Shown here one piece after another: positions 1 through 52,018 of a stretch of 52,018 bases of DNA. Every line of letters begins with the position of its first letter. The stretch's first letter is position 1. This DNA is from Peptococcaceae bacterium BRH_c4a (lineage in GTDB: Bacteria; Bacillota; Desulfotomaculia; Desulfotomaculales; Desulfocucumaceae). Position numbers and translations under genes: made by a program. The notes beneath the pieces are model-generated. The model did no database searches. It was not told the DNA's origin and saw nothing but the letters and a program-made list of their open reading frames with translations. The stretch is from the NCBI GenBank assembly GCA_000961585.1, contig LADN01000018.1, positions 1-52,018 of the forward strand, written 5' to 3'.

Positions 1-227
1 GATTCCGGCTTCCGGCTGCGTCCTGCAGCCGGCTCGGCATTCCGTAGGCTCGGTCGTTAAGAGACAGTAGCAGCCTCCGGTACATTCCGCACGGACTTAA
101 ATCACTCCCCCTCACTGCATGTCGCTGTGGGGTCGCTTTTAAGGCAGGCTGTCACTATTCTGGCTTCTGACTCCTGGCTCCTGGATTCCGCCGTCTGCAA
201 GACGGCACCGCCGACAAGGCGGTTATT
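1..227 (+). repeat. Modular palindromic repeat, copy A (cut by window start)
   Basis: This is the right half of an element found five times in the window. It begins inside the GC-rich centre, also present in copy B. It continues through the right arm (CGGTCGTTAAGAGACAGTAG and onward), then a 7-bp-period TTCTGGC/TCCTGGA stretch near 160-187. It ends with two hairpins (GCCGTCT/AGACGGC, then ACCGCC/GGCGGT) and a T-rich run. The end abuts the stop codon of the minus-strand gene that follows. The left arm, if present, lies outside the window. Confidence 0.9.
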
Positions 228-743
228 TCACTGGTGGGGAGGCTGATTCTTCAGTACCGCCAGCAGCGCCTTACCCAGAGACTCTTCGGAAATGGCTGAA
301 TAGAATACCTCGGGGGACGACAACGCCTCCTTTTCCGGCCCTCCTGCGACATAAGAGACCCAGTAGCCGGATACTTTAGGCGATTCAGTGCTTACGCATT
401 CAAAAACCAGCTTGAAACTTTTTACGTGCAGGCTTAATTCGGCGGCCAGCTGGTCAAGTCTGGGCAGCCACACAAAATGTTTTTCCAGGTGCCCCCATGC
501 TTCTTCCTGTTTTTGGCCGTCGTGGGTAAATAGCTCGCAAAAAGGCTCTGTATCCGCCGTGCTCCAGCCGTAATACCCCGTTTCTGTAGCCTGGCCGGTC
601 AGAAGGTATATTTCCTCCTCACCGGTTTTTTTCCCCTTAAGCCACCAAATTGGAGACAGCACTGTGGCAAACCAATCTCCCGCCTTTGGTGACCAGTCAA
701 GTCCGGCTTTTTTTAATTCCCTGGCCAGCTTGATATCTAACAT
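228..743 (-). CDS. Hypothetical protein, 171 aa
   Basis: I do not recognise this protein. It is soluble-looking, with no signal peptide or membrane segment. It is rich in Trp (WFATVLSPIWW near residues 24-34, GYYGWST near 56-62) and Glu. The ATG start follows a GGGTGGTGA-type site about 8 nt upstream. The stop codon coincides with the last bases of repeat copy A, so the repeat may have inserted at, or reshaped, the 3' end. The gene is divergent from ytxC across a 270-bp gap, with a possible promoter at 876-903. Codon use and composition look native. A real gene is likely; its function is unknown. Confidence 0.7.
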   Translation of the reverse strand: MLDIKLARELKKAGLDWSPKAGDWFATVLSPIWWLKGKKTGEEEIYLLTGQATETGYYGWSTADTEPFCELFTHDGQKQEEAWGHLEKHFVWLPRLDQLAAELSLHVKSFKLVFECVSTESPKVSGYWVSYVAGGPEKEALSSPEVFYSAISEESLGKALLAVLKNQPPHQ

Positions 744-875
744 TCACATCACCACCCGGTATTATTATTAACTATATTTCTTTCTGGATTTGAGTTTTTC
801 CTCTCTTTTTTACAATAAACCATTTACTTTCCAAATAACTGGAGGGTTTTTAAGAAATAGCTTTTTCTCCTCCAT

Positions 876-903
876 GTTATAGGAATTTGCAGAATTTTTT
901 CAA
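876..903 (-). promoter_or_regulatory. Possible sigma-A promoter for the 171-aa gene
   Basis: On the minus strand there is TTGAAA, 16 bp, then TATAAC. It lies about 130 bp upstream of the start codon at 743. The call rests on sequence match alone. Confidence 0.3.
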
Positions 904-922
904 GGCATTTGTACGTGCTTTT

Positions 923-952
923 TTGTTTATACTTTAACAAACGGATTATATT
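923..952 (+). promoter_or_regulatory. Possible promoter for ytxC
   Basis: TTGTTT, 18 bp, then TATATT lies about 60 bp upstream of the GTG start of ytxC. A sporulation sigma factor could be used instead, but I see no convincing SigE, SigG or SigK element. Confidence 0.3.
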
Positions 953-1012
953 TGTATACCGTTTTAAGGCCGGACATATAAATAGCACTACAAGGGATGA
1001 AGGGAGGGAGAG

Positions 1013-1909
1013 GTGCTGGGACAGGTCAGATCTATTTCAATTGGAGCTTCCAGTTATATTGATCTGGTAAAAGTCAGGCTGTTGAGCGATATTAAACTGC
1101 TTGAGGGTCGGGGGTTAAAACTGCATATCGAGGAAAATCCGGCCGGAAAGTATACTTTTCTCTCCTGCAGCCTGACCGGCCAGGGACGTGAAGAGGACAC
1201 CCTTGCTCTTTTCAAAAATTATGTGGCCGATGTTCTTTCGGATTTGATTATGTGTAAATGGCAGAAAAATATGCTGGGGGACATAATCAGAGAAAACTAT
1301 TATTATTTTGGGGAGGAAGAACGGAGAACAATTTTTCAGCACGCCCTCCGGTACCTTGAGGATTATGAAACCGGGGAAACCAATTCCGTTATCAAGATCA
1401 GAAAGAAAAGAAGGGTTCTGTCAAAGATCAGGGAGTTTCTGTCCGGCTACAACCAAATTGTGGTGGAAGGGTTTATAAGGTTTCGGCTCAAGGAATACAT
1501 AAAAGAGTTGGAGGAAGCTGCCGACAAGGCCGTTGATGATTTCCTGATGGACAGGGAATATAAGGAGTTTATTCAGCTGTTGAAGTATTTTGTGGACATT
1601 CAGGATTCCCGGACCGATGTGGTCAATGTGGTAATGAAACCCAACGGCAGTTTCATGTTGTACGACGGGCAGAACAGGGTTATAAACAGCTCATACCTGG
1701 AGGGGTTCATCTTTGATCTGATAGACAGTGAAATCAACTATGAAGACCTTCTGATCAGCGCTCTGATCACCATAGCCCCCCAGGAGATAAACTTTCATAC
1801 CGGGAAGGCCGAAAGCCCCCCCAATACCCTGGAAACCATCAGATGCATCTTTTCCAACCGGGTGGTGCTTTGTAAAGGCTGCCAGCTTTGCGCGCCCACA
1901 GACTCCTGA
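1013..1909 (+). CDS. ytxC: Sporulation protein YtxC
   Basis: The 298-aa product matches the YtxC family of endospore formers, whose biochemical role is undefined. It is soluble and charged. The central helical part (about 90-190) contains the family-like stretch REYKEFIQLLKYFVDIQ, and the C-terminal part contains VLLYDGQ-like and EINYEDLLISALITIAPQ segments. It ends with a Cys-rich tail (CKGCQLC). The GTG start is chosen because AGGGAGGGAG lies 2-12 nt upstream. In Bacillus and many Clostridia ytxC neighbours thrS. Here DUF445, a toxin-antitoxin pair and an IS remnant separate them. A clear terminator follows the stop. The family call is from memory of conserved segments and gene context. Confidence 0.8.
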   Translation: MLGQVRSISIGASSYIDLVKVRLLSDIKLLEGRGLKLHIEENPAGKYTFLSCSLTGQGREEDTLALFKNYVADVLSDLIMCKWQKNMLGDIIRENYYYFGEEERRTIFQHALRYLEDYETGETNSVIKIRKKRRVLSKIREFLSGYNQIVVEGFIRFRLKEYIKELEEAADKAVDDFLMDREYKEFIQLLKYFVDIQDSRTDVVNVVMKPNGSFMLYDGQNRVINSSYLEGFIFDLIDSEINYEDLLISALITIAPQEINFHTGKAESPPNTLETIRCIFSNRVVLCKGCQLCAPTDS

Positions 1910-1950
1910 ATTTAACCGAATATAAGCTGCCAAAGTTTATCAGCAAATTT

Positions 1951-1974
1951 ACCAGGTTTATACCTGGTTTTTTT
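1951..1974 (+). terminator. Intrinsic terminator of ytxC
   Basis: ACCAGG and CCTGGT pair as a hairpin with loop TTTATA, followed directly by seven T. It lies 42 bp after the ytxC stop. Confidence 0.8.
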
Positions 1975-2035
1975 GTCGTTAAGGAAAGTATATGTCATAT
2001 TAAAGTGCTAAATCGTCAAAGCATTTTTATATAGC

Positions 2036-2443
2036 CCAGAGTTTTTCCGGGGTCGCTCCGGGGTCACTTGAGGGTCGCTGCATTGTCGCTAATGGGTAGG
2101 CGGAGCGATTTAAGTCCGGCCTGCATAACCTCCTGCTGCAACTGTCTCTAAACTCGGTCGCCAACGGAATGCCGACCGCCTCCAACGCCGCATCCATGCG
2201 TCGATTCCGGCTTCCGGCTGCGTCCTGCAGCCGGCTCGGCATTCCGTAGGCTCGGTCGTTAAGAGACAGTAGCAGCCTCCGGTACATTCCGCACGGACTT
2301 AAATCACTCCCCCTCACTGCATGTCGCTGTGGGGTCGCTTGAGGGTCGCTTTTAAGGCAGCCTGTCACCATTCTGGATTCTGGCTTCTGAATTCTGGATT
2401 CCGCCGTCTGCAAGACGGCACCGCCGACAAGGCGGTTATTTTA
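2036..2443 (+). repeat. Modular palindromic repeat, copy B (complete)
   Basis: This is the best reference copy. The left end carries GGGTCGCT/GTCGCT words (2050-2090). The left arm at about 2099-2177 pairs with the right arm at about 2233-2313 as an imperfect inverted repeat: GGAGCGATTTAAGTCC with GGACTTAAATCACTCC, CTGCAACTGTCTCT with AGAGACAGTAGCAG, and CGGAATGCCGA with TCGGCATTCCG. The centre (2178-2232) is a GC-rich module with TGCGTCGATTCCGG and CTGCAGCC. The tail (2351-2443) has TTCTGGA-type heptads, two GC hairpins and a T-rich run. It fills the gap between ytxC and the DUF445 gene. Confidence 0.9.
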
Positions 2444-2518
2444 CGTTGCTATTCATTTTACCCGCCATTCCTGGTAAAATACCCTGGGGGGGCGGGAAAT
2501 ATAATAAATACAGTTTAT

Positions 2519-3115
2519 TTGATAAGTCTGCCGCTGATTGGGGCGGCCATAGGCTGGATGACCAACTGGGTGGCCGTAAAACTGATTTTCAGGCCATACA
2601 GGCCGGTGAGTCTGTTTGGTTATGTCATCCAGGGCGTGGTTCCCAAAAGGCGGGAGGATCTGTCCAGAAGCATTGGCCAGGTGGTGGAAAAGGAACTTAT
2701 TTCGGTGGATGATCTTATTGAAACCATACGGTCCAGGGAGGCAATGGATAAGATTTCCTTGGCCGTCGCCGGATCAATCAGGGGCAGAATAATGGACAGG
2801 ATGCCGGGCTTTGTGCCTTTGTCGGTAAAGAGGGCGGTGTCGGACATCATTACCGATCAAATCCAAAAGGATATTCCCGCCGTTATTGAGGAATCTATGG
2901 GGCGTTTCGGCCGGCTGATGAAGGAAACTGTCAGCTTTCAGTCCATAGTGGAAGACAGGATCAACAGCTTCTCGCTGGAGCGGCTGGAGCAGATGATAAT
3001 GGAGGTATCCTCCAGGGAGCTGAAGCACATTGAGCTGCTGGGCGGGGTACTGGGCTTTCTAATCGGGTTGGTGCAGGCCCTTGCGATATACTTTATCGCC
3101 GATGCAAATAGTTGA
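2519..3115 (+). CDS. DUF445 family membrane protein (YheB/UPF0754-like)
   Basis: The N-terminus matches DUF445: LISLPLIGAAIGWMTNW followed by VKLIFRPYRP, a membrane segment with the conserved TNW and RP motifs. The middle is helical and charged, with the REDLSRSIGQVVEKEL-type segment of the family. A C-terminal hydrophobic helix (GVLGFLIGLVQALAIYF) gives the usual two-ended membrane anchor. B. subtilis YheB is linked to spore-coat and envelope work. The start is uncertain. A TTG at 2519 is the first standard start but sits about 22 bp from the GGGGGGCGGG site (2487-2496). An AUA codon at 2504, 7 bp from that site, would restore the usual N-terminal length. Repeat copy B ends only about 60 bp upstream. 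Confidence 0.8.
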   Translation: MISLPLIGAAIGWMTNWVAVKLIFRPYRPVSLFGYVIQGVVPKRREDLSRSIGQVVEKELISVDDLIETIRSREAMDKISLAVAGSIRGRIMDRMPGFVPLSVKRAVSDIITDQIQKDIPAVIEESMGRFGRLMKETVSFQSIVEDRINSFSLERLEQMIMEVSSRELKHIELLGGVLGFLIGLVQALAIYFIADANS

Positions 3116-3250
3116 GTATATACTCCTCCTATATAATGTTCTGCAGGAAAGAAAGCGTCAGTTTGTATTCTGCCGCAAATATATTACTTGTCATGCATTA
3201 TTTCAAGTATTCAGGCCTGACCCCCATTGTCCCCTAAAACAAAAGGTTGA

Positions 3251-3279
3251 TGGATCTAAAAAACTTGACGTGGTATAAT
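3251..3279 (+). promoter_or_regulatory. Extended -10 promoter of the toxin-antitoxin pair
   Basis: TGG precedes a perfect TATAAT (3274-3279), giving an extended -10. The -35 region (TGGATC, 17 bp upstream) is weak. The site lies about 40 bp before the antitoxin start, where an AbrB-type antitoxin would be expected to repress its own operon. Confidence 0.4.
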
Positions 3280-3320
3280 AAAAGTAAAAAAGTTACAATG
3301 TTACATTCGGGGGGATAATG

Positions 3321-3584
3321 ATGTTGCCAGTGAAAAAGAGGGTAGAACCGGATGGTAGGATTGCAATTGGAGAGATGTTAAAGATGGCTAAAATTCAACC
3401 GGGCGATTGGGTAGAGATTATTCCTGCTAACAATAAAATAACCATCAAGATGACCAAACGAATGAAACCCAAAGGAGCGGTTAAGGCTGCTGCAGGTATT
3501 TTGAAAGATCAGGATAATTTGGTGGAGGAGATGTTACGAGTTAGGGAGGACGAAGATGATCGGCCAGGAACCAGTATCCAATAG
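3321..3584 (+). CDS. AbrB/SpoVT-type antitoxin (VapB-like)
   Basis: This small protein (87 aa from this ATG) has an N-terminal swapped-hairpin AbrB fold. Its VKKRVEPDGRIAIG and QPGDWVEIIPANNKITI segments match the SpoVT/AbrB DNA-binding pattern. The acidic C-terminal tail (about 55-87) probably binds the toxin. The second of two adjacent ATGs is preferred because the GGGGGGA site ends about 6 nt upstream of it; the first ATG (3318) is too close. The 3' end overlaps the PIN-domain gene by 29 bp, typical of a coupled type II toxin-antitoxin operon. Composition is more AT-rich than the backbone, consistent with transfer. Confidence 0.85.
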   Translation: MLPVKKRVEPDGRIAIGEMLKMAKIQPGDWVEIIPANNKITIKMTKRMKPKGAVKAAAGILKDQDNLVEEMLRVREDEDDRPGTSIQ

Positions 3585-3984
3585 GTATGTAGTCGATACT
3601 AACATTGTTATCTATATCCTCCAAGGGTTAGAAGAGATAGTCAAGGCAATGGAAGAATTAGAGGATGATGATATAGAGGTTTATTATTCAACAATAGTCG
3701 AAGCAGAATTGTTTTCCTTCCATGAACTGACAAAAGAGCAAAGAGCCAAGATTAGAGGTATCTTAGATCTTGGAGAGATAATTGATGTGAATTCTGAAAT
3801 CGCTTTAAAAGCAGCCGAACTACGTGCTTTAAGTAGAAAAAACTATCAGCGGAAGCTCAAACTGCCGGATGCAATTGTTGCTGCAACAGCCTTTGTGTAT
3901 TCCGCAGCTTTGATTACACGTAATGTCGAAGACTTTAGCCATTTATGCGATCATGGTTTATGTATTCGGAACCCGTTTGAGTGA
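3556..3984 (+). CDS. PIN-domain toxin, VapC family ribonuclease
   Basis: This 142-aa protein has the full PIN-domain acidic set: Asp14 in VVDTN, Glu49/Glu51 in STIVEAEL, Asp105 in KLPDAIVAATA and Asp126 in TRNVEDF. These residues bind Mg2+/Mn2+, and VapC toxins use them to cleave tRNA or rRNA. The ATG lies inside the 3' end of the antitoxin gene, with GGGAGGA about 6 nt upstream, so translation is probably coupled. All catalytic residues are intact, so the toxin may be active. The RNA target cannot be read from the sequence. The pair sits between the DUF445 gene and an IS91 remnant. Confidence 0.9.
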   Translation: MIGQEPVSNRYVVDTNIVIYILQGLEEIVKAMEELEDDDIEVYYSTIVEAELFSFHELTKEQRAKIRGILDLGEIIDVNSEIALKAAELRALSRKNYQRKLKLPDAIVAATAFVYSAALITRNVEDFSHLCDHGLCIRNPFE

Positions 3985-4237
3985 TGACAATAAGAAGGGA
4001 CTGAGTTAGGGACGGTTTTTGATTGTCCCAGAAGAATGAAGTCGCGGCTTTCCGGGGCTATGTGCTATGGGATTTCAATCTTTTGCTATTGGCCTTTGAG
4101 ATTTGATTTTTCCTGTTTTTTTGCATGCCGTGTGCATTTTTTATAATTTTTTCATTAAGCCGGCTTGATTTGGGCATACTTCCCCCCTCCCCACTAAAGG
4201 GGCTTTAAATAAAGTATGTATTAAGTTTCAACGGTCA
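3985..4237. other. Gene-free stretch after vapC
   Basis: I see no gene here. A small hairpin (GGGAC/GTCCC, 4009-4029) has a T-rich loop and resembles the GGGACGGTT fragments at 46671 and 51095. The rest is AT-rich (for example 4118-4155) with no recognisable signal. Confidence 0.4.
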
Positions 4238-4550
4238 TCATGGCGAAGCCCCTGGGAATAACGAATATACTGCCCGCATTTTACCTTTCCTGCATAAAGG
4301 ACACACCATTGCATCCATGCCCATAAGAATACAAAGAATCTCAATGGTTTTAAGACCTTCAAATTTGGGTTTGTAAGTAGGACTGCAGGTTAGTTTTATG
4401 CACACAGTTTAAGCTTTGTCTTTTTGTTACGGTTGGCAAGCAGTCCATAATGCCTGATTTTGACAAAACCTTTCGTAAGTATATGCATCAAAAACCGCCG
4501 GATGTAACGATGGGGGTCATATTGCCCATGTTGACAATAATTTTGTTCTA
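4238..4550 (-). pseudogene. Remnant of an IS91-family transposase (C-terminal part, frameshifted)
   Basis: On the minus strand, 4524 to 4396 translates without interruption as QYDPHRYIRRFLMHILTKGF, then VKIRHYGLLANRNKKTKL and a stop. FxRRFLxHxLPKGFxxIRHYGLLANR is the hallmark C-terminal motif of IS91/IS1294-type (Y2, HUH) transposases. A second fragment in another frame (about 4388 to 4238) continues with SPTYKPKF and a Cys pair (MVCPLCRKGKMR) before its stop. The N-terminal two thirds, including the catalytic tyrosines, are missing. It is a decayed fragment and cannot move itself. The thrS promoter overlaps its upstream edge. Confidence 0.75.
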
Positions 4551-4559
4551 CAATATAAT
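4531..4559 (+). promoter_or_regulatory. Consensus sigma-A promoter for thrS
   Basis: TTGACA, 17 bp, then TATAAT: both hexamers and the spacing are perfect. Transcription should start near 4566, just before the T-box leader. Confidence 0.85.
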
Positions 4560-4565
4560 CAACAA

Positions 4566-4822
4566 AGGTTTATATTATGGTGATGAACGGGACAGTAGGC
4601 TCTTTTAACCATCCCCAGAGAGGGTGTGCCCAGGCTGCAAGCACCCCGTTGGAGACAGAGGCCCAATACCACCCGGGAGCTGCCGCCGGAAAGTGTTGAA
4701 CAATTAAGGTGGCCGTATGGCGGGCGATAGCCGCATCAAGGTGGAGCTTCGCGCTTAAGCCGGGTGGAACCGCGGGTTGTACAATCCGTCCCAGTAGTGA
4801 TACAGGGACGGGTTTTTTGTAT
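4566..4822 (+). promoter_or_regulatory. T-box leader (threonine) of thrS
   Basis: The leader has a Stem I with GATGAACGGGACAGTAGG near 4582 (the AGUA bulge element) and an AGAGAGGG segment. A specifier region contains AATACCACC (4661-4669), which can supply an ACC threonine codon. The T-box sequence GGTGGAACCGCG lies at 4763-4774, followed by a terminator. In this class uncharged tRNA-Thr pairs with the specifier and the T-box bulge and prevents termination, so thrS is induced when threonyl-tRNA runs low. The exact specifier codon is inferred. Confidence 0.9.
4786..4818 (+). terminator. T-box terminator of thrS leader
   Basis: CCGTCCC pairs with GGGACGG across a loop of about 12 nt, followed by a T run. 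The upstream T-box sequence is placed to form the competing antiterminator. Confidence 0.85.
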
Positions 4823-4832
4823 TTAGGAGCAA

Positions 4833-4859
4833 TAAGCTTACAGCTTACAGCTTACAGCT
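4833..4859 (+). repeat. 7-bp-period array (AGCTTAC)n before thrS
   Basis: Three tandem AGCTTAC units plus AGCT lie between the T-box terminator and the thrS ribosome site. A related palindromic array follows thrS at 6826-6864. Confidence 0.85.
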
Positions 4860-4876
4860 AAAAGGAGGATTTGTTC

Positions 4877-6784
4877 GTGGTTAAAGTTACTTTGAAAGAC
4901 GGAAGTGTAAGGGAATACAAAAGAGGCACCACCCTTGGCCAGATTGCCTCGGATATCAGCGGGCGGCTGGGTAAGGAGGCCCTGGTGGCAGCCATGGATG
5001 GCAGGGTTGTGGATCTTGGGACTGCCCTGGAAGAAGATGCCAGCGTTTCTTTTTTTACCTTTGATCACGAGGAGGGCAGGCAGGCTTTTCGTCACAGCAC
5101 CTCCCATGTGCTGGCCCAGGCGGTGCAAAAATTGTTTCCTGGTACCAGGCTGGCCATAGGCCCGGCCATTGCCGAAGGGTTTTATTATGATTTTGATTCT
5201 CCGGTTAAATTTACACCGGAGACGCTGGAAAAAATACAGTCTGAGATGGAATCCATAATCAAGGCGGACCTGCCCTTTGAGAGACAGGAAATGACCAGGG
5301 AAAAATCCCTGGACTTTTTCGAAAAGACCGGGGAGAATTATAAGGTTGAACTGATTAATGACCTTCCGGAGGAGGCCTCCATTTCCTGCTACAGGCAAGG
5401 GGAGTTTACCGACCTCTGCGCCGGGCCCCACGTCCCCTCCACCGGCCGGCTGAAGTCGGTGAAGCTCACCAGTCTGGCCGGGGCTTACTGGCGGGGCAGT
5501 GAGAAGAATAAAATGCTGCAGAGGGTCTATGGAACCTCCTACCCCAAAAAAAGCTTGCTGGACCAGTATCTTTTCAGGATTGAAGAGGCCAAGAAAAGAG
5601 ATCACCGGCGTCTGGGCGCCGATCTGGATCTTTTCAGCATTCAGGACGAGGGGCCCGGTTTTCCTTTCTTTCACCCCAAAGGGATGGCTCTGAGGAACGA
5701 GCTGGAAAAATTCTGGAGGGAAGAGCATAGAAAGAGAGGTTACCAGGAGATCAGAACCCCGGTAATACTGAACCGCTCCCTCTGGGAAAAATCGGGACAC
5801 TGGGATCATTACAGGGAAAATATGTATTTTACAAAAATAGATGAGTTTGACTACGCAGTGAAGCCTATGAACTGTCCAGGCAGCATTCTGATATATAAAG
5901 GCAAGCTGCACAGCTACCGGGATCTGCCGGTAAGAATGGCCGAACTGGGGCTGGTTCACAGGCATGAGCTTTCCGGGGTGCTGCACGGCCTTATGCGGGT
6001 ACGCTGCTTTACCCAGGACGACGCCCACATTTTTATGCTTCCCGGCCAGATCAAGGAAGAGATAATGGGTGTTATAGACCTGGTGGATTATTTCTACAGC
6101 GTTTTTGGCTTTAAGTACAGGGTGGAGCTGTCCACCAAGCCTGAAAAGGCCATGGGTTCTGATGAAATATGGGAGAATGCCACCAATTCCCTGGAAGATG
6201 CCCTGAAATCAAAAGGAATGGATTACAAGGTGAATGAAGGGGACGGAGCTTTTTACGGCCCCAAGATTGATTTTCACCTGGAGGACTGTCTGGGTCGCAC
6301 CTGGCAGTGCGGCACCATTCAGCTGGACTTTCTGATGCCGGAGAAATTTGATCTCAATTATGTGGGAGAAGACGGGCAAAAACACCGTCCGGTAATGATT
6401 CACCGGGTGGTATTCGGAAGTATAGAGCGCTTTATAGGTATACTTACCGAACATTTTGCCGGAGCCTTTCCGGTATGGCTGGCCCCGGTGCAGGTAAGGG
6501 TGCTGCCCATCACCGACAGGCATATTGACTACGCCAGGGACGTGGTGTCCCGGCTGGACGGTGAAGATATTAGGGTTGAGCTGGATGACAGGAACGAAAA
6601 GGTGAATTATAAAATCCGGGAGGCCCAGGGCCAGAAGATCCCCTACATGCTGGTGGTGGGGGACCGTGAGGCCGAAAGCGGCTCTGTGGCGGTGCGGCAT
6701 CGCTCGGACGGAGATCAGGGAACAATGGGGACGGTGGATTTTACAACCCGGATTAGGGAAGATATTAAAACCAAAAAGATTTAG
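4877..6784 (+). CDS. thrS: Threonine-tRNA ligase
   Basis: Threonyl-tRNA synthetase activates threonine and charges tRNA-Thr in the cytosol. Domains in order: TGS (about 1-60); N2 editing domain with HSTSH (73-77) and a later Cys-His pair (FTDLCAGPH near 180) that hydrolyses Ser-tRNA; class II catalytic core with MNCPGS, the motif 2 region RHELSGVLHGLMRVR and the motif 3 region RVVFGSIERFIGIL; C-terminal anticodon-binding domain (about 535-635). The 635-aa length is normal. The GTG at 4877 is chosen because AAAGGAGGA ends 7 nt upstream; the TTG at 4871 is too close. Expression is controlled by the T-box. Heptad-repeat arrays lie on both sides of the gene. Confidence 0.97.
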   Translation: MVKVTLKDGSVREYKRGTTLGQIASDISGRLGKEALVAAMDGRVVDLGTALEEDASVSFFTFDHEEGRQAFRHSTSHVLAQAVQKLFPGTRLAIGPAIAEGFYYDFDSPVKFTPETLEKIQSEMESIIKADLPFERQEMTREKSLDFFEKTGENYKVELINDLPEEASISCYRQGEFTDLCAGPHVPSTGRLKSVKLTSLAGAYWRGSEKNKMLQRVYGTSYPKKSLLDQYLFRIEEAKKRDHRRLGADLDLFSIQDEGPGFPFFHPKGMALRNELEKFWREEHRKRGYQEIRTPVILNRSLWEKSGHWDHYRENMYFTKIDEFDYAVKPMNCPGSILIYKGKLHSYRDLPVRMAELGLVHRHELSGVLHGLMRVRCFTQDDAHIFMLPGQIKEEIMGVIDLVDYFYSVFGFKYRVELSTKPEKAMGSDEIWENATNSLEDALKSKGMDYKVNEGDGAFYGPKIDFHLEDCLGRTWQCGTIQLDFLMPEKFDLNYVGEDGQKHRPVMIHRVVFGSIERFIGILTEHFAGAFPVWLAPVQVRVLPITDRHIDYARDVVSRLDGEDIRVELDDRNEKVNYKIREAQGQKIPYMLVVGDREAESGSVAVRHRSDGDQGTMGTVDFTTRIREDIKTKKI

Positions 6785-6825
6785 CTGAAGAAGCGGGGCG
6801 GACCCCGGTAATCCTACCCTCATAA

Positions 6826-6864
6826 AGCTGTAAGCTGTAAGCGGTATGCTTATAGCTTACAGCT
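6826..6864 (+). repeat. Palindromic 7-bp-period array after thrS
   Basis: A 17-bp arm of AGCTGTA/AGCTGTA units pairs with its inverted copy (GCTTATAGCTTACAGCT) at 16 of 17 positions, with loop GGTAT. It would make a strong hairpin after the thrS stop and could end or protect the thrS transcript. No long T run follows. Confidence 0.85.
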
Positions 6865-6880
6865 ATTTTCAATTTTAAGT

Positions 6881-6909
6881 TTGTCGCAATAAGTTGAAAT
6901 AGGTAAAAT
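6881..6909 (+). promoter_or_regulatory. Probable promoter of the pilus operon
   Basis: TTGTCG, 17 bp, then TAAAAT lies about 125 bp before pilB. It is the best match in the gap between thrS and pilB. Confidence 0.45.
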
Positions 6910-6941
6910 TTACGATAAACAGGAGGAATTACATAATATTT

Positions 6942-7025
6942 ATGGAATTTATTTTCATAATAAGAGCGCCATGGTTGTCCATAATATGCTGCCATCCCCT
7001 ATATTTACTGGCGTTTGGGATGTGA
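6942..7025 (+). CDS. Possible small hydrophobic peptide upstream of pilB (27 aa)
   Basis: A short frame starts with ATG at 6942, with AGGAGG 15 nt upstream (longer than ideal). It encodes a hydrophobic peptide beginning MEFIFIIRAPWLSIICC. Its stop lies 7 bp before the pilB ATG, so it could couple translation of pilB. I do not recognise the peptide. It may simply be a chance frame, and coding evidence is weak. Confidence 0.2.
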   Translation: MEFIFIIRAPWLSIICCHPLYLLAFGM

Positions 7026-7032
7026 CCGGAAA

Positions 7033-8727
7033 ATGGCTGAGAATAAAAATTCGAAAAAGATGCTGGGAGAACGGCTGATAGAGCTGGGTCATATTACGAA
7101 AGAGCAGCTCTGGGAGGCCATGCGGGTTCAGTCCAAAACAGGTGAAATACTGGGCAAGGTATTGATCAAGCTGGGCATGGTCAGTGACGAGGTGATTAAC
7201 GAGATACTGGGCATTCCGGTTGTTTCGGTGAGCACCGATATTGACGTGGAGCTGATCAAGTACGTCCCCGAGCAGCTTATCAGAAAATACAGGGTAATCC
7301 CTGTCAGAAGGCACGGCAACAAAATAACGGTGGCCATGAGCGACCCCAGTAATATAGTGGCCATAGACGACCTGCGGCTTATACTGGGATGCGAAATAGA
7401 GCCCATTATGGCCGGTGAAGGGGAAATAGAGGATCTAATCCAAAAATACTTCGGATTTCCCAAGATTGACAAGGCCTTTGAGGAATTTGACATGCAGGTG
7501 GGGCCGGCCGACGAGGCTGAGGCACTGACACTGGAAGAGGAGTCAGTGGTGGATGAGGCTCCCATAGTCCGACTGGTAAACTCCATTTTGGTGCAGTCAA
7601 TCGCCATGGGGGCCAGTGATATTCACATTGAGCCCCAGGAGGCGGGAGTTAAGGTTAGGTTCAGAGTGGACGGGATGCTGAGGGAAATAATGGAACTGCC
7701 CAAAAAAGTGCGCGGGGCTATGATTTCGAGAATAAAAATAATGGCTGATATGGACATAGCGGAAAAAAGAATCCCCCAGGACGGAAGAATACAGGTCAAA
7801 ACCACAGGCAAGGAAATAGATATGAGGATATCTTCCCTGCCCACAATGTATGGTGAAAAGATTGTTATGAGGCTTTTGGATAAGTCCGGCATGAAGGGAT
7901 TCAAAGTTGAACAGCTGGGGTTTAACCCAACCAATTTTAAGCGTTTTAACAACATGCTGAAGAATTCCTACGGCATTATACTGATCACCGGACCCACCGG
8001 AAGCGGTAAGACCACAACGCTTTATGCCGGGCTTAATGAGCTGAATACCATAGAAAAGAACATTATTACCGTGGAGGATCCGGTGGAGTATGTGCTGTCC
8101 GGCATAAACCAGACCATGGTTAATGTAAAAGCCGGCATGACCTTTGCGGCGGGCCTTAGATCCATTCTCCGCCAGGATCCGGACATTATTATGGTGGGTG
8201 AGATAAGGGACGGTGAAACGGCTGAAATAGCCGTCAAGGCTGCCATAACGGGACACCTGGTGCTGTCCACACTGCACACCAACGATGCTGCCAGCTCCAT
8301 TTCCAGGCTGGTGGATATGGGTATAGAGCCCTTTTTGGCGGCCTCGTCCATTCTGGGAGTGGTGGCCCAGAGACTGCTGAGAAGAGTATGCCCGGACTGC
8401 AGGGAACCCTACCTCCTTCCTTTGGGAAAAACTCCTGAAAGAGAGTTTATGGGTATGGGACCCCAGGATCAGGTAACCCTGTACCGGGGGAAGGGCTGTG
8501 ACAAGTGCTCTGGAACCGGTTATAGGGGAAGGCTTCCCATTCATGAATTGCTAATCGTCACCTCAGGGCTGAGGGCAACTATAAACCGCAATGAAAGCTC
8601 GGATATACTTAAAAGGCATGCCGTGGAAGAGGGGATGATGACACTGAAGTCTGATGGTTTGTACAAGGCTTCCCAGGGCCACACCACAATACAGGAGGTC
8701 ATGAGGGTTGCCTATACCGGTGACTGA
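7033..8727 (+). CDS. pilB: Type IV pilus assembly ATPase PilB
   Basis: PilB is the hexameric cytoplasmic motor that powers pilus extension. The N-terminal half has a T2SSE/MshEN-type domain (about 5-150). The ATPase core has Walker A GPTGSGKTTT (about 320-329), an Asp box (IITVEDPVEY), Walker B (DPDIIMVGEIRD, about 383-394) and a His box (TGHLVLSTLHTNDA). The four-Cys metal site (CPDC about 452, CDKC about 493) is intact and typical of PilB/GspE rather than PilT. The ATG at 7033 gives 564 aa; an upstream TTG at 7015 has no good ribosome site. It is the first gene of a seven-gene pil operon. Confidence 0.95.
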   Translation: MAENKNSKKMLGERLIELGHITKEQLWEAMRVQSKTGEILGKVLIKLGMVSDEVINEILGIPVVSVSTDIDVELIKYVPEQLIRKYRVIPVRRHGNKITVAMSDPSNIVAIDDLRLILGCEIEPIMAGEGEIEDLIQKYFGFPKIDKAFEEFDMQVGPADEAEALTLEEESVVDEAPIVRLVNSILVQSIAMGASDIHIEPQEAGVKVRFRVDGMLREIMELPKKVRGAMISRIKIMADMDIAEKRIPQDGRIQVKTTGKEIDMRISSLPTMYGEKIVMRLLDKSGMKGFKVEQLGFNPTNFKRFNNMLKNSYGIILITGPTGSGKTTTLYAGLNELNTIEKNIITVEDPVEYVLSGINQTMVNVKAGMTFAAGLRSILRQDPDIIMVGEIRDGETAEIAVKAAITGHLVLSTLHTNDAASSISRLVDMGIEPFLAASSILGVVAQRLLRRVCPDCREPYLLPLGKTPEREFMGMGPQDQVTLYRGKGCDKCSGTGYRGRLPIHELLIVTSGLRATINRNESSDILKRHAVEEGMMTLKSDGLYKASQGHTTIQEVMRVAYTGD

Positions 8728-8756
8728 ATGATTTTGTATTTAAGGGGGGTTATGCT

Positions 8757-9854
8757 TTGAATATTGATGAGATTTTAACCGAGGCCTTTAAGCTGAATGT
8801 ATCGGACGTTCACATGACGGTAAACAGCGCCCCGGCCTTCAGGCTTCACGGAAAGCTGGTGCCCTTTGACTCTCCTGAAATGAAAGCCAGGATAGGGCTG
8901 GATGAAAAGTATTTTAATAAACTTACACCGGAGGACACCATTTCTCTGGCCAGGCAGATTATGGTATCCGAGGAAAAATACCAAAGTTTTGACCAGTCGG
9001 GTGACCTGGATTTTTCCTATGCCCTTGATGGTGTGGGACGCTTCAGGGTTAATGCGTACAGGCAGCAGGGAAATGTGGGTTTGGCCGTCCGGCTGATTAA
9101 CTCCAGGGTGATGACCTTTCAGGAACTGGGGTTGCCGGAGGTTTTGAGCTACCTGTCCAGGAGGCCCCGGGGAATGGTTCTGGTTACCGGGCCCACCGGA
9201 AGTGGTAAATCCACTTCACTGGCCGCCATGATCGATCTTGTAAACAGGGAAACTCACCATCATATAATTACCCTTGAAGATCCCATAGAATTTGTTCACC
9301 AGCATAGAAAGAGCATTATCAACCAGAGGGAAATAGGGCCTGATACCAAATCCTTTGCCAGTGCCCTGCGGTCAGCCATGAGGGAAGATCCCGACGTTAT
9401 ACTGGTGGGTGAGATGCGGGACCCGGAAACCATCGGTATTGCTTTGACGGCCGCTGAAACCGGCCACCTTGTTTTCGGAACCCTGCATACCTCCAGCGCC
9501 GCCCAGACCATAGACCGTATAATTGACGTCTTTCCGCCCCACCAGCAGCAGCAGATCAGGGTTCAACTGGGCAACACCATCCAGGGTGTTGTGGCCCAGC
9601 AGCTTATACCGAGGGTGGATAAGCCCGGACGGGTGGCGGCCATAGAAATAATGGTGGCCACACCGGCCATCAGGAACCTTATCCGGGAGGGCAAGACCTA
9701 TCAGATCATCAGCCAGATCCAAACCGGAGCCAAATTCGGCATGCAGTCCCTGGATATGCACCTCCGGACATTGGTGCAAAAAGGCGTCATCAGCAGGGAA
9801 GAGGCATTGAACCGGGCAGCCGACGCCGAGACCCTGCAAAAAATTATGACATAA
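8757..9854 (+). CDS. pilT: Type IV pilus retraction ATPase PilT
   Basis: PilT disassembles the pilus and drives twitching and surface adhesion. It has Walker A GPTGSGKST (about 145-153), the Asp box HHIITLEDPIEFVH, Walker B (REDPDVILVGEMRD) and His box (TGHLVFGTLHTSSAAQT). It has the PilT C-terminal signature FGMQSLDMHL and lacks the four-Cys site of PilB. The 365-aa length is normal. The TTG start at 8757 follows AAGGGGGG by 7 nt; an ATG at 8752 opens only a two-codon frame. The gene follows pilB by 29 bp. Confidence 0.95.
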   Translation: MNIDEILTEAFKLNVSDVHMTVNSAPAFRLHGKLVPFDSPEMKARIGLDEKYFNKLTPEDTISLARQIMVSEEKYQSFDQSGDLDFSYALDGVGRFRVNAYRQQGNVGLAVRLINSRVMTFQELGLPEVLSYLSRRPRGMVLVTGPTGSGKSTSLAAMIDLVNRETHHHIITLEDPIEFVHQHRKSIINQREIGPDTKSFASALRSAMREDPDVILVGEMRDPETIGIALTAAETGHLVFGTLHTSSAAQTIDRIIDVFPPHQQQQIRVQLGNTIQGVVAQQLIPRVDKPGRVAAIEIMVATPAIRNLIREGKTYQIISQIQTGAKFGMQSLDMHLRTLVQKGVISREEALNRAADAETLQKIMT

Positions 9855-9926
9855 TATGATCGGGAAAAAAGGTAAAGATACATAAAATGTCGAAACATTG
9901 CCATAAAAGTAAAGGCTTGTGATCTT

Positions 9927-11123
9927 ATGACCCTTAAATTCAGCTACCAGGCCCGCAACTCTTCCGGAAAAGTTATTACGGGCGCCATAGCCTCTGAAAA
10001 TGAGAGCAAGGCCAGGGCAACACTGCGCCGGCGGAATCTTTTTATTATCCAGATCAGGCCGGTGGACTCCTCCAGTGCCCTCAAGGGAAAGGTTACAGCC
10101 ATTGATCTGGCGGTTTTCTGCAGACAGTTCGCCACAATGGTTCAGGCCGGGGTTCCGCTCCTGGGAACGATAAGAATTCTGGCCCAGCAGAGCGATAATA
10201 AGGTTTTAAGGGGTATCTGCGACGAAATGGGACAGTCCCTGGAGACAGGCAAAACCCTTTCAGAGACCATGAGAAATTACCCCAAAGCTTTCCCGCCGCT
10301 TTTTATCAGCATGGTTGAGGCCGGTGAGGTGGGGGGCGCCCTGGAAACAGTTCTGGAAAGGCTGGCCGGGCACTTTGAAAAGGATGCCGATGTGCGGGCC
10401 AAGGTGAAGGGAGCCCTCACTTATCCGGCGGTGGTGGTGGTCATCGCCATAATCGCCGTGGTTATACTGCTGACCTTTGTGCTGCCCACCATAATAAACA
10501 TGCTGGTGGAACAGAAGGTGGAACTTCCCCTGCCCACCAGGATTGTCATCTGGACCAGTGAATTTCTGCAGGGCTACTGGTATGTTTTGCTGGCTGCAGT
10601 GATAGCCTCGTCTTTTTCCTTGAAGAAGTATGCCGCCACAGCCGGGGGTAAGGCGCTGATTGACAGGGCGGTGCTTAAATTACCTGTTTTCGGCCGGTTG
10701 ATTGTTAAAATGATTGTATCCAGGTTTACCCGTTCCCTGGGAACTCTTCTGAAGAGCGGTGTTCCTCTTTTGCAGGCGCTGGATATAGTAAAAAGTATCG
10801 CCGGAAACGATGTCATGGTTAAGGCCGTAGCCGAGGCGCAGCAGAGCATCAAGGAGGGACAGGGCCTGGCGCAGCCTCTGGAAAAAACAGGTGTGTTCCC
10901 GCCCATGGTGACCAAAATGATTTCCATAGGAGAGGACACCGGATCTCTGGACTCACTGCTGGAAAAGGTGGCTGTGTTTTATGACAGGGAGGTGGATGTG
11001 GCGGTGTCCAAGCTGTCCAGCAGCCTGGAGCCGCTGCTGATGGTTTTTATGGGGGTAGTGGTGGGATTCATAGTTATTTCAATATTTTTGCCGATGTTCA
11101 AGGTTGCCGGCGGAGGACCCTGA
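9927..11123 (+). CDS. pilC: Type IV pilus inner-membrane platform protein PilC
   Basis: PilC is the membrane platform that couples the PilB and PilT motors to pilin insertion. It has two T2SSF domains (about 70-190 and 270-390). Each begins with the FxRQFATMVQAGVPLLGTIRI or FTRSLGTLLKSGVPLLQALDI pattern, in the cytosol, and ends in membrane helices (VVVVIAIIAVVILLTFVLP; LLMVFMGVVVGFIVISIFLP). The 398-aa length is typical. The ATG has only a weak ribosome site. The gap to pilT is 72 bp. Confidence 0.95.
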   Translation: MTLKFSYQARNSSGKVITGAIASENESKARATLRRRNLFIIQIRPVDSSSALKGKVTAIDLAVFCRQFATMVQAGVPLLGTIRILAQQSDNKVLRGICDEMGQSLETGKTLSETMRNYPKAFPPLFISMVEAGEVGGALETVLERLAGHFEKDADVRAKVKGALTYPAVVVVIAIIAVVILLTFVLPTIINMLVEQKVELPLPTRIVIWTSEFLQGYWYVLLAAVIASSFSLKKYAATAGGKALIDRAVLKLPVFGRLIVKMIVSRFTRSLGTLLKSGVPLLQALDIVKSIAGNDVMVKAVAEAQQSIKEGQGLAQPLEKTGVFPPMVTKMISIGEDTGSLDSLLEKVAVFYDREVDVAVSKLSSSLEPLLMVFMGVVVGFIVISIFLPMFKVAGGGP

Positions 11124-11200
11124 AAAGGAGAAAAGCTGTAACCCCGGTCACATCGGAACCTTTACAGAAATGATATATTTATTTTGAAAGGGGGTGAAAA

Positions 11201-11569
11201 ATGATGAAAGGTAAGAAAGGTGTCAAGGGTTTCACTCTGGTTGAGCTTATGGTGGTTGTAGTTATAATCGGTATTTTGGCGGCCATAGCCATACCCATGT
11301 ATTCCAGTTATACAGAAAAGGCCAACAAGAAGGCTGCAGCCGGTGATTTGAAGGGCCTGCATACAACCATGGAAACATACTATTCCGAAAACCAGGATGT
11401 ACCCAGCACTGCAGATGGCGCCATAACCGACTGGACAGCCAAATACGATGCCAAATACACCTATGTCAAAAACGGGGCCCATAATTATGAGTTTAAGGCC
11501 AAAACTAAATACGGCGGAGTATATGTTTATATTGATGAATACGGTACTATAACCGAAAGCACCAACTAG
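11201..11569 (+). CDS. pilA: Type IV major pilin PilA (aromatic-rich)
   Basis: The prepilin has a short basic leader ending in Gly, then FTLVELMVVVVIIGILAAIA, the class III signal. Cleavage before Phe1 and the conserved Glu5 are intact. The predicted mature form is 112 residues with 15 Phe/Tyr/Trp (13%), spread so that no aromatic-free stretch exceeds about 22 residues. No Cys pair is present. A strong AAAGGGGGTGA site precedes two adjacent ATGs (11201, 11204), and spacing slightly favours the second. No prepilin peptidase gene is in the window, so processing needs a PilD elsewhere. A strong hairpin follows the stop. Confidence 0.95.
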   Translation: MMKGKKGVKGFTLVELMVVVVIIGILAAIAIPMYSSYTEKANKKAAAGDLKGLHTTMETYYSENQDVPSTADGAITDWTAKYDAKYTYVKNGAHNYEFKAKTKYGGVYVYIDEYGTITESTN

Positions 11570-11591
11570 GTCCGGTTTGAAATTCTGTGCA

Positions 11592-11622
11592 GCCGGGGAC
11601 GGCCCCACCGGCCGGTCCCGGC
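11592..11622 (+). other. Strong hairpin between pilA and pilM
   Basis: A 13-bp GC-rich stem (GCCGGGGACGGCC with GGCCGGTCCCGGC, 11 of 13 paired) closes on a CCACC loop, 22 bp after the pilA stop. No T run follows, so it fits an mRNA-stabilising or attenuating hairpin that would raise pilA mRNA over the downstream genes. Confidence 0.6.
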
Positions 11623-11681
11623 GTCGTAAAAACGAAAACAACTTCCTTAATGGAGTGTATATATTTACCGGGGGATGGACT

Positions 11682-12770
11682 ATGAAACGAGGGAATTTTT
11701 TAAAAAAATTCTTGCCCCAGAAAACTGATTATATCGCGGTGGATGTGGGGACCAGGCAGACAAAAATAGCACATGTCAATTCTGCCGGTGAAACTCCTAT
11801 GGTAATCAGTCTGGAAAGCGTGAATACCCCTGAAGGTATGTTCAGATCAGATGCCCCGGAAGACCAATTGAACAGATTTTTAACTGAAACCTTTGAAGAA
11901 AACGGCATTAAGGGTAAAGAGGTTATTGTGTGCATGACCGGGGACAGGGTCATTACCCGTTATGTACTTATGCCCCGGTTGACCGACAAGGAACTGGCCA
12001 AGGCCATACAGGTGGAGGCGGCCAATTCCATTCCGGTGCCCATGTCCAACCTGTCGCTGAGGCATGTGCGACTTGACGGGGAAGGGGAACAGCAGACCCA
12101 AAGAATTATGATTGCGGCCGCTCCCACCGATGTTGTGCTTAAATACTATGATTTGTTTTCAAGGGCCGGAACAAGAATTTCCGTAATGGATCATGCTCCC
12201 CTGGCTCTGTGGAGGGTATGCTTCGGGATGGGGGAGATGGGCATGGAGACTGCGGCAGCCATAGATATCGGGGCATCTTATACCAACATAATCGTGTCCA
12301 GGGATCAAAGGCTGGTGTTTTCCCGGACTTTGCCGGTGGGTGGCGACATTATCACCAGATCAATGGCCGAGACTTACAGCATGGAATTTGACGAGGCCCA
12401 AAAATACAAAGAGGAGAGGGCCAAGATACTTACCTCGGAGGAGGCCGCCATGGCTTTCAACCCCGAGGATATGCAGATTGATTTTTCTCTTCGGGACGGG
12501 CTGTCGGAGCTGACCAGAGAAATAAGAAGGTCCATTGAGTATTTCAATTCACAGTCCGGCGGAAATCCTGTTCAGAGGCTTATTTTTTCCGGAGGCACGG
12601 CTAAGCTGAAGGGTTTTATTGATTTTATCGCGGATGCCCTGGAGGTCCCGGCCGGGCTTTTGAAATTTCCGGTAATCCATTTGGATGGACAGGGGCAGGA
12701 CGCCCCCATTGATCCTTCTTATGCCGTGGCAGTGGGACTGGCGCTGAGAGGGGCCAGGCAGTTTCAGTAA
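11682..12770 (+). CDS. pilM: Type IV pilus assembly protein PilM
   Basis: PilM is an actin-like cytoplasmic ATP-binding protein that binds the N-terminus of PilN. The actin-fold phosphate-1 motif is IAVDVGTRQTKIAHV (about 18-32), followed by AAIDIGASYTNIIV (about 195) and the adenosine motif RLIFSGGTAKLKGF (about 300). The ATG at 11682, after GGGGGATGG, gives 362 aa, the usual PilM length. The open frame continues upstream past the hairpin but without a ribosome site. The order pilM-pilN-pilO is as in other type IV pilus loci. Confidence 0.93.
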   Translation: MKRGNFLKKFLPQKTDYIAVDVGTRQTKIAHVNSAGETPMVISLESVNTPEGMFRSDAPEDQLNRFLTETFEENGIKGKEVIVCMTGDRVITRYVLMPRLTDKELAKAIQVEAANSIPVPMSNLSLRHVRLDGEGEQQTQRIMIAAAPTDVVLKYYDLFSRAGTRISVMDHAPLALWRVCFGMGEMGMETAAAIDIGASYTNIIVSRDQRLVFSRTLPVGGDIITRSMAETYSMEFDEAQKYKEERAKILTSEEAAMAFNPEDMQIDFSLRDGLSELTREIRRSIEYFNSQSGGNPVQRLIFSGGTAKLKGFIDFIADALEVPAGLLKFPVIHLDGQGQDAPIDPSYAVAVGLALRGARQFQ

Positions 12771-12800
12771 ATTTTCAGCGGTGCTGTGGGGTGATTGATA

Positions 12801-13496
12801 TTGTATGACATTAATCTGTTGCCGCCCGAACTTCAGAAGGATGCTTCCATTGACACTGGAAAGCTGAAAAAAATGCTGGCCATTGCAGGCGTCTGCCTGA
12901 TAATTTTGGTATCCTACGGGGGATTTGTGTTGTCCATATATAGCCTGGGTGGAAAGATCGAAGATGTGAAAAGGGAAATAGCCGTTCTGGAACCCCAGGC
13001 CAAAAAATTTGATCAGTTTTTGCAGGAGAGGCAGCAGGTTTCTAAAAAGGCTGAGGCCATGGAAAAGCTGCTGGTGACCAGGGTTGGAATTTTCCCCATT
13101 CTGAATGACTTAAATCACAACCTGCCGGTGGATCTCACCATCACCTCGGTGTCCTTTGGCTATGCGGAGAAGGCACCGGACGGCGGATACGCCAGCGTGG
13201 AAAATATTTCTCCCAAGGATAAGCCCCAGGCCGAAACCCCTGTGGCCAAAAGCCCGGCCCCGGCGGCAAAGGCTAAACCTCCCCAGGGCCAGCAACCCAA
13301 AAAGGGCGCCGAACACCCCCCCAATTTGATCACCATTCAGGGTTTAGCCCAATCCCAGTCCTCGGTGGGTGTGCTCATAAACAGCCTGAGGAATCTCCCC
13401 TACGTCAAAATGGTCAGGCTGACCTCGGTAATAGAATCCAAATATGGACAGGTAAGTGATTTTACCGTGCAGGCCTATCTGTACGAACGGGGCTGA
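12801..13496 (+). CDS. pilN: Type IV pilus assembly protein PilN
   Basis: PilN is a bitopic membrane protein whose cytoplasmic tip binds PilM. The N-terminus YDINLLPPEL is the PilM-binding INLLP motif. One membrane helix follows (about 27-48), then a coiled coil and a periplasm-facing domain. A Pro/Ala/Lys-rich linker (about 133-170) interrupts the outer domain and is longer than in many homologues. The TTG at 12801 lies 8 nt after GTGGGGTG; a second TTG at 12795 is too close. The stop lies 11 bp before pilO. Confidence 0.9.
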   Translation: MYDINLLPPELQKDASIDTGKLKKMLAIAGVCLIILVSYGGFVLSIYSLGGKIEDVKREIAVLEPQAKKFDQFLQERQQVSKKAEAMEKLLVTRVGIFPILNDLNHNLPVDLTITSVSFGYAEKAPDGGYASVENISPKDKPQAETPVAKSPAPAAKAKPPQGQQPKKGAEHPPNLITIQGLAQSQSSVGVLINSLRNLPYVKMVRLTSVIESKYGQVSDFTVQAYLYERG

Positions 13497-13506
13497 GGTG
13501 CGTATT

Positions 13507-14388
13507 ATGCAGAGAATAAGGGATATGATTGAGGGTTTAAGTGATCGGGACCGCAAACTGCTCCTGGTGGTGGGAGTGTGCCTGGTCCTTTTTGTCTTTG
13601 TAAAATTTGTACTGCTGGTCCAGATTGAGACATACCAGTCCCGTGGGGAAGAATTGGAAAAGGTTGCCGAAATCCGCGATCAGCTGAAGAATAAAAATAC
13701 CAAGCTGAAATCCGAGGCTGAAAAAATAGTTACGGCCCAAAAGCGCCTGGAAGACCTTAAGGCGGTGCTGGACAGGAATTACGAGGACGGATCGGCCCTG
13801 ATGGCACTGGCGGACAACGCCCAGGAACGTCAGGTTTACATATCAGCAATATCCCCCAAGGTTAGAATAACCACTGATCATTATATTGAGCTGCCCATTT
13901 CCCTGACGGTGAGGGGCACCTATGGAAAAATACTTAAAATGGTTGGTGATCTGGAGAATTCAGGCGGGGTTGTGCAGATAAAGACCATGTCTCTGGAGAT
14001 TTCGAAGATGGAGGGGAAAAGGCCGGTGGCGGGGGATTCTTCCGGGGAAAAGGAGATGCCCCCGGTGGGAAGGGATATTCTGCTGGATGCCAACCTGGAG
14101 ATGTCTTTCTATACGATCCCCGGATCTGAAAAGTACCTTACCGATAAGATATTAAAGATAAGCCAGTGGACCAAGGGCCGGGGAGACGAGGCATTTGTCT
14201 TTCCCGGACCGGTTTCTCCCCACAGCAGTCTTAAACCCGGCGGGGACTTAAACATACCTGGCGTTACCTTTAGGAAAAATGAGAATAAATCATCCGGCGC
14301 ATCTGTAAAGCAGCCGGCGGAAACCGGTGCGGCGGCGGACCCGGCGGCTCAAAAAGCTGTTGGGACTTCCGGGGAGCGGATCCGATAG
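13507..14388 (+). CDS. pilO: Type IV pilus assembly protein PilO
   Basis: This is the bitopic partner of PilN in the alignment complex. It has a short cytoplasmic N-terminus, one membrane helix (LLLVVGVCLVLFVFVKFVLL, about 18-37), a coiled coil (about 40-90) and a PilO-type ferredoxin-like domain (about 100-180). The C-terminal 80 residues are low-complexity, rich in Pro/Ala/Gly, and probably disordered. The ATG at 13507 gives 293-294 aa; a GTG nine bases upstream is possible. The PilO call rests on position after pilN and on topology, since sequence conservation in this family is weak. Confidence 0.85.
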   Translation: MQRIRDMIEGLSDRDRKLLLVVGVCLVLFVFVKFVLLVQIETYQSRGEELEKVAEIRDQLKNKNTKLKSEAEKIVTAQKRLEDLKAVLDRNYEDGSALMALADNAQERQVYISAISPKVRITTDHYIELPISLTVRGTYGKILKMVGDLENSGGVVQIKTMSLEISKMEGKRPVAGDSSGEKEMPPVGRDILLDANLEMSFYTIPGSEKYLTDKILKISQWTKGRGDEAFVFPGPVSPHSSLKPGGDLNIPGVTFRKNENKSSGASVKQPAETGAAADPAAQKAVGTSGERIR

Positions 14389-14454
14389 GTTGTATAAGAA
14401 TGGCCAATAGAGACGAAAGCGCAGGAGATTGCCTGTCAGGAGGTGCGGTGTTTC

Positions 14455-14877
14455 TTGAAAAAATACCTGGTCGTTTTATTTCTTCTGGTCCTTCCCCTCT
14501 GGGGGGCTACCGGGGGCCTGGCGGGCATTGACAGGAATGTTTGTGTTAACGGCCGGTTTCTCAATATTGATGTTGATCCCAGGGAAGACAGGGGAAGGAT
14601 AATGATCCCGGCAAGGCCCGTGGTTGAAGCTGTGGGCGGGTCTATAAAATTTGATGAAGGGGCCGGTATGGCAACTGTTGATCATAAAGGTAAGACCATT
14701 ACTCTTACCGTAGGATCCTGGAGGTACGATGTCAACGGCCGGCCGGGAATAATGGACCTTCCCCCCTCTTTTGCCAAAGACAGGCTGCTGGTTCCTTCAA
14801 CCTTTTTCAGCGCGGCATTGGGACTGGATACATATATTGAAGGTACCCACGGGGATGTTGTAATTAACAGTCAATAG
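14455..14877 (+). CDS. Secreted copper amine oxidase N-terminal-like (stalk) domain protein
   Basis: The protein has a signal peptide (KKYLVVLFLLVLPLWGATG, with a cleavage site near Ala-Gly) and one stalk-type domain. The domain shows ChNGRFL, RIMIPARPVVEAVGG, ATVDHKGKTITLTVGS and RLLVPSTFFSAALG, the repeat pattern of copper_amine_oxidN domains in clostridial surface proteins. These domains are extracellular, and no enzyme part is attached. The TTG at 14455 is preferred because AGGAGGTG ends about 9 nt upstream; a GTG at 14443 overlaps that site. It lies between pilO and the HD-GYP gene, so it may assist pilus or wall attachment (inference). Confidence 0.8.
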   Translation: MKKYLVVLFLLVLPLWGATGGLAGIDRNVCVNGRFLNIDVDPREDRGRIMIPARPVVEAVGGSIKFDEGAGMATVDHKGKTITLTVGSWRYDVNGRPGIMDLPPSFAKDRLLVPSTFFSAALGLDTYIEGTHGDVVINSQ

Positions 14878-14898
14878 CGCCAAGCGGGGTTGTTAAAT

Positions 14899-16029
14899 AT
14901 GTTTGATTTTAACATTGAAAACATGGGCTTAAAGACCGGGGAAATCAACAAACTGCTGAAGGTGAGCAGGGTGCTCAACTCAACCCTGGATCTTGAAGCG
15001 GTTATCTCTGAGGTTCTTTTTCAGGTTCTCGAGGCTGTGGGGGCTGAGGCCGGCACTCTTTGGCTGTTATCAGAGGACGGAGAACTGCTGGAGCCTGCGG
15101 TTGCCCTTGGCCCAAAGGCTGACGTGATTAGAGACCTGAAGCTTCGCAGGGGGGAGGGAATCTCCGGCAAGGTGGCTGAGTCCGGGGATCCGCTCCTTGT
15201 GGAGGATGTTACCAAAGACGAGAGATGGGCCAGGAGGTTTGATCAAAGCACCGGCTTTTTGACCAAAACCATGATGGTTGTTCCTCTGGTAACCACCGAA
15301 AGGTGTATTGGATCGCTTCAGATCATCAATAAGGTCAACGGGGAGCTTTTTAACGAAGGGGATCTCACCTTCGCCAGAGCACTGATTAACCAGTGTGCAA
15401 TGATCATTGAAAACAGAAGGGAGTACACCCACCAGAACCAGTTCCTGGAGACAATGCTAAAAAACATTATCAGCGCCATCGAGTCCAGGGATGAGTATTC
15501 CGTAGGCCATTCACAAAGGGTGGGCCGGTATTCTCTTATGCTTGCGGAAGAAATGGGAATGCAGGAGCGTGACATAAAACTTCTGAAGAGGGCGTCCTAC
15601 CTGCATGATATAGGCAAAATAGGTATTCATGAGAGCGTGCTTGCCGCAGCCGGACCCCTTGACCCGGCAGCCGCCGAAGCACTGAAAAAGCACCCTACCA
15701 TAGGTGCGAAGATACTGTCCCAGATGGAGCCCAAGGTTGTAATAAGGCAGATTTGGGCAGGTGTAATGTATCACCATGAAAATTATGACGGGTCAGGCTA
15801 CCCCACCGGGCTTTCCGGTGACGACATACCGGAGGTGGCCAGAATACTCTCCATTGCAAATTCCTTTGACAGGCTTACCACCGACAGGTTGTTCAGAAAG
15901 AGAACAACAGAGGAGGGCGCCCTGGCTGAGATTGAAAAGGGTGCCGGGGTTCTTTACGACCCCGTCCTGGTTGATCTCTTTATCAAGGCTGCCATGAAGC
16001 AACGGCATATTGACACTGCAAAACTTTAA
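14899..16029 (+). CDS. GAF and HD-GYP domain protein (probable c-di-GMP phosphodiesterase)
   Basis: An N-terminal GAF domain (about 15-170) with NKLLKVSRVLNSTLDLEAV and GEGISGKVAESG senses an unknown small ligand. A C-terminal HD-GYP domain (about 185-370) has the metal-binding HD pair (LHDIGKIGI, about 234), further metal His residues (KHPTIGAKIL, MYHHENYDGSGYP about 290-302) and DSFDRLTT-like NSFDRLTTDR. HD-GYP enzymes hydrolyse c-di-GMP, and all key residues look intact. Type IV pili are commonly controlled by c-di-GMP, so placement directly after the pil genes suggests a local switch (inference). The ATG at 14899 follows AAGCGGGG by about 9 nt. Confidence 0.9.
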   Translation: MFDFNIENMGLKTGEINKLLKVSRVLNSTLDLEAVISEVLFQVLEAVGAEAGTLWLLSEDGELLEPAVALGPKADVIRDLKLRRGEGISGKVAESGDPLLVEDVTKDERWARRFDQSTGFLTKTMMVVPLVTTERCIGSLQIINKVNGELFNEGDLTFARALINQCAMIIENRREYTHQNQFLETMLKNIISAIESRDEYSVGHSQRVGRYSLMLAEEMGMQERDIKLLKRASYLHDIGKIGIHESVLAAAGPLDPAAAEALKKHPTIGAKILSQMEPKVVIRQIWAGVMYHHENYDGSGYPTGLSGDDIPEVARILSIANSFDRLTTDRLFRKRTTEEGALAEIEKGAGVLYDPVLVDLFIKAAMKQRHIDTAKL

Positions 16030-16044
16030 CTGCGGAGGATAAGT

Positions 16045-18336
16045 ATGTTAGAAAGGGGAGTGCATCCCGGCGACCGTTTCCCTCTCATTAACAGGTTTGT
16101 TTTTTTGCTGTTATTATTCTTACTGACTGTGCCCCCGTATATTAAGGGGCTTTTTTTTCATGAGGACCAGTGGAATTATCTCATTTTGGCTGTTCCCGTA
16201 TTCATTATTGTGCTTATTTTCAATCCCCAGCCCGCCAATAAAAGATTCGACGCCTTTGACTGCCTGATGCTGGCCTTTCCCCTGGCCTATCTGGCTGCCG
16301 CCATCAGACCGGTTTATTTCTTCCTGGCGGTTAACGAAACTCTGAAATATTTTGTCTGGTTCTTTATTTATTACATGGTTTCCCGCCTGGCCAGAGATCA
16401 GGAGAGGATCAACACAGTCATCTCCATTCTCTATATATCCGGGCTGGGTGTTGCCGCCGCCTGTATTCCTCTGGCCCTGAAGGCAGTTGATTTTGCCGGG
16501 GGGTATACCGGACTTTTTACTTCTTTTTTTCAGTATAAAAATACCCTGGCGGCTTTTCTGGGGGCCGTTCTCTTCCTGGGACTGTACCTGTGGAGAAACC
16601 AACAGGAAAGATCGGCCTGGTTAATTGCCCTGGCCAATTTCGTTATAATGTTCGGCATGAGGGGAACCAGCTCCAGGGGGGGGATACTGGCTTTTTGTGC
16701 CGCATTTTTATTGTTTGCGCTGATGTACCATAAAAGAACAGACTGCTCTGTTTACATACATATGATCATGCTGGCGGTTATCACCCAGTTTTCGGCGCCA
16801 CTTTTTATTGGATTGGTTAACCTGGGGCATGGCCCGTGGGCATTATTGGTTTTTCTGGGGGCGTTGGTGCTGTCCGGAGTCTGTGACCATGTGCTGAGGC
16901 TTGGGAAGGTGTATCTTGCAGGCAGCGGAAGGTTGGCTGTCCATATTTTTTTAGCTCTGGCGCTGGTTATTCTTCTGATATCAGGAACAATACTGGATGC
17001 CTCCTACTTTACGGGCAATATGGAAAAGCAGGCTGTCGATATTCAGACCGGAGGCGGCGCCGATCCGGTGAATTTATGGTACAGGCTTTATTATGACAGG
17101 GACGCCTTTGAAATGGCAGCACAAAGGCCCCTGTTCGGGTGGGGCGGCGGGGGGTGGCAGACTTCCTACAGGTATTTCCAGGATTTTCTCTATAATACCA
17201 AGAGAATTCACAACCACTTTCTGGAAGTGTTTGTGGAGGCAGGTTTAGTGGGCTTTGTAATATTCACCGGACTATGGGCCTTATTTGTAAAAAGAGCGTT
17301 TAATTTTTACAGAGAACGGCATAGAGGATCGGATGAAGGGGATATCTGGATATATGTTTTTTTATCGGCCATTACCCTTGGCCTCCACGCCGCAGTGGAT
17401 TTCTCCCTCACCTTCCTTTCGGTGCTGGTGTTTATAGCGGCTCTTTTCGGAATCATGCGGGCAATTTCCGGTGTCCGGGAGGAGGGTTACGGGCTCAGTG
17501 CTCTGGTCAGGGTAGGTTTGATCTTAATTGCAGCTCTTATCATGCTGGTAACCGCAGTGCAGCTTCAGGCCCGGCACAGTTTCACCTTGGCGCAGGATCA
17601 TGCCGATAAAAAGGAGAATGGCGCCGCAAAGCAGCTTTTCGAAGACGCTTTAAGACAGAATGGCTGGAATAGTAATTATCACCTTGTTTACGCAAAATAT
17701 CTTTCCAGAAACGGAGATGCCGAAGATGCCTTTCGGCATGCCTTTCGTGCAGTGGAGTTGAACCCTTACATGGGATCGGCTTATATAGACGCCTCCCGCT
17801 ACGCTTTGGCTAAAGGGGATATAAAACAGGCAGTTTTCCTGGGTGAGCAGGCCGTGAAGGTCGCTCCTTATCAGCTTGGGTGGTATGGCAGCCTGTCCAG
17901 GACATACTACAGCTCAGGGGTATACTATCTGATGGAGGGAAAGCCGGCTGAGGCCTCAGAGTTTTTCAGACCAGCAGCGGATATGGCTTCCAGGGTGCAG
18001 TATCTGATTGACGGGATACCTGAAAAAATGAAGAGTATGTGGATTTCACCTCCTGATCTGAAAATTCCTCCGGAGGTTTCGATGTATGCCGGAGTCTGCT
18101 CATATCTCAGGGGAGACAGGCAGAATGGGGAAAAAATGCTTTTAATGGCGGTATCCCATGAAAGTACTGCTGTGGAGGCAAACCTGTGGCTGGCGGTAAT
18201 GCACAGAGAAGACCATGACCTCAACAATCTGTATCTCTCAAGGGCGCTTAAGATTGACGGCCAGATAATGCCGCTATATGACAATCTAATTTCCTTGACT
18301 AAAAAAGAAAGATATGTTAAAATGCCTTGTGTTTAA
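16045..18336 (+). CDS. Wzy_C/O-antigen ligase-type membrane protein with C-terminal TPRs
   Basis: This 763-aa protein has about 10-12 membrane helices in residues 15-510. The Wzy_C/O-antigen ligase core shows GMRGTSSRGGILAF (about 210), and in the large outer loop RPLFGWGGGGWQ and HNHFLEVFVEAGLVGF (about 345-395). Residues 525-763 are TPR-like helical pairs (NYHLVYAKYLSRNGDAEDAF and onward). The family joins lipid-linked glycans to acceptors: lipid A, polymer, or pilin (PglL/TfpO). Because it closes the pil locus, a pilin glycan ligase is attractive; a polymerase for the polysaccharide cluster 2.5 kb downstream is the alternative. Its 3' end carries the infC promoter. Confidence 0.8.
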   Translation: MLERGVHPGDRFPLINRFVFLLLLFLLTVPPYIKGLFFHEDQWNYLILAVPVFIIVLIFNPQPANKRFDAFDCLMLAFPLAYLAAAIRPVYFFLAVNETLKYFVWFFIYYMVSRLARDQERINTVISILYISGLGVAAACIPLALKAVDFAGGYTGLFTSFFQYKNTLAAFLGAVLFLGLYLWRNQQERSAWLIALANFVIMFGMRGTSSRGGILAFCAAFLLFALMYHKRTDCSVYIHMIMLAVITQFSAPLFIGLVNLGHGPWALLVFLGALVLSGVCDHVLRLGKVYLAGSGRLAVHIFLALALVILLISGTILDASYFTGNMEKQAVDIQTGGGADPVNLWYRLYYDRDAFEMAAQRPLFGWGGGGWQTSYRYFQDFLYNTKRIHNHFLEVFVEAGLVGFVIFTGLWALFVKRAFNFYRERHRGSDEGDIWIYVFLSAITLGLHAAVDFSLTFLSVLVFIAALFGIMRAISGVREEGYGLSALVRVGLILIAALIMLVTAVQLQARHSFTLAQDHADKKENGAAKQLFEDALRQNGWNSNYHLVYAKYLSRNGDAEDAFRHAFRAVELNPYMGSAYIDASRYALAKGDIKQAVFLGEQAVKVAPYQLGWYGSLSRTYYSSGVYYLMEGKPAEASEFFRPAADMASRVQYLIDGIPEKMKSMWISPPDLKIPPEVSMYAGVCSYLRGDRQNGEKMLLMAVSHESTAVEANLWLAVMHREDHDLNNLYLSRALKIDGQIMPLYDNLISLTKKERYVKMPCV
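18295..18323 (+). promoter_or_regulatory. Promoter of the infC-rpmI-rplT operon
   Basis: TTGACT, 17 bp, then TAAAAT lies inside the last codons of the preceding gene. Transcription would begin near 18330 and run through the L20-type leader. Confidence 0.7.
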
Positions 18337-18488
18337 ACTACAAGTAGAAGCCATCCGCTTCTCACCCGGCGACGCCGTACCGGCTGTCAGCCCGGTCAGT
18401 AATAGTTGCAAAAGAAACCTTTTTTATTTTTCTTTTGTCTTAAGGCGGGTGGGTATACCCGCTTTTTATTTTTGTGGAGGTGATATAT
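18335..18488 (+). promoter_or_regulatory. L20-type autoregulatory leader of infC operon
   Basis: The 150-nt leader has a segment (AGAAGCCATCCGCTTCTCACC region, 18351-18367) typical of infC leaders. A terminator follows (GCGGGT/ACCCGC, 18445-18462) with a long T-rich run to 18473, just before the infC ribosome site. In Firmicutes, ribosomal protein L20 binds this leader and promotes termination. The assignment rests on position and terminator; the full L20 fold was not modelled. Confidence 0.7.
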
Positions 18489-19013
18489 ATTTCCAAAGAT
18501 TTTCGTATCAACGATGAAATCCGGGTGCGGGACATCAGGGTGGTGGACACTGACGGCAACCAACTGGGAATCATGCCCACCCGGGAGGCCCTGAAACTTG
18601 CTGAGGAAAAACAGCTGGATCTGGTTGAGATAGCTCCCCAGGCCAAGCCTCCCGTTTGTCGTATCATGGATTTTGGTAAATATAAGTATGAACAGAGCAA
18701 GAGGGAGAAAGAGGCGAGGAAAAAGCAGAAGATAATAGATGTAAAGGAAGTAAAAATGAGACCCAATATAGAAGATCATGACTTCCTGGTCAAGGCGAAA
18801 AATGCGGCCAGATTCCTGAAAGATGGCGACAAGGTAAAGGCTACCATGATTTTTCGCGGGCGGGAAATTGTTCATACACAGTTGGGCAGGGTGCTCCTGG
18901 TAAGGCTGGCTGAGGACCTGAAGGAGATCTGCAACGTGGAGAGACAGCCAAAGCTGGAAGGAAAAAACATGATCATGATTCTAACACCGAAGCAGGATAC
19001 TAAACCGGACTAG
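18489..19013 (+). CDS. infC: Translation initiation factor IF-3
   Basis: IF-3 binds the 30S subunit, keeps it from 50S and checks the start codon. The N-domain ISKDFRINDEIRVRDIRVVD and the C-domain (KEVKMRPNIEDHDFLVKAKN, VKATMIFRGREI) are intact, for 174 aa. The start is read as AUU at 18489, 5-6 nt after TGGAGGTGA. A GTG at 18474 overlaps that site and would extend the protein unusually. AUU is the classical infC start, which IF-3 discriminates against, giving negative feedback. It is followed by rpmI and rplT, as almost everywhere in Bacteria. Confidence 0.95.
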   Translation: MSKDFRINDEIRVRDIRVVDTDGNQLGIMPTREALKLAEEKQLDLVEIAPQAKPPVCRIMDFGKYKYEQSKREKEARKKQKIIDVKEVKMRPNIEDHDFLVKAKNAARFLKDGDKVKATMIFRGREIVHTQLGRVLLVRLAEDLKEICNVERQPKLEGKNMIMILTPKQDTKPD

Positions 19014-19031
19014 AGAGGAGAATTTTGCGCT

Positions 19032-19226
19032 ATGCCAAAAATTAAGACGCACCGGGGCGCCGCCAAAAGATTTAAGAAAACAGGAACCGGTAAGTTCAAG
19101 GGATCTCATGCATTCCACAGCCATATACTGGGTAAAAAATCTCCAAAGCGTAAGAGAAACCTTAGAAAATCACTTATAATACACGAATCCAATCAGCGCA
19201 AACTGGAAAGAATTCTGCCCTATTAG
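19032..19226 (+). CDS. rpmI: Ribosomal protein bL35
   Basis: This 64-aa basic protein begins [20 protein letters not shown], the bL35 signature, and includes [16 protein letters not shown]. It is part of the 50S subunit. ATG follows GAGAGGAG with normal spacing, 18 bp after infC. Confidence 0.97.
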
Positions 19227-19268
19227 AATTACCGCTAAATTTCTGCCAGATCACGAGGAGGGATATTT

Positions 19269-19622
19269 ATGCCACGGGCTAAAAGCAGTGTGGTTTCACG
19301 TAATAGACACAGGAAGGTTTTAAAACTGGCCAAGGGCTACCGGGGTTCAAAGAGCAAGCTTTTCCGGATTGCCAAGACTCAGCTTCTCAAGTCCCTTACC
19401 TACGCATACAGGGACAGAAAGAACAGGAAAAGGGAATTCCGCAAGTTGTGGATTGCCCGGATAAACGCCGCCGCCAGGATGAACGGTATCTCCTACAGCA
19501 GATTTATGAACGGGCTGAAACAGGCCGGGGTAAACATAAACCGCAAAATGCTGGCTGAGATGGCCATAAGCGATGCCGGCGCCTTCGGTCAACTGGTGGA
19601 GATGGCCAAGTCCAAAATGTAG
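19269..19622 (+). CDS. rplT: Ribosomal protein bL20
   Basis: This 117-aa basic protein has [37 protein letters not shown] and the [20 protein letters not shown] segment of bL20. It is needed for early 50S assembly and also serves as repressor of its own operon through the leader. A GAGGAGGGA site precedes the ATG. Two structural elements, a heptad-repeat tail fragment and a terminator, follow. Confidence 0.97.
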
Positions 19623-19628
19623 AAAATC

Positions 19629-19693
19629 AAAATAACCGCCTTGCCGGCGGTGCCGTCTTGCAGACGGCGGGAGCCAGAAGCCAGAATCCAGAA
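19629..19693 (-). repeat. Isolated tail module of the palindromic element, reverse orientation
   Basis: Read on the minus strand this is the tail of copies A-D: TTCTGGA/TTCTGGC heptads, the GCCGTCT/AGACGGC hairpin, the ACCGCC/GGCGGT hairpin and a T-rich end. The arms and centre are absent. It begins 7 bp after the rplT stop, showing that the tail can exist alone. Confidence 0.85.
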
Positions 19694-19721
19694 TGGCGAA
19701 GGTATTCCTTATACGCAAAGA

Positions 19722-19752
19722 AAACATGGCACAGGGGGCCATGTTTTTTTTA
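19722..19752 (+). terminator. Terminator of infC-rpmI-rplT
   Basis: AACATGGC pairs with GCCATGTT around an ACAGGGG loop, followed by eight T. It lies 100 bp after rplT. Confidence 0.85.
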
Positions 19753-19913
19753 CCGGTACAGGGGTATTTTACATTGGGGGAGAGTTTATTTTCTGCCTCA
19801 TAATGTCATTTATTGTAGTAAAATAGATATATGTAGTAAGATAAGATAATAAAACGGAATTTTAGAACTTTTTGCCTATTGAAACAATAGCCGTTTACTG
19901 AAAGGATATTTAT

Positions 19914-20738
19914 ATGGATCCGGTAAAAAGTACCCACAACACCTTTATCAAGTATATTTTAAAACTGAAAAAGAGGAGGTTCAGGGAGCAGGAGGGAAGG
20001 TTTCTCATTGAGGGCGTAAGATTCGTGGAAGAGGCCTTAACTTGGGGGTGGCCCCTGGATAATATAATATATTCAGCCGATCTTTTGGAATCTGAACGGG
20101 GTTACCGGATTGTGGAAGGGGCTTCCGTTAAGAATATAAAAATGGTGCCGGTGGAAAGAAAGCTGTTTGGCGAACTGGCCTTCACCGAAAGCCCCCAGGG
20201 GCTGATGGCGCTGTGCAAAATGAAGCGGTGGGAACTGGATGAGGTTTCCGGCGTTCGCCAGCGGGGTAGGGTTAAGCGGGATGCCCTTTTTGTGGTGGTG
20301 GACAGGGTAGCTGATCCGGGCAATCTGGGGACTATCATCAGGAGTGCCGACGCTTTCGGAGCTGATGGGGTAATTCTCATGAAAGGCACGGTGGACTTAT
20401 ACAACAGCAAGACACTGCGGGCCACAATGGGGTCAATTTTTCATCTCCCGGTACTGAGTAATGTTCACCCGTCGGAACTGCTGGAGCAGTTAACGGGCGG
20501 AGACATGTCCCTGCTGGTGGGAGTCCCGGAAGGGGGACAGCCGGTAAACAACCTGGATTTAAAGCGGCCCCTGGCCCTGGTGGTGGGAAGTGAAGCCGAC
20601 GGCCCTTCCCGGGAATTGGTATCCCTGCCCCACACAAAGGTATCCATCCCCATGCCGGGCAGAGCCGAGTCCCTGAATGCGGGTGTGGCGGCTTCTATAA
20701 TACTCTATGAGATTGTCCGGAAGGGAAACGGCCAATAA
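19914..20738 (+). CDS. TrmH/SpoU family RNA 2'-O-methyltransferase
   Basis: This 274-aa protein has a SpoU substrate-binding N-terminus (about 5-100) and a knotted SPOUT methyltransferase domain. The three SPOUT motifs are intact: DPGNLGTIIRSADAFGADGV, LALVVGSEADGPSREL and VSIPMPGRAESLNAGVAASI. It transfers a methyl from SAM to a ribose 2'-OH in rRNA or tRNA; the target nucleotide cannot be told. In Bacillus the homologue ysgA lies next to pheS. Here the polysaccharide cluster separates them. ATG follows GAAAGGATA. Confidence 0.92.
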   Translation: MDPVKSTHNTFIKYILKLKKRRFREQEGRFLIEGVRFVEEALTWGWPLDNIIYSADLLESERGYRIVEGASVKNIKMVPVERKLFGELAFTESPQGLMALCKMKRWELDEVSGVRQRGRVKRDALFVVVDRVADPGNLGTIIRSADAFGADGVILMKGTVDLYNSKTLRATMGSIFHLPVLSNVHPSELLEQLTGGDMSLLVGVPEGGQPVNNLDLKRPLALVVGSEADGPSRELVSLPHTKVSIPMPGRAESLNAGVAASIILYEIVRKGNGQ

Positions 20739-20751
20739 ACTTTATAGCGGT

Positions 20752-20780
20752 TTGCTGATAATTTTGTGGGGCATTACATT
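20752..20780 (+). promoter_or_regulatory. Possible promoter of the polysaccharide cluster
   Basis: TTGCTG, 17 bp, then TACATT lies 30 bp upstream of the flippase start. It is the only reasonable match in the gap. Confidence 0.35.
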
Positions 20781-20809
20781 AAATAGTTAAATGATGGGAT
20801 AAGTGCAGT

Positions 20810-22099
20810 TTGGAAAATGATAGGCCGGATGCAAAAAAAATAGTTGCCAATATAGGCTGGCTGTCCCTGGATAAATTACTTCACATGCTGGTGGGCCTTT
20901 TGGTGGGTGTATGGATAGCCCGCTATCTGGGTCCGGATCAGTTTGGCCTTCTAAGCTACGCCCAGGCCTTTGTGGCGTTGTTCTCAGCACTGGCTTCCCT
21001 GGGGTTGGACGGAATCGTGGTCAGGAACATTGTGCGAAATCCGGATATTGCCGGGGAAACATTGGGAACGGCCTTCATTATGAGGATGGCTGCCGGCTTG
21101 CTGACATTCTGCATAACTATGTCAGTTATTTACATTATGTATCCCCATGACCCGTTAATCAGGCTTTTAGTAGGTATTATCGCAGCCGGAACCGTTTTCC
21201 AGGCCTTTGACACCATTGACCTGTTGTTTCAGGCCAGGGTATCTTCCAGATATACGGTTTATGCCAAAAATGCAGCCTTTCTGGCCGTGTCTTTGCTTAA
21301 GGTGGTGCTGATTTTAAAAGAAGCCTCACTGGTGGCCTTTGCTCTGGCGGGACTGGCCGAGGTCGTTATAGGGGCGGCAGGGATGTTGCTGGCCTACAGT
21401 GTTGCCGGGCGTAGCATTACCGGGTGGCGGATGAACCTCAAAAGGGGAAGGGAGTTGATTGGGAACAGCTGGCCGCTGATTTTGTCCGGTATCGTGGTAA
21501 TGATTTATATGCGCATCGATCAGATTATGCTTAGAGAAATGCTGGGGACGGAAGCCGTGGGGATCTACTCGGCCGCCACAAGGATCTCAGAGATATGGTA
21601 TTTTTTTCCCACAGCCATAGTTTCTTCGGTTTTTCCTTCTATTATTCAGGCGAAGCAGGTCAGTGAGGAGCTTTACAACCGTCGGCTGCAAAAATTATTC
21701 GTTCTAATGGCGGCACTGGCTTATGCCATAGCCATACCGATGACCTTCATGTCTGGATGGGTTATAGATCTGCTTTACGGAAACAAATATTTTGAGGCTG
21801 GCCCAGTACTTTCAATCCATATATGGGCATCTGTTTTTGTTTTTCTGCAAATCTCCACCGGAAGCTGGTTTATAAATGAAAACCTTCAAATTCAGGCTTT
21901 TTTCAGATATTTATCCGGCGCTATTTTAAATGTATTTTTAAATCTCCTGCTAATTCCTTATTATGGCGTTAAAGGTGCAGCCATTTCCACTATATGTTCT
22001 TTTGGGCTGGTTGTGCTGTCACCAATTTTCTTTTCCCCTTCCTATAGAAAGCTATCCCGGTTGATTATAAAAGCTATAATACTAAAGTGGAAAATTTAA
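20810..22099 (+). CDS. Polysaccharide flippase (Wzx/PST family)
   Basis: This 429-aa integral membrane protein has about 12-14 helices. The N-terminal motif NIGWLSLDKLLHMLVGLLVGVWIARYLGP and the following QFGLLSYAQAFVALFSALASLG match the PST/RfbX family that flips undecaprenyl-linked repeat units to the outer face of the membrane. The TTG start is preceded by a modest GGGATAAG site. It is first in a cluster of eight same-strand genes with small gaps or overlaps, ending with the initiating transferase. Confidence 0.9.
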   Translation: MENDRPDAKKIVANIGWLSLDKLLHMLVGLLVGVWIARYLGPDQFGLLSYAQAFVALFSALASLGLDGIVVRNIVRNPDIAGETLGTAFIMRMAAGLLTFCITMSVIYIMYPHDPLIRLLVGIIAAGTVFQAFDTIDLLFQARVSSRYTVYAKNAAFLAVSLLKVVLILKEASLVAFALAGLAEVVIGAAGMLLAYSVAGRSITGWRMNLKRGRELIGNSWPLILSGIVVMIYMRIDQIMLREMLGTEAVGIYSAATRISEIWYFFPTAIVSSVFPSIIQAKQVSEELYNRRLQKLFVLMAALAYAIAIPMTFMSGWVIDLLYGNKYFEAGPVLSIHIWASVFVFLQISTGSWFINENLQIQAFFRYLSGAILNVFLNLLLIPYYGVKGAAISTICSFGLVVLSPIFFSPSYRKLSRLIIKAIILKWKI

Positions 22100-22115
22100 A
22101 GAGGTTTTGGGTTTT

Positions 22116-23372
22116 ATGAACTGCCTGCTTGTTAACACATACGATACCGAAGGTGGCGCCGCCAGGGCGGCATACCGGCTGCACACGGGTTTGCGCGGCA
22201 TAGGTGTGGAATCAAGGATGCTGGTCCAGTTAAAAAACAGCCGTGACCCCTGCGTAACGGGCCCCGGGGGAAAGTTGGCCCGGAGGTTAGGCAGGCTGCG
22301 GTCCTGCCTGGACAGGCTGCCCCTGCAGTTATACAGGGGCAGACGAAAAGGGGTGTGGGGGCTGTCCTGGCTTCCGGGAAAAACACTGGACCGTATTTGT
22401 GGACTGAACCCGGATGTGGTCCATCTGCACTGGATCGGTGACGGATTCCTGCCGGTGGCCGATCTTGCCAGGCTTAACCGGCCGCTGGTCTGGACTTTGC
22501 ATGACTCCTGGGCCTTTACAGGTGGCTGCCATGTGCCTTATGAGTGTGCCGGTTACCGTAATTCCTGCCTGGCCTGTCCCCAACTGGGATCGGCCAAGAT
22601 ATCCGGTATTCCTCACTGGGCGTGGAAGCAAAAGGCCAAGCACTGGAAGGGACTTAATTTAACCGTGGTTTCCCCCAGCCGCTGGCTGGCCGGTTGTGCC
22701 AGAGCCAGCTCCCTATTTAAAGATGTTAGGGTGGAGGTAATTCCCAACGGGCTTGATTTGGGGCAATTCAGCCCGGCGGACCGGGGTGTGGCCCGTGAAG
22801 TGCTGGGGCTTCCCCGGGATAAAAAAATCGTACTGTTTGGGTCGGTAAATAGCACCGGTGATCCCAATAAAGGCTTTCAGTTCCTCAGGGAGGCCGCGGA
22901 ATTGATGGCCCGGCGCGGCTGGGAGGAAAAGGCCGAACTGGTGGTCTTCGGGTCTTCCGAGCCGGACCGTCCTCCACACCTGGGCTTGAAGACCAGCTAC
23001 CTGGGGAGTATACGCGATGATGCCAGACTGGTTTTGTTATACTCAGCCGCTGATGTTTTGGCGGCTCCCTCCATCCAGGAAAATCTCTCCAATACTGTGA
23101 TGGAGGCCATGGCCTGCGGAACGCCGTGTGTGGCCTTTGACATCGGGGGGATGCCCGACCTCATTGACCACAGCCATAACGGATACCTGGCCAGACCTTT
23201 CCAGGTGGATGATCTGGCCGCAGGTTTGGAGTGGGTTATTTCCGGCCATGACCGGCAGTGGAAATTGTCTGAAGCCTCCAGGGAAAAGGTGCAGAGGGAG
23301 TTTTCCCTGGAAAAGGTGGCCCGAAGGTATCTTTCAATCTATGATGAGATGTTGAGGTGCAAAAATGCCTGA
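22116..23372 (+). CDS. Glycosyltransferase, GT4 type
   Basis: The product is a 418-aa GT-B fold enzyme. The N-terminal domain has [20 protein letters not shown] (acceptor side), a VHLHWIGDG strand and [16 protein letters not shown], a Cys-bearing segment also seen in WcaI/WcaC-like colanic-acid transferases. The C-terminal domain has the GT4 donor-site motif [19 protein letters not shown] (E-x7-E). It probably adds a sugar in the polysaccharide repeat; specificity is unknown. ATG at 22116 is chosen 11 nt after AAGAGG; a TTG nine bases earlier is possible. The stop overlaps the gmd start by 8 bp. Confidence 0.88.
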
Positions 23373-24456
23373 TTCTAAGAGGGTTGCCCTGATTACAGGC
23401 GTCACAGGCCAGGACGGATCCTACCTGGCCGGGCTGCTGCTTTCCAGGGATTATGAAGTCCATGGTATAAAGAGGAGATCGTCATTATTTAATACTGACC
23501 GTATTGATCACCTTTACCAGGATCCCCATGCTCCCAACCGGAACCTGATCCTTCATTACGGCGATCTTACCGACTCCACCAATTTGATCCGTATTATACA
23601 GGAGGTTCAGCCGTCAGAGATATATAACCTGGCAGCCCAGAGCCACGTGCGGGTTTCTTTTGAAACACCGGAGTACACTGCCAATGCGGATGCCCTGGGG
23701 ACCCTTCGGATACTGGAGGCCATAAGGATTTTGGGCCTGGAAGGGAATGCAAGGTTTTACCAGGCGTCCACCAGTGAGCTTTTCGGAAAGGTGCGGGAAA
23801 CCCCCCAGAGGGAAACCACTCCGTTTTATCCCCGTTCTCCATACGCCGCCGCCAAATTGTACGCCTACTGGATTACCGTCAATTACCGGGAGGCCTACGG
23901 GATTTACGGCTGTAACGGAATTCTTTTTAATCACGAGTCGCCTCTGCGGGGTGAAACCTTTGTCACCCGCAAAATCACCAGGGCGGTGGCCAGAATTAAA
24001 CTGGGGCTGCAGGACAGGCTTTATCTGGGAAATCTTAACGCTTTAAGGGACTGGGGCCATGCCCGGGACTACGTGGAGGCAATGTGGCTTACTCTACAGC
24101 AGGATCATCCCGATGACTATGTGATAGCCACCGGAGAGAATCACAGTGTCCGGGAATTCTGCCAACTGGCTTTTCAGGAGGCGGGAATTGACATTGAATG
24201 GAGGGGGCAGGGGGATAATGAGGTGGGAGTTGCCGGTGAAAGGGTTTTGGTATCGGTGGACCCCCGTTACTACAGGCCCACCGAGGTTGAAACCCTGCTG
24301 GGGGACCCCGCAAAGGCCAGGCGGAAGTTGGGGTGGAATTCCAGGGTGACCTTCCGGCAACTGGTGTCTGAAATGGTCAGGGAGGATCTGCGCATTGCCG
24401 AAAGGGACAGCCTTTGCAGAAAAAATGGCTTTGATACTTTTTCCTACAATGAATAG
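23365..24456 (+). CDS. gmd: GDP-mannose 4,6-dehydratase
   Basis: Gmd converts GDP-mannose to GDP-4-keto-6-deoxymannose using bound NADP. It has the Rossmann motif [16 protein letters not shown] (about 10-25), the family's KRRSS NADP segment, the STSELFGK active-site strand (Thr/Ser, Glu) and the Tyr160-x3-Lys164 pair (SPYAAAK). [18 protein letters not shown] is the Gmd hallmark. Length 363 aa is normal. It is followed by fcl, so the pair makes GDP-L-fucose. No GDP-mannose synthesis gene (manA, manB or manC) is in the window. Confidence 0.96.
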
Positions 24457-24484
24457 ATCAATGTGACGCCGGAGGTGAAGGTGT

Positions 24485-25450
24485 TTGTCCCATTTTGCAA
24501 ATAAGCTTTCAGCCAGTGTATATGTGGCCGGGCACAGGGGCCTGGTGGGGAGCGCCATAGTGCGGCTTTTGACCCAAAGGGGCTATAACAGCATTATAAT
24601 GAAATCATCCGGCGAGCTGGACCTTCGCAGGGGCCCGGAGGTGGATGACTTTTTCCGGAAGCAGAGGCCGGAGTATGTCTTTCTGGCGGCCGGCAGGGTT
24701 GGGGGGATATATGCAAACAGTTCTTACCCGGCTCAGTTTATTTATGACAATCTAATGATACAGTCCAACGTGATCGACGCCGCATTCCGGCACCGGGTTA
24801 AAAAGCTATTGTTCCTGGGCAGTTCGTGCATATACCCCAGATGCGCCCCCCAGCCCATACGGGAGGAATACCTGTTGACGGGCGCCCTGGAGCCTACCAA
24901 TGAGCCCTACGCCGTGGCTAAGATTGCCGGGATCAAGATGTGCCAGGCTTATAACCAACAGTATGGCGCTGATTTTATAAGCGTCATGCCCACCAACCTC
25001 TATGGACCGGAAGATAATTTCAACCCGGAAACATCCCATGTGCTGCCGGCCCTTATCCGGAAATTCCATGAGGCCAGGGAGAGAGGCGGTGATTCGGTTA
25101 CGGTGTGGGGTACGGGCCAACCGCGGCGGGAATTTTTGCACGTGGACGACCTGGCCGACGCATGCCTTTTTTTGATGCGGAACTACAGCGGGGACAGCCC
25201 TGTCAACGCAGGCGCCGGTGAAGACCTTCCCATATCGGAACTGGCCGGTATGATACGGGAGGTGGTGGGCTACCGGGGTGAAATCAGGTATGACCATTCC
25301 AAGCCGGACGGCGCCCCCAGAAAGTTACTGGATGTCAGCCGTCTCAGAAATATGGGCTGGCAGCCCAAAATCAGTCTGGAGGAAGGTTTGAAAAGCACCT
25401 ATCAATGGTATCTCAGATCCACCGGTCAGGGAGCTGGAACACGTTTATAA
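24485..25450 (+). CDS. fcl: GDP-L-fucose synthase
   Basis: Fcl epimerises and reduces GDP-4-keto-6-deoxymannose to GDP-L-fucose. It has the NADP motif [16 protein letters not shown] (about 14-29), the [18 protein letters not shown] segment, the catalytic SSCIYP Ser and the Tyr-x3-Lys pair (PYAVAKIAG), with the Cys/His helpers expected ([11 protein letters not shown]). Length is 321 aa. The TTG start lies 6 nt after GGAGGTGA. It forms a pair with gmd, 28 bp upstream. Confidence 0.95.
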
Positions 25451-25466
25451 AAAGGAGTTTTACCGT

Positions 25467-26297
25467 ATGACTGCCGGAGGCTCGCCCAGGGTCAGTATAA
25501 TAACCGCCTGCCATAACAGTGCCCGGACTCTCGAAAGAACTGTCTTAAGCGTTTTAAACCAGACTTATGGGGATATACAGTATATTGTCATCGACGGCCT
25601 TTCCAGTGACGGCACACTGGATGTCATAAAAAGGCATCAGGACCGGCTGGCGTGCTGGGTCAGTGAAAGGGACGAAGGAATATCAGACGCCTGGAACAAG
25701 GGGTTAAGTATGGCCACCGGGGAAATAGTCGGGATCATAAATTCCGATGACTATTATCAGACTGACGCGGCAGAACTGGCTGTCAAGGCATTGGAAGCCC
25801 GTCCCGAAGCCGGCTTTGTTTTTGGCGATCAGCTTATTATTGATCAAAAAGGGGTAGTGATGACCCAGAAGGGTGACCCCAATTACTTGAAAACAATATC
25901 ATTCATTATGCCTTCCATACCCCATTCCACCGTTTTCATGCGCCGCTGGGTTTATGAAAAATACGGTGGATTTGATAAAAATTTTAAAACGGCAATGGAT
26001 TATGAATTGTTACTAAGAATAACCAGGAGTGGCGTTAAAGGAATATACATTCCCTCGGTACTGTCGGCCATGGGTCTGGGTGGTGTGTCTGACCGCAATT
26101 ATTCTCACGGCTACAGGGAGGTTATGAAGGCCTCGATGAGGTATGGGTACGGCAAAAGGCGGGCCCTGGGCCGCTTTTATTATGAATGTGCCAAGACCTT
26201 TTCACGTAAAACATTTCAGCAGCTGGGTCTGAATGCTCTGGTGAGGTTTTACCGGAAATACATAGGCAAGCGATACAAATACTCCAACGGTGGCTGA
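25467..26297 (+). CDS. Glycosyltransferase family 2 (WcaA-like)
   Basis: The product is a 276-aa GT-A enzyme. VSIITACHNSARTLERTVLS and DGLSSDGTLDVI form the nucleotide-binding side. INSDD (about 93) is the DxD-type metal site. PHSTVFMRRWVYEKYGGFD followed by MDYELLLRI supplies the acceptor/ED motif region. Short GT2 enzymes of this type add Gal, Fuc or GlcNAc residues; the donor cannot be told. ATG follows AAAAGGAG. It lies 16 bp after fcl. Confidence 0.9.
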   Translation: MTAGGSPRVSIITACHNSARTLERTVLSVLNQTYGDIQYIVIDGLSSDGTLDVIKRHQDRLACWVSERDEGISDAWNKGLSMATGEIVGIINSDDYYQTDAAELAVKALEARPEAGFVFGDQLIIDQKGVVMTQKGDPNYLKTISFIMPSIPHSTVFMRRWVYEKYGGFDKNFKTAMDYELLLRITRSGVKGIYIPSVLSAMGLGGVSDRNYSHGYREVMKASMRYGYGKRRALGRFYYECAKTFSRKTFQQLGLNALVRFYRKYIGKRYKYSNGG

Positions 26298-26326
26298 GGG
26301 TAATTTTCATTAGGAAAGGCTGGAAC

Positions 26327-27475
26327 ATGGAAAAGCAAAAGGAAATAAAGGTCCTTCTGGTCACCTCCAGGGCCGATAATGGCGGGGGACCCCGGCATAT
26401 AGCGTCTCTGCTGGCCTGTAAAAGTCATATCACCTTCTATGCGGCGGCTCCCCAGCAGCTCCCATACTACCCTCTGTTCCAGCGGCACTGCCGGGAATGT
26501 CTGGCATTGCCTTTTAGAAAATTTTCTCCGGGGGCATTCTTGCGGCTGATATACCTGGTCAGGAAAGAAGGCATTGATGTTATACACTCTCATGGCACCG
26601 GAGGGGGAATTTATGGGAGACTTCTACGGCTGTTTTACCCCCGTGGAGTTTTTATCCATACCTTTCACGGCATACATGACAGGGGCTGGGGCGTCAGGCG
26701 TATTCTTTACCTGCTGATCGAAAAAGTATTGGGCCGCTTGACTCACCACTATATTTTCGTGTCCCGATCCGAAAGGCAGAGGGCCCATAGCATTGGTATA
26801 AAGGCCGATAACTGTTCAGTTATACAAAACGGCGTTGATACCGAGTACCACCAAAACCTGGCGGTGGATGTTGATGAAAAGAAGAAAGAACTGGTTATCC
26901 GGCCTGGTAAAACGGTCATCGGAACAGTTGGCCGCCTATGTTACCAAAAAGCCCCCGAAACAGGAATTAGGGCAGTTTCTCTGTTAATAAAAGATAAAAG
27001 GGATGTTGTGTACATTATGGCGGGGGACGGGGAAGAAGGGGACAGGGTCCGGGAGGAAATAGCAAGGCTGGGTCTGCAGGACTCTGTTTTGCTGTTGGGG
27101 GACAGGGACGATGTGGGGGAGATATTGAAGGTAATGGACATATTTGTGCTGCCCTCCAGGTGGGAGGGGCTTCCCTTGGCTCTTCTGGAGGCCATGGCCA
27201 GCGGGATCCCGGTGGTGGCCAGCCGGGTTACCGGCAATACCGAAGCTGTTTTAGAGGGTGCCACCGGTATGCTGGTGGAGCCCGAAAGCCCGGAAGAACT
27301 TTTTTGCGCCCTCACCCTGCTGTTGGACAACCCTGATTTGAGAAGGGAAATGGGTGTCCGGGGGCAAAAGACGGCCGCCGAAAATTTTGATCACGTTAGA
27401 ATGGCCCGGGAGACCTTTGAGGTTTATCAGGGTATGTTGGGTCCTTATAATAAGACGGGTGGTGGGCGGTTTTGA
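26327..27475 (+). CDS. Glycosyltransferase, GT4 type
   Basis: The product is a 382-aa GT-B enzyme. The glycine-rich acceptor loop is SRADNGGGPRHIASLL. The middle has IDVIHSHGTGGGIYGRL and FHGIHDRGWG. The donor domain shows GTVGRLCYQKAPETGI and LPSRWEGLPLALLEAMASG, the complete E-x7-E motif. It resembles PelF/WaaG-like capsule transferases. Its stop overlaps the next start by 4 bp (TTGA), so the two are translationally coupled. Confidence 0.9.
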   Translation: MEKQKEIKVLLVTSRADNGGGPRHIASLLACKSHITFYAAAPQQLPYYPLFQRHCRECLALPFRKFSPGAFLRLIYLVRKEGIDVIHSHGTGGGIYGRLLRLFYPRGVFIHTFHGIHDRGWGVRRILYLLIEKVLGRLTHHYIFVSRSERQRAHSIGIKADNCSVIQNGVDTEYHQNLAVDVDEKKKELVIRPGKTVIGTVGRLCYQKAPETGIRAVSLLIKDKRDVVYIMAGDGEEGDRVREEIARLGLQDSVLLLGDRDDVGEILKVMDIFVLPSRWEGLPLALLEAMASGIPVVASRVTGNTEAVLEGATGMLVEPESPEELFCALTLLLDNPDLRREMGVRGQKTAAENFDHVRMARETFEVYQGMLGPYNKTGGGRF

Positions 27476-28668
27476 AAGTGGCTCTGATGCACGAGTGGCT
27501 GGTAAACATAGGAGGCTCCGAGAAATGCTTGGCTTCCTTTAATAATGTTTTTCCCGGCTCCGACCTCTTCACCGTTGTATATGATCCTTTGGCGGCGGCA
27601 AGCATGGGGCTGACCGGGAAGATAACCGGCACCTTTATCCAGAAACTGCCCCGGGCCACCCGCTGGTACCCGAGATATCTGCCCTTGATGCCCCTGGCGG
27701 TGGAGCAGCTGAATCTGGACGGCTATGACATCATACTGTCCGGCAGCCATGCCTTTGCCAAGGGTGTTCTGTCCAGAGGGGACCAGATGCATGTATGTTA
27801 CTGCCACACCCCGGTGAGATATGCCTGGGACCTGTATCACCAGTATCTCCGGCAGTGGGGGCTGCAGCGGGGGTTTTTAAGCTGGCCGGCCAGGTCAATA
27901 CTGCACTACCTTCGGCTTTTTGATGTGATCAGCGCCAACCGGGTGGATCATTTTATCGCCAATTCCAGGTATGTGGCCCGCCGTATTTGGCGCACCTACA
28001 GACGGGAGGCCGCGGTGATTTATCCCCCGGTGGATGTGGATTTCTTCCGGCCCGGCGCCGGCAGGGACAATTTCTTTATGGTGCTTTCCAGGCTGGTGCC
28101 TTACAAGAAGGTGGATTTAATAGTTGAGGCCTTTGCCCAAAACGGGCTCCCCCTGGTGGTGGTGGGGGACGGGCCTGATATAAACAAAATAAAAAAACTG
28201 GCCGCAAAGAATATAGAAATACTGGGCTGGCAGCCTTCTGAAGAGGTTTTGCGTTATATGAGCAGGGCCAGGGCGCTGGTTTTTGCCGCCGACGAGGACT
28301 TTGGAATTGTGCCTGTGGAGGCCCAGGCCTGCGGAACTCCGGTCATTGCTTACGGCAAGGGCGGGGTGCTGGAAACGGTAAACCCCCTGATAATTAACGG
28401 GGGAAAAGGCCCGGGGGGATCTGACTACATACCCACCGGCATATTCTTTGAACGACAGACTCCGGACAGCCTGAACGGGGCGGTGGCAGAGTTCATACGG
28501 CAGGAGGACAGATTCGATCCCCAGGCCCTGCGAAGGCGGGCCCTTTACTTCGGCAGGGAGAGGTTCGAGAGGGAAATAAGACATTTTATCCAGGACCGGT
28601 GGCGGGAATTCCGGTCAAAGGGGTTTTCCCCGGTTCGGGAAGAGGTGAGGGGCGTCCCATGGGAGTGA
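27472..28668 (+). CDS. Glycosyltransferase, GT4 type (WbaZ-like)
   Basis: The product is a 398-aa GT-B enzyme beginning MKVALMHEWLVNIGGSEKCL, the pattern of WbaZ/WbdA-type mannosyltransferases. It has SGSHAFAKGVL, CYCHTPVRYAWDLYHQY and the donor motif FAADEDFGIVPVEAQACGTP. Mannosyl transfer from GDP-mannose is likely by family, which fits the presence of gmd. The TTG start is coupled to the upstream gene. The 3' end overlaps the sugar-phosphate transferase start by 10 bp. Confidence 0.9.
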   Translation: MKVALMHEWLVNIGGSEKCLASFNNVFPGSDLFTVVYDPLAAASMGLTGKITGTFIQKLPRATRWYPRYLPLMPLAVEQLNLDGYDIILSGSHAFAKGVLSRGDQMHVCYCHTPVRYAWDLYHQYLRQWGLQRGFLSWPARSILHYLRLFDVISANRVDHFIANSRYVARRIWRTYRREAAVIYPPVDVDFFRPGAGRDNFFMVLSRLVPYKKVDLIVEAFAQNGLPLVVVGDGPDINKIKKLAAKNIEILGWQPSEEVLRYMSRARALVFAADEDFGIVPVEAQACGTPVIAYGKGGVLETVNPLIINGGKGPGGSDYIPTGIFFERQTPDSLNGAVAEFIRQEDRFDPQALRRRALYFGRERFEREIRHFIQDRWREFRSKGFSPVREEVRGVPWE

Positions 28669-30158
28669 TAAAAGCTGGTGATCCGGCGGAGGTTACGGCA
28701 AAAAACCCTATCACCGGAGGCAAAGCCCGGGCCGTGGTGAGCGGAGCGCTGGAGGTGATCTCCCTGGTGCTGGTTGACCTGCTGGCCTTTTTCGGACTAT
28801 TGGGGCTGGCCTATCTTTCCCGCATGTATCTGCTGCCCTTTTTTGTTCCGGGTCTGCCCCAGGGGATTTCTTTCGCCACGCTGCTGCATATAAGCTGGTT
28901 CCCCCTTCTGGCAGTGCTGTCCTTTGCCTTCAGCGGTCTTTATACCAGGCGCTGCCCCTGGATGCAGGAAACCGGAATGCTGGCCAGGGGTTCCACCTTC
29001 AGTCTGCTTATCGCCCTGGCCACTTTATTCCTCTTGAAGGAAAGCTCCCAGGTTTCCCGCCTGCTGATACTGATAACCTGGATCAATTCCCTGTGGCTGC
29101 TGCCGGTGACCAGGCTTTCCGCCAAGAGGTGCCTGATAAGATGGGGACTCTGGGAGAGGGATGTGATCATAGTCGGCTCCGGCAAGGTGGCCGGGAGGGT
29201 TTACCAGGCGCTGCAGAGTGACAGCGGCATCGGGTACAGGGTATTGGGCACGGTATTACCCGATCAGTGCGAAGAAGGGGATGAACAACTGTCTGTACCG
29301 GTTCTGGGCAGTTGGGGAAGTATTGACTCCATACTGGCCCGAACCGGCGTAAGGGATGTGGTTATTGCCACCACCGGGCCGTACAGCGGTAATCTGGGAG
29401 AACTGGTGAGCATGCTTCAGCAGCGGGCCGAAAATGTTTTATTTGTTCCGGATATATACGGCCTTCCGGTTTTGGGGGCCGATATAGGATACTTCTTTGA
29501 CCAGCGCACCCTGGTGATCAACTTCCGCAATAACCTCAAAAACCTCTTTAACATAGCGGCCAAGCGGCTGTTCGACCTGTGCGCAGGCTTTTTTATAGCA
29601 GCCGCGGCGCTTCCTCTTCTGGCCGGACTGGCCGCCGCCGTGGTCTTTGATTCCAGAGGGCCGGTTTTCTACCGCCAGGAAAGGGTGGGAAGGCAGGGCA
29701 GGGTGTTTTGGTGCTACAAATTCAGGACCATGGTATCGGACGCAGACAGCGTACTGGCCAAACTTATTAGTGAAGACACTGAACTGGCCTCGGAGTGGGC
29801 CAGGGACCACAAGCTTAAAAAAGACCCCCGAATTACCAGGGTGGGGATTTTTCTACGCCGGTTCAGCCTGGATGAGCTGCCCCAGCTGATAAACGTCCTG
29901 AGGGGGGAAATGAGCCTGGTGGGGCCCCGGCCGGTGGTTGAAAAGGAGATTCAAAAATATGGCAGCTACCTTGACTACTACTATACTGTCCGTCCCGGAC
30001 TTTCGGGGCTGTGGCAGGTTAGCGGGAGAAACGACACCGACTATGAGACCAGGGTGATGCTGGATAGCTGGTACGTCCGCAACTGGTCCCTGTGGCTGGA
30101 CATTTACATTCTGGTAAAGACCATAAGGGTTGTGCTGATGGGCAGGGGGGCGTATTGA
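28659..30158 (+). CDS. Polyprenyl-phosphate sugar phosphotransferase (WbaP/WcaJ type)
   Basis: This is the initiating enzyme: it moves a sugar-1-phosphate from a nucleotide sugar to undecaprenyl phosphate. The N-terminal half has four to five membrane helices (about 25-155), then a CoA_binding_3/Rossmann-like domain (about 165-290). The catalytic PF02397 domain (about 300-499) has KRLFDLCAGFF, the re-entrant helix, GPVFYRQERVGRQG, FWCYKFRTM, RRFSLDELPQLINVLRGEM, SLVGPRP and RPGLSGLWQVSGR, all intact. ATG at 28659 follows AGAGGTGAGG. It is the last gene of the cluster and faces an L,D-transpeptidase-like gene. Confidence 0.93.
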   Translation: MGVIKAGDPAEVTAKNPITGGKARAVVSGALEVISLVLVDLLAFFGLLGLAYLSRMYLLPFFVPGLPQGISFATLLHISWFPLLAVLSFAFSGLYTRRCPWMQETGMLARGSTFSLLIALATLFLLKESSQVSRLLILITWINSLWLLPVTRLSAKRCLIRWGLWERDVIIVGSGKVAGRVYQALQSDSGIGYRVLGTVLPDQCEEGDEQLSVPVLGSWGSIDSILARTGVRDVVIATTGPYSGNLGELVSMLQQRAENVLFVPDIYGLPVLGADIGYFFDQRTLVINFRNNLKNLFNIAAKRLFDLCAGFFIAAAALPLLAGLAAAVVFDSRGPVFYRQERVGRQGRVFWCYKFRTMVSDADSVLAKLISEDTELASEWARDHKLKKDPRITRVGIFLRRFSLDELPQLINVLRGEMSLVGPRPVVEKEIQKYGSYLDYYYTVRPGLSGLWQVSGRNDTDYETRVMLDSWYVRNWSLWLDIYILVKTIRVVLMGRGAY

Positions 30159-30159
30159 A

Positions 30160-30222
30160 CGAGCTGTCAGCTATCAGGATCTTTGACCCATGGTCAAAGA
30201 TTATTGTGCTGACGGCTGATAG
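30160..30222. terminator. Palindrome between convergent genes
   Basis: A perfect 10-bp stem (ATCTTTGACC with GGTCAAAGAT, 30179-30201, loop CAT) sits inside outer inverted 7-bp-period units (AGCTATCAG before, CTGATAGCT after). It lies exactly between two gene ends that face each other, so a bidirectional terminator is likely, although T runs are short. Confidence 0.6.
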
Positions 30223-31551
30223 CTAATGTACCACAAACATGCCTTTCCCCGGCACATTATTAAAAATCCAGTCCAGGTCAGGTTTGTTCAGCAGAAGGCA
30301 GCCGTAGCTGTGAGGAAGGCCTATCCGGCTGTGGGTGTCAGTTTCCCCGGCCCGCAGGTGATGGACTGTTATATCGGCGTTCAGCCTTATATACCTGATG
30401 GGAGAGTTGTCCAGGGGATTGAATTCCAGTGTGCTGCCTCTTCTCAGCTCGTACATGGTCACCCGGGGGATCTTCTCCTGGGGAATGGACAGCCAGCCCG
30501 GAAAAGTGTTCAGAAGTTTTTCCCCTTCATAAGCCTTTACGGTACACGGGTTACCCAGTTTAACGGCAATCCAGCGCTGGTTCCCCAGGTTGGTTACCCA
30601 AAAGTCGAACTCCTTGTCGATATGTTCTCCATAAACCGACACCATAGTCAGGTGTACTTTATATTTCTTTGAGGGCAGGAAGAGCCCCTCGGGGTCAAAT
30701 GTCACTGTATCCCCACTGAATGAGGTTTTTCCCTCCATTCCCTCCACCTTTATGGCGGCTTCCTTTAGGGTGTGGTTTGTTTTCACCGTTATATTGCGGC
30801 TTAGCCAGATGCTGGGGGCGCCGGGGCCGGGGTACTGGTCAACTATTTCCAGCGCCGGGGCAGTGGTGAAAAGATGCTCGGTATTTTCGGCAGAGATCCC
30901 GCCGCCAGTGCTCTGTAACCCTTTATTTACAGATATTTTATAGCGGGTGCTGTTTTTAAAACTGTTTTGCGGTGTCAGCACCCAGCGGCTATAGTCATGG
31001 CGGGGTTCTGCCCCTCCTGTGTCCACCGGCCTGGGGGCGAACTTCCCCTGTGCGTTGGTGGAGACGCATTTGTTGAAGCTTTCCGGGTCCACCGGTGTGT
31101 TGAAAATTAATACTGCAGGTCCGCCTGAGGGGACGTTATCGACTGGTTCCAGGCCGATAACCTTGGGCGCCAGGACCATCCTGACTATTTTTTGCGCACT
31201 GACTGTAAATGGCGGTATCCGGGCCGGAGCCTTTTTAAAATACAGGGTATATTCCAGTCCCCGGGGATAATCCCATTCATCTATGATTATCTGCACGGTG
31301 TTCCTGGAAATCCAGCGGGTGCTGTACTGAACCTCTTTTCCTGGGATTTCCCCGGTCACCGTCAGGCGCTTTGCTGCCTCTTCCGGGTTCATGGGGGCCA
31401 GGAAGGACACATTAACGGCCACCGTGCCCTCCGGGCTGTTTCCAATCACCTCAAACCGGGCGTAATGTCCCATAAAAAGCCAGGTGGCCAGCAGGGTTAC
31501 TGATGCAATCAGCAGGGTTCTTATCTGACCGTAAGTAATTTTAAACAGCAT
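30223..31551 (-). CDS. Ig-like and L,D-transpeptidase (YkuD)-like envelope protein
   Basis: The product is a 442-aa protein with one N-terminal membrane anchor (about 10-27). Three or so beta-rich Big_5/SbsA-type Ig domains follow (about 35-310), with LAPMNPEEAAKRLTV and FNTPVDPESFNKCV patterns. The C-terminal YkuD-like domain (about 330-442) has HHL and IGLPHSYGCLLL. The catalytic Cys is present, but the usual SHGC followed by Arg/Asn reads SYGC followed by Leu, so activity is uncertain. L,D-transpeptidases crosslink peptidoglycan or attach proteins to it. It points back at the polysaccharide cluster and would work outside the membrane. Confidence 0.75.
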   Translation of the reverse strand: MLFKITYGQIRTLLIASVTLLATWLFMGHYARFEVIGNSPEGTVAVNVSFLAPMNPEEAAKRLTVTGEIPGKEVQYSTRWISRNTVQIIIDEWDYPRGLEYTLYFKKAPARIPPFTVSAQKIVRMVLAPKVIGLEPVDNVPSGGPAVLIFNTPVDPESFNKCVSTNAQGKFAPRPVDTGGAEPRHDYSRWVLTPQNSFKNSTRYKISVNKGLQSTGGGISAENTEHLFTTAPALEIVDQYPGPGAPSIWLSRNITVKTNHTLKEAAIKVEGMEGKTSFSGDTVTFDPEGLFLPSKKYKVHLTMVSVYGEHIDKEFDFWVTNLGNQRWIAVKLGNPCTVKAYEGEKLLNTFPGWLSIPQEKIPRVTMYELRRGSTLEFNPLDNSPIRYIRLNADITVHHLRAGETDTHSRIGLPHSYGCLLLNKPDLDWIFNNVPGKGMFVVH

Positions 31552-31649
31552 GCCGATACCCCCACCAAAGAAATCAATAATTATATATTTCGATCCCCTC
31601 CGGCTTATGACAGCGGATGGTTTATATTGGAATTTTTTTAATAATGCCG

Positions 31650-32073
31650 CTTGAGGGTCGCTGCATGGTCGCTAATGGGTAGGTGGAGCGATTTGAGTCC
31701 GGCCTGCATTACCTCCTGCTGCAACTGTCTCTAAACTCGGTCGCCAACGGAATGCCGACCATTTTGGAGGTGGGAGGCCAGAGGTTAGAGGTTAGAAAAC
31801 TTGTAGAAAACGACCTCAGAGCTATTTCTAGCTTAATCCGATTTCCGACTTCCAACATCTAACCTCCAAATTCGTAGGCTCGGTCGTTAAGAGACAGTAG
31901 CAGCCTCCGGTAAATTCCGCCCAGAACCAAAAATCACTCCCCCTCACTGCATGTCGCTGTGGGGTCTCTTGAGGGTCGCTATTAAAGCAGGCTGTCACTA
32001 TTCTGGCTCCTGGCTTCTGGCTTCTGAATTCCGCCGTCTGCAAGACGGCACCGCCGATAAGGCGGTTATTTTT
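31650..32073 (+). repeat. Modular palindromic repeat, copy C (complete, alternative centre)
   Basis: The left arm (about 31680-31760) and right arm (about 31873-31960) match copy B. The centre is replaced by a 7-bp-period palindrome (31761-31871). It starts TTTTGGAGGTGGGAGG with AGAGGTT units and closes with AACATCTAACCTCCAAA, with a CCTCAGAGCTATTTCTAGC core. The tail (heptads, two hairpins, T-rich run) ends about 50 bp before the pheS promoter. Confidence 0.9.
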
Positions 32074-32121
32074 ACTGGCAGAGATTTTGCTTAGGGTAAT
32101 CTGAATTTTAGGTAAACTTCC

Positions 32122-32150
32122 TTGTTTTAAGCTTTTCCTTGTGATATAAT
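32122..32150 (+). promoter_or_regulatory. Promoter of pheST leader
   Basis: TTGTTT, 17 bp, then a perfect TATAAT gives a start near 32157. That leaves about 150 nt of transcript before the T-box Stem I. Confidence 0.75.
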
Positions 32151-32156
32151 CAGACG

Positions 32157-32580
32157 CGAAGGGTCCCCAAAAATAAGGGAAAGGTTGTGGTTAAATGTTA
32201 TTAACCGCCGAATTTTTTTGGAGGCTGTTCGAAGCGACAGGTTCTGTTAGCGCATATATACTGTACAGAAAAATGGCTTTGCATTGAAATATAAACCGAC
32301 AAAGGTGATGACGGGGAGTAGTAAGGGAATCGCTCCTTTCAGGGAGGAAGGGCCATGACTGAAAGCCGTTCCAAGGTCTGGCGGTCCGCATGAATTCGCC
32401 CCCGAACCGCAGCTGAAAGTGAAGTGTTTTCATCAGTAGGTGTCGCCGGGACTCTCACCGTTATCAGGGAGCGGATGGGTGATTTATGGCCAAGTCCGGT
32501 TAAGAGGTTTTGCCGACTGCAAGCAAACAGGGTGGTACCGCGAAATAATTCGTCCCTATAAGGGACGATTTTTATTTTTG
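32157..32580 (+). promoter_or_regulatory. T-box leader (phenylalanine) of pheST
   Basis: The T-box proper starts near 32306 with GATGACGGGGAGTAGTAAGG (Stem I base and AGUA element). A GAATTCGCC loop (32393-32401) can present the UUC phenylalanine specifier. GGTGGTACCGCG (32531-32542) is the T-box, followed by the terminator. Uncharged tRNA-Phe would allow readthrough into pheST. The first 150 nt (32157-32305) are extra and include a GGTTAA/TTAACC hairpin followed within 5 nt by seven T (32189-32219). Confidence 0.9.
32551..32579 (+). terminator. T-box terminator of pheST leader
   Basis: CGTCCCT pairs with AGGGACG around a short loop, followed by ATTTTTATTTTT. It competes with the T-box antiterminator directly upstream. 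Confidence 0.88.
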
Positions 32581-32644
32581 TGACCTGTACATATCAGGAA
32601 AATATAATGTTGTATCATAAAAAGATATGAAGTGGGAGTGAGAT

Positions 32645-33670
32645 TTGGTGGAACAAAAGCTGCAAGATACGCAGACCAGGGCGCTGGAAGAAATAACACG
32701 GTCGGACAGCCTGGAAGAACTGAATGAGATAAGGATTCGCTTCTTGGGCAAAAAGGGGGAGCTTACCGGAGTTTTACGGGGAATGGCGGCCTTCAGCCCC
32801 GAGGAGAGGCCTCGCATAGGCCAGATTGCCAACCGGGTAAGGGAAAAAATCGAGGAAAAGCTGGATGACAGGATGGCCCAGCTTAAAGAACAGGTCCGGA
32901 AGCGGAAACTGGAAGCCGAAACCCTGGACATCACACTGCCGGGAACAGTCTTTGGCCCGGGCAGGCTGCACCCCCTTACGGCGGTAACCCGTCAAATTGA
33001 GGATATATTCCTGGGGCTGGGCTTTTCCATAGCCGAGGGGCCGGAGGTGGAGACGGACTATTATAATTTTGAGGCCCTGAATCTGCCCAAGGACCACCCG
33101 GCCAGGGATATGCAGGATACTTTTTTTATAACCCCGGAAACTCTTTTGCGCACCCATACCTCCCCGGTTCAGGTGAGGACCATGGAGCGCACGGCCCCGG
33201 CCCTGCCGGTGAAAATAATAGCCCCGGGCAAGGTGTACAGGCGGGATGACGACGCCACCCACTCTCCCATGTTTCACCAGATAGAGGGACTGGCCCTGGA
33301 CCGGAGGATTACCTTTGCCGACTTAAGGGGTGTTTTGCAGGTATTTGCCCGGCAGATGTTCGGAGAGGATACCCAGACAAGATTCAGGCCCAGCTATTTT
33401 CCCTTCACCGAGCCCAGCGCCGAGGTGGATATTTCCTGCGTCATGTGTGCGGGGAAGGGCTGCCGGGTCTGTTCCCATACCGGTTGGCTGGAGATACTGG
33501 GATGCGGCATGGTGCACCCCAGGGTGCTGGAGATGTCAGGTTACAGTTCAGAAGAAGTCACCGGCTTCGCCTTTGGAATGGGAATCGAGCGGGTGACCAT
33601 GCTCAAGTACGGAATTGACGATCTGCGTCTTTTGTTCGACAATGATATGCGCTTTCTGGCGCAGTTTTGA
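32645..33670 (+). CDS. pheS: Phenylalanine-tRNA ligase alpha subunit
   Basis: This is the catalytic alpha subunit of the alpha2-beta2 enzyme. It has an N-terminal coiled coil that binds tRNA-Phe (about 1-85), then the class II core: the motif 1 region with [30 protein letters not shown], motif 2 [21 protein letters not shown] and motif 3 [14 protein letters not shown]. The Cys-rich insert [17 protein letters not shown] is usual for Firmicutes PheS. Length is 341 aa. TTG at 32645 is taken as start, 7 nt after GGGAG; a GTG three bases later is nearly as good. pheT follows after 236 bp that hold a repeat. Confidence 0.96.
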
Positions 33671-33685
33671 GCAGCCCTGCGGGCT

Positions 33686-33855
33686 GGAATACAGAATTCA
33701 GAATCCAGAATCCAGAATAGTGACAGCCTGCTTAGCATAAAGAAGAAGCCTTGCGGGCTTGCACCAAAGCGAATGAAAAAATTATTACTCCCATGAGAAT
33801 TCTTGCCAGGATAACGTTCCATATTCTGGATTCTGGATTCTGAATTCTGGATTCC
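33686..33855. repeat. Repeat with 34-bp heptad inverted ends between pheS and pheT
   Basis: The left arm (33686-33719: GGAATACAGAATTCAGAATC and onward) and right arm (33822-33855) match as inverted copies at 33 of 34 positions. Both are built from 7-bp units (TCCAGAA/TTCAGAA). The 102-bp interior has no gene. It contains a smaller inverted pair (GAAGCC and GGCTTG region, 33742-33762). It resembles a miniature inverted-repeat element. As part of the pheST transcript it would form a long hairpin. Confidence 0.88.
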
Positions 33856-33906
33856 GACAGAATAAGGTCTTCAGTATGAGGTATTTTAAGTGTAGGAGGA
33901 TTTGCC

Positions 33907-36330
33907 ATGCGCGTATCATTAAAGTGGTTGCAGGAGTACGTTAACATAACCGTCCCCGCCGAAGAGCTGGCCCACCGCCTTACCATGGCGGGACTGGCTG
34001 TGGAGGCCGTGGAAAAGCCCGGGGAGGGCATCGATAAGGTATACACCGGTAAAATACTGACCGTAGAACCCCATCCCAATGCCGACAGGCTGTCCATCTG
34101 CCAGGTTACACTGGGGCAGGGAGATAATATTCAGATAGTGACCGGGGCCACCAACGTTGCCGGGGGGCACGTTGTCCCGGTGGCCGTGGAGGGCGCCCGA
34201 CTGGCCGGGGGGCTGGTTATAAAGAAATCAAAGCTGAGGGGCGTGGAATCCCGGGGAATGCTCTGTTCGGGTCAGGAACTGGGGCTGGACACCAGCATCA
34301 TGCCTTTGGATCAGGCTCACGGAATAATGCTGTTTAACCCCGCCACTCCCCTGGGATTGGATGTTAAAACGGTCATAGGGCTGGACGATGTAATATTGGA
34401 ACTGGAGCTTACTCCCAACCGGGGGGACTGTATGTCCATGCTGGGGGTGGCCAGGGAGGTGGCCGTACTTCTGGGGGAAGAGCTGCGTCTGCCGCAAACC
34501 GGAGTGGACGAGTCCGGCCCTGATGTGCAGGGTATGGTAACCATTGATATTGACGACCCTGGTTTGTGCAGCCGCTATGTAGCCAGACTGTTCCGAAATA
34601 TAAAAATTGGCCCCTCACCGTCCTGGATGCAGGAAAGGCTCAGGGCTGCCGGCATACGCCCCATCAGCAATCTGGTGGATATCACAAACTATGTGATGAT
34701 GGAGCTGGGGCAGCCGCTTCACGCCTTTGATTTTGACGCGCTGAGGGAAGGACGCATTATAGTCAGGAGGGGCCGCGAAGACGAAACCATGGTGTCCCTG
34801 GACGGAAACGAGAGAAGGCTGTCCGGGGATATGCTGGTAATAGCCGACCCCGGCGGGCCGGTGGCGGTGGCCGGCGTCATGGGAGGTCTGGCCACCGAGG
34901 TAACCGAAAATACCGTTAATGTTTTGCTGGAGTCCGCCCACTTTAATCCCGTCAGCATAAGGAGAACCTCCAGGGCATTGGGTTTGAGATCCGAGTCTTC
35001 CTCCAGGTTTGAAAAGGGTGTTGATGTGACAGGCTGTCTCCGGGCCGCCGACAGGGCCGCCAGGCTGCTGCTGGATATGGCGGCAGGAGAGGTTGCGCAG
35101 GGGGCGGCGGATAATTATCCCGCCAGACCGGCGCCCAAAACAGTGATGATCAGGCCCGAAAGAGTGGATCATGTGCTGGGAGTTCAGGTGGACCGCCAGG
35201 ATATTGTCAGTATTCTCAGCAGTCTAGAATTCCAGGTTAAGGAAAAAGATAATGACCTGCTGGTTACAGTTCCCGGCCATAGGGCCGACGTTTCCCTGGA
35301 GGAGGATCTGATTGAAGAGGTGGCCAGGATTTTCGGGTACAACAGAATTCCCTATACCCTCCCCTACGGCTCCTCCACCCGGGGGGCCCGCACACCCCGG
35401 CAGGCCTTTGAGGTTCATGTAAAAAACTGCCTGGCCTCCCTTGGCCTGGACGAGGTGGTAACCTACAGCTTTACCGGTCCCTCCACCCTGGACAGGGCGG
35501 CTCTGCCCCCGGAAAGTTCCCTGAGAAACGTAATTCATTTGCAGAACCCGCTCAGTGAGGAACAGTCAGTCATGAGAACAATGATGCTGCCGGGGATACT
35601 GGAGGTTCTCCAGCGAAACGCCAGCCGGCGCATTAATGACCTGGCGGTTTTTGAGGTGGGCAAGGTATTTTTGCCCTCCAGGCCGGGTCCGCTGCCCCAT
35701 GAAAAACAATTTCTTGCCGCCGCAGCCATGGGAAGCTCGGTAGCTGGCTGGAACACTAAGGGCCAGCCCTATGACTACTACTATATAAAAGGAGTTCTTG
35801 AAACTCTGCTGGACAGGATGGGGATAAAGGGCTACACCCTGGACAGGGAAACTGGGAACAGCCTGTTTCACCCGGGTAAGGCGGCCAGGGTTGCAGTGGG
35901 GGAGAATTTGATAGGCGTCATAGGTGAAATACACCCCGATGTTATGGAAAACTACAATCTTCCCAAGAGTGCGGTGGGAATGGAGATAGATTTTGAAATG
36001 CTGCTCAGGCTGGCCGGGCAGGCCAGGAAATACCGGCCCCTGCCCAGATTCCCGGGTATTGAAAGGGATTTGGCGCTGGTGGTGCGCCAGGACATATCAG
36101 CCAGGGATATTACCAGAGTGATTAAAAAATTTGGCGGGCAGTTTTTGCAGGAAATAAAGCTGTTTGATGTGTACCGGGGAGACCAGGTGAAAGAAGGGCT
36201 CCAGAGTATGGCCTTCTCCCTGAAATTCCAGGCCGAGGACCGGACCCTGACCGACCAGGAGATTAACGGCTTTGTCACAGAGGTGGCCCAGGCGCTGGCC
36301 GGGCAGTTGGGGGCTGAGTTAAGGGGTTAG
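33907..36330 (+). CDS. pheT: Phenylalanine-tRNA ligase beta subunit
   Basis: The beta subunit, 807 aa, edits Tyr-tRNA-Phe and binds the tRNA. Domains in order: B1 and EMAP-like tRNA-binding region (about 40-150: ILTVEPHPNADRLSICQV and GATNVAGG); B3/B4 editing (about 200-390: PNRGDCMSMLGVAREVA, ITNYVMMELGQPLHAFD, ESAHFNPVSIRRTSRALGL); B5 (about 405-475); a catalytic-like core (HLQNPLSEEQSVMRT, VFEVGKVF); C-terminal ferredoxin-like anticodon-binding domain (FPGIERDLALVV, LFDVYRGDQVKEG). All are intact. ATG follows AGGAGGA. Expression depends on readthrough of the pheS T-box and of the inverted-repeat element. Confidence 0.97.
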   Translation: MRVSLKWLQEYVNITVPAEELAHRLTMAGLAVEAVEKPGEGIDKVYTGKILTVEPHPNADRLSICQVTLGQGDNIQIVTGATNVAGGHVVPVAVEGARLAGGLVIKKSKLRGVESRGMLCSGQELGLDTSIMPLDQAHGIMLFNPATPLGLDVKTVIGLDDVILELELTPNRGDCMSMLGVAREVAVLLGEELRLPQTGVDESGPDVQGMVTIDIDDPGLCSRYVARLFRNIKIGPSPSWMQERLRAAGIRPISNLVDITNYVMMELGQPLHAFDFDALREGRIIVRRGREDETMVSLDGNERRLSGDMLVIADPGGPVAVAGVMGGLATEVTENTVNVLLESAHFNPVSIRRTSRALGLRSESSSRFEKGVDVTGCLRAADRAARLLLDMAAGEVAQGAADNYPARPAPKTVMIRPERVDHVLGVQVDRQDIVSILSSLEFQVKEKDNDLLVTVPGHRADVSLEEDLIEEVARIFGYNRIPYTLPYGSSTRGARTPRQAFEVHVKNCLASLGLDEVVTYSFTGPSTLDRAALPPESSLRNVIHLQNPLSEEQSVMRTMMLPGILEVLQRNASRRINDLAVFEVGKVFLPSRPGPLPHEKQFLAAAAMGSSVAGWNTKGQPYDYYYIKGVLETLLDRMGIKGYTLDRETGNSLFHPGKAARVAVGENLIGVIGEIHPDVMENYNLPKSAVGMEIDFEMLLRLAGQARKYRPLPRFPGIERDLALVVRQDISARDITRVIKKFGGQFLQEIKLFDVYRGDQVKEGLQSMAFSLKFQAEDRTLTDQEINGFVTEVAQALAGQLGAELRG

Positions 36331-36420
36331 GCCTGGAGCGGAAAAATATCAATAAATTGCCGGACAGGGCAGGATTTTGTTTATAAACGACGAAATTTTA
36401 CCTCACCGGGGGGTGAGGCA

Positions 36421-36648
36421 ATGTCAGGAAATGATAACAAGGTTGAGGTATACATTCTCGACGAACGGTATGTTATGAAGGGGATAGAATCCCCCGAGCA
36501 TATGGAGATGCTTGCCTTCCAGTTGAACAAAAGGCTGCGCCAGGCTCAAAGCGTAAATCCCAGGCTCAGCAACCTGCAGACTGTTTTGTTGACGGCCGTA
36601 AACCTGCTGGACGAACTAATCAGGCTGCAGGAGGAAAATAAGAAATAA
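36421..36648 (+). CDS. zapA: Cell division protein ZapA
   Basis: This 75-aa protein matches Firmicutes ZapA: KVEVYILDERYVMKGIESPE (the conserved V-x-I-x-G-x-x-Y-x-L-type head) and a C-terminal coiled coil (QTVLLTAVNLLDELIRLQEE). ZapA bundles FtsZ filaments at the division ring. A GGGGGGTGAGG-like site lies before the ATG. In Bacillus the homologue (yshA) also follows pheT and precedes polX. It is followed by a clear terminator. Confidence 0.9.
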   Translation: MSGNDNKVEVYILDERYVMKGIESPEHMEMLAFQLNKRLRQAQSVNPRLSNLQTVLLTAVNLLDELIRLQEENKK

Positions 36649-36682
36649 AAACACCCTCTTCGTAAGGAGAGGGTGTTATTGC
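36649..36682 (+). terminator. Terminator after zapA
   Basis: AACACCCTCT pairs with AGAGGGTGTT around a TCGTAAGG loop, followed by ATT. The T run is short, so it may be leaky and allow polX to be read. Confidence 0.7.
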
Positions 36683-36726
36683 ATGAAAAGGTTAAAATAA
36701 TAAATATCAGTATCAGGAGCGATTTT

Positions 36727-38457
36727 ATGCATAATGTGGAAATATCCTGGGCCTTTCATGAGCTGGCCGACCTTATGGAATTCAAGGGGGATGAATTTTT
36801 CAAAATCCGGGCCTACCGTCGGGCCGCCAGGGTTATATCAGGCCTGGATGAGCCGGTGGAGGATATGTACCGCAGTAAAATACTTACCCGTGTCCCCGGA
36901 ATAGGGAAGAACATAGCCTCCAAAATAGGGGAGCTTATTGAAAAGGGCAGGATGGATAAGCTGGAGGAACTGCGGGCCGGGATATCCCGGGGAATACTGG
37001 AGATCATGGCGCTACCGGGAATCGGACCCAAAAAGGCGGCCTTTTTGCACCAGAGTCTGGGTGTGGAATCACTGGACGATCTGGAGCGGGCTGCCAGAGA
37101 CGGGAAAATACGCTTTCTCAAGGGTATGGGCGCCAAGACCGAGATTGATATAATCAGTAACATAAAAATGATCCGGAACAGAACGGGTAAATTTTTACTG
37201 GGGTTGGCCCGGGAGCTGGCCTTAAATCTGTGCGGCTACCTGGAGGGGGTTTCCGGGGTTGAAAGGGTTGAGGTGGCAGGAAGCGTGCGCCGCTGGCGGG
37301 AAACGGCGGAGGACGTGGATCTGGTGGCCTCTTCCCGTAATTTTAAGGCCGCCATGGATGCCCTGGCTTATCATCCCCATTCAAGGGAAGTGCTGGAACG
37401 CAGTGAGAATTACATCAGAGTTATGACCTGGTGGGGCATTCCAGTGGAGCTGGTTACGGTAGAACCGGAGAATTACTGGTTTGCATTGCTCTGGGAAACC
37501 GGAAGCCAGGGTCATCTGGAGGAACTGGCCGCTCACGCCGCCCGGAGTAATCTGGAGTTTACCAGAGAGGGCTTGAAGCTGCCGGGCGATGTTGCTCCTT
37601 CCGGGGGACACAGCTCCGAGGAAGATATATATAGATCTCTCAATCTCAGCTTCATCCCGCCGGAGCTGAGGGAGGGGGCCGGTGAGGTGGGGTCGGCCCT
37701 GGCGGGCAGTCTCCCGGAGCTGGTTAGTACAGTGGATATCCGGGGAGACCTGCATATGCACTCCAACTGGAGTGACGGGGCGGCTCCCATAGAGGAAATG
37801 GTGGCCAGGGCAAAGGAGAAGGGCTATAAATATGTGGCCATAACCGACCACTCCCAATCCCTTAAAATAGCCAGGGGATTATCCGCCGGCCGGCTGGCCG
37901 AACAGTATGCCGCCATCGACCGCCTGAATGAGGATCTGGAAGGCATCAGGGTGTTGAAGGGGGTTGAGGTTGACATACTGTCCGGAGGAGGGCTGGATTT
38001 CGACGACCAAATACTGGAGGGGGCCGATCTGGTGGTGGCCTCGGTACACAGCGGCTTCAAGCAGGACCGGGAGATCATTACCTCCAGAATACTGGAGGCC
38101 GTAAAAAGCCCGCATGTGGATATCATCGGACACCTCACCGGGAGGGTGCTGGGTTACCGGGAGGGCTACGCCGTGGATGTGGAAAAGGTTTTGCGGGAGG
38201 CCGGCAAAAGAGGTAAGATAATGGAGATTAACGCATCACCCGACAGGCTGGACCTGGATGAGAAAAATGCCAGGATGGCGGTGGATTTCGGCGCCCGCAT
38301 CGCCATAAACACCGATGCCCACGACCTGAAGAGAATGGACTGGATGGAATATGGGGTGTCCGTGGCCCGGAGGGCCGGCCTTTTGCCCCGGGATATAGTG
38401 AACACCATGGAACTGGAGGATCTGCTGAAAATTATTAACAGGCAGCGGGTAGAATAA
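36727..38457 (+). CDS. polX: DNA polymerase/3'-5' exonuclease PolX
   Basis: This 576-aa repair polymerase fills short gaps and trims 3' ends. The N-terminal 8-kDa and helix-hairpin-helix region has [20 protein letters not shown] and [15 protein letters not shown]. The family X palm has [20 protein letters not shown], with Gly-Ser and the Asp-x-Asp metal pair, then a third Asp/Glu strand. The C-terminal PHP domain (about 338-570: [39 protein letters not shown]) supplies the nuclease site and is complete. ATG at 36727 follows CAGGAGC; the longer frame upstream crosses the zapA terminator and has no ribosome site. Confidence 0.95.
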
Positions 38458-38476
38458 AGGGAATCGGGGTTATTAT

Positions 38477-39109
38477 TTGAGCGGGCTTTACCATAGAAAA
38501 AAAGATATTTTACCGTTAAGCTTTTACGCCAGGGATACCGTCCCGGTGGCCCGGGAACTTCTGGGCAAGGTACTGGTTCATAACTCGGCGGAAGGGCTGA
38601 CGGCTGGCCTTATTGCCGAAACAGAGGCCTATATCCAGGGGGATCCGGCCTGCCATGCGTACAGGGGCATGACACCCCGGAACCGGGCCATGTTCGGGCC
38701 GCCGGGCCGGGCGTACATATATTTTACTTACGGGATGCACCACTGCTTCAACGTGGTGACCGCAGCCCCGGGTATTGGTGAGGCCGTTCTGATCCGGGCG
38801 CTGGAACCCCTGGAAGGCATAGATATAATGAGGAAAAGGAGGGGCCGCCAAAGGCTTCGGGAACTTTGTTCGGGGCCGGCCAGGCTGGTTCAGGCCATGG
38901 GTCTGGAACCGGCAATGTACGGCCACGACCTGACCGAAGAACCCTTGGTGCTAATTAACTGGACGCCGGTTTCAGAGGAAGAGGTTGCGGTCACCACCAG
39001 AGTGGGCATAAGCTCGGGCGCTGACCTGCCCCTTAGGTTTTATTTGAGAGGAAATGAGTACATATCTAAGAAAGGGGAAACATCTGGTGAAAATACGGGA
39101 AATTTATGA
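38477..39109 (+). CDS. DNA-3-methyladenine glycosylase (AAG/MPG family)
   Basis: This enzyme removes alkylated purines and hypoxanthine from [33 protein letters not shown] (catalytic Glu in the ETEAY motif), [18 protein letters not shown] and [13 protein letters not shown] are the family blocks. Length is 210 aa. The TTG start lies 7 nt after ATCGGGG, 20 bp after polX, so it fits a base-excision repair operon with polX. Its 3' end overlaps, or nearly touches, the NIF3 gene. The last 10-15 residues are a non-conserved polar tail. Confidence 0.93.
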
Positions 39110-40040
39110 TCTGGCGGTGTCCATGGGAATTGAGGCCGACCCCCGGGGGGCTGAAAAGGTGCGGCAGGCCCTGGAAAAGGAGAAGAAAAAATACGAGGAA
39201 ATGAAGGAAGAGGATAAAAAGGATTTTGACCTTGAAAAACTGATCAACCCGTATGGGGACAGCAGGCTTCTAACGGGAGATCCTGAACGGGAGGTTAAAA
39301 GGGTACTGGTGGGTATTGACATGGAGGTGGGGGAGGTGCTCCTGGCCGATCGGCTGACCGAGAAGGGCACAGCCATAGACCTGATCATATCCCACCACCC
39401 CGAGGGAAAGGCCCTGGCGGGACTGCACCAGGTGATGCACCTCCAGGAAGACATACTGGCCCAGGCCGGGGTGCCCATAAATGTTGCCGAGGGGATCATG
39501 TTAGCCAGGGTTGGGGAGGTCAAAAGGGGCTTAATGCCGCTTAACCACAACCGGGCGGTGGATGCCGCCAGGATACTGGGCTATGCCCTGATGTCGGTGC
39601 ATACGCCAGCTGATAACCTGGTAACCACGGCCCTGCAGAAAAAGATAGATGAAAAGAAACCTGAAACAGTTAATGATGTGGTGAAGCTTTTAAAAGAGGA
39701 GCCGGAGTATGCCGAGGCCTCAAAATCCGGGGCCGGCCCCGCCATTATAGCAGGTTCAAAGGAACGCAGGGCGGGAAAAATACTGGTGGACATGACCGGG
39801 GGCACCAGCGGGTCCGAGGATGCTTACGGAAAGCTGTCCCAGGCCGGGGTGGGAACCCTTATCGTCATGCATATGGGTGAAAAGCACAAAAAGGAAGCCG
39901 AAAAGAACCATATCAATGTAATCATCGCCGGGCACATGGCATCCGACTCCATGGGCATGAACATGCTTCTGGACAGGCTGGAGGCCGCCGGAGTAGAGGC
40001 CGTCCCCTGCGCCGGGCTGATCAGGCACAAAAGAGCCTGA
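39087..40040 (+). CDS. NIF3-like (NGG1p-interacting factor 3) protein
   Basis: This 317-aa protein belongs to the NIF3/YbgI family of hexameric dinuclear-metal proteins of unclear role. The signs are [37 protein letters not shown] with metal His residues, [11 protein letters not shown] and [18 protein letters not shown] Lys/Glu-rich helical insert ([16 protein letters not shown], about 25-50) near the N-terminus is typical of the clostridial subgroup. The GTG at 39087 lies 10 nt after AAGAAAGGGG; an ATG at 39054 overlaps mpg more deeply and has poor spacing. Confidence 0.85.
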
Positions 40041-40059
40041 CGGGTAATAATCATTCTGT

Positions 40060-40136
40060 CGGAATCCAGAAGCCATAAGCCAGTAGTCAGAATACGCAGA
40101 AAGCTGATGGCTGATGGCTGATAGCTGATAGCTTTT
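40060..40136 (+). repeat. 7-bp-period arrays before the U32 gene
   Basis: Two word types lie side by side: TCCAGAA-like units (40070-40105, degenerate) and GCTGATG/GCTGATA units in tandem (40104-40133). The second array ends 17 bp before the ATG and overlaps the translation initiation region. Confidence 0.8.
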
Positions 40137-40150
40137 CACAGGGAGAAAAC

Positions 40151-42673
40151 ATGAATAAACCTGAGTTGCTTGCTCCCGCCGGTGGCTGGGACGCCCTGGC
40201 GGCGGCCGTGGAAAACGGGGCCGATGCCGTTTACCTGGGGGGAAAGATGTTTAACGCCAGGCAGTCGGCTGATAATTTCGATGACCGGGAGCTTTCCCGG
40301 GCGGTGGATTACGCCCACCTGCGGGGAGTAAAGATTTATGTTACGGTCAATACCCTGGTGGCCGACGTTGAAATGGAAGAGGCCCTGGAATTTTTGTTCA
40401 GCCTGCAAAATATAGGGGTTGACGCCGCCATTATCCAGGACAAGGGGCTGGCGGCCCTGACCCAAAAGGTCCTGCCCGAACTGCCCCTGCACGCCAGCAC
40501 CCAGATGACCGCGCACAATACCTCCGGAGTCAGTGAACTGATGGGGGCCGGCTTTTCCCGGGTGGTGCTGGCCAGGGAGATGAGCCTGGAGGAGATAAAA
40601 GAGATTAAAAATTCCACCGGCGCCGATCTGGAGGTTTTTATCCACGGGGCGCTGTGTATAGCTTACTCAGGCCAATGCCTTTTATCCAGCATGATTGGCG
40701 GCAGGAGCGGAAACCGGGGCCGCTGCGCCCAGCCCTGCAGGATGCAGTATGTCCTTACCGGCCGGGGCGGATCTCCGGCGGCTGATCCCGCCCTGGCCGG
40801 AGAATACCTGTTAAGTCCCAGGGATCTTAATATAAGCTCCCACATACCCGATCTGATACAGGCAGGTATAGATTCCTTCAAGATTGAGGGCCGCATGAAA
40901 AGGCCCGAGTACGTGGCAACGGTGGTGCGTATATACAGAAAGCTGATTGACCTCGCCCTTTCGGAAGACCCTTACCTGGTGGATGAAAAGGATAAAGGGG
41001 ATCTGGCCCAGATTTTTAACCGGGACTTTACCACCGGCTATTTTTTCGGCGGTCAGGGCAGAGACATGATCAGCTGCAAGCGCCCCAACAACCGGGGTGT
41101 GCGGCTGGGCAGGATTCGGGGCTTTGATAGAAAGGCCGGACTGGTGGAGGTCAGCCTGGAGAAGCCCCTGAGGATTGGCGACGGGCTGGAAGTCTGGGTT
41201 ACCGAAGGGGGAAGGGTGGGCTTTCAGGTAAGCGAGATTTTCGTTAAGGGAGTAAAGGTTGACAGCGCCCCTGCCGGCGAGGTGGCCGGGCTGAACATTC
41301 CCGGCCGGGTAAATCCCGGTGACAGGGTATTCTTAACCCACGATGCCAACCTTATGGAAATTGCCAAAGAAAGCTTTAATCTGGCCAGGGCCAGGAGGAA
41401 GGTTCCAGTTCTTTTCAAGGTACAGGCCGGGCCGGAGGCGCCCATGGAAATCACAGTAACCGACCCCGAGGGGCGTACCGCTGCGGCCTCCACCGATACC
41501 ACCGGCAGCCCGGCTGAAAAAAGGCCCCTGGACGCCGATTTTCTGAAAAGCCAGCTGGACAGGCTGGGGAATACCCCCTTTGCCATGGCCGGGCTGGAGT
41601 GTGATATAAAAGGGCAGGTCATTTACCCCCTCAGAGAAATAAATGAGGCCCGCCGTCAGGCCCTGTCCAGCCTGGAAGCCATCATATCCCGGGCCCGCCG
41701 CAGGCCTGCTGTGGATCCCTGGATATTCCGTTCCAGATTAAAACAGCTGTCAGTAGATCGCTCCCTGAAAACCGGGGGTGCCAAAGTCCCCCTGCTGGCC
41801 GTTTCGGTGGCCGATATCAAATCCCTGCATTCGGCTGTGGCTGCCGGGGCCGACATTGTATATTTCAGCCTGGAGGGGTTCCGATCAAAGCCTTCGGCAG
41901 GGCGGGACGAACTGTCCGAAGCCTCCCTTTTCTGCGGCAAAAACCGGGTGGCCCTCTTCCTGGCCACCCCCAGGATAGTCAAGGACAGGGAAATGGAAGC
42001 CCTTCTGGAGACTGTGCAAGCTATTCCGGCCTCCGGTGTGCTGGCCGGAAACCTTGGCCTGATGCCCCACCTGGCCCGGAGGGCCCCTGAACTTAAGGTG
42101 GTCACCGACTTCGGCCTAAACGCCTTTAACCGCTATACCGTGGAATACCTGCTGCAAAAGGGCGCCTCCAGGGTCACCCTTTCACCGGAGCTTACCCTGG
42201 AGCAGGTAAAAGAACTGGCCGGGCGTTACCCGGTGGAGGTATTTGTACACGGCGCCCTGGAGGTCATGGTTTCCGAACACTGCCTTCCCGGGGCTGTTCT
42301 GGGTGACCGCTCAGCCGAAACCTCCTGCAAAGCGGTGTGCCGGGAAGGGGGCTATCATCTAAAGGACAGAATAGGCGCATCTTTTCCGGTGGAAACCGAC
42401 CGGCACTGCCGCATGCATATATTCAACTCCAGGGATCTTTTCATGATCGAAGGAATCCCCGAAATCTCCGCCGCCGGGGTATCCTGCATCCGTATAGAGG
42501 CCCGCCGGGAATCCCCGGACTATGTTTCCGCGGCGGTGGGAATATACAAAAAGGCCCTGGACGGGCTGCGACGTGGCGGGAAGCCGGCTCAGGATATTGA
42601 GCAGGCCAGGGAAAGGTTGATTAGATTTAGCCCGGAGGGGGTGACGAAGGGGCACTACTACAGGGGAGTTTAG
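40151..42673 (+). CDS. U32 family protein with DUF3656 (RlhA-like)
   Basis: The protein has 840 residues. The N-terminal U32 domain has PELLAPAGGWDALAAAVENG, DAVYLGGKMFNAR, LHASTQMTAHN, VLAREMSLEEI, then the Cys cluster HGALCIAYSGQCLLSS and NRGRCAQPCR (about 165-197). A DUF3656 central part (about 390-500) is followed by a second half that repeats the U32 pattern (LLAVSVADIKSLHSAVAAGA, VTDFGLNAFNRYTVEYL, VFVHGALEVMVSEHCL). In E. coli the U32/DUF3656 protein RlhA hydroxylates a cytidine in 23S rRNA; a similar RNA-modifying role is likely here. ATG follows CAGGGAG. Confidence 0.9.
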   Translation: MNKPELLAPAGGWDALAAAVENGADAVYLGGKMFNARQSADNFDDRELSRAVDYAHLRGVKIYVTVNTLVADVEMEEALEFLFSLQNIGVDAAIIQDKGLAALTQKVLPELPLHASTQMTAHNTSGVSELMGAGFSRVVLAREMSLEEIKEIKNSTGADLEVFIHGALCIAYSGQCLLSSMIGGRSGNRGRCAQPCRMQYVLTGRGGSPAADPALAGEYLLSPRDLNISSHIPDLIQAGIDSFKIEGRMKRPEYVATVVRIYRKLIDLALSEDPYLVDEKDKGDLAQIFNRDFTTGYFFGGQGRDMISCKRPNNRGVRLGRIRGFDRKAGLVEVSLEKPLRIGDGLEVWVTEGGRVGFQVSEIFVKGVKVDSAPAGEVAGLNIPGRVNPGDRVFLTHDANLMEIAKESFNLARARRKVPVLFKVQAGPEAPMEITVTDPEGRTAAASTDTTGSPAEKRPLDADFLKSQLDRLGNTPFAMAGLECDIKGQVIYPLREINEARRQALSSLEAIISRARRRPAVDPWIFRSRLKQLSVDRSLKTGGAKVPLLAVSVADIKSLHSAVAAGADIVYFSLEGFRSKPSAGRDELSEASLFCGKNRVALFLATPRIVKDREMEALLETVQAIPASGVLAGNLGLMPHLARRAPELKVVTDFGLNAFNRYTVEYLLQKGASRVTLSPELTLEQVKELAGRYPVEVFVHGALEVMVSEHCLPGAVLGDRSAETSCKAVCREGGYHLKDRIGASFPVETDRHCRMHIFNSRDLFMIEGIPEISAAGVSCIRIEARRESPDYVSAAVGIYKKALDGLRRGGKPAQDIEQARERLIRFSPEGVTKGHYYRGV

Positions 42674-42922
42674 TACGGGCTGTGATAAACTTCGCACAGT
42701 TTTGTCAGAGCCAGCGGTCCGGATGCTCACGTATGATCATATACGCTCCGCTCCGGACCGCCGTCTCTTTCGCGCTGTACTTGTTTCTGACAACCCTAAT
42801 GGGGTCCTCCCTAGACCGGAGTCCTATAAAGAACACCTCCTGCATTATTTACCAGAAGGTGTCGATAGCCTCAATAACTTAGCAAACTCAGGTACCCGGT
42901 ACCGGAAAAACCTAACTTTTTC
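42674..42922. other. Gene-free stretch with a 44-nt hairpin after the U32 gene
   Basis: A long hairpin (GGTCCGGATG with CGCTCCGGACC, 42716-42759) has an inner CGTAT/ATACG pair. An outer TGTCAG/CTGACA pair (about 42704 and 42788) could extend it. No T run follows. I see no supportable gene. The short frames here are out of character with the flanking genes. Confidence 0.5.
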
Positions 42923-42952
42923 AACTTCGCATTATATGGATAATGGGAAGTT
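42923..42952. repeat. Cassette boundary motif, site 1
   Basis: AACTTCGCATTAT, a 4-bp spacer ATGG, then ATAATGGGAAGTT: 13-bp arms inverted with 12 of 13 matches. Related motifs occur at 44324-44353, 45268-45312 and 46193-46221, one on each side of each of three AT-rich genes. Confidence 0.8.
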
Positions 42953-43049
42953 TAGAACTTAATAAATAAACTACTCCGGTATAACTGCAATACCCTAAAG
43001 TCACCAGAATATGAATAGGTATGAATATCCAAGGTAGATCTTGGTTGTC

Positions 43050-43118
43050 GCCTAACGTTCCGCATATTCCCGATGCGTCTCAACCATCTCTGCTACGTGT
43101 TGGGAACAGCTGTTATTC
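43050..43118 (-). other. attC-like sequence after the DUF3825 gene
   Basis: On the minus strand the stop codon is followed by GAATAAC, a folded middle (GTTCC/GGAAC and GCAT/ATGC pairs) and GTTAGGC, which fits the integron core GTTRRRY. The left core only partly fits RYYYAAC. It could be a degenerate attC site or chance. Confidence 0.3.
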
Positions 43119-43132
43119 GCAGTAGCCACCTT

Positions 43133-44245
43133 CTATGGATTTAACCAGAAATTATCGGGCTTCGCTAATATCCTTGCATTTTGATAGGCCATATCAATAG
43201 TTAATATAGTTGTACCTCGATAACAGGTTTCGTGCTTCTCCAAAACTAAAGCTACATCAGGTCTGCCCGAAAACTCCCCAGAAAAATATATAGGCATGAG
43301 AAATTGAATGCTTTTGGACTTTTTCCAATACTGAGGAACAATTAGCTTATAGTTTCTTTCTGCTAATATTCCAGCGATTTCTGCAGCCTTCGGAAGTAAC
43401 ATTATTAATTGAGCTTTAGTTAATACACCAACTTTATCTTTAATTCTTGAGTAATTGTCCTCAATTATGTGTTTATAGTATAGTTCAGTATCAAGATTGG
43501 GGTCATATACCAATTCAAAGATGTTAGTAAAAAACTTAGCCATTTTGGGCTTTTCGCTAAAGCTACGATAAAAAATACTTTGACTTGACAGACATAATTT
43601 CGCATTAGTCAATCGAGGACCTTTTATGGTTAATCTTGAGCTGATATCGCATACAACGTATACTTCTTCAAAATATGTGTTTATTAACCCTGTGTTAAAA
43701 ACCACCTTATTGCTTTTCTCTATTATTTTCTTTTCGGAAACTAATTTGAAATAAATGTTCTCAAGATAGGATTTCAAAATAGGATGTCTAATTTTACTTG
43801 GATAATAATCATAATCCCATTTCTCATCGATAGCTAACTCAGCTACTTCATCAATAAACCTTAGTCCAGAATCCCAGCTGTCAAAGCAAATATCTCCAAT
43901 AATGAAACTATCCTGTTCAAGTTCAATTAAGTCTTTTCTTTCAAACCATATACCAGCCCATTTCTGCCTACCAGGGTTTCTGTTAAGGGTAAATTTAGCC
44001 CAAATTTCTTCACCAAGATTCATTAGACCAGTGTTAAAAAAGCATAATTCAGCATCTTTGTCACTGAGGAGTATATCCCCATTCTTTTTGCAATAAACCA
44101 AGTAACCACTAACATAAGCCTGTCTGAAAACATCAGAAATCTTTTGTTCCAAGGCGTCTGTTGTATATTGGTCCCGCATCAAGGAACACAAGGTCTGGTA
44201 TGCATCGGTTCGATTAATAACATAAGCGAAATCCTGAATTTCCAA
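43133..44245 (-). CDS. DUF3825 domain protein
   Basis: The protein has 370 residues. The C-terminal two thirds match DUF3825: IRHPILKSYLENIYFKL, KVVFNTGLINTYFEEVYVV, HIIEDNYSRIKDK, PQYWKKSKSIQFLMPIYF, DVALVLEKHETCYRGTTIL and LTIDMAYQNARILAKPDNFW. The N-terminal part repeats the FNTGL pattern (AELCFFNTGLMNLGEEIWAK, about 67-86), suggesting an internal duplication of one half. No enzyme is established for this domain; homologues often occur with nuclease or defence genes. It is much more AT-rich than the backbone and lies on the opposite strand, consistent with transfer. Recombination-like motifs flank it. Confidence 0.8.
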   Translation of the reverse strand: MEIQDFAYVINRTDAYQTLCSLMRDQYTTDALEQKISDVFRQAYVSGYLVYCKKNGDILLSDKDAELCFFNTGLMNLGEEIWAKFTLNRNPGRQKWAGIWFERKDLIELEQDSFIIGDICFDSWDSGLRFIDEVAELAIDEKWDYDYYPSKIRHPILKSYLENIYFKLVSEKKIIEKSNKVVFNTGLINTYFEEVYVVCDISSRLTIKGPRLTNAKLCLSSQSIFYRSFSEKPKMAKFFTNIFELVYDPNLDTELYYKHIIEDNYSRIKDKVGVLTKAQLIMLLPKAAEIAGILAERNYKLIVPQYWKKSKSIQFLMPIYFSGEFSGRPDVALVLEKHETCYRGTTILTIDMAYQNARILAKPDNFWLNP

Positions 44246-44323
44246 ACTATTTCCCTCCCTTTTCTCAATCCAACAGAAGCATTATATAATTTAGTCACTA
44301 TACCTTCTAGACTTGATAGGCAT

Positions 44324-44353
44324 TTTGTCAGTTTTATGGATAATGCGAAGCTT
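44324..44353. repeat. Cassette boundary motif, site 2
   Basis: TTGTCAGTTTTATGG is followed by ATAATGCGAAGCTT. The right arm matches sites 1 and 3; the left arm (ACTTGATAGGCAT, upstream) is weak. It lies between the FRG stop and the DUF3825 start. Confidence 0.6.
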
Positions 44354-44393
44354 ATTTATAGCTACTTGTTTTTCTATTTCTTTTAAAATAATA

Positions 44394-45185
44394 CTAGTTT
44401 TTAAACCTTTCTTTTAACTCTTTTGCTAATCCCTCTAAATCTGGATAAACAGTAGAATATGTAATTCCTAAACTCATCAGTTCAATTTTAATATTATATG
44501 CTTCACTATTTGGAATAACATACTTTACAAAGTATCCGTTTTCAACAATTTCATGATTACAAAAAATGCTTTCAAAATCTCTTTTATCAGTACCATGAAT
44601 TGTAAAACAGCTCTTTTGTGCAAACATTCTTGAATGGCAATAAGATGCTGGTACAGCTACTGGTAGAGTGCTTTCGGTAACACCTTTCTCACATACAGGG
44701 TGATTTGTTCTGAAAGCTGCATGAAAATTGAGACAACCACTATTATTCAAAGTCCATGTATTTGGCAAAACTCTTTCTTTAATAGAATAGAAATTTAATT
44801 CTAGGGGATGTAACATCCATATCGCTCTATCACAGCTTTTATCTGTATTAACTGTAAAAAACAAAGCAATTAATGAACTTTCTGTCCAATCTAAGAGACG
44901 AGTTGGCAACCCATTATGTTGCATTAAAAACAACCATTTATCAACTTCACTCCTATTTGGGGTGTCTGCTATTGTTGAAGATCTTTCTCTGAATGTACGT
45001 GTTAAATTAAACTCATCATACACCCCATCATGTTTCCTATACACGGAAGGTAATGGGGGTAAACTCGAGTCTGACTGTCCTCTAAACCATGGAGATCCAT
45101 AGTTATCATCATACTGCCAATCTCTTGTATCGTTTGCTATAAAACTAATGTACTCATTAATTGATTTTATCGTTTTGAAGTTCAA
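44394..45185 (-). CDS. FRG domain protein
   Basis: The protein has 263 residues. The FRG domain (about 20-125) is clear: SPWFRGQSDSSLPPLPSVYR, with the name-giving Phe-Arg-Gly, then WLFLMQHNGLPTRLLDWTES and ALFFTVNTDKSCDRAIWML. FRG proteins are of unknown biochemistry but are often found in defence islands and mobile elements. The start is TTG at 45185: AAAGGAG lies 7 nt upstream on that strand. The open frame runs 28 codons further without a ribosome site and has a basic, non-conserved sequence. AT-rich, like its neighbours. Confidence 0.82.
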   Translation of the reverse strand: MNFKTIKSINEYISFIANDTRDWQYDDNYGSPWFRGQSDSSLPPLPSVYRKHDGVYDEFNLTRTFRERSSTIADTPNRSEVDKWLFLMQHNGLPTRLLDWTESSLIALFFTVNTDKSCDRAIWMLHPLELNFYSIKERVLPNTWTLNNSGCLNFHAAFRTNHPVCEKGVTESTLPVAVPASYCHSRMFAQKSCFTIHGTDKRDFESIFCNHEIVENGYFVKYVIPNSEAYNIKIELMSLGITYSTVYPDLEGLAKELKERFKN

Positions 45186-45267
45186 TTTATTTCTCCTTTC
45201 AACTTTAAATTTTATCTTATTAAAATAAGCATCACTGTATCTAACACACCTACTAAGCAGAACTCTC

Positions 45268-45312
45268 AACTTCCTATTATCTTGTCCGTTTATGGATAAT
45301 GGAAAGTTCAGA
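45268..45312. repeat. Cassette boundary motif, site 3
   Basis: AACTTCCTATTAT, a 15-bp spacer ending TTTATGG, then ATAATGGAAAGTT: arms match at 11 of 13. The segment TTATGGATAATGGAAAGTTC matches site 1 closely, and CTTGTCCGTTTATGG matches the site 2 spacer. Confidence 0.75.
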
Positions 45313-45362
45313 AATTAACTAGATAAAGAAACATTTTTAAAAAATCGTGACAGACTTGAAAA

Positions 45363-45405
45363 GTTGGGTCAAAGCGCAGCGGAGCCGATTAGCCTGTTGT
45401 TAGGT
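45363..45405 (-). other. Half attC-like sequence after the unknown helical gene
   Basis: On the minus strand ACCTAAC (fits the integron core RYYYAAC) is followed by AACAGGCTAATCGGC and CTCCGCTGCGC, the look of a left attC half. The matching right half and GTTRRRY core are missing; ACCCAAC stands there instead. The resemblance is suggestive only. Confidence 0.3.
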
Positions 45406-45425
45406 GTTTTTCGTTCTGCCCGAGG

Positions 45426-46100
45426 TTAACTTGAATTCGATTTTGTTAGATGATGTTCTGTTTTTTGAATGGTATCAAAAAGTGCTCTGCACGCACTGAT
45501 TTGTAAATTGATTTCTTTTCGGTATGCACCTACCTTGTCGGGGTCAAACCCACTACCAATAATAAGTGTCCCTGGTTCAGAAAACTTATTAGAATTCGCA
45601 AGTGCCAATGCAGAAGCATGACTATACTTATCAAAAAAGGAAGTAATCTCTCTAAACTGTTCCCACCCTCCATGGTCAATTTCTAAGAGGCGTTTTTTCT
45701 TTTGATCTATGGCCAAAGCCTTTTGTACCGGGAACTTGTCGGGATTATTCAAAAATCTATCGAAAACATCTATTTTGTCATGACAACATAGCAATGCCAT
45801 GGCAATTGACTCACCATATTGTCTCATGAGGTTTCCCGCTGGTAAAAAGAGTCCGGACATTGAAAGGCGGAGGGAATTAAGCAAGTTATTAAAAGCATTG
45901 AAAAGGTAAGCATGTACCCAGGCTGATCTAACGTTTGAAGGAACTCGTTGGGTCATTTGTTCAAGCCGCTCATAGGCCTGATACAATGCAGTCGAAAATG
46001 TATCAATTTCCTTCCGGAATAAGTCCACAAAATGGCTACGTGTTTCTTCATCATCATATAATATAAGTTGCTTTAAGTCCTCTTGTTTAAACCCTTTCAT
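45426..46100 (-). CDS. Hypothetical alpha-helical protein, 224 aa
   Basis: I do not recognise a named family. The sequence is predicted helical throughout, with amphipathic stretches (VRSAWVHAYLFNAFNNLLNS, GLFLPAGNLMRQYGESIAMA) and two Cys (LLCCHDK, about 113). No signal peptide is seen. The pattern NLLRxxxE-like in a helical bundle resembles proteins near abortive-infection genes, but this is impression only. ATG follows GAAGGGGC. It is AT-rich, on the minus strand, and third in the cassette-like block after FRG and DUF3825. An attC-like half site follows its stop and motif site 3 lies beyond. Confidence 0.7.
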   Translation of the reverse strand: MKGFKQEDLKQLILYDDEETRSHFVDLFRKEIDTFSTALYQAYERLEQMTQRVPSNVRSAWVHAYLFNAFNNLLNSLRLSMSGLFLPAGNLMRQYGESIAMALLCCHDKIDVFDRFLNNPDKFPVQKALAIDQKKKRLLEIDHGGWEQFREITSFFDKYSHASALALANSNKFSEPGTLIIGSGFDPDKVGAYRKEINLQISACRALFDTIQKTEHHLTKSNSS

Positions 46101-46192
46101 TTTTTCAGCCCCTTCAGACTTATTGATACGGCCCGACGCTGAAGTAAACCTTTAATTCCATATCACTAAGACATTGATTACTATTACTTCTA

Positions 46193-46221
46193 AACTTCTC
46201 ATAATAGACATTATTTACGTT
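46193..46221. repeat. Cassette boundary motif, site 4 (degenerate)
   Basis: AACTTCTCATAAT, a short spacer AGAC, then ATTATTTACGTT. The left arm matches site 1 at 11 of 13; the right arm is weak. It lies about 90 bp before the start of the 224-aa gene, closing the block. Confidence 0.45.
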
Positions 46222-46362
46222 ATAGACAGGGGACAGTTCTCACTATGCATACTATGATGGCTATTGTTGAGCCAGTAATTCTCCATACTTTGTCACGGAG
46301 TTGTTTATATGAAAATATAAAGGCGAATATTACTCCAAGGGGTATTTTCCGCAAATCCATCT

Positions 46363-46546
46363 AGTCATTTTCGGAATTAATAAAGCTATGGTTTATTAAG
46401 GCTATAATCAATCTGTCTCCCACCGCATGAAGTGCACCACAAAGACATATCTGTTATGCCGAAATAGCTGTCAGCAATCAGCCATCAGCTCTCAGCCGTG
46501 ATTGCCACAAGGTATAGAAAACACAGAGTAAAGAATACTCTATTTT
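46363..46546 (+). repeat. Direct duplication, unit 1
   Basis: Roughly 180 bp recurs at 46714-46895 with about 85-90% identity by eye. Shared landmarks are AGTCATTTTCGGAATTAAT, ACAAAGACATATCTG and TTATGCCGAAATAGC, then a 7-bp-period AGCTGTC/AGCAATC/AGCCATC array and GATTGCCACAAGG. Unit 1 is preceded at 46225 by GACAGGGGACAGTT, also seen before unit 2. Confidence 0.88.
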
Positions 46547-46569
46547 TTTGAACATTTCCTTTCCCCCAA

Positions 46570-46598
46570 TAAAAAAACAGCACCATACGATGCTGTTT
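46570..46598 (-). terminator. Terminator-like hairpin on the minus strand
   Basis: AAACAGCA pairs with TGCTGTTT. Read on the minus strand, seven T follow the stem. No gene ending here was found, so it may belong to an eroded element. Confidence 0.5.
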
Positions 46599-46713
46599 CC
46601 GAGATGATAAATTACTAATTCTTCGCTTTATTGACAAAACCTTCTTCTGAATACATAATTTTTTTGTTCGACAGGGGACGGTTTGTGCTGTCGCGTGCCA
46701 TGATGGCTATTAC

Positions 46714-46895
46714 AGTCATTTCCGGAATTAATATAGCGATGGTTTATTAAGACCATAGTCAAATCTGCCTCCAACCGCAAGAAGCACGCCACAAAGACAT
46801 ATCTGTTATGCCGAAATAGCTGTCAGCAATCTGCCATCAGCTCTCAGCTGAGATTGCCACAAGGTGTAGAGAACGCAGAGTAAAGACTCTATTTT
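46714..46895 (+). repeat. Direct duplication, unit 2
   Basis: Second copy of the unit at 46363-46546. Upstream of the shared block, unit 2 has lost about 120 bp between GATGGCTATT and AGTCATT relative to unit 1. It ends about 90 bp before the FAD oxidoreductase gene. The whole stretch 46101-46986 holds no gene I can support. Confidence 0.88.
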
Positions 46896-46986
46896 CATAC
46901 CGGGGATGGTGTCGCTGGCGTGGGATTATTATAAAATGTGTGCCCGTGGGTACACTAAAATATTATAAAAGCGTTTGGATGGAGTG

Positions 46987-48063
46987 TTGAAAGTATTGAA
47001 AATAGCTATTATTGGCGCTGGTCTTGCGGGGTTGGCCTGTGCCATTGAATGTGAGAGGCTTGGAGTGATACCGGATGTGTTTGAAAGGGATCAGTCGGTG
47101 GGCTGGATATGGCCTAATGCCGCGCATTTCTTAAATATCCTGGAAAGAGAGATGGGCGATATCCGGGAGCATCTCAGAGAAGTTTACGGTCTGGACTTAA
47201 AACCGTTAAGCGAACTTAGAAGTATTATCATGAAATCACCAGGTCAGGAAACCAAGATTGAGGGAAGGCTGGGATATATTTATGCCAGGGGGAAATGCAA
47301 AGAATCCCTGGAGAACCAACTCTTTGAAGCACTAAAAAGAACCCCGGTTCATTTTAACCGGGTGGCGGACTACAAGGAACTGTCCCCCAAATATGACTAT
47401 GTGGTATTGGCCAATGGCAAGGACACCGGATCTAAAGAATTGGGTGTGTGGGAAAATCATTTTCTGGTGCATATTCGAGGCGGACTGGTATTTGGTTCTT
47501 TTGCCACCGACTCAAGTACAATCTATTTTAATAAAGATTATGCAGGCAAAGGCTATGCCAGACTTGCACCATTAAATGCAACCCAGGCTTTAGTGGGATT
47601 ATGTAACATTGGTTGTGGTGAATTTGAGACCGACAGGTTTTATGCTGATTTGGTAGAAAGGGAAGGACTGGCTCACCTTGAGTTTTACTGCAAATTTTCT
47701 ATGCCGGTGTTTTCATGCGGCAGTGTAACCAAATTTCAAGTGGGCAACATTTTACTGGCAGGCCGCGCTGCAGGGTTGACCGACAGACTATTGGGAACCG
47801 GGGCGATTGAGGCAATGATCAGTGGGATAATGGCGGCCAGAGCCATGATTCATGATTTAGACTATAAATCTCTTATTGAACCGATAAAAAGGCACTTGGA
47901 AAACATATCAGCTCTTAGGACTCCATTTGAATCCCTGGATAATAAGGGGTTGGATAGGTTAATGCTGGTAATGGGCGCGCCAGGAATCAAACAGGCTATT
48001 TACAACACAGGAATGAATTTTACCGATGTGGTTGGCGGTGTATTGAAAAAAGTATATCACTAA
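46987..48063 (+). CDS. FAD-dependent oxidoreductase (geranylgeranyl-reductase-like)
   Basis: The product is a roughly 358-aa flavoprotein. The N-terminal FAD-binding Rossmann motif IAIIGAGLAGLACAIECERLG (written in part) has the GxGxxG fingerprint, and an acidic residue ends the second strand (VFERD). The C-terminal FAD contact is VGNILLAGRAAGLTDRLLGTG, the GD/GR motif with the SGxxAA-like ISGIMAARAM segment of the geranylgeranyl reductase/FixC group. The substrate is unknown. Several TTG starts are possible; 46987 is chosen as nearest to GGATGGAG, with 46975 and 46996 as alternatives. It stands alone after the duplicated region. Confidence 0.8.
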   Translation: MKVLKIAIIGAGLAGLACAIECERLGVIPDVFERDQSVGWIWPNAAHFLNILEREMGDIREHLREVYGLDLKPLSELRSIIMKSPGQETKIEGRLGYIYARGKCKESLENQLFEALKRTPVHFNRVADYKELSPKYDYVVLANGKDTGSKELGVWENHFLVHIRGGLVFGSFATDSSTIYFNKDYAGKGYARLAPLNATQALVGLCNIGCGEFETDRFYADLVEREGLAHLEFYCKFSMPVFSCGSVTKFQVGNILLAGRAAGLTDRLLGTGAIEAMISGIMAARAMIHDLDYKSLIEPIKRHLENISALRTPFESLDNKGLDRLMLVMGAPGIKQAIYNTGMNFTDVVGGVLKKVYH

Positions 48064-48230
48064 GCTTTATTGATGCCGGCTCTCTAACTTGTTAACTCAT
48101 TGCTTATTGACGGGTCAGGGGCTAGCCCCTCGCTTCCAGAAAATAAACTGTTTTTGATCCTCACATTAATAAAATCAAAAGGAAAACTGGCAAATAGGCT
48201 TCTGCAATGATTGGAAAGGAGTTAAATCAA

Positions 48231-48480
48231 ATGAGCAGCGAAAAAATTAAAATTCTTGAAACTGATGAAGGCTTTTTCCAGGGTTGCCGTCTTCGGCATG
48301 AAGTTTATCCCGGAGGACGCGCACTTGGAGATGCAAAAGAAAGGGATAGATCTTACCAGTATGAATCTGGAGGAATTGATTCAGATTATCGACTAGGGCC
48401 TGGTAGATGAAAAATTGGTCGACATCGACGTTGAGGACCAGGAAGAAGGAAGAGTAAGGGTGGAGGTCTATGTGGACTAG
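48231..48480 (+). pseudogene. Broken YvlB/SHOCT-like protein gene
   Basis: ATG after AAAGGAG starts SSEKIKILE, the N-terminus of SHOCT-like/YvlB-type regulators. The frame is then lost. A second frame from 48298 reads MKFIPEDAHLEMQKKGIDLT, then SMNLEELIQIID, an amber stop at 48394 and GLVDEKLVDIDVEDQEEGRV ending VYVD. These are the middle and end of the same family. The gene has thus suffered an internal deletion with frameshift and a stop, which probably replaced a Glu codon. An intact YvlD-type gene follows, as in yvl operons. Confidence 0.7.
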
Positions 48481-48530
48481 AATGCCACGCCGCAGTTACT
48501 TTGTTTTTGTGCGAGGAAAAGGATTTTGAT

Positions 48531-48887
48531 ATGAAAAAATATGTCCTGCAATTTTTTATAAATTCTGCTGCCTTTTATGCGGCGACCCTGGTTTTTTCCG
48601 CCGTCAGGATGGACAATTTTTTTGCCTGTGTTCTGGCTGGGGCCGTTCTGACGGTGATCAACCTGTTTATCCGTCCGTTTCTGATATTGATTGCCCTGCC
48701 TCTCAACTTCCTTACATTGGGGGTTTTTACGCTGGTTATAAACACCTGGATGTTGATGCTGGCGGATCTGCTTGTGGGCGGTATTCATATTCCGGGGTTC
48801 TGGACTGCTTTGGCAATATCTTTATTAATTTCATCAGTCAAGCTGTTGTTAAATTGTCTTAATAGCCATAAGGCGTGTATTCCATAG
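48531..48887 (+). CDS. YvlD-type membrane protein (phage holin 4 superfamily)
   Basis: This 118-aa protein has four membrane helices. The family pattern is ACVLAGAVLTVINLFIRPFL, then ALPLNFLTLGVFTLVINTWM and LADLLVGGIHIPGFWTAL. PF04020 proteins are named after holins but in chromosomes (B. subtilis YvlD) sit with YvlB-type genes and relate to envelope stress. ATG at 48531 lies 7 nt after GAGGAAAAGG. Its partner upstream is a pseudogene, so this gene may now work alone. Repeat copy D begins 8 bp after the stop. Confidence 0.88.
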   Translation: MKKYVLQFFINSAAFYAATLVFSAVRMDNFFACVLAGAVLTVINLFIRPFLILIALPLNFLTLGVFTLVINTWMLMLADLLVGGIHIPGFWTALAISLLISSVKLLLNCLNSHKACIP

Positions 48888-48894
48888 TCTCAAA

Positions 48895-49262
48895 AATTTT
48901 AGGGTCGCTTCGGGGTCACTAACCGGTAGGCGGAGCGGTTTGAACCCGGCTATTTTGGAGGTTGGAGGCCAGAGGTTAGAGGTTAGAGAATTCGCAGGAA
49001 ATGACCTCAGAGCCATTTCTAGCTTAATCCGACTTCCAACTTCTAACCTCCAAATTCGTAGGCTCGGTCGCCAAGAGACAGTAGCAGCCTCCGGTACATT
49101 CCGCACGGACTTAAATCACTCCCCCTCACTGCATGTCGCTGTGGGGTCGCTTGAGGGTCGCTTTTAAGGCAGGCTGTCACAATTCTGGATTCTGGATTCT
49201 GGCTTCTGGCTCCTGGATTCCGCCGTCTGCAAGACGGCACCGCCGGCAAGGCGGTTATTTTA
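48895..49262 (+). repeat. Modular palindromic repeat, copy D (left arm deleted)
   Basis: It starts with GGGTCGCTTCGGGGTCACT and the first part of the left arm (GGCGGAGCGGTTTGAACC). It then jumps directly to the 7-bp-period centre seen in C and E (TTTTGGAGGTTGGAGGCC, 48954 on). The right arm and tail are complete. It is therefore a deletion form with only one full arm. Confidence 0.9.
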
Positions 49263-49458
49263 TTCAATCCCCACCGATCAAGTAAAAAGTTTAACATTAT
49301 TTTAATGATATTTACTAATTAATAGATGGTGCGGTTTGATTCATTAATATATTTTATTAACTCCATAACGAATGGATATTTCCAATTTCTTGATAAGTAT
49401 GATATGTTTCAAATGTAGTAGAAAATTTATTTTAACCGTTAATTTGGAGGCAACTATC
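49263..49458. other. AT-rich upstream region of the YeiH-type gene
   Basis: The stretch is very AT-rich (TTAATGATATTTACTAATTA region) with no clear promoter pair or riboswitch. A ribosome site (TTGGAGG, 49444-49450) lies 8 nt before the ATG. Confidence 0.4.
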
Positions 49459-50487
49459 ATGTTGCAAATAGCAATAATAGTTAAAAATTACAGGAATAAA
49501 TTAATGGGGCTGGTGCAGGGACTTGGCCTGACCGTTGTATTGACTATTTTGGCCCAGCGGCTCACCGAATACCCTCTGCTTTCCATAATGGGATCCATGG
49601 TAATTGCAATATTGTTGGGCTTTGCCTGGCGCATCGTTATGGAGGTGCCTGCGTCAGCTGGTAAAGGAATTAATTTTGCCGCTAAAAATTTTTTAAAAAT
49701 TGGTGTTGTGTTAATAGGCATCCGGCTGGACATAACCCAGTTATTAGCCTCGGGCCCCAAAATTATTTTGCTTGATGCAATAGTAATAGTATTTACCATT
49801 ACCTTTTTCTGGTGGATGGGGAAGCGCCTGCTGGTAACCAGACGCCTTGCCGCCCTAATTGGAGTCGGGACAGCTGTGTGCGGCGCATCCGCCATTGCTG
49901 CCGTAGCGCCCTTGATACACTCCGATGATGACGAAACGGCCCTGGCAGTGGCTATTATTGCCTTGCTGGGAACATTGGAGGCGGTTATTTATATCGTCCT
50001 TCACCCATTCCTGACACTTAGTCCTTATGCTTACGGGGTGTTTGCCGGGTCCACTCTGCATGAGGTGGGCCACGTGGTCACCGCAGCCATAGTGGGTGGA
50101 AAATCCAGTATGGAGATTGCGGTTTTGACAAAACTGGGACGGGTGGCGCTGTTAATTCCAGTTGCTCTTGTTATGGGATACCTGTTTAACCGTAATAAAA
50201 AGGCCCAGGGGAACGAGACACCAAAACCTGTGATACCCTGGTTTATACTGGGCTTCCTGACCTTCAGCCTGATTAACAGCTTAAATATATTGACCCACGA
50301 TGTGGAGCAAACCATTTTGAATGTGAGCATCATACTTCTGACCATGGCAATGGCTGGTCTGGGGCTAAATGTGGAAGTAAAATTGTTAAGGCGTGTGGGA
50401 ACCCGCTCTCTGCTGCTGGGCGCAGTAGGCGCACTGGCCCTGGCGGTGTTGGGGCGTTCATTAATAACGCTGCTGCAGATAGCCTAA
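49459..50487 (+). CDS. YeiH family putative sulfate exporter
   Basis: This 342-aa integral membrane protein has 9-10 helices and matches PF03601 (YeiH/YtvM). It begins with a helix GLVQGLGLTVVLTILA, followed by the conserved NFAAKNFLKIGVVLIGIRL, LIGVGTAVCGASAIAAVAP and YAYGVFAGSTLHEVGHVVTA. The last contains the His/Glu-His motif of the family. The role is inferred as anion (sulfite/sulfate) export, with little direct proof. ATG at 49459 is chosen by GGAGG spacing; the frame extends upstream without a site. Confidence 0.92.
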   Translation: MLQIAIIVKNYRNKLMGLVQGLGLTVVLTILAQRLTEYPLLSIMGSMVIAILLGFAWRIVMEVPASAGKGINFAAKNFLKIGVVLIGIRLDITQLLASGPKIILLDAIVIVFTITFFWWMGKRLLVTRRLAALIGVGTAVCGASAIAAVAPLIHSDDDETALAVAIIALLGTLEAVIYIVLHPFLTLSPYAYGVFAGSTLHEVGHVVTAAIVGGKSSMEIAVLTKLGRVALLIPVALVMGYLFNRNKKAQGNETPKPVIPWFILGFLTFSLINSLNILTHDVEQTILNVSIILLTMAMAGLGLNVEVKLLRRVGTRSLLLGAVGALALAVLGRSLITLLQIA

Positions 50488-50666
50488 AAGGTGACTGTCT
50501 TCGGACTGTGATTATGCGGTAATTACAGGTTGCTCCATTTCTGTTTCAGTTTAAGGGTAAAAACCGGAATGGCTGTACTGGCCTGGTTTTGTCTTCCGTC
50601 TGGTGCCGGAAGATCTGTAGAATAATCCAGAACTTTGCCGAGGATTATAATAATGGAGGTGACATT

Positions 50667-51050
50667 ATGTATAACTATACGGTTAATACCGGCAAGGACT
50701 TTGAAACCGCTGTGGCCGATCTTGAGAAAGCCCTGTCACAACACAGCTTTGGTGTTTTGTGGAAGCTGGATGTTAAAGAAAAACTGGCTGAAAAGGGGGT
50801 TCATTTTGACGGGCGCCTTAAAATATTGGAGGTCTGCAACCCCCACAAAGCCAAAGAGGCTCTTGAACGCAATATAAACACCGGGTATTTCCTGCCCTGC
50901 AAAGTTATTGTTTATGTCGAAGACGGGCAGACAAAAATGGGAACCATAAAACCTTCGGTAATGATGGGCATGATCGAAGGAGGTGTGCCGGACACACTGG
51001 CGGCGGAAGTTGAGGAGGTACTGGTAAAGTCGCTGGAGGCGGCCAAATAA
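50667..51050 (+). CDS. DUF302 domain protein
   Basis: This 127-aa soluble protein matches DUF302: the N-terminal DFETAVADLEKALSQHSFGV, then LDVKEKLAEKG, ILEVCNPHKAKEALE and GYFLPCKVIVYVEDGQT with the conserved Cys-Asn-Pro and Pro-Cys. The fold is a small alpha/beta dimer that binds cofactors or metals in some members; no enzyme activity is established. ATG at 50667 lies 6 nt after ATGGAGGTGA. It lies 180 bp after the YeiH gene and may be read with it. Confidence 0.9.
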   Translation: MYNYTVNTGKDFETAVADLEKALSQHSFGVLWKLDVKEKLAEKGVHFDGRLKILEVCNPHKAKEALERNINTGYFLPCKVIVYVEDGQTKMGTIKPSVMMGMIEGGVPDTLAAEVEEVLVKSLEAAK

Positions 51051-51054
51051 GGCT

Positions 51055-51110
51055 CCTTTTGGTCGCTTCGGGGTCGCTCCGTGGCCGGTGTGCGACAGGG
51101 GACGGTTCGT
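51055..51110 (+). repeat. Fragment of the palindromic element and GGGACGGTT word
   Basis: GGTCGCTTCGGGGTCGCTCC resembles the left end of copies B, D and E. It is followed by GCGACAGGGGACGGTTCG, shared with 46671. No arms follow, so these are stray fragments. Confidence 0.6.
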
Positions 51111-51143
51111 ATAGGGGCCAATCGGAAGTTTTGCGCTTAAAAA

Positions 51144-51180
51144 GGGCTCAAACACTGCATATTTACTGCATGTTTGAGCC
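51144..51180. terminator. Bidirectional terminator between DUF302 and coiled-coil genes
   Basis: GGCTCAAACA and TGTTTGAGCC form a perfect 10-bp stem, with an inner GCAT pair in the loop. Four or five A precede it, so it has a T run for minus-strand transcripts. It lies between the ends of convergent genes. Confidence 0.75.
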
Positions 51181-51231
51181 TTGATAACAACTACCTCGAA
51201 AGTGGCCATAAGGAGGTACTCCTAATAGAAG

Positions 51232-51603
51232 TTACTTAGCCAGTTTTTCCAACCGGGCAACTCTGGAAACAAGGTAACCGGTGTCAATTTCAATGCTGTC
51301 AAACCGTTGATCAATGTGTTTTTGAAGCCTTTCAATCTGGTCGCCTCTATGGCTGTAGCCGTCAAACAGGGTGCGGATTTTTTCGATAACTTCGCTTTCC
51401 ATGCGAATTTCAAGTTTATCGACCTTGTTTTCCAGCCTATCCTGACCTTGAGTTAATTCCAGTTGGCCTGCTTCTAAAGCCTGCTGACCCTGAGTTAATT
51501 CCTTTTGGCCTGCTTCTAAAGCCTGCTGACCATGTCTTAACTCCTTCTGGCCTTGCTCCAGGGAATTAAGCTTGGCAAGGATTTCGTTTAAAACTTCTTC
51601 CAT
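51232..51603 (-). CDS. Coiled-coil protein with 14-residue repeats
   Basis: This 123-aa protein begins MEEVLNEILAKLNSLEQGQ and is coiled coil almost throughout. Residues about 17-58 hold three 14-residue repeats: GQKELRHGQQALEA, GQKELTQGQQALEA and GQLELTQGQDRLEN. The 42-bp DNA repeats behind them are nearly identical, so copy number may vary. The C-terminal part (RLQKHIDQRFDSIEIDTGYL) is like clostridial coiled-coil proteins of unknown function. ATG at 51603 lies after AAAAGGAG; the frame extends 34 codons upstream without a site. No signal peptide. Function unknown. Confidence 0.8.
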   Translation of the reverse strand: MEEVLNEILAKLNSLEQGQKELRHGQQALEAGQKELTQGQQALEAGQLELTQGQDRLENKVDKLEIRMESEVIEKIRTLFDGYSHRGDQIERLQKHIDQRFDSIEIDTGYLVSRVARLEKLAK

Positions 51604-51745
51604 GATCGTTCTCCTTTTCGGAAGGGAAATAGTTGACTTTATTTTATCATATTTTGCGATGAAAGTGGAAAATATTTCTTGTCGTTTAAGAAAAGTATAT
51701 GCCACATTAAAGCATTAAAGCACTAAAGCGCCGAAGCATTTTTAT

Positions 51746-52018
51746 TCAGCCCAGAGTTTTTCCGGGGTCGCTCCGGGGTCACTTGAGGGTCGCTGCATTG
51801 TCGCTAATGGGTAGGCGGAGCGATTTAAGTCCGGCCTGCATTACCTCCTGCTGCAACTGTCTCTAAACTCGGTCGCCAACGGAATGCCGACCATTTTGGA
51901 GGTGGGAGGCCAGAGGTTAGAGGTTAGAAAACTTGTAGGAAACGACCTCAGAGCCATTTCTAGCTTAATCCGATTTCCGACTTCCAACATCTAACCTCCA
52001 AATTCGTAGGCTCGGTCG
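51746..52018 (+). repeat. Modular palindromic repeat, copy E (cut by window end)
   Basis: The left end (GCCCAGAGTTTTTCCGGGGT) is nearly identical to copy B from 2036. The left arm is complete, and the 7-bp-period centre (51894-52002) matches copy C. The window ends at GGCTCGGTCG, the start of the right arm. Confidence 0.92.

Follow-up and report, generated by a model that had tools for sequence, protein, structure and literature searches.

Three neighbouring genes of defence type in the window (the whole 52,018-nucleotide stretch analysed here) are probably gene cassettes, captured site-specifically by an integron-like platform of Bacillota in which a dedicated recombinase of the Xer family does the work; we give this reading a probability of roughly 0.78. 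It is based on sites of one family, their arrays, the orientation of the genes between them, the co-localisation and co-occurrence of the sites with a single recombinase clade (designated int-A), and breaks of homology at the sites, all of which can be read directly from the sequences. No earlier description of such a platform was found in the open-access literature searched.

In the proposed mechanism int-A, an Xer-family tyrosine recombinase dedicated to the platform, would recognise ACTTCCCATTA-TCCATA together with an inverted right arm that is either adjacent or displaced by 15 or 35-36 bp. When two sites in the same orientation recombine, the one gene between them would be excised as a circle; the circle could then enter another position of an array or an attI-like half-site beside int-A. 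Arrays would grow as gene-site-gene-site, with the cassettes in one direction and int-A in the opposite one.

An array of three genes and four sites

The original prediction had placed the motif AACTTCxCATTAT at 42923, 44324, 45268 and 46193, on either side of genes for a DUF3825 protein, an FRG protein and a protein of 224 aa. All four positions exist, and the three genes are indeed AT-rich (35% GC, versus 50% for the whole window) and all on the minus strand, as are the sites. An inverted partner had been claimed for every site, but only sites 1 and 3 are two-armed. Site 1 (42923 to 42952; AACTTCCCATTA-TCCATA-TAATGCGAAGTT) forms the distal end of the array, past the DUF3825 cassette. It is complete, with two 13-bp arms separated by 4 bp, and contains a dif-like 11-6-11 core (ACTTCCCATTA-TCCATA-TAATGCGAAGT) whose immediate right arm matches at 11 of 11 positions. 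A covariance model (R1) recovered it with E = 8e-8 in 631 kb searched, site 1 lying outside the training alignment. Upstream of it is the gene for the DUF3825 protein (43133 to 44245; 370 aa; Pfam PF12873, 203 bits), and farther upstream site 2 (44281 to 44352). Here a strong left arm, AGCTTCGCATTATCCATA (44352-44335, 1 mismatch), is paired at best with a weak partner, ATAATGC, about 45 bp away (near 44281-44290) and not 15 bp, and the covariance model gave E = 0.5.

The FRG-domain gene (44394 to 45185; Pfam PF08867; PADLOC PDC-S15, 159 bits) probably starts at a TTG at 45185, which is preceded by AAGGAG and gives a protein of 263 aa; its longest reading frame, extending to 45269, would run into site 3. 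This third site (45268 to 45308; AACTTTCCATTATCCATA-AACGGACAAGA-TAATAGGAAGTT) is again complete, with two 13-bp arms and a 15-bp gap, and scored E = 5e-9 in the same 631 kb, being itself part of the training alignment. The gene for the 224-aa protein (45426 to 46100) had no family match over the cut-off. Site 4 (46193 to 46215; AATAATGTCTA-TTATGAGAAG-TT), at the proximal end, has a right arm only; the left arm is absent. It resembles the half-sites ATTGTCTA-TATAATGGGAAG (locus L177) and AATGTCTA-ATAATGTGAA (L189), which lie next to int-A, and it has the appearance of an attI-type array end, unlike an ordinary cassette site.

With up to 2 mismatches the 13-mer has 8 matches in the window, compared with 4.4 ± 2.0 in shuffled sequences. 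Since 8 of 100 shuffles reached the observed count, the 13-mer is not rare as such. Its distribution is nevertheless non-random, because 6 of the 8 matches are packed within 3.3 kb and a longer form of the motif, RRCTTYCCATTATCCATAWA, is conserved across Clostridia. A genome-wide search, as had been recommended, located a cluster of sites in this genome here only. An Rfam scan of the array region returned nothing better than chance. The window had been said to lack a recombinase; no int-A remnant was found in it, and no int-A in its genome. The best reading of the window is that of an orphan array comprising an attI-like end, three cassettes and a terminal site without int-A, a counterpart of a CALIN. 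For its own cassettes no pair of strains was found that differs in presence or absence. In each of the six relatives of the window that were read, a mutS2-like gene comes after U32, so the window locus is also rearranged and there is no clean empty site.

Sites and int-A in other genomes

Three elements make up the core of this family of sites: the conserved left arm, the hexamer (TCCATA) and the right arm (TAATGSGAAGT), which is inverted. Offsets of the right arm from the hexamer peak at 0, 15 and 35-36 bp, and many sites have no recognisable right arm. The spacer of 4 or about 15 bp noted in the original prediction holds for sites 1 and 3 and fails for site 2, and the variable distance between arms is a trait of the family. 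The palindrome is 80% paired compared with 32-50% when slid, but covariation did not exceed that of shuffles, so a folded site gains no independent support. Behind the hexamer there is often a sequence resembling TATAAT.

The longer motif form occurs in 45 GTDB contigs, mostly from Clostridia and their relatives, where the sites form arrays in which they separate individual genes of one orientation, many of these being of defence type. Within the window's order (113 genomes) a related 20-mer was present at 9 places (reversed control, 0), while viral contigs had no motif match and no int-A relative. Strong sites are far from randomly scattered, 41 of 42 being intergenic. The upstream reading frame is co-oriented at 40 of 41 strong sites and the downstream one at 37 of 40; at the same loci the background of co-oriented neighbours is 72%. 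The median distance from stop codon to strong site is 85 nt. The arrays consist of single-gene cassettes, each with its site downstream, in one orientation throughout. In Desulforamulus aquiferis (L132/L087) the sites lie 15-42 bp past the stop codons, and further arrays in which sites of one orientation surround single genes were seen in Clostridium brassicae (L130/L131), C. magnum (L092) and at L134, L178 and L199.

In 11 other genomes, a gene of one clade of Xer-like tyrosine recombinases of about 311 aa, int-A, lies within a few kb of sites and antiparallel to the cassettes. The loci are L134, L176, L177, L178, L180, L186 (two copies), L187 and L188, with broken copies at L130, L182 and L189; the gene is intact in 6 of the genomes. 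Most int-A loci have a cassette site on the 3' side of the gene, and at about 8 of 12 loci a right half-site without left arm, similar to attI, lies near its start. A recombinase gene itself bounded by the motif, which the original prediction had proposed to look for, thus exists in relatives. As to a possible counterpart of the Pc promoter, which drives the cassettes of integrons, 7 of the 12 regions upstream of int-A contain TTGACA facing the cassettes, but the -10 element is not consistent. At L198 and L216 other recombinases adjoin sites; these are parts of an IS91-type element and of a recombinase trio, and they were disregarded.

All catalytic residues (R-K-H-R-H-Y) are present in int-A, and its length and alignment place it in the Xer family. 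Its closest solved structures are XerA (5hxy) and XerD (1a0p), and in a phylogenetic tree it stands beside clostridial Xer proteins (support 99/97) as a sister clade of the housekeeping ones. It scored below the NCBIfam equivalog cut-offs for both XerC (205 bits versus 335) and XerD (183 versus 330). Among 72,556 plasmids there was no int-A at ≥60% identity, only recombinases below 60%.

Among 291 sampled Clostridia int-A occurred in 4 genomes and sites in 8, including all 4 with int-A (Fisher p = 2.4e-7; 8.7e-6 when the centre genome is left out). For the 113 genomes from the order of the window, co-occurrence amounted to 3 of 4 by the model and 4 of 4 by the pattern, and it was not significant (p = 0.17) after already known genomes had been dropped.

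Homology breaks and alternative explanations

Comparison of loci supports the earlier suggestion of site-specific capture of single genes. L178 and L196 are 97% identical over 2353 bp up to a site and unrelated beyond it. The int module is 92-93% identical among L177, L178 and L189, with unrelated flanks on both sides, and pairs of sites share either tails only or heads only. These breaks suggest that cassettes are excised and inserted at the sites, and int-A may well be the catalyst. The break point inside the site is ambiguous, because some pairs have the 45 nt after the hexamer going with the upstream cassette, others with the downstream cassette. A crossover at GAAG|TT, at first deduced from the int modules, was withdrawn after a site-by-site comparison, which is mixed and leans towards a crossover in or beside TCCATA.

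Housekeeping Xer proteins might act on the sites in trans, as in dif-module-like mobility, with int-A as a mere passenger. Many arrays do reside in genomes without int-A, related Xer proteins occur in most of the sampled Clostridia, and 9 of 11 positions of the left arm in the dif-like core agree with ACTTCCGATAA, the dif arm of the host. The dif (pdif) modules of Acinetobacter are likewise genes flanked by Xer-type 11-6-11 sites and moved by Xer-family recombination. However, the 28-bp XerC-6-XerD sites at both ends in alternating orientation that define dif modules are not found in the platform: its sites all point in the same direction, whereas C and D dif modules alternate (PMC13141974), and its arms are of one type, the right being an inverted copy of the left, often displaced and at variable distance, and not the dif arm TTATGTAAACT. 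Moreover, the platform arrays encode a dedicated recombinase that is tightly tied to them and itself bounded by sites. Like XerC/XerD, XerA, XerH and XerS, int-A is a full-length Xer-family protein, but those systems serve one dif site per chromosome, whereas int-A is accessory and accompanied by many sites and cassettes. We therefore regard a passenger role as unlikely.

It might also be thought that the arrays are true integrons or CALINs of an unrecognised ordinary branch, in which IntI would act on folded attC sites and cross over at GAAG|TT, where the palindrome has its 3' end. The layout is the same: single genes in one orientation with a site after each of them, an antiparallel recombinase gene that often has an attI-like, non-palindromic half-site next to it, orphan arrays that lack the recombinase, and cassettes rich in defence and unknown functions. 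The arms are ordered R''-spacer-L'' ... L'-spacer-R' around a variable central segment, and GTT stands at the right end of 10 of 23 sites. Yet int-A reaches only 91 bits against the IntI model TIGR02249 (cut-off 265); it belongs to the XerC/D branch and lacks the I2-bearing insertion of integron integrases, which is present in IntI1 of R388. The definition of attC includes RYYYAAC as inverse core and GTTRRRY as core (PMC3053210), and agreement with these is partial, the full form of either occurring in 0 of 23 sites, which have a dif-like core with TCCATA instead. The unusual right-arm variant AACAAGAAG goes with the downstream cassette, whereas an attC palindrome belongs to the upstream one. 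A further difference from integrons is the ordinary cassette site that usually lies on the 3' flank of int-A itself. The hosts are also at odds with integrons, which are considered nearly absent from Firmicutes, IntegronFinder 2.0 having reported one complete integron in Bacillota, that of Limnochorda pilosa (PMC9024848). Ordinary integrons are accordingly a quite improbable explanation.

A regulatory element of defence genes (promoter, operator or terminator) would fit the position of sites ahead of co-oriented genes and the TATAAT-like sequence, but is very improbable: the upstream gene is co-oriented as well at 40 of 41 sites, no gene lies behind the window's distal site, and both the recombinase association and the homology breaks would be left unexplained. 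Least credible is the idea that the motif marks the end of a transposon, as a MITE or IS terminal repeat, despite the palindromic ends, the dispersed copies and the IS elements or recombinase trios nearby in places, since no transposase is common to the loci and the sites stand singly, in one orientation, between different genes, with an ordinary gene as the unit between sites.

A possible second origin of gene cassettes

In the current view the integron integrase could act on folded sites only once it had the I2 helix, and no intermediates are known (PMC7790495). Cassette arrays may have arisen a second time, independently of integrons, through a duplicated XerC-type recombinase of Bacillota that, without I2, takes up single genes at dif-derived sites and sustains chromosomal arrays of defence genes; we hold the chances of this to be about even. 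If the platform is real, a relative of Xer that runs cassettes without I2 would mean that gene-cassette capture can be built directly from the dif/Xer system, and the origin of integrons would become testable by comparison of living systems. The sites would also provide a sequence handle for clusters of unknown defence genes in Clostridia.

An orphan array in the window

Four copies or half-copies of AACTTCnCATTAT lie between 42.9 and 46.2 kb of the window, all on the minus strand. Read on that strand, which is also that of the genes, site 1 (42923-42952) is AACTTCCCATTATCCATATAATGCGAAGTT, site 2 (44281-44352) is AGCTTCGCATTATCCATAAAACTGACAA with a distant weak partner, site 3 (45268-45308) is AACTTTCCATTATCCATAAACGGACAAGATAATAGGAAGTT and site 4 (46193-46215) consists of a right half only, AATAATGTCTATTATGAGAAGTT. 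The genes between the sites are a DUF3825 gene, an FRG-domain gene and a gene for a protein of 224 aa. The short motif itself is not rare in the window (8 matches against 4.4 expected). Unlike the single motif, the cluster is rare, and the genome of Peptococcaceae bacterium BRH_c4a has no second one.

Neither the window nor its genome was found to encode int-A, a clade of Xer-like tyrosine recombinases which occur near such sites elsewhere and are proposed to recombine the cassettes. Site 4 (AATGTCTA-TTATGAGAAG) has the same form as the half-sites proximal to int-A. The window holds an orphan array composed of an attI-like end, the 224-aa cassette, site 3, the FRG cassette, site 2, the DUF3825 cassette and site 1. 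In 6 of 6 relatives read, the U32 peptidase gene (window 40151-42673) is followed by a mutS2-like gene and such cassettes are absent, which is not so in the window. Because of this arrangement in the relatives, the array would have come in, or along with, a rearrangement.

Adjoining the proximal end of the array, an intergenic repeat is present as two similar copies (46230-46500 and 46670-46890; GACAGGGGACAG..., GCCGAAATAGCTGTCAGCAATC...). Within it, GCCTAACGTTCCGCATATTCCCGATGCG (43050-43078, behind the DUF3825 gene) and CAAAGCGCAGCGGAGCC...GTTGTTAGGTG (45360-45408, behind the 224-aa gene) each resemble half of an ordinary integron attC site. Both are full matches to RYYYAAC/GTTRRRY, and neither showed similarity to the compared array loci.

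Distribution of the sites and of int-A

When 84,980 species were searched with one genome each, the longer form RRCTTYCCATTATCCATAWA was present in 45 contigs, mainly of Clostridia and relatives; some matches were dropped as coding coincidences. A related 20-mer, allowing at most one mismatch, occurred at 9 places in the order of the window and its reversed control at none. Viral contigs gave no match to the site motif. As the conserved left arm was used to recruit sites, its conservation is partly built in.

In the record of Lutibacter sp. B2 the ORF adjoining a site encodes a tyrosine recombinase of 311 aa, to which the close int-A relatives are about 69-92% identical. The int-A gene is antiparallel to the cassettes at the compared loci L176, L177, L178, L180 (one stop), L186 (two copies), L187 and L188 (one stop). 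Broken copies are found at L130, L189, L182 and L181, the last with no site detected nearby. Most of these loci have an ordinary cassette site past the 3' end of int-A. On the 5' side of the gene, a right half-site lacking its left arm is present in about 8 of 12 loci (ATTGTCTA-TATAATGGGAAG for L177); we read it as a putative attI-like site. The two copies of L186 (3220-4155 and 7820-8755) lie 4.6 kb apart in one array and both ORFs are intact. In the Lutibacter locus L134, positions 11756-11952 are 86% identical to the 3' flank of int-A in L177 but stand apart from the local int-A, which may reflect recombination between two int modules.

Among 291 evenly drawn genomes of Clostridia, int-A (at least 69% identity) was present in 4 and sites (model E <= 0.01) in 8, which included all 4 int-A genomes (Fisher p = 2.4e-7; 8.7e-6 without the centre genome). 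The distance from the recombinase to the nearest model site was about 1-1.2 kb in the three int-A genomes not previously known. In the order of the window int-A occurred in 4 genomes, 3 of which had sites by the model and the fourth by pattern; with previously known genomes removed the co-occurrence was not significant (p = 0.17). Recombinases of 43-53% identity exist in most Clostridia, as a rule one per genome. Six of them placed in the tree formed a clade of their own, and they are taken as housekeeping Xer.

Cassettes and the proposed site of exchange

Runs of same-strand sites were seen among 14 genomes examined further, some of the compared genomes being metagenome-assembled. Desulforamulus aquiferis has a run of five, with genes stopping 15-42 bp ahead of the site, and Clostridium brassicae a run of six. 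Strong model hits were intergenic in 41 of 42 cases under a simple longest-ORF rule, the exception being window site 1, which falls within a probably spurious ORF of 86 aa. Co-orientation with the site held for the upstream ORF in 40/41 cases and for the downstream ORF in 37/40, against a baseline of 72% of neighbours in the same loci. FRG proteins accounted for 3 of 72 scanned cassette genes, that of the window included. Further cassettes encoded GmrSD-type restriction enzymes, OLD/AriA-like ATPases, a Cap4 nuclease, a Pycsar/CBASS-type TIR effector and HEPN proteins; acetyltransferases, one glyoxalase and one peptide deformylase occurred as well. At L201 (15729-17203), in the genus of the window, an acetyltransferase gene is surrounded by a direct duplication of 444 bp (95%) containing a cassette-site-like sequence. 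In Desulforamulus aquiferis three consecutive minus-strand tyrosine recombinase genes beside cassette sites (L216, 10466-13053) are probably a recombinase-trio element.

Homology breaks at the sites are indirect evidence for recombination there. L178 and L196 come from different species of the same genus; their sequences match at 97% along the 2,353 bp that lead to the site, and beyond it they are unrelated. The int module is 92-93% identical among L177, L178 and L189, whose surrounding genes are unrelated, and a one-gene segment (92%) is common to L201 and L178, which is from another family. Pairs of sites share upstream tails only or downstream heads only. The left arm moves with the upstream gene, and in the clearest head-only pairs the sequence past TCCATA goes with the downstream cassette, as does the unusual right-arm variant AACAAGAAG of Clostridium loci. 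Behind a single tail family the right-arm class switches. Elsewhere, part of the similarity past the hexamer stays with the tail; we attribute this continuity to shared right-arm classes, but the numbers are mixed. From these comparisons we would place the crossover in or beside TCCATA, at odds of roughly two in three.

Window site 1 fits the geometry of an Xer core (ACTTCCCATTA-TCCATA-TAATGCGAAGT), and dif of Bacillus subtilis is ACTTCCTAGAATATATATTATGTAAACT. The latter sequence is printed in PMC3025954. Two int-A hosts have a single dif-like site, ACTTCCGATAATAGATATTATGTAAACT, whose left arm agrees with that of the cassette sites in 9 of 11 positions. Many cassette sites have a second, well-kept right arm 15 or 35-36 bp past the hexamer; this goes beyond a plain dif core and could serve in folding or as an accessory binding site.

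Relationship to integrons and Xer/dif

In NCBIfam models int-A scored 205 bits for XerC (cut-off 335), 183 for XerD (330) and 91 for integron integrase (265). Its best PDB matches were XerA and XerD, with IntI4 far behind. In the tree int-A is a supported clade (100/99) grouping with clostridial Xer (99/97), and IntI1 stands elsewhere on a long branch. Alignment with R388 IntI1 and E. coli XerC/XerD showed that int-A is missing the long insertion of IntI1 ahead of the HxLRH motif; attC recombination is credited to the I2 helix (PMC7790495; PMC3053210).

IntegronFinder 2.0 lists one complete integron and a few CALINs for Firmicutes (PMC9024848). The open-access literature, outside which lie most subscription papers and all of bioRxiv, held no account matching such an array system in Clostridia, Firmicutes or Bacillota. 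The system is like integrons in layout and like Xer/dif in enzyme and core site. By the sequence features tested, it would belong to neither integrons nor dif modules.
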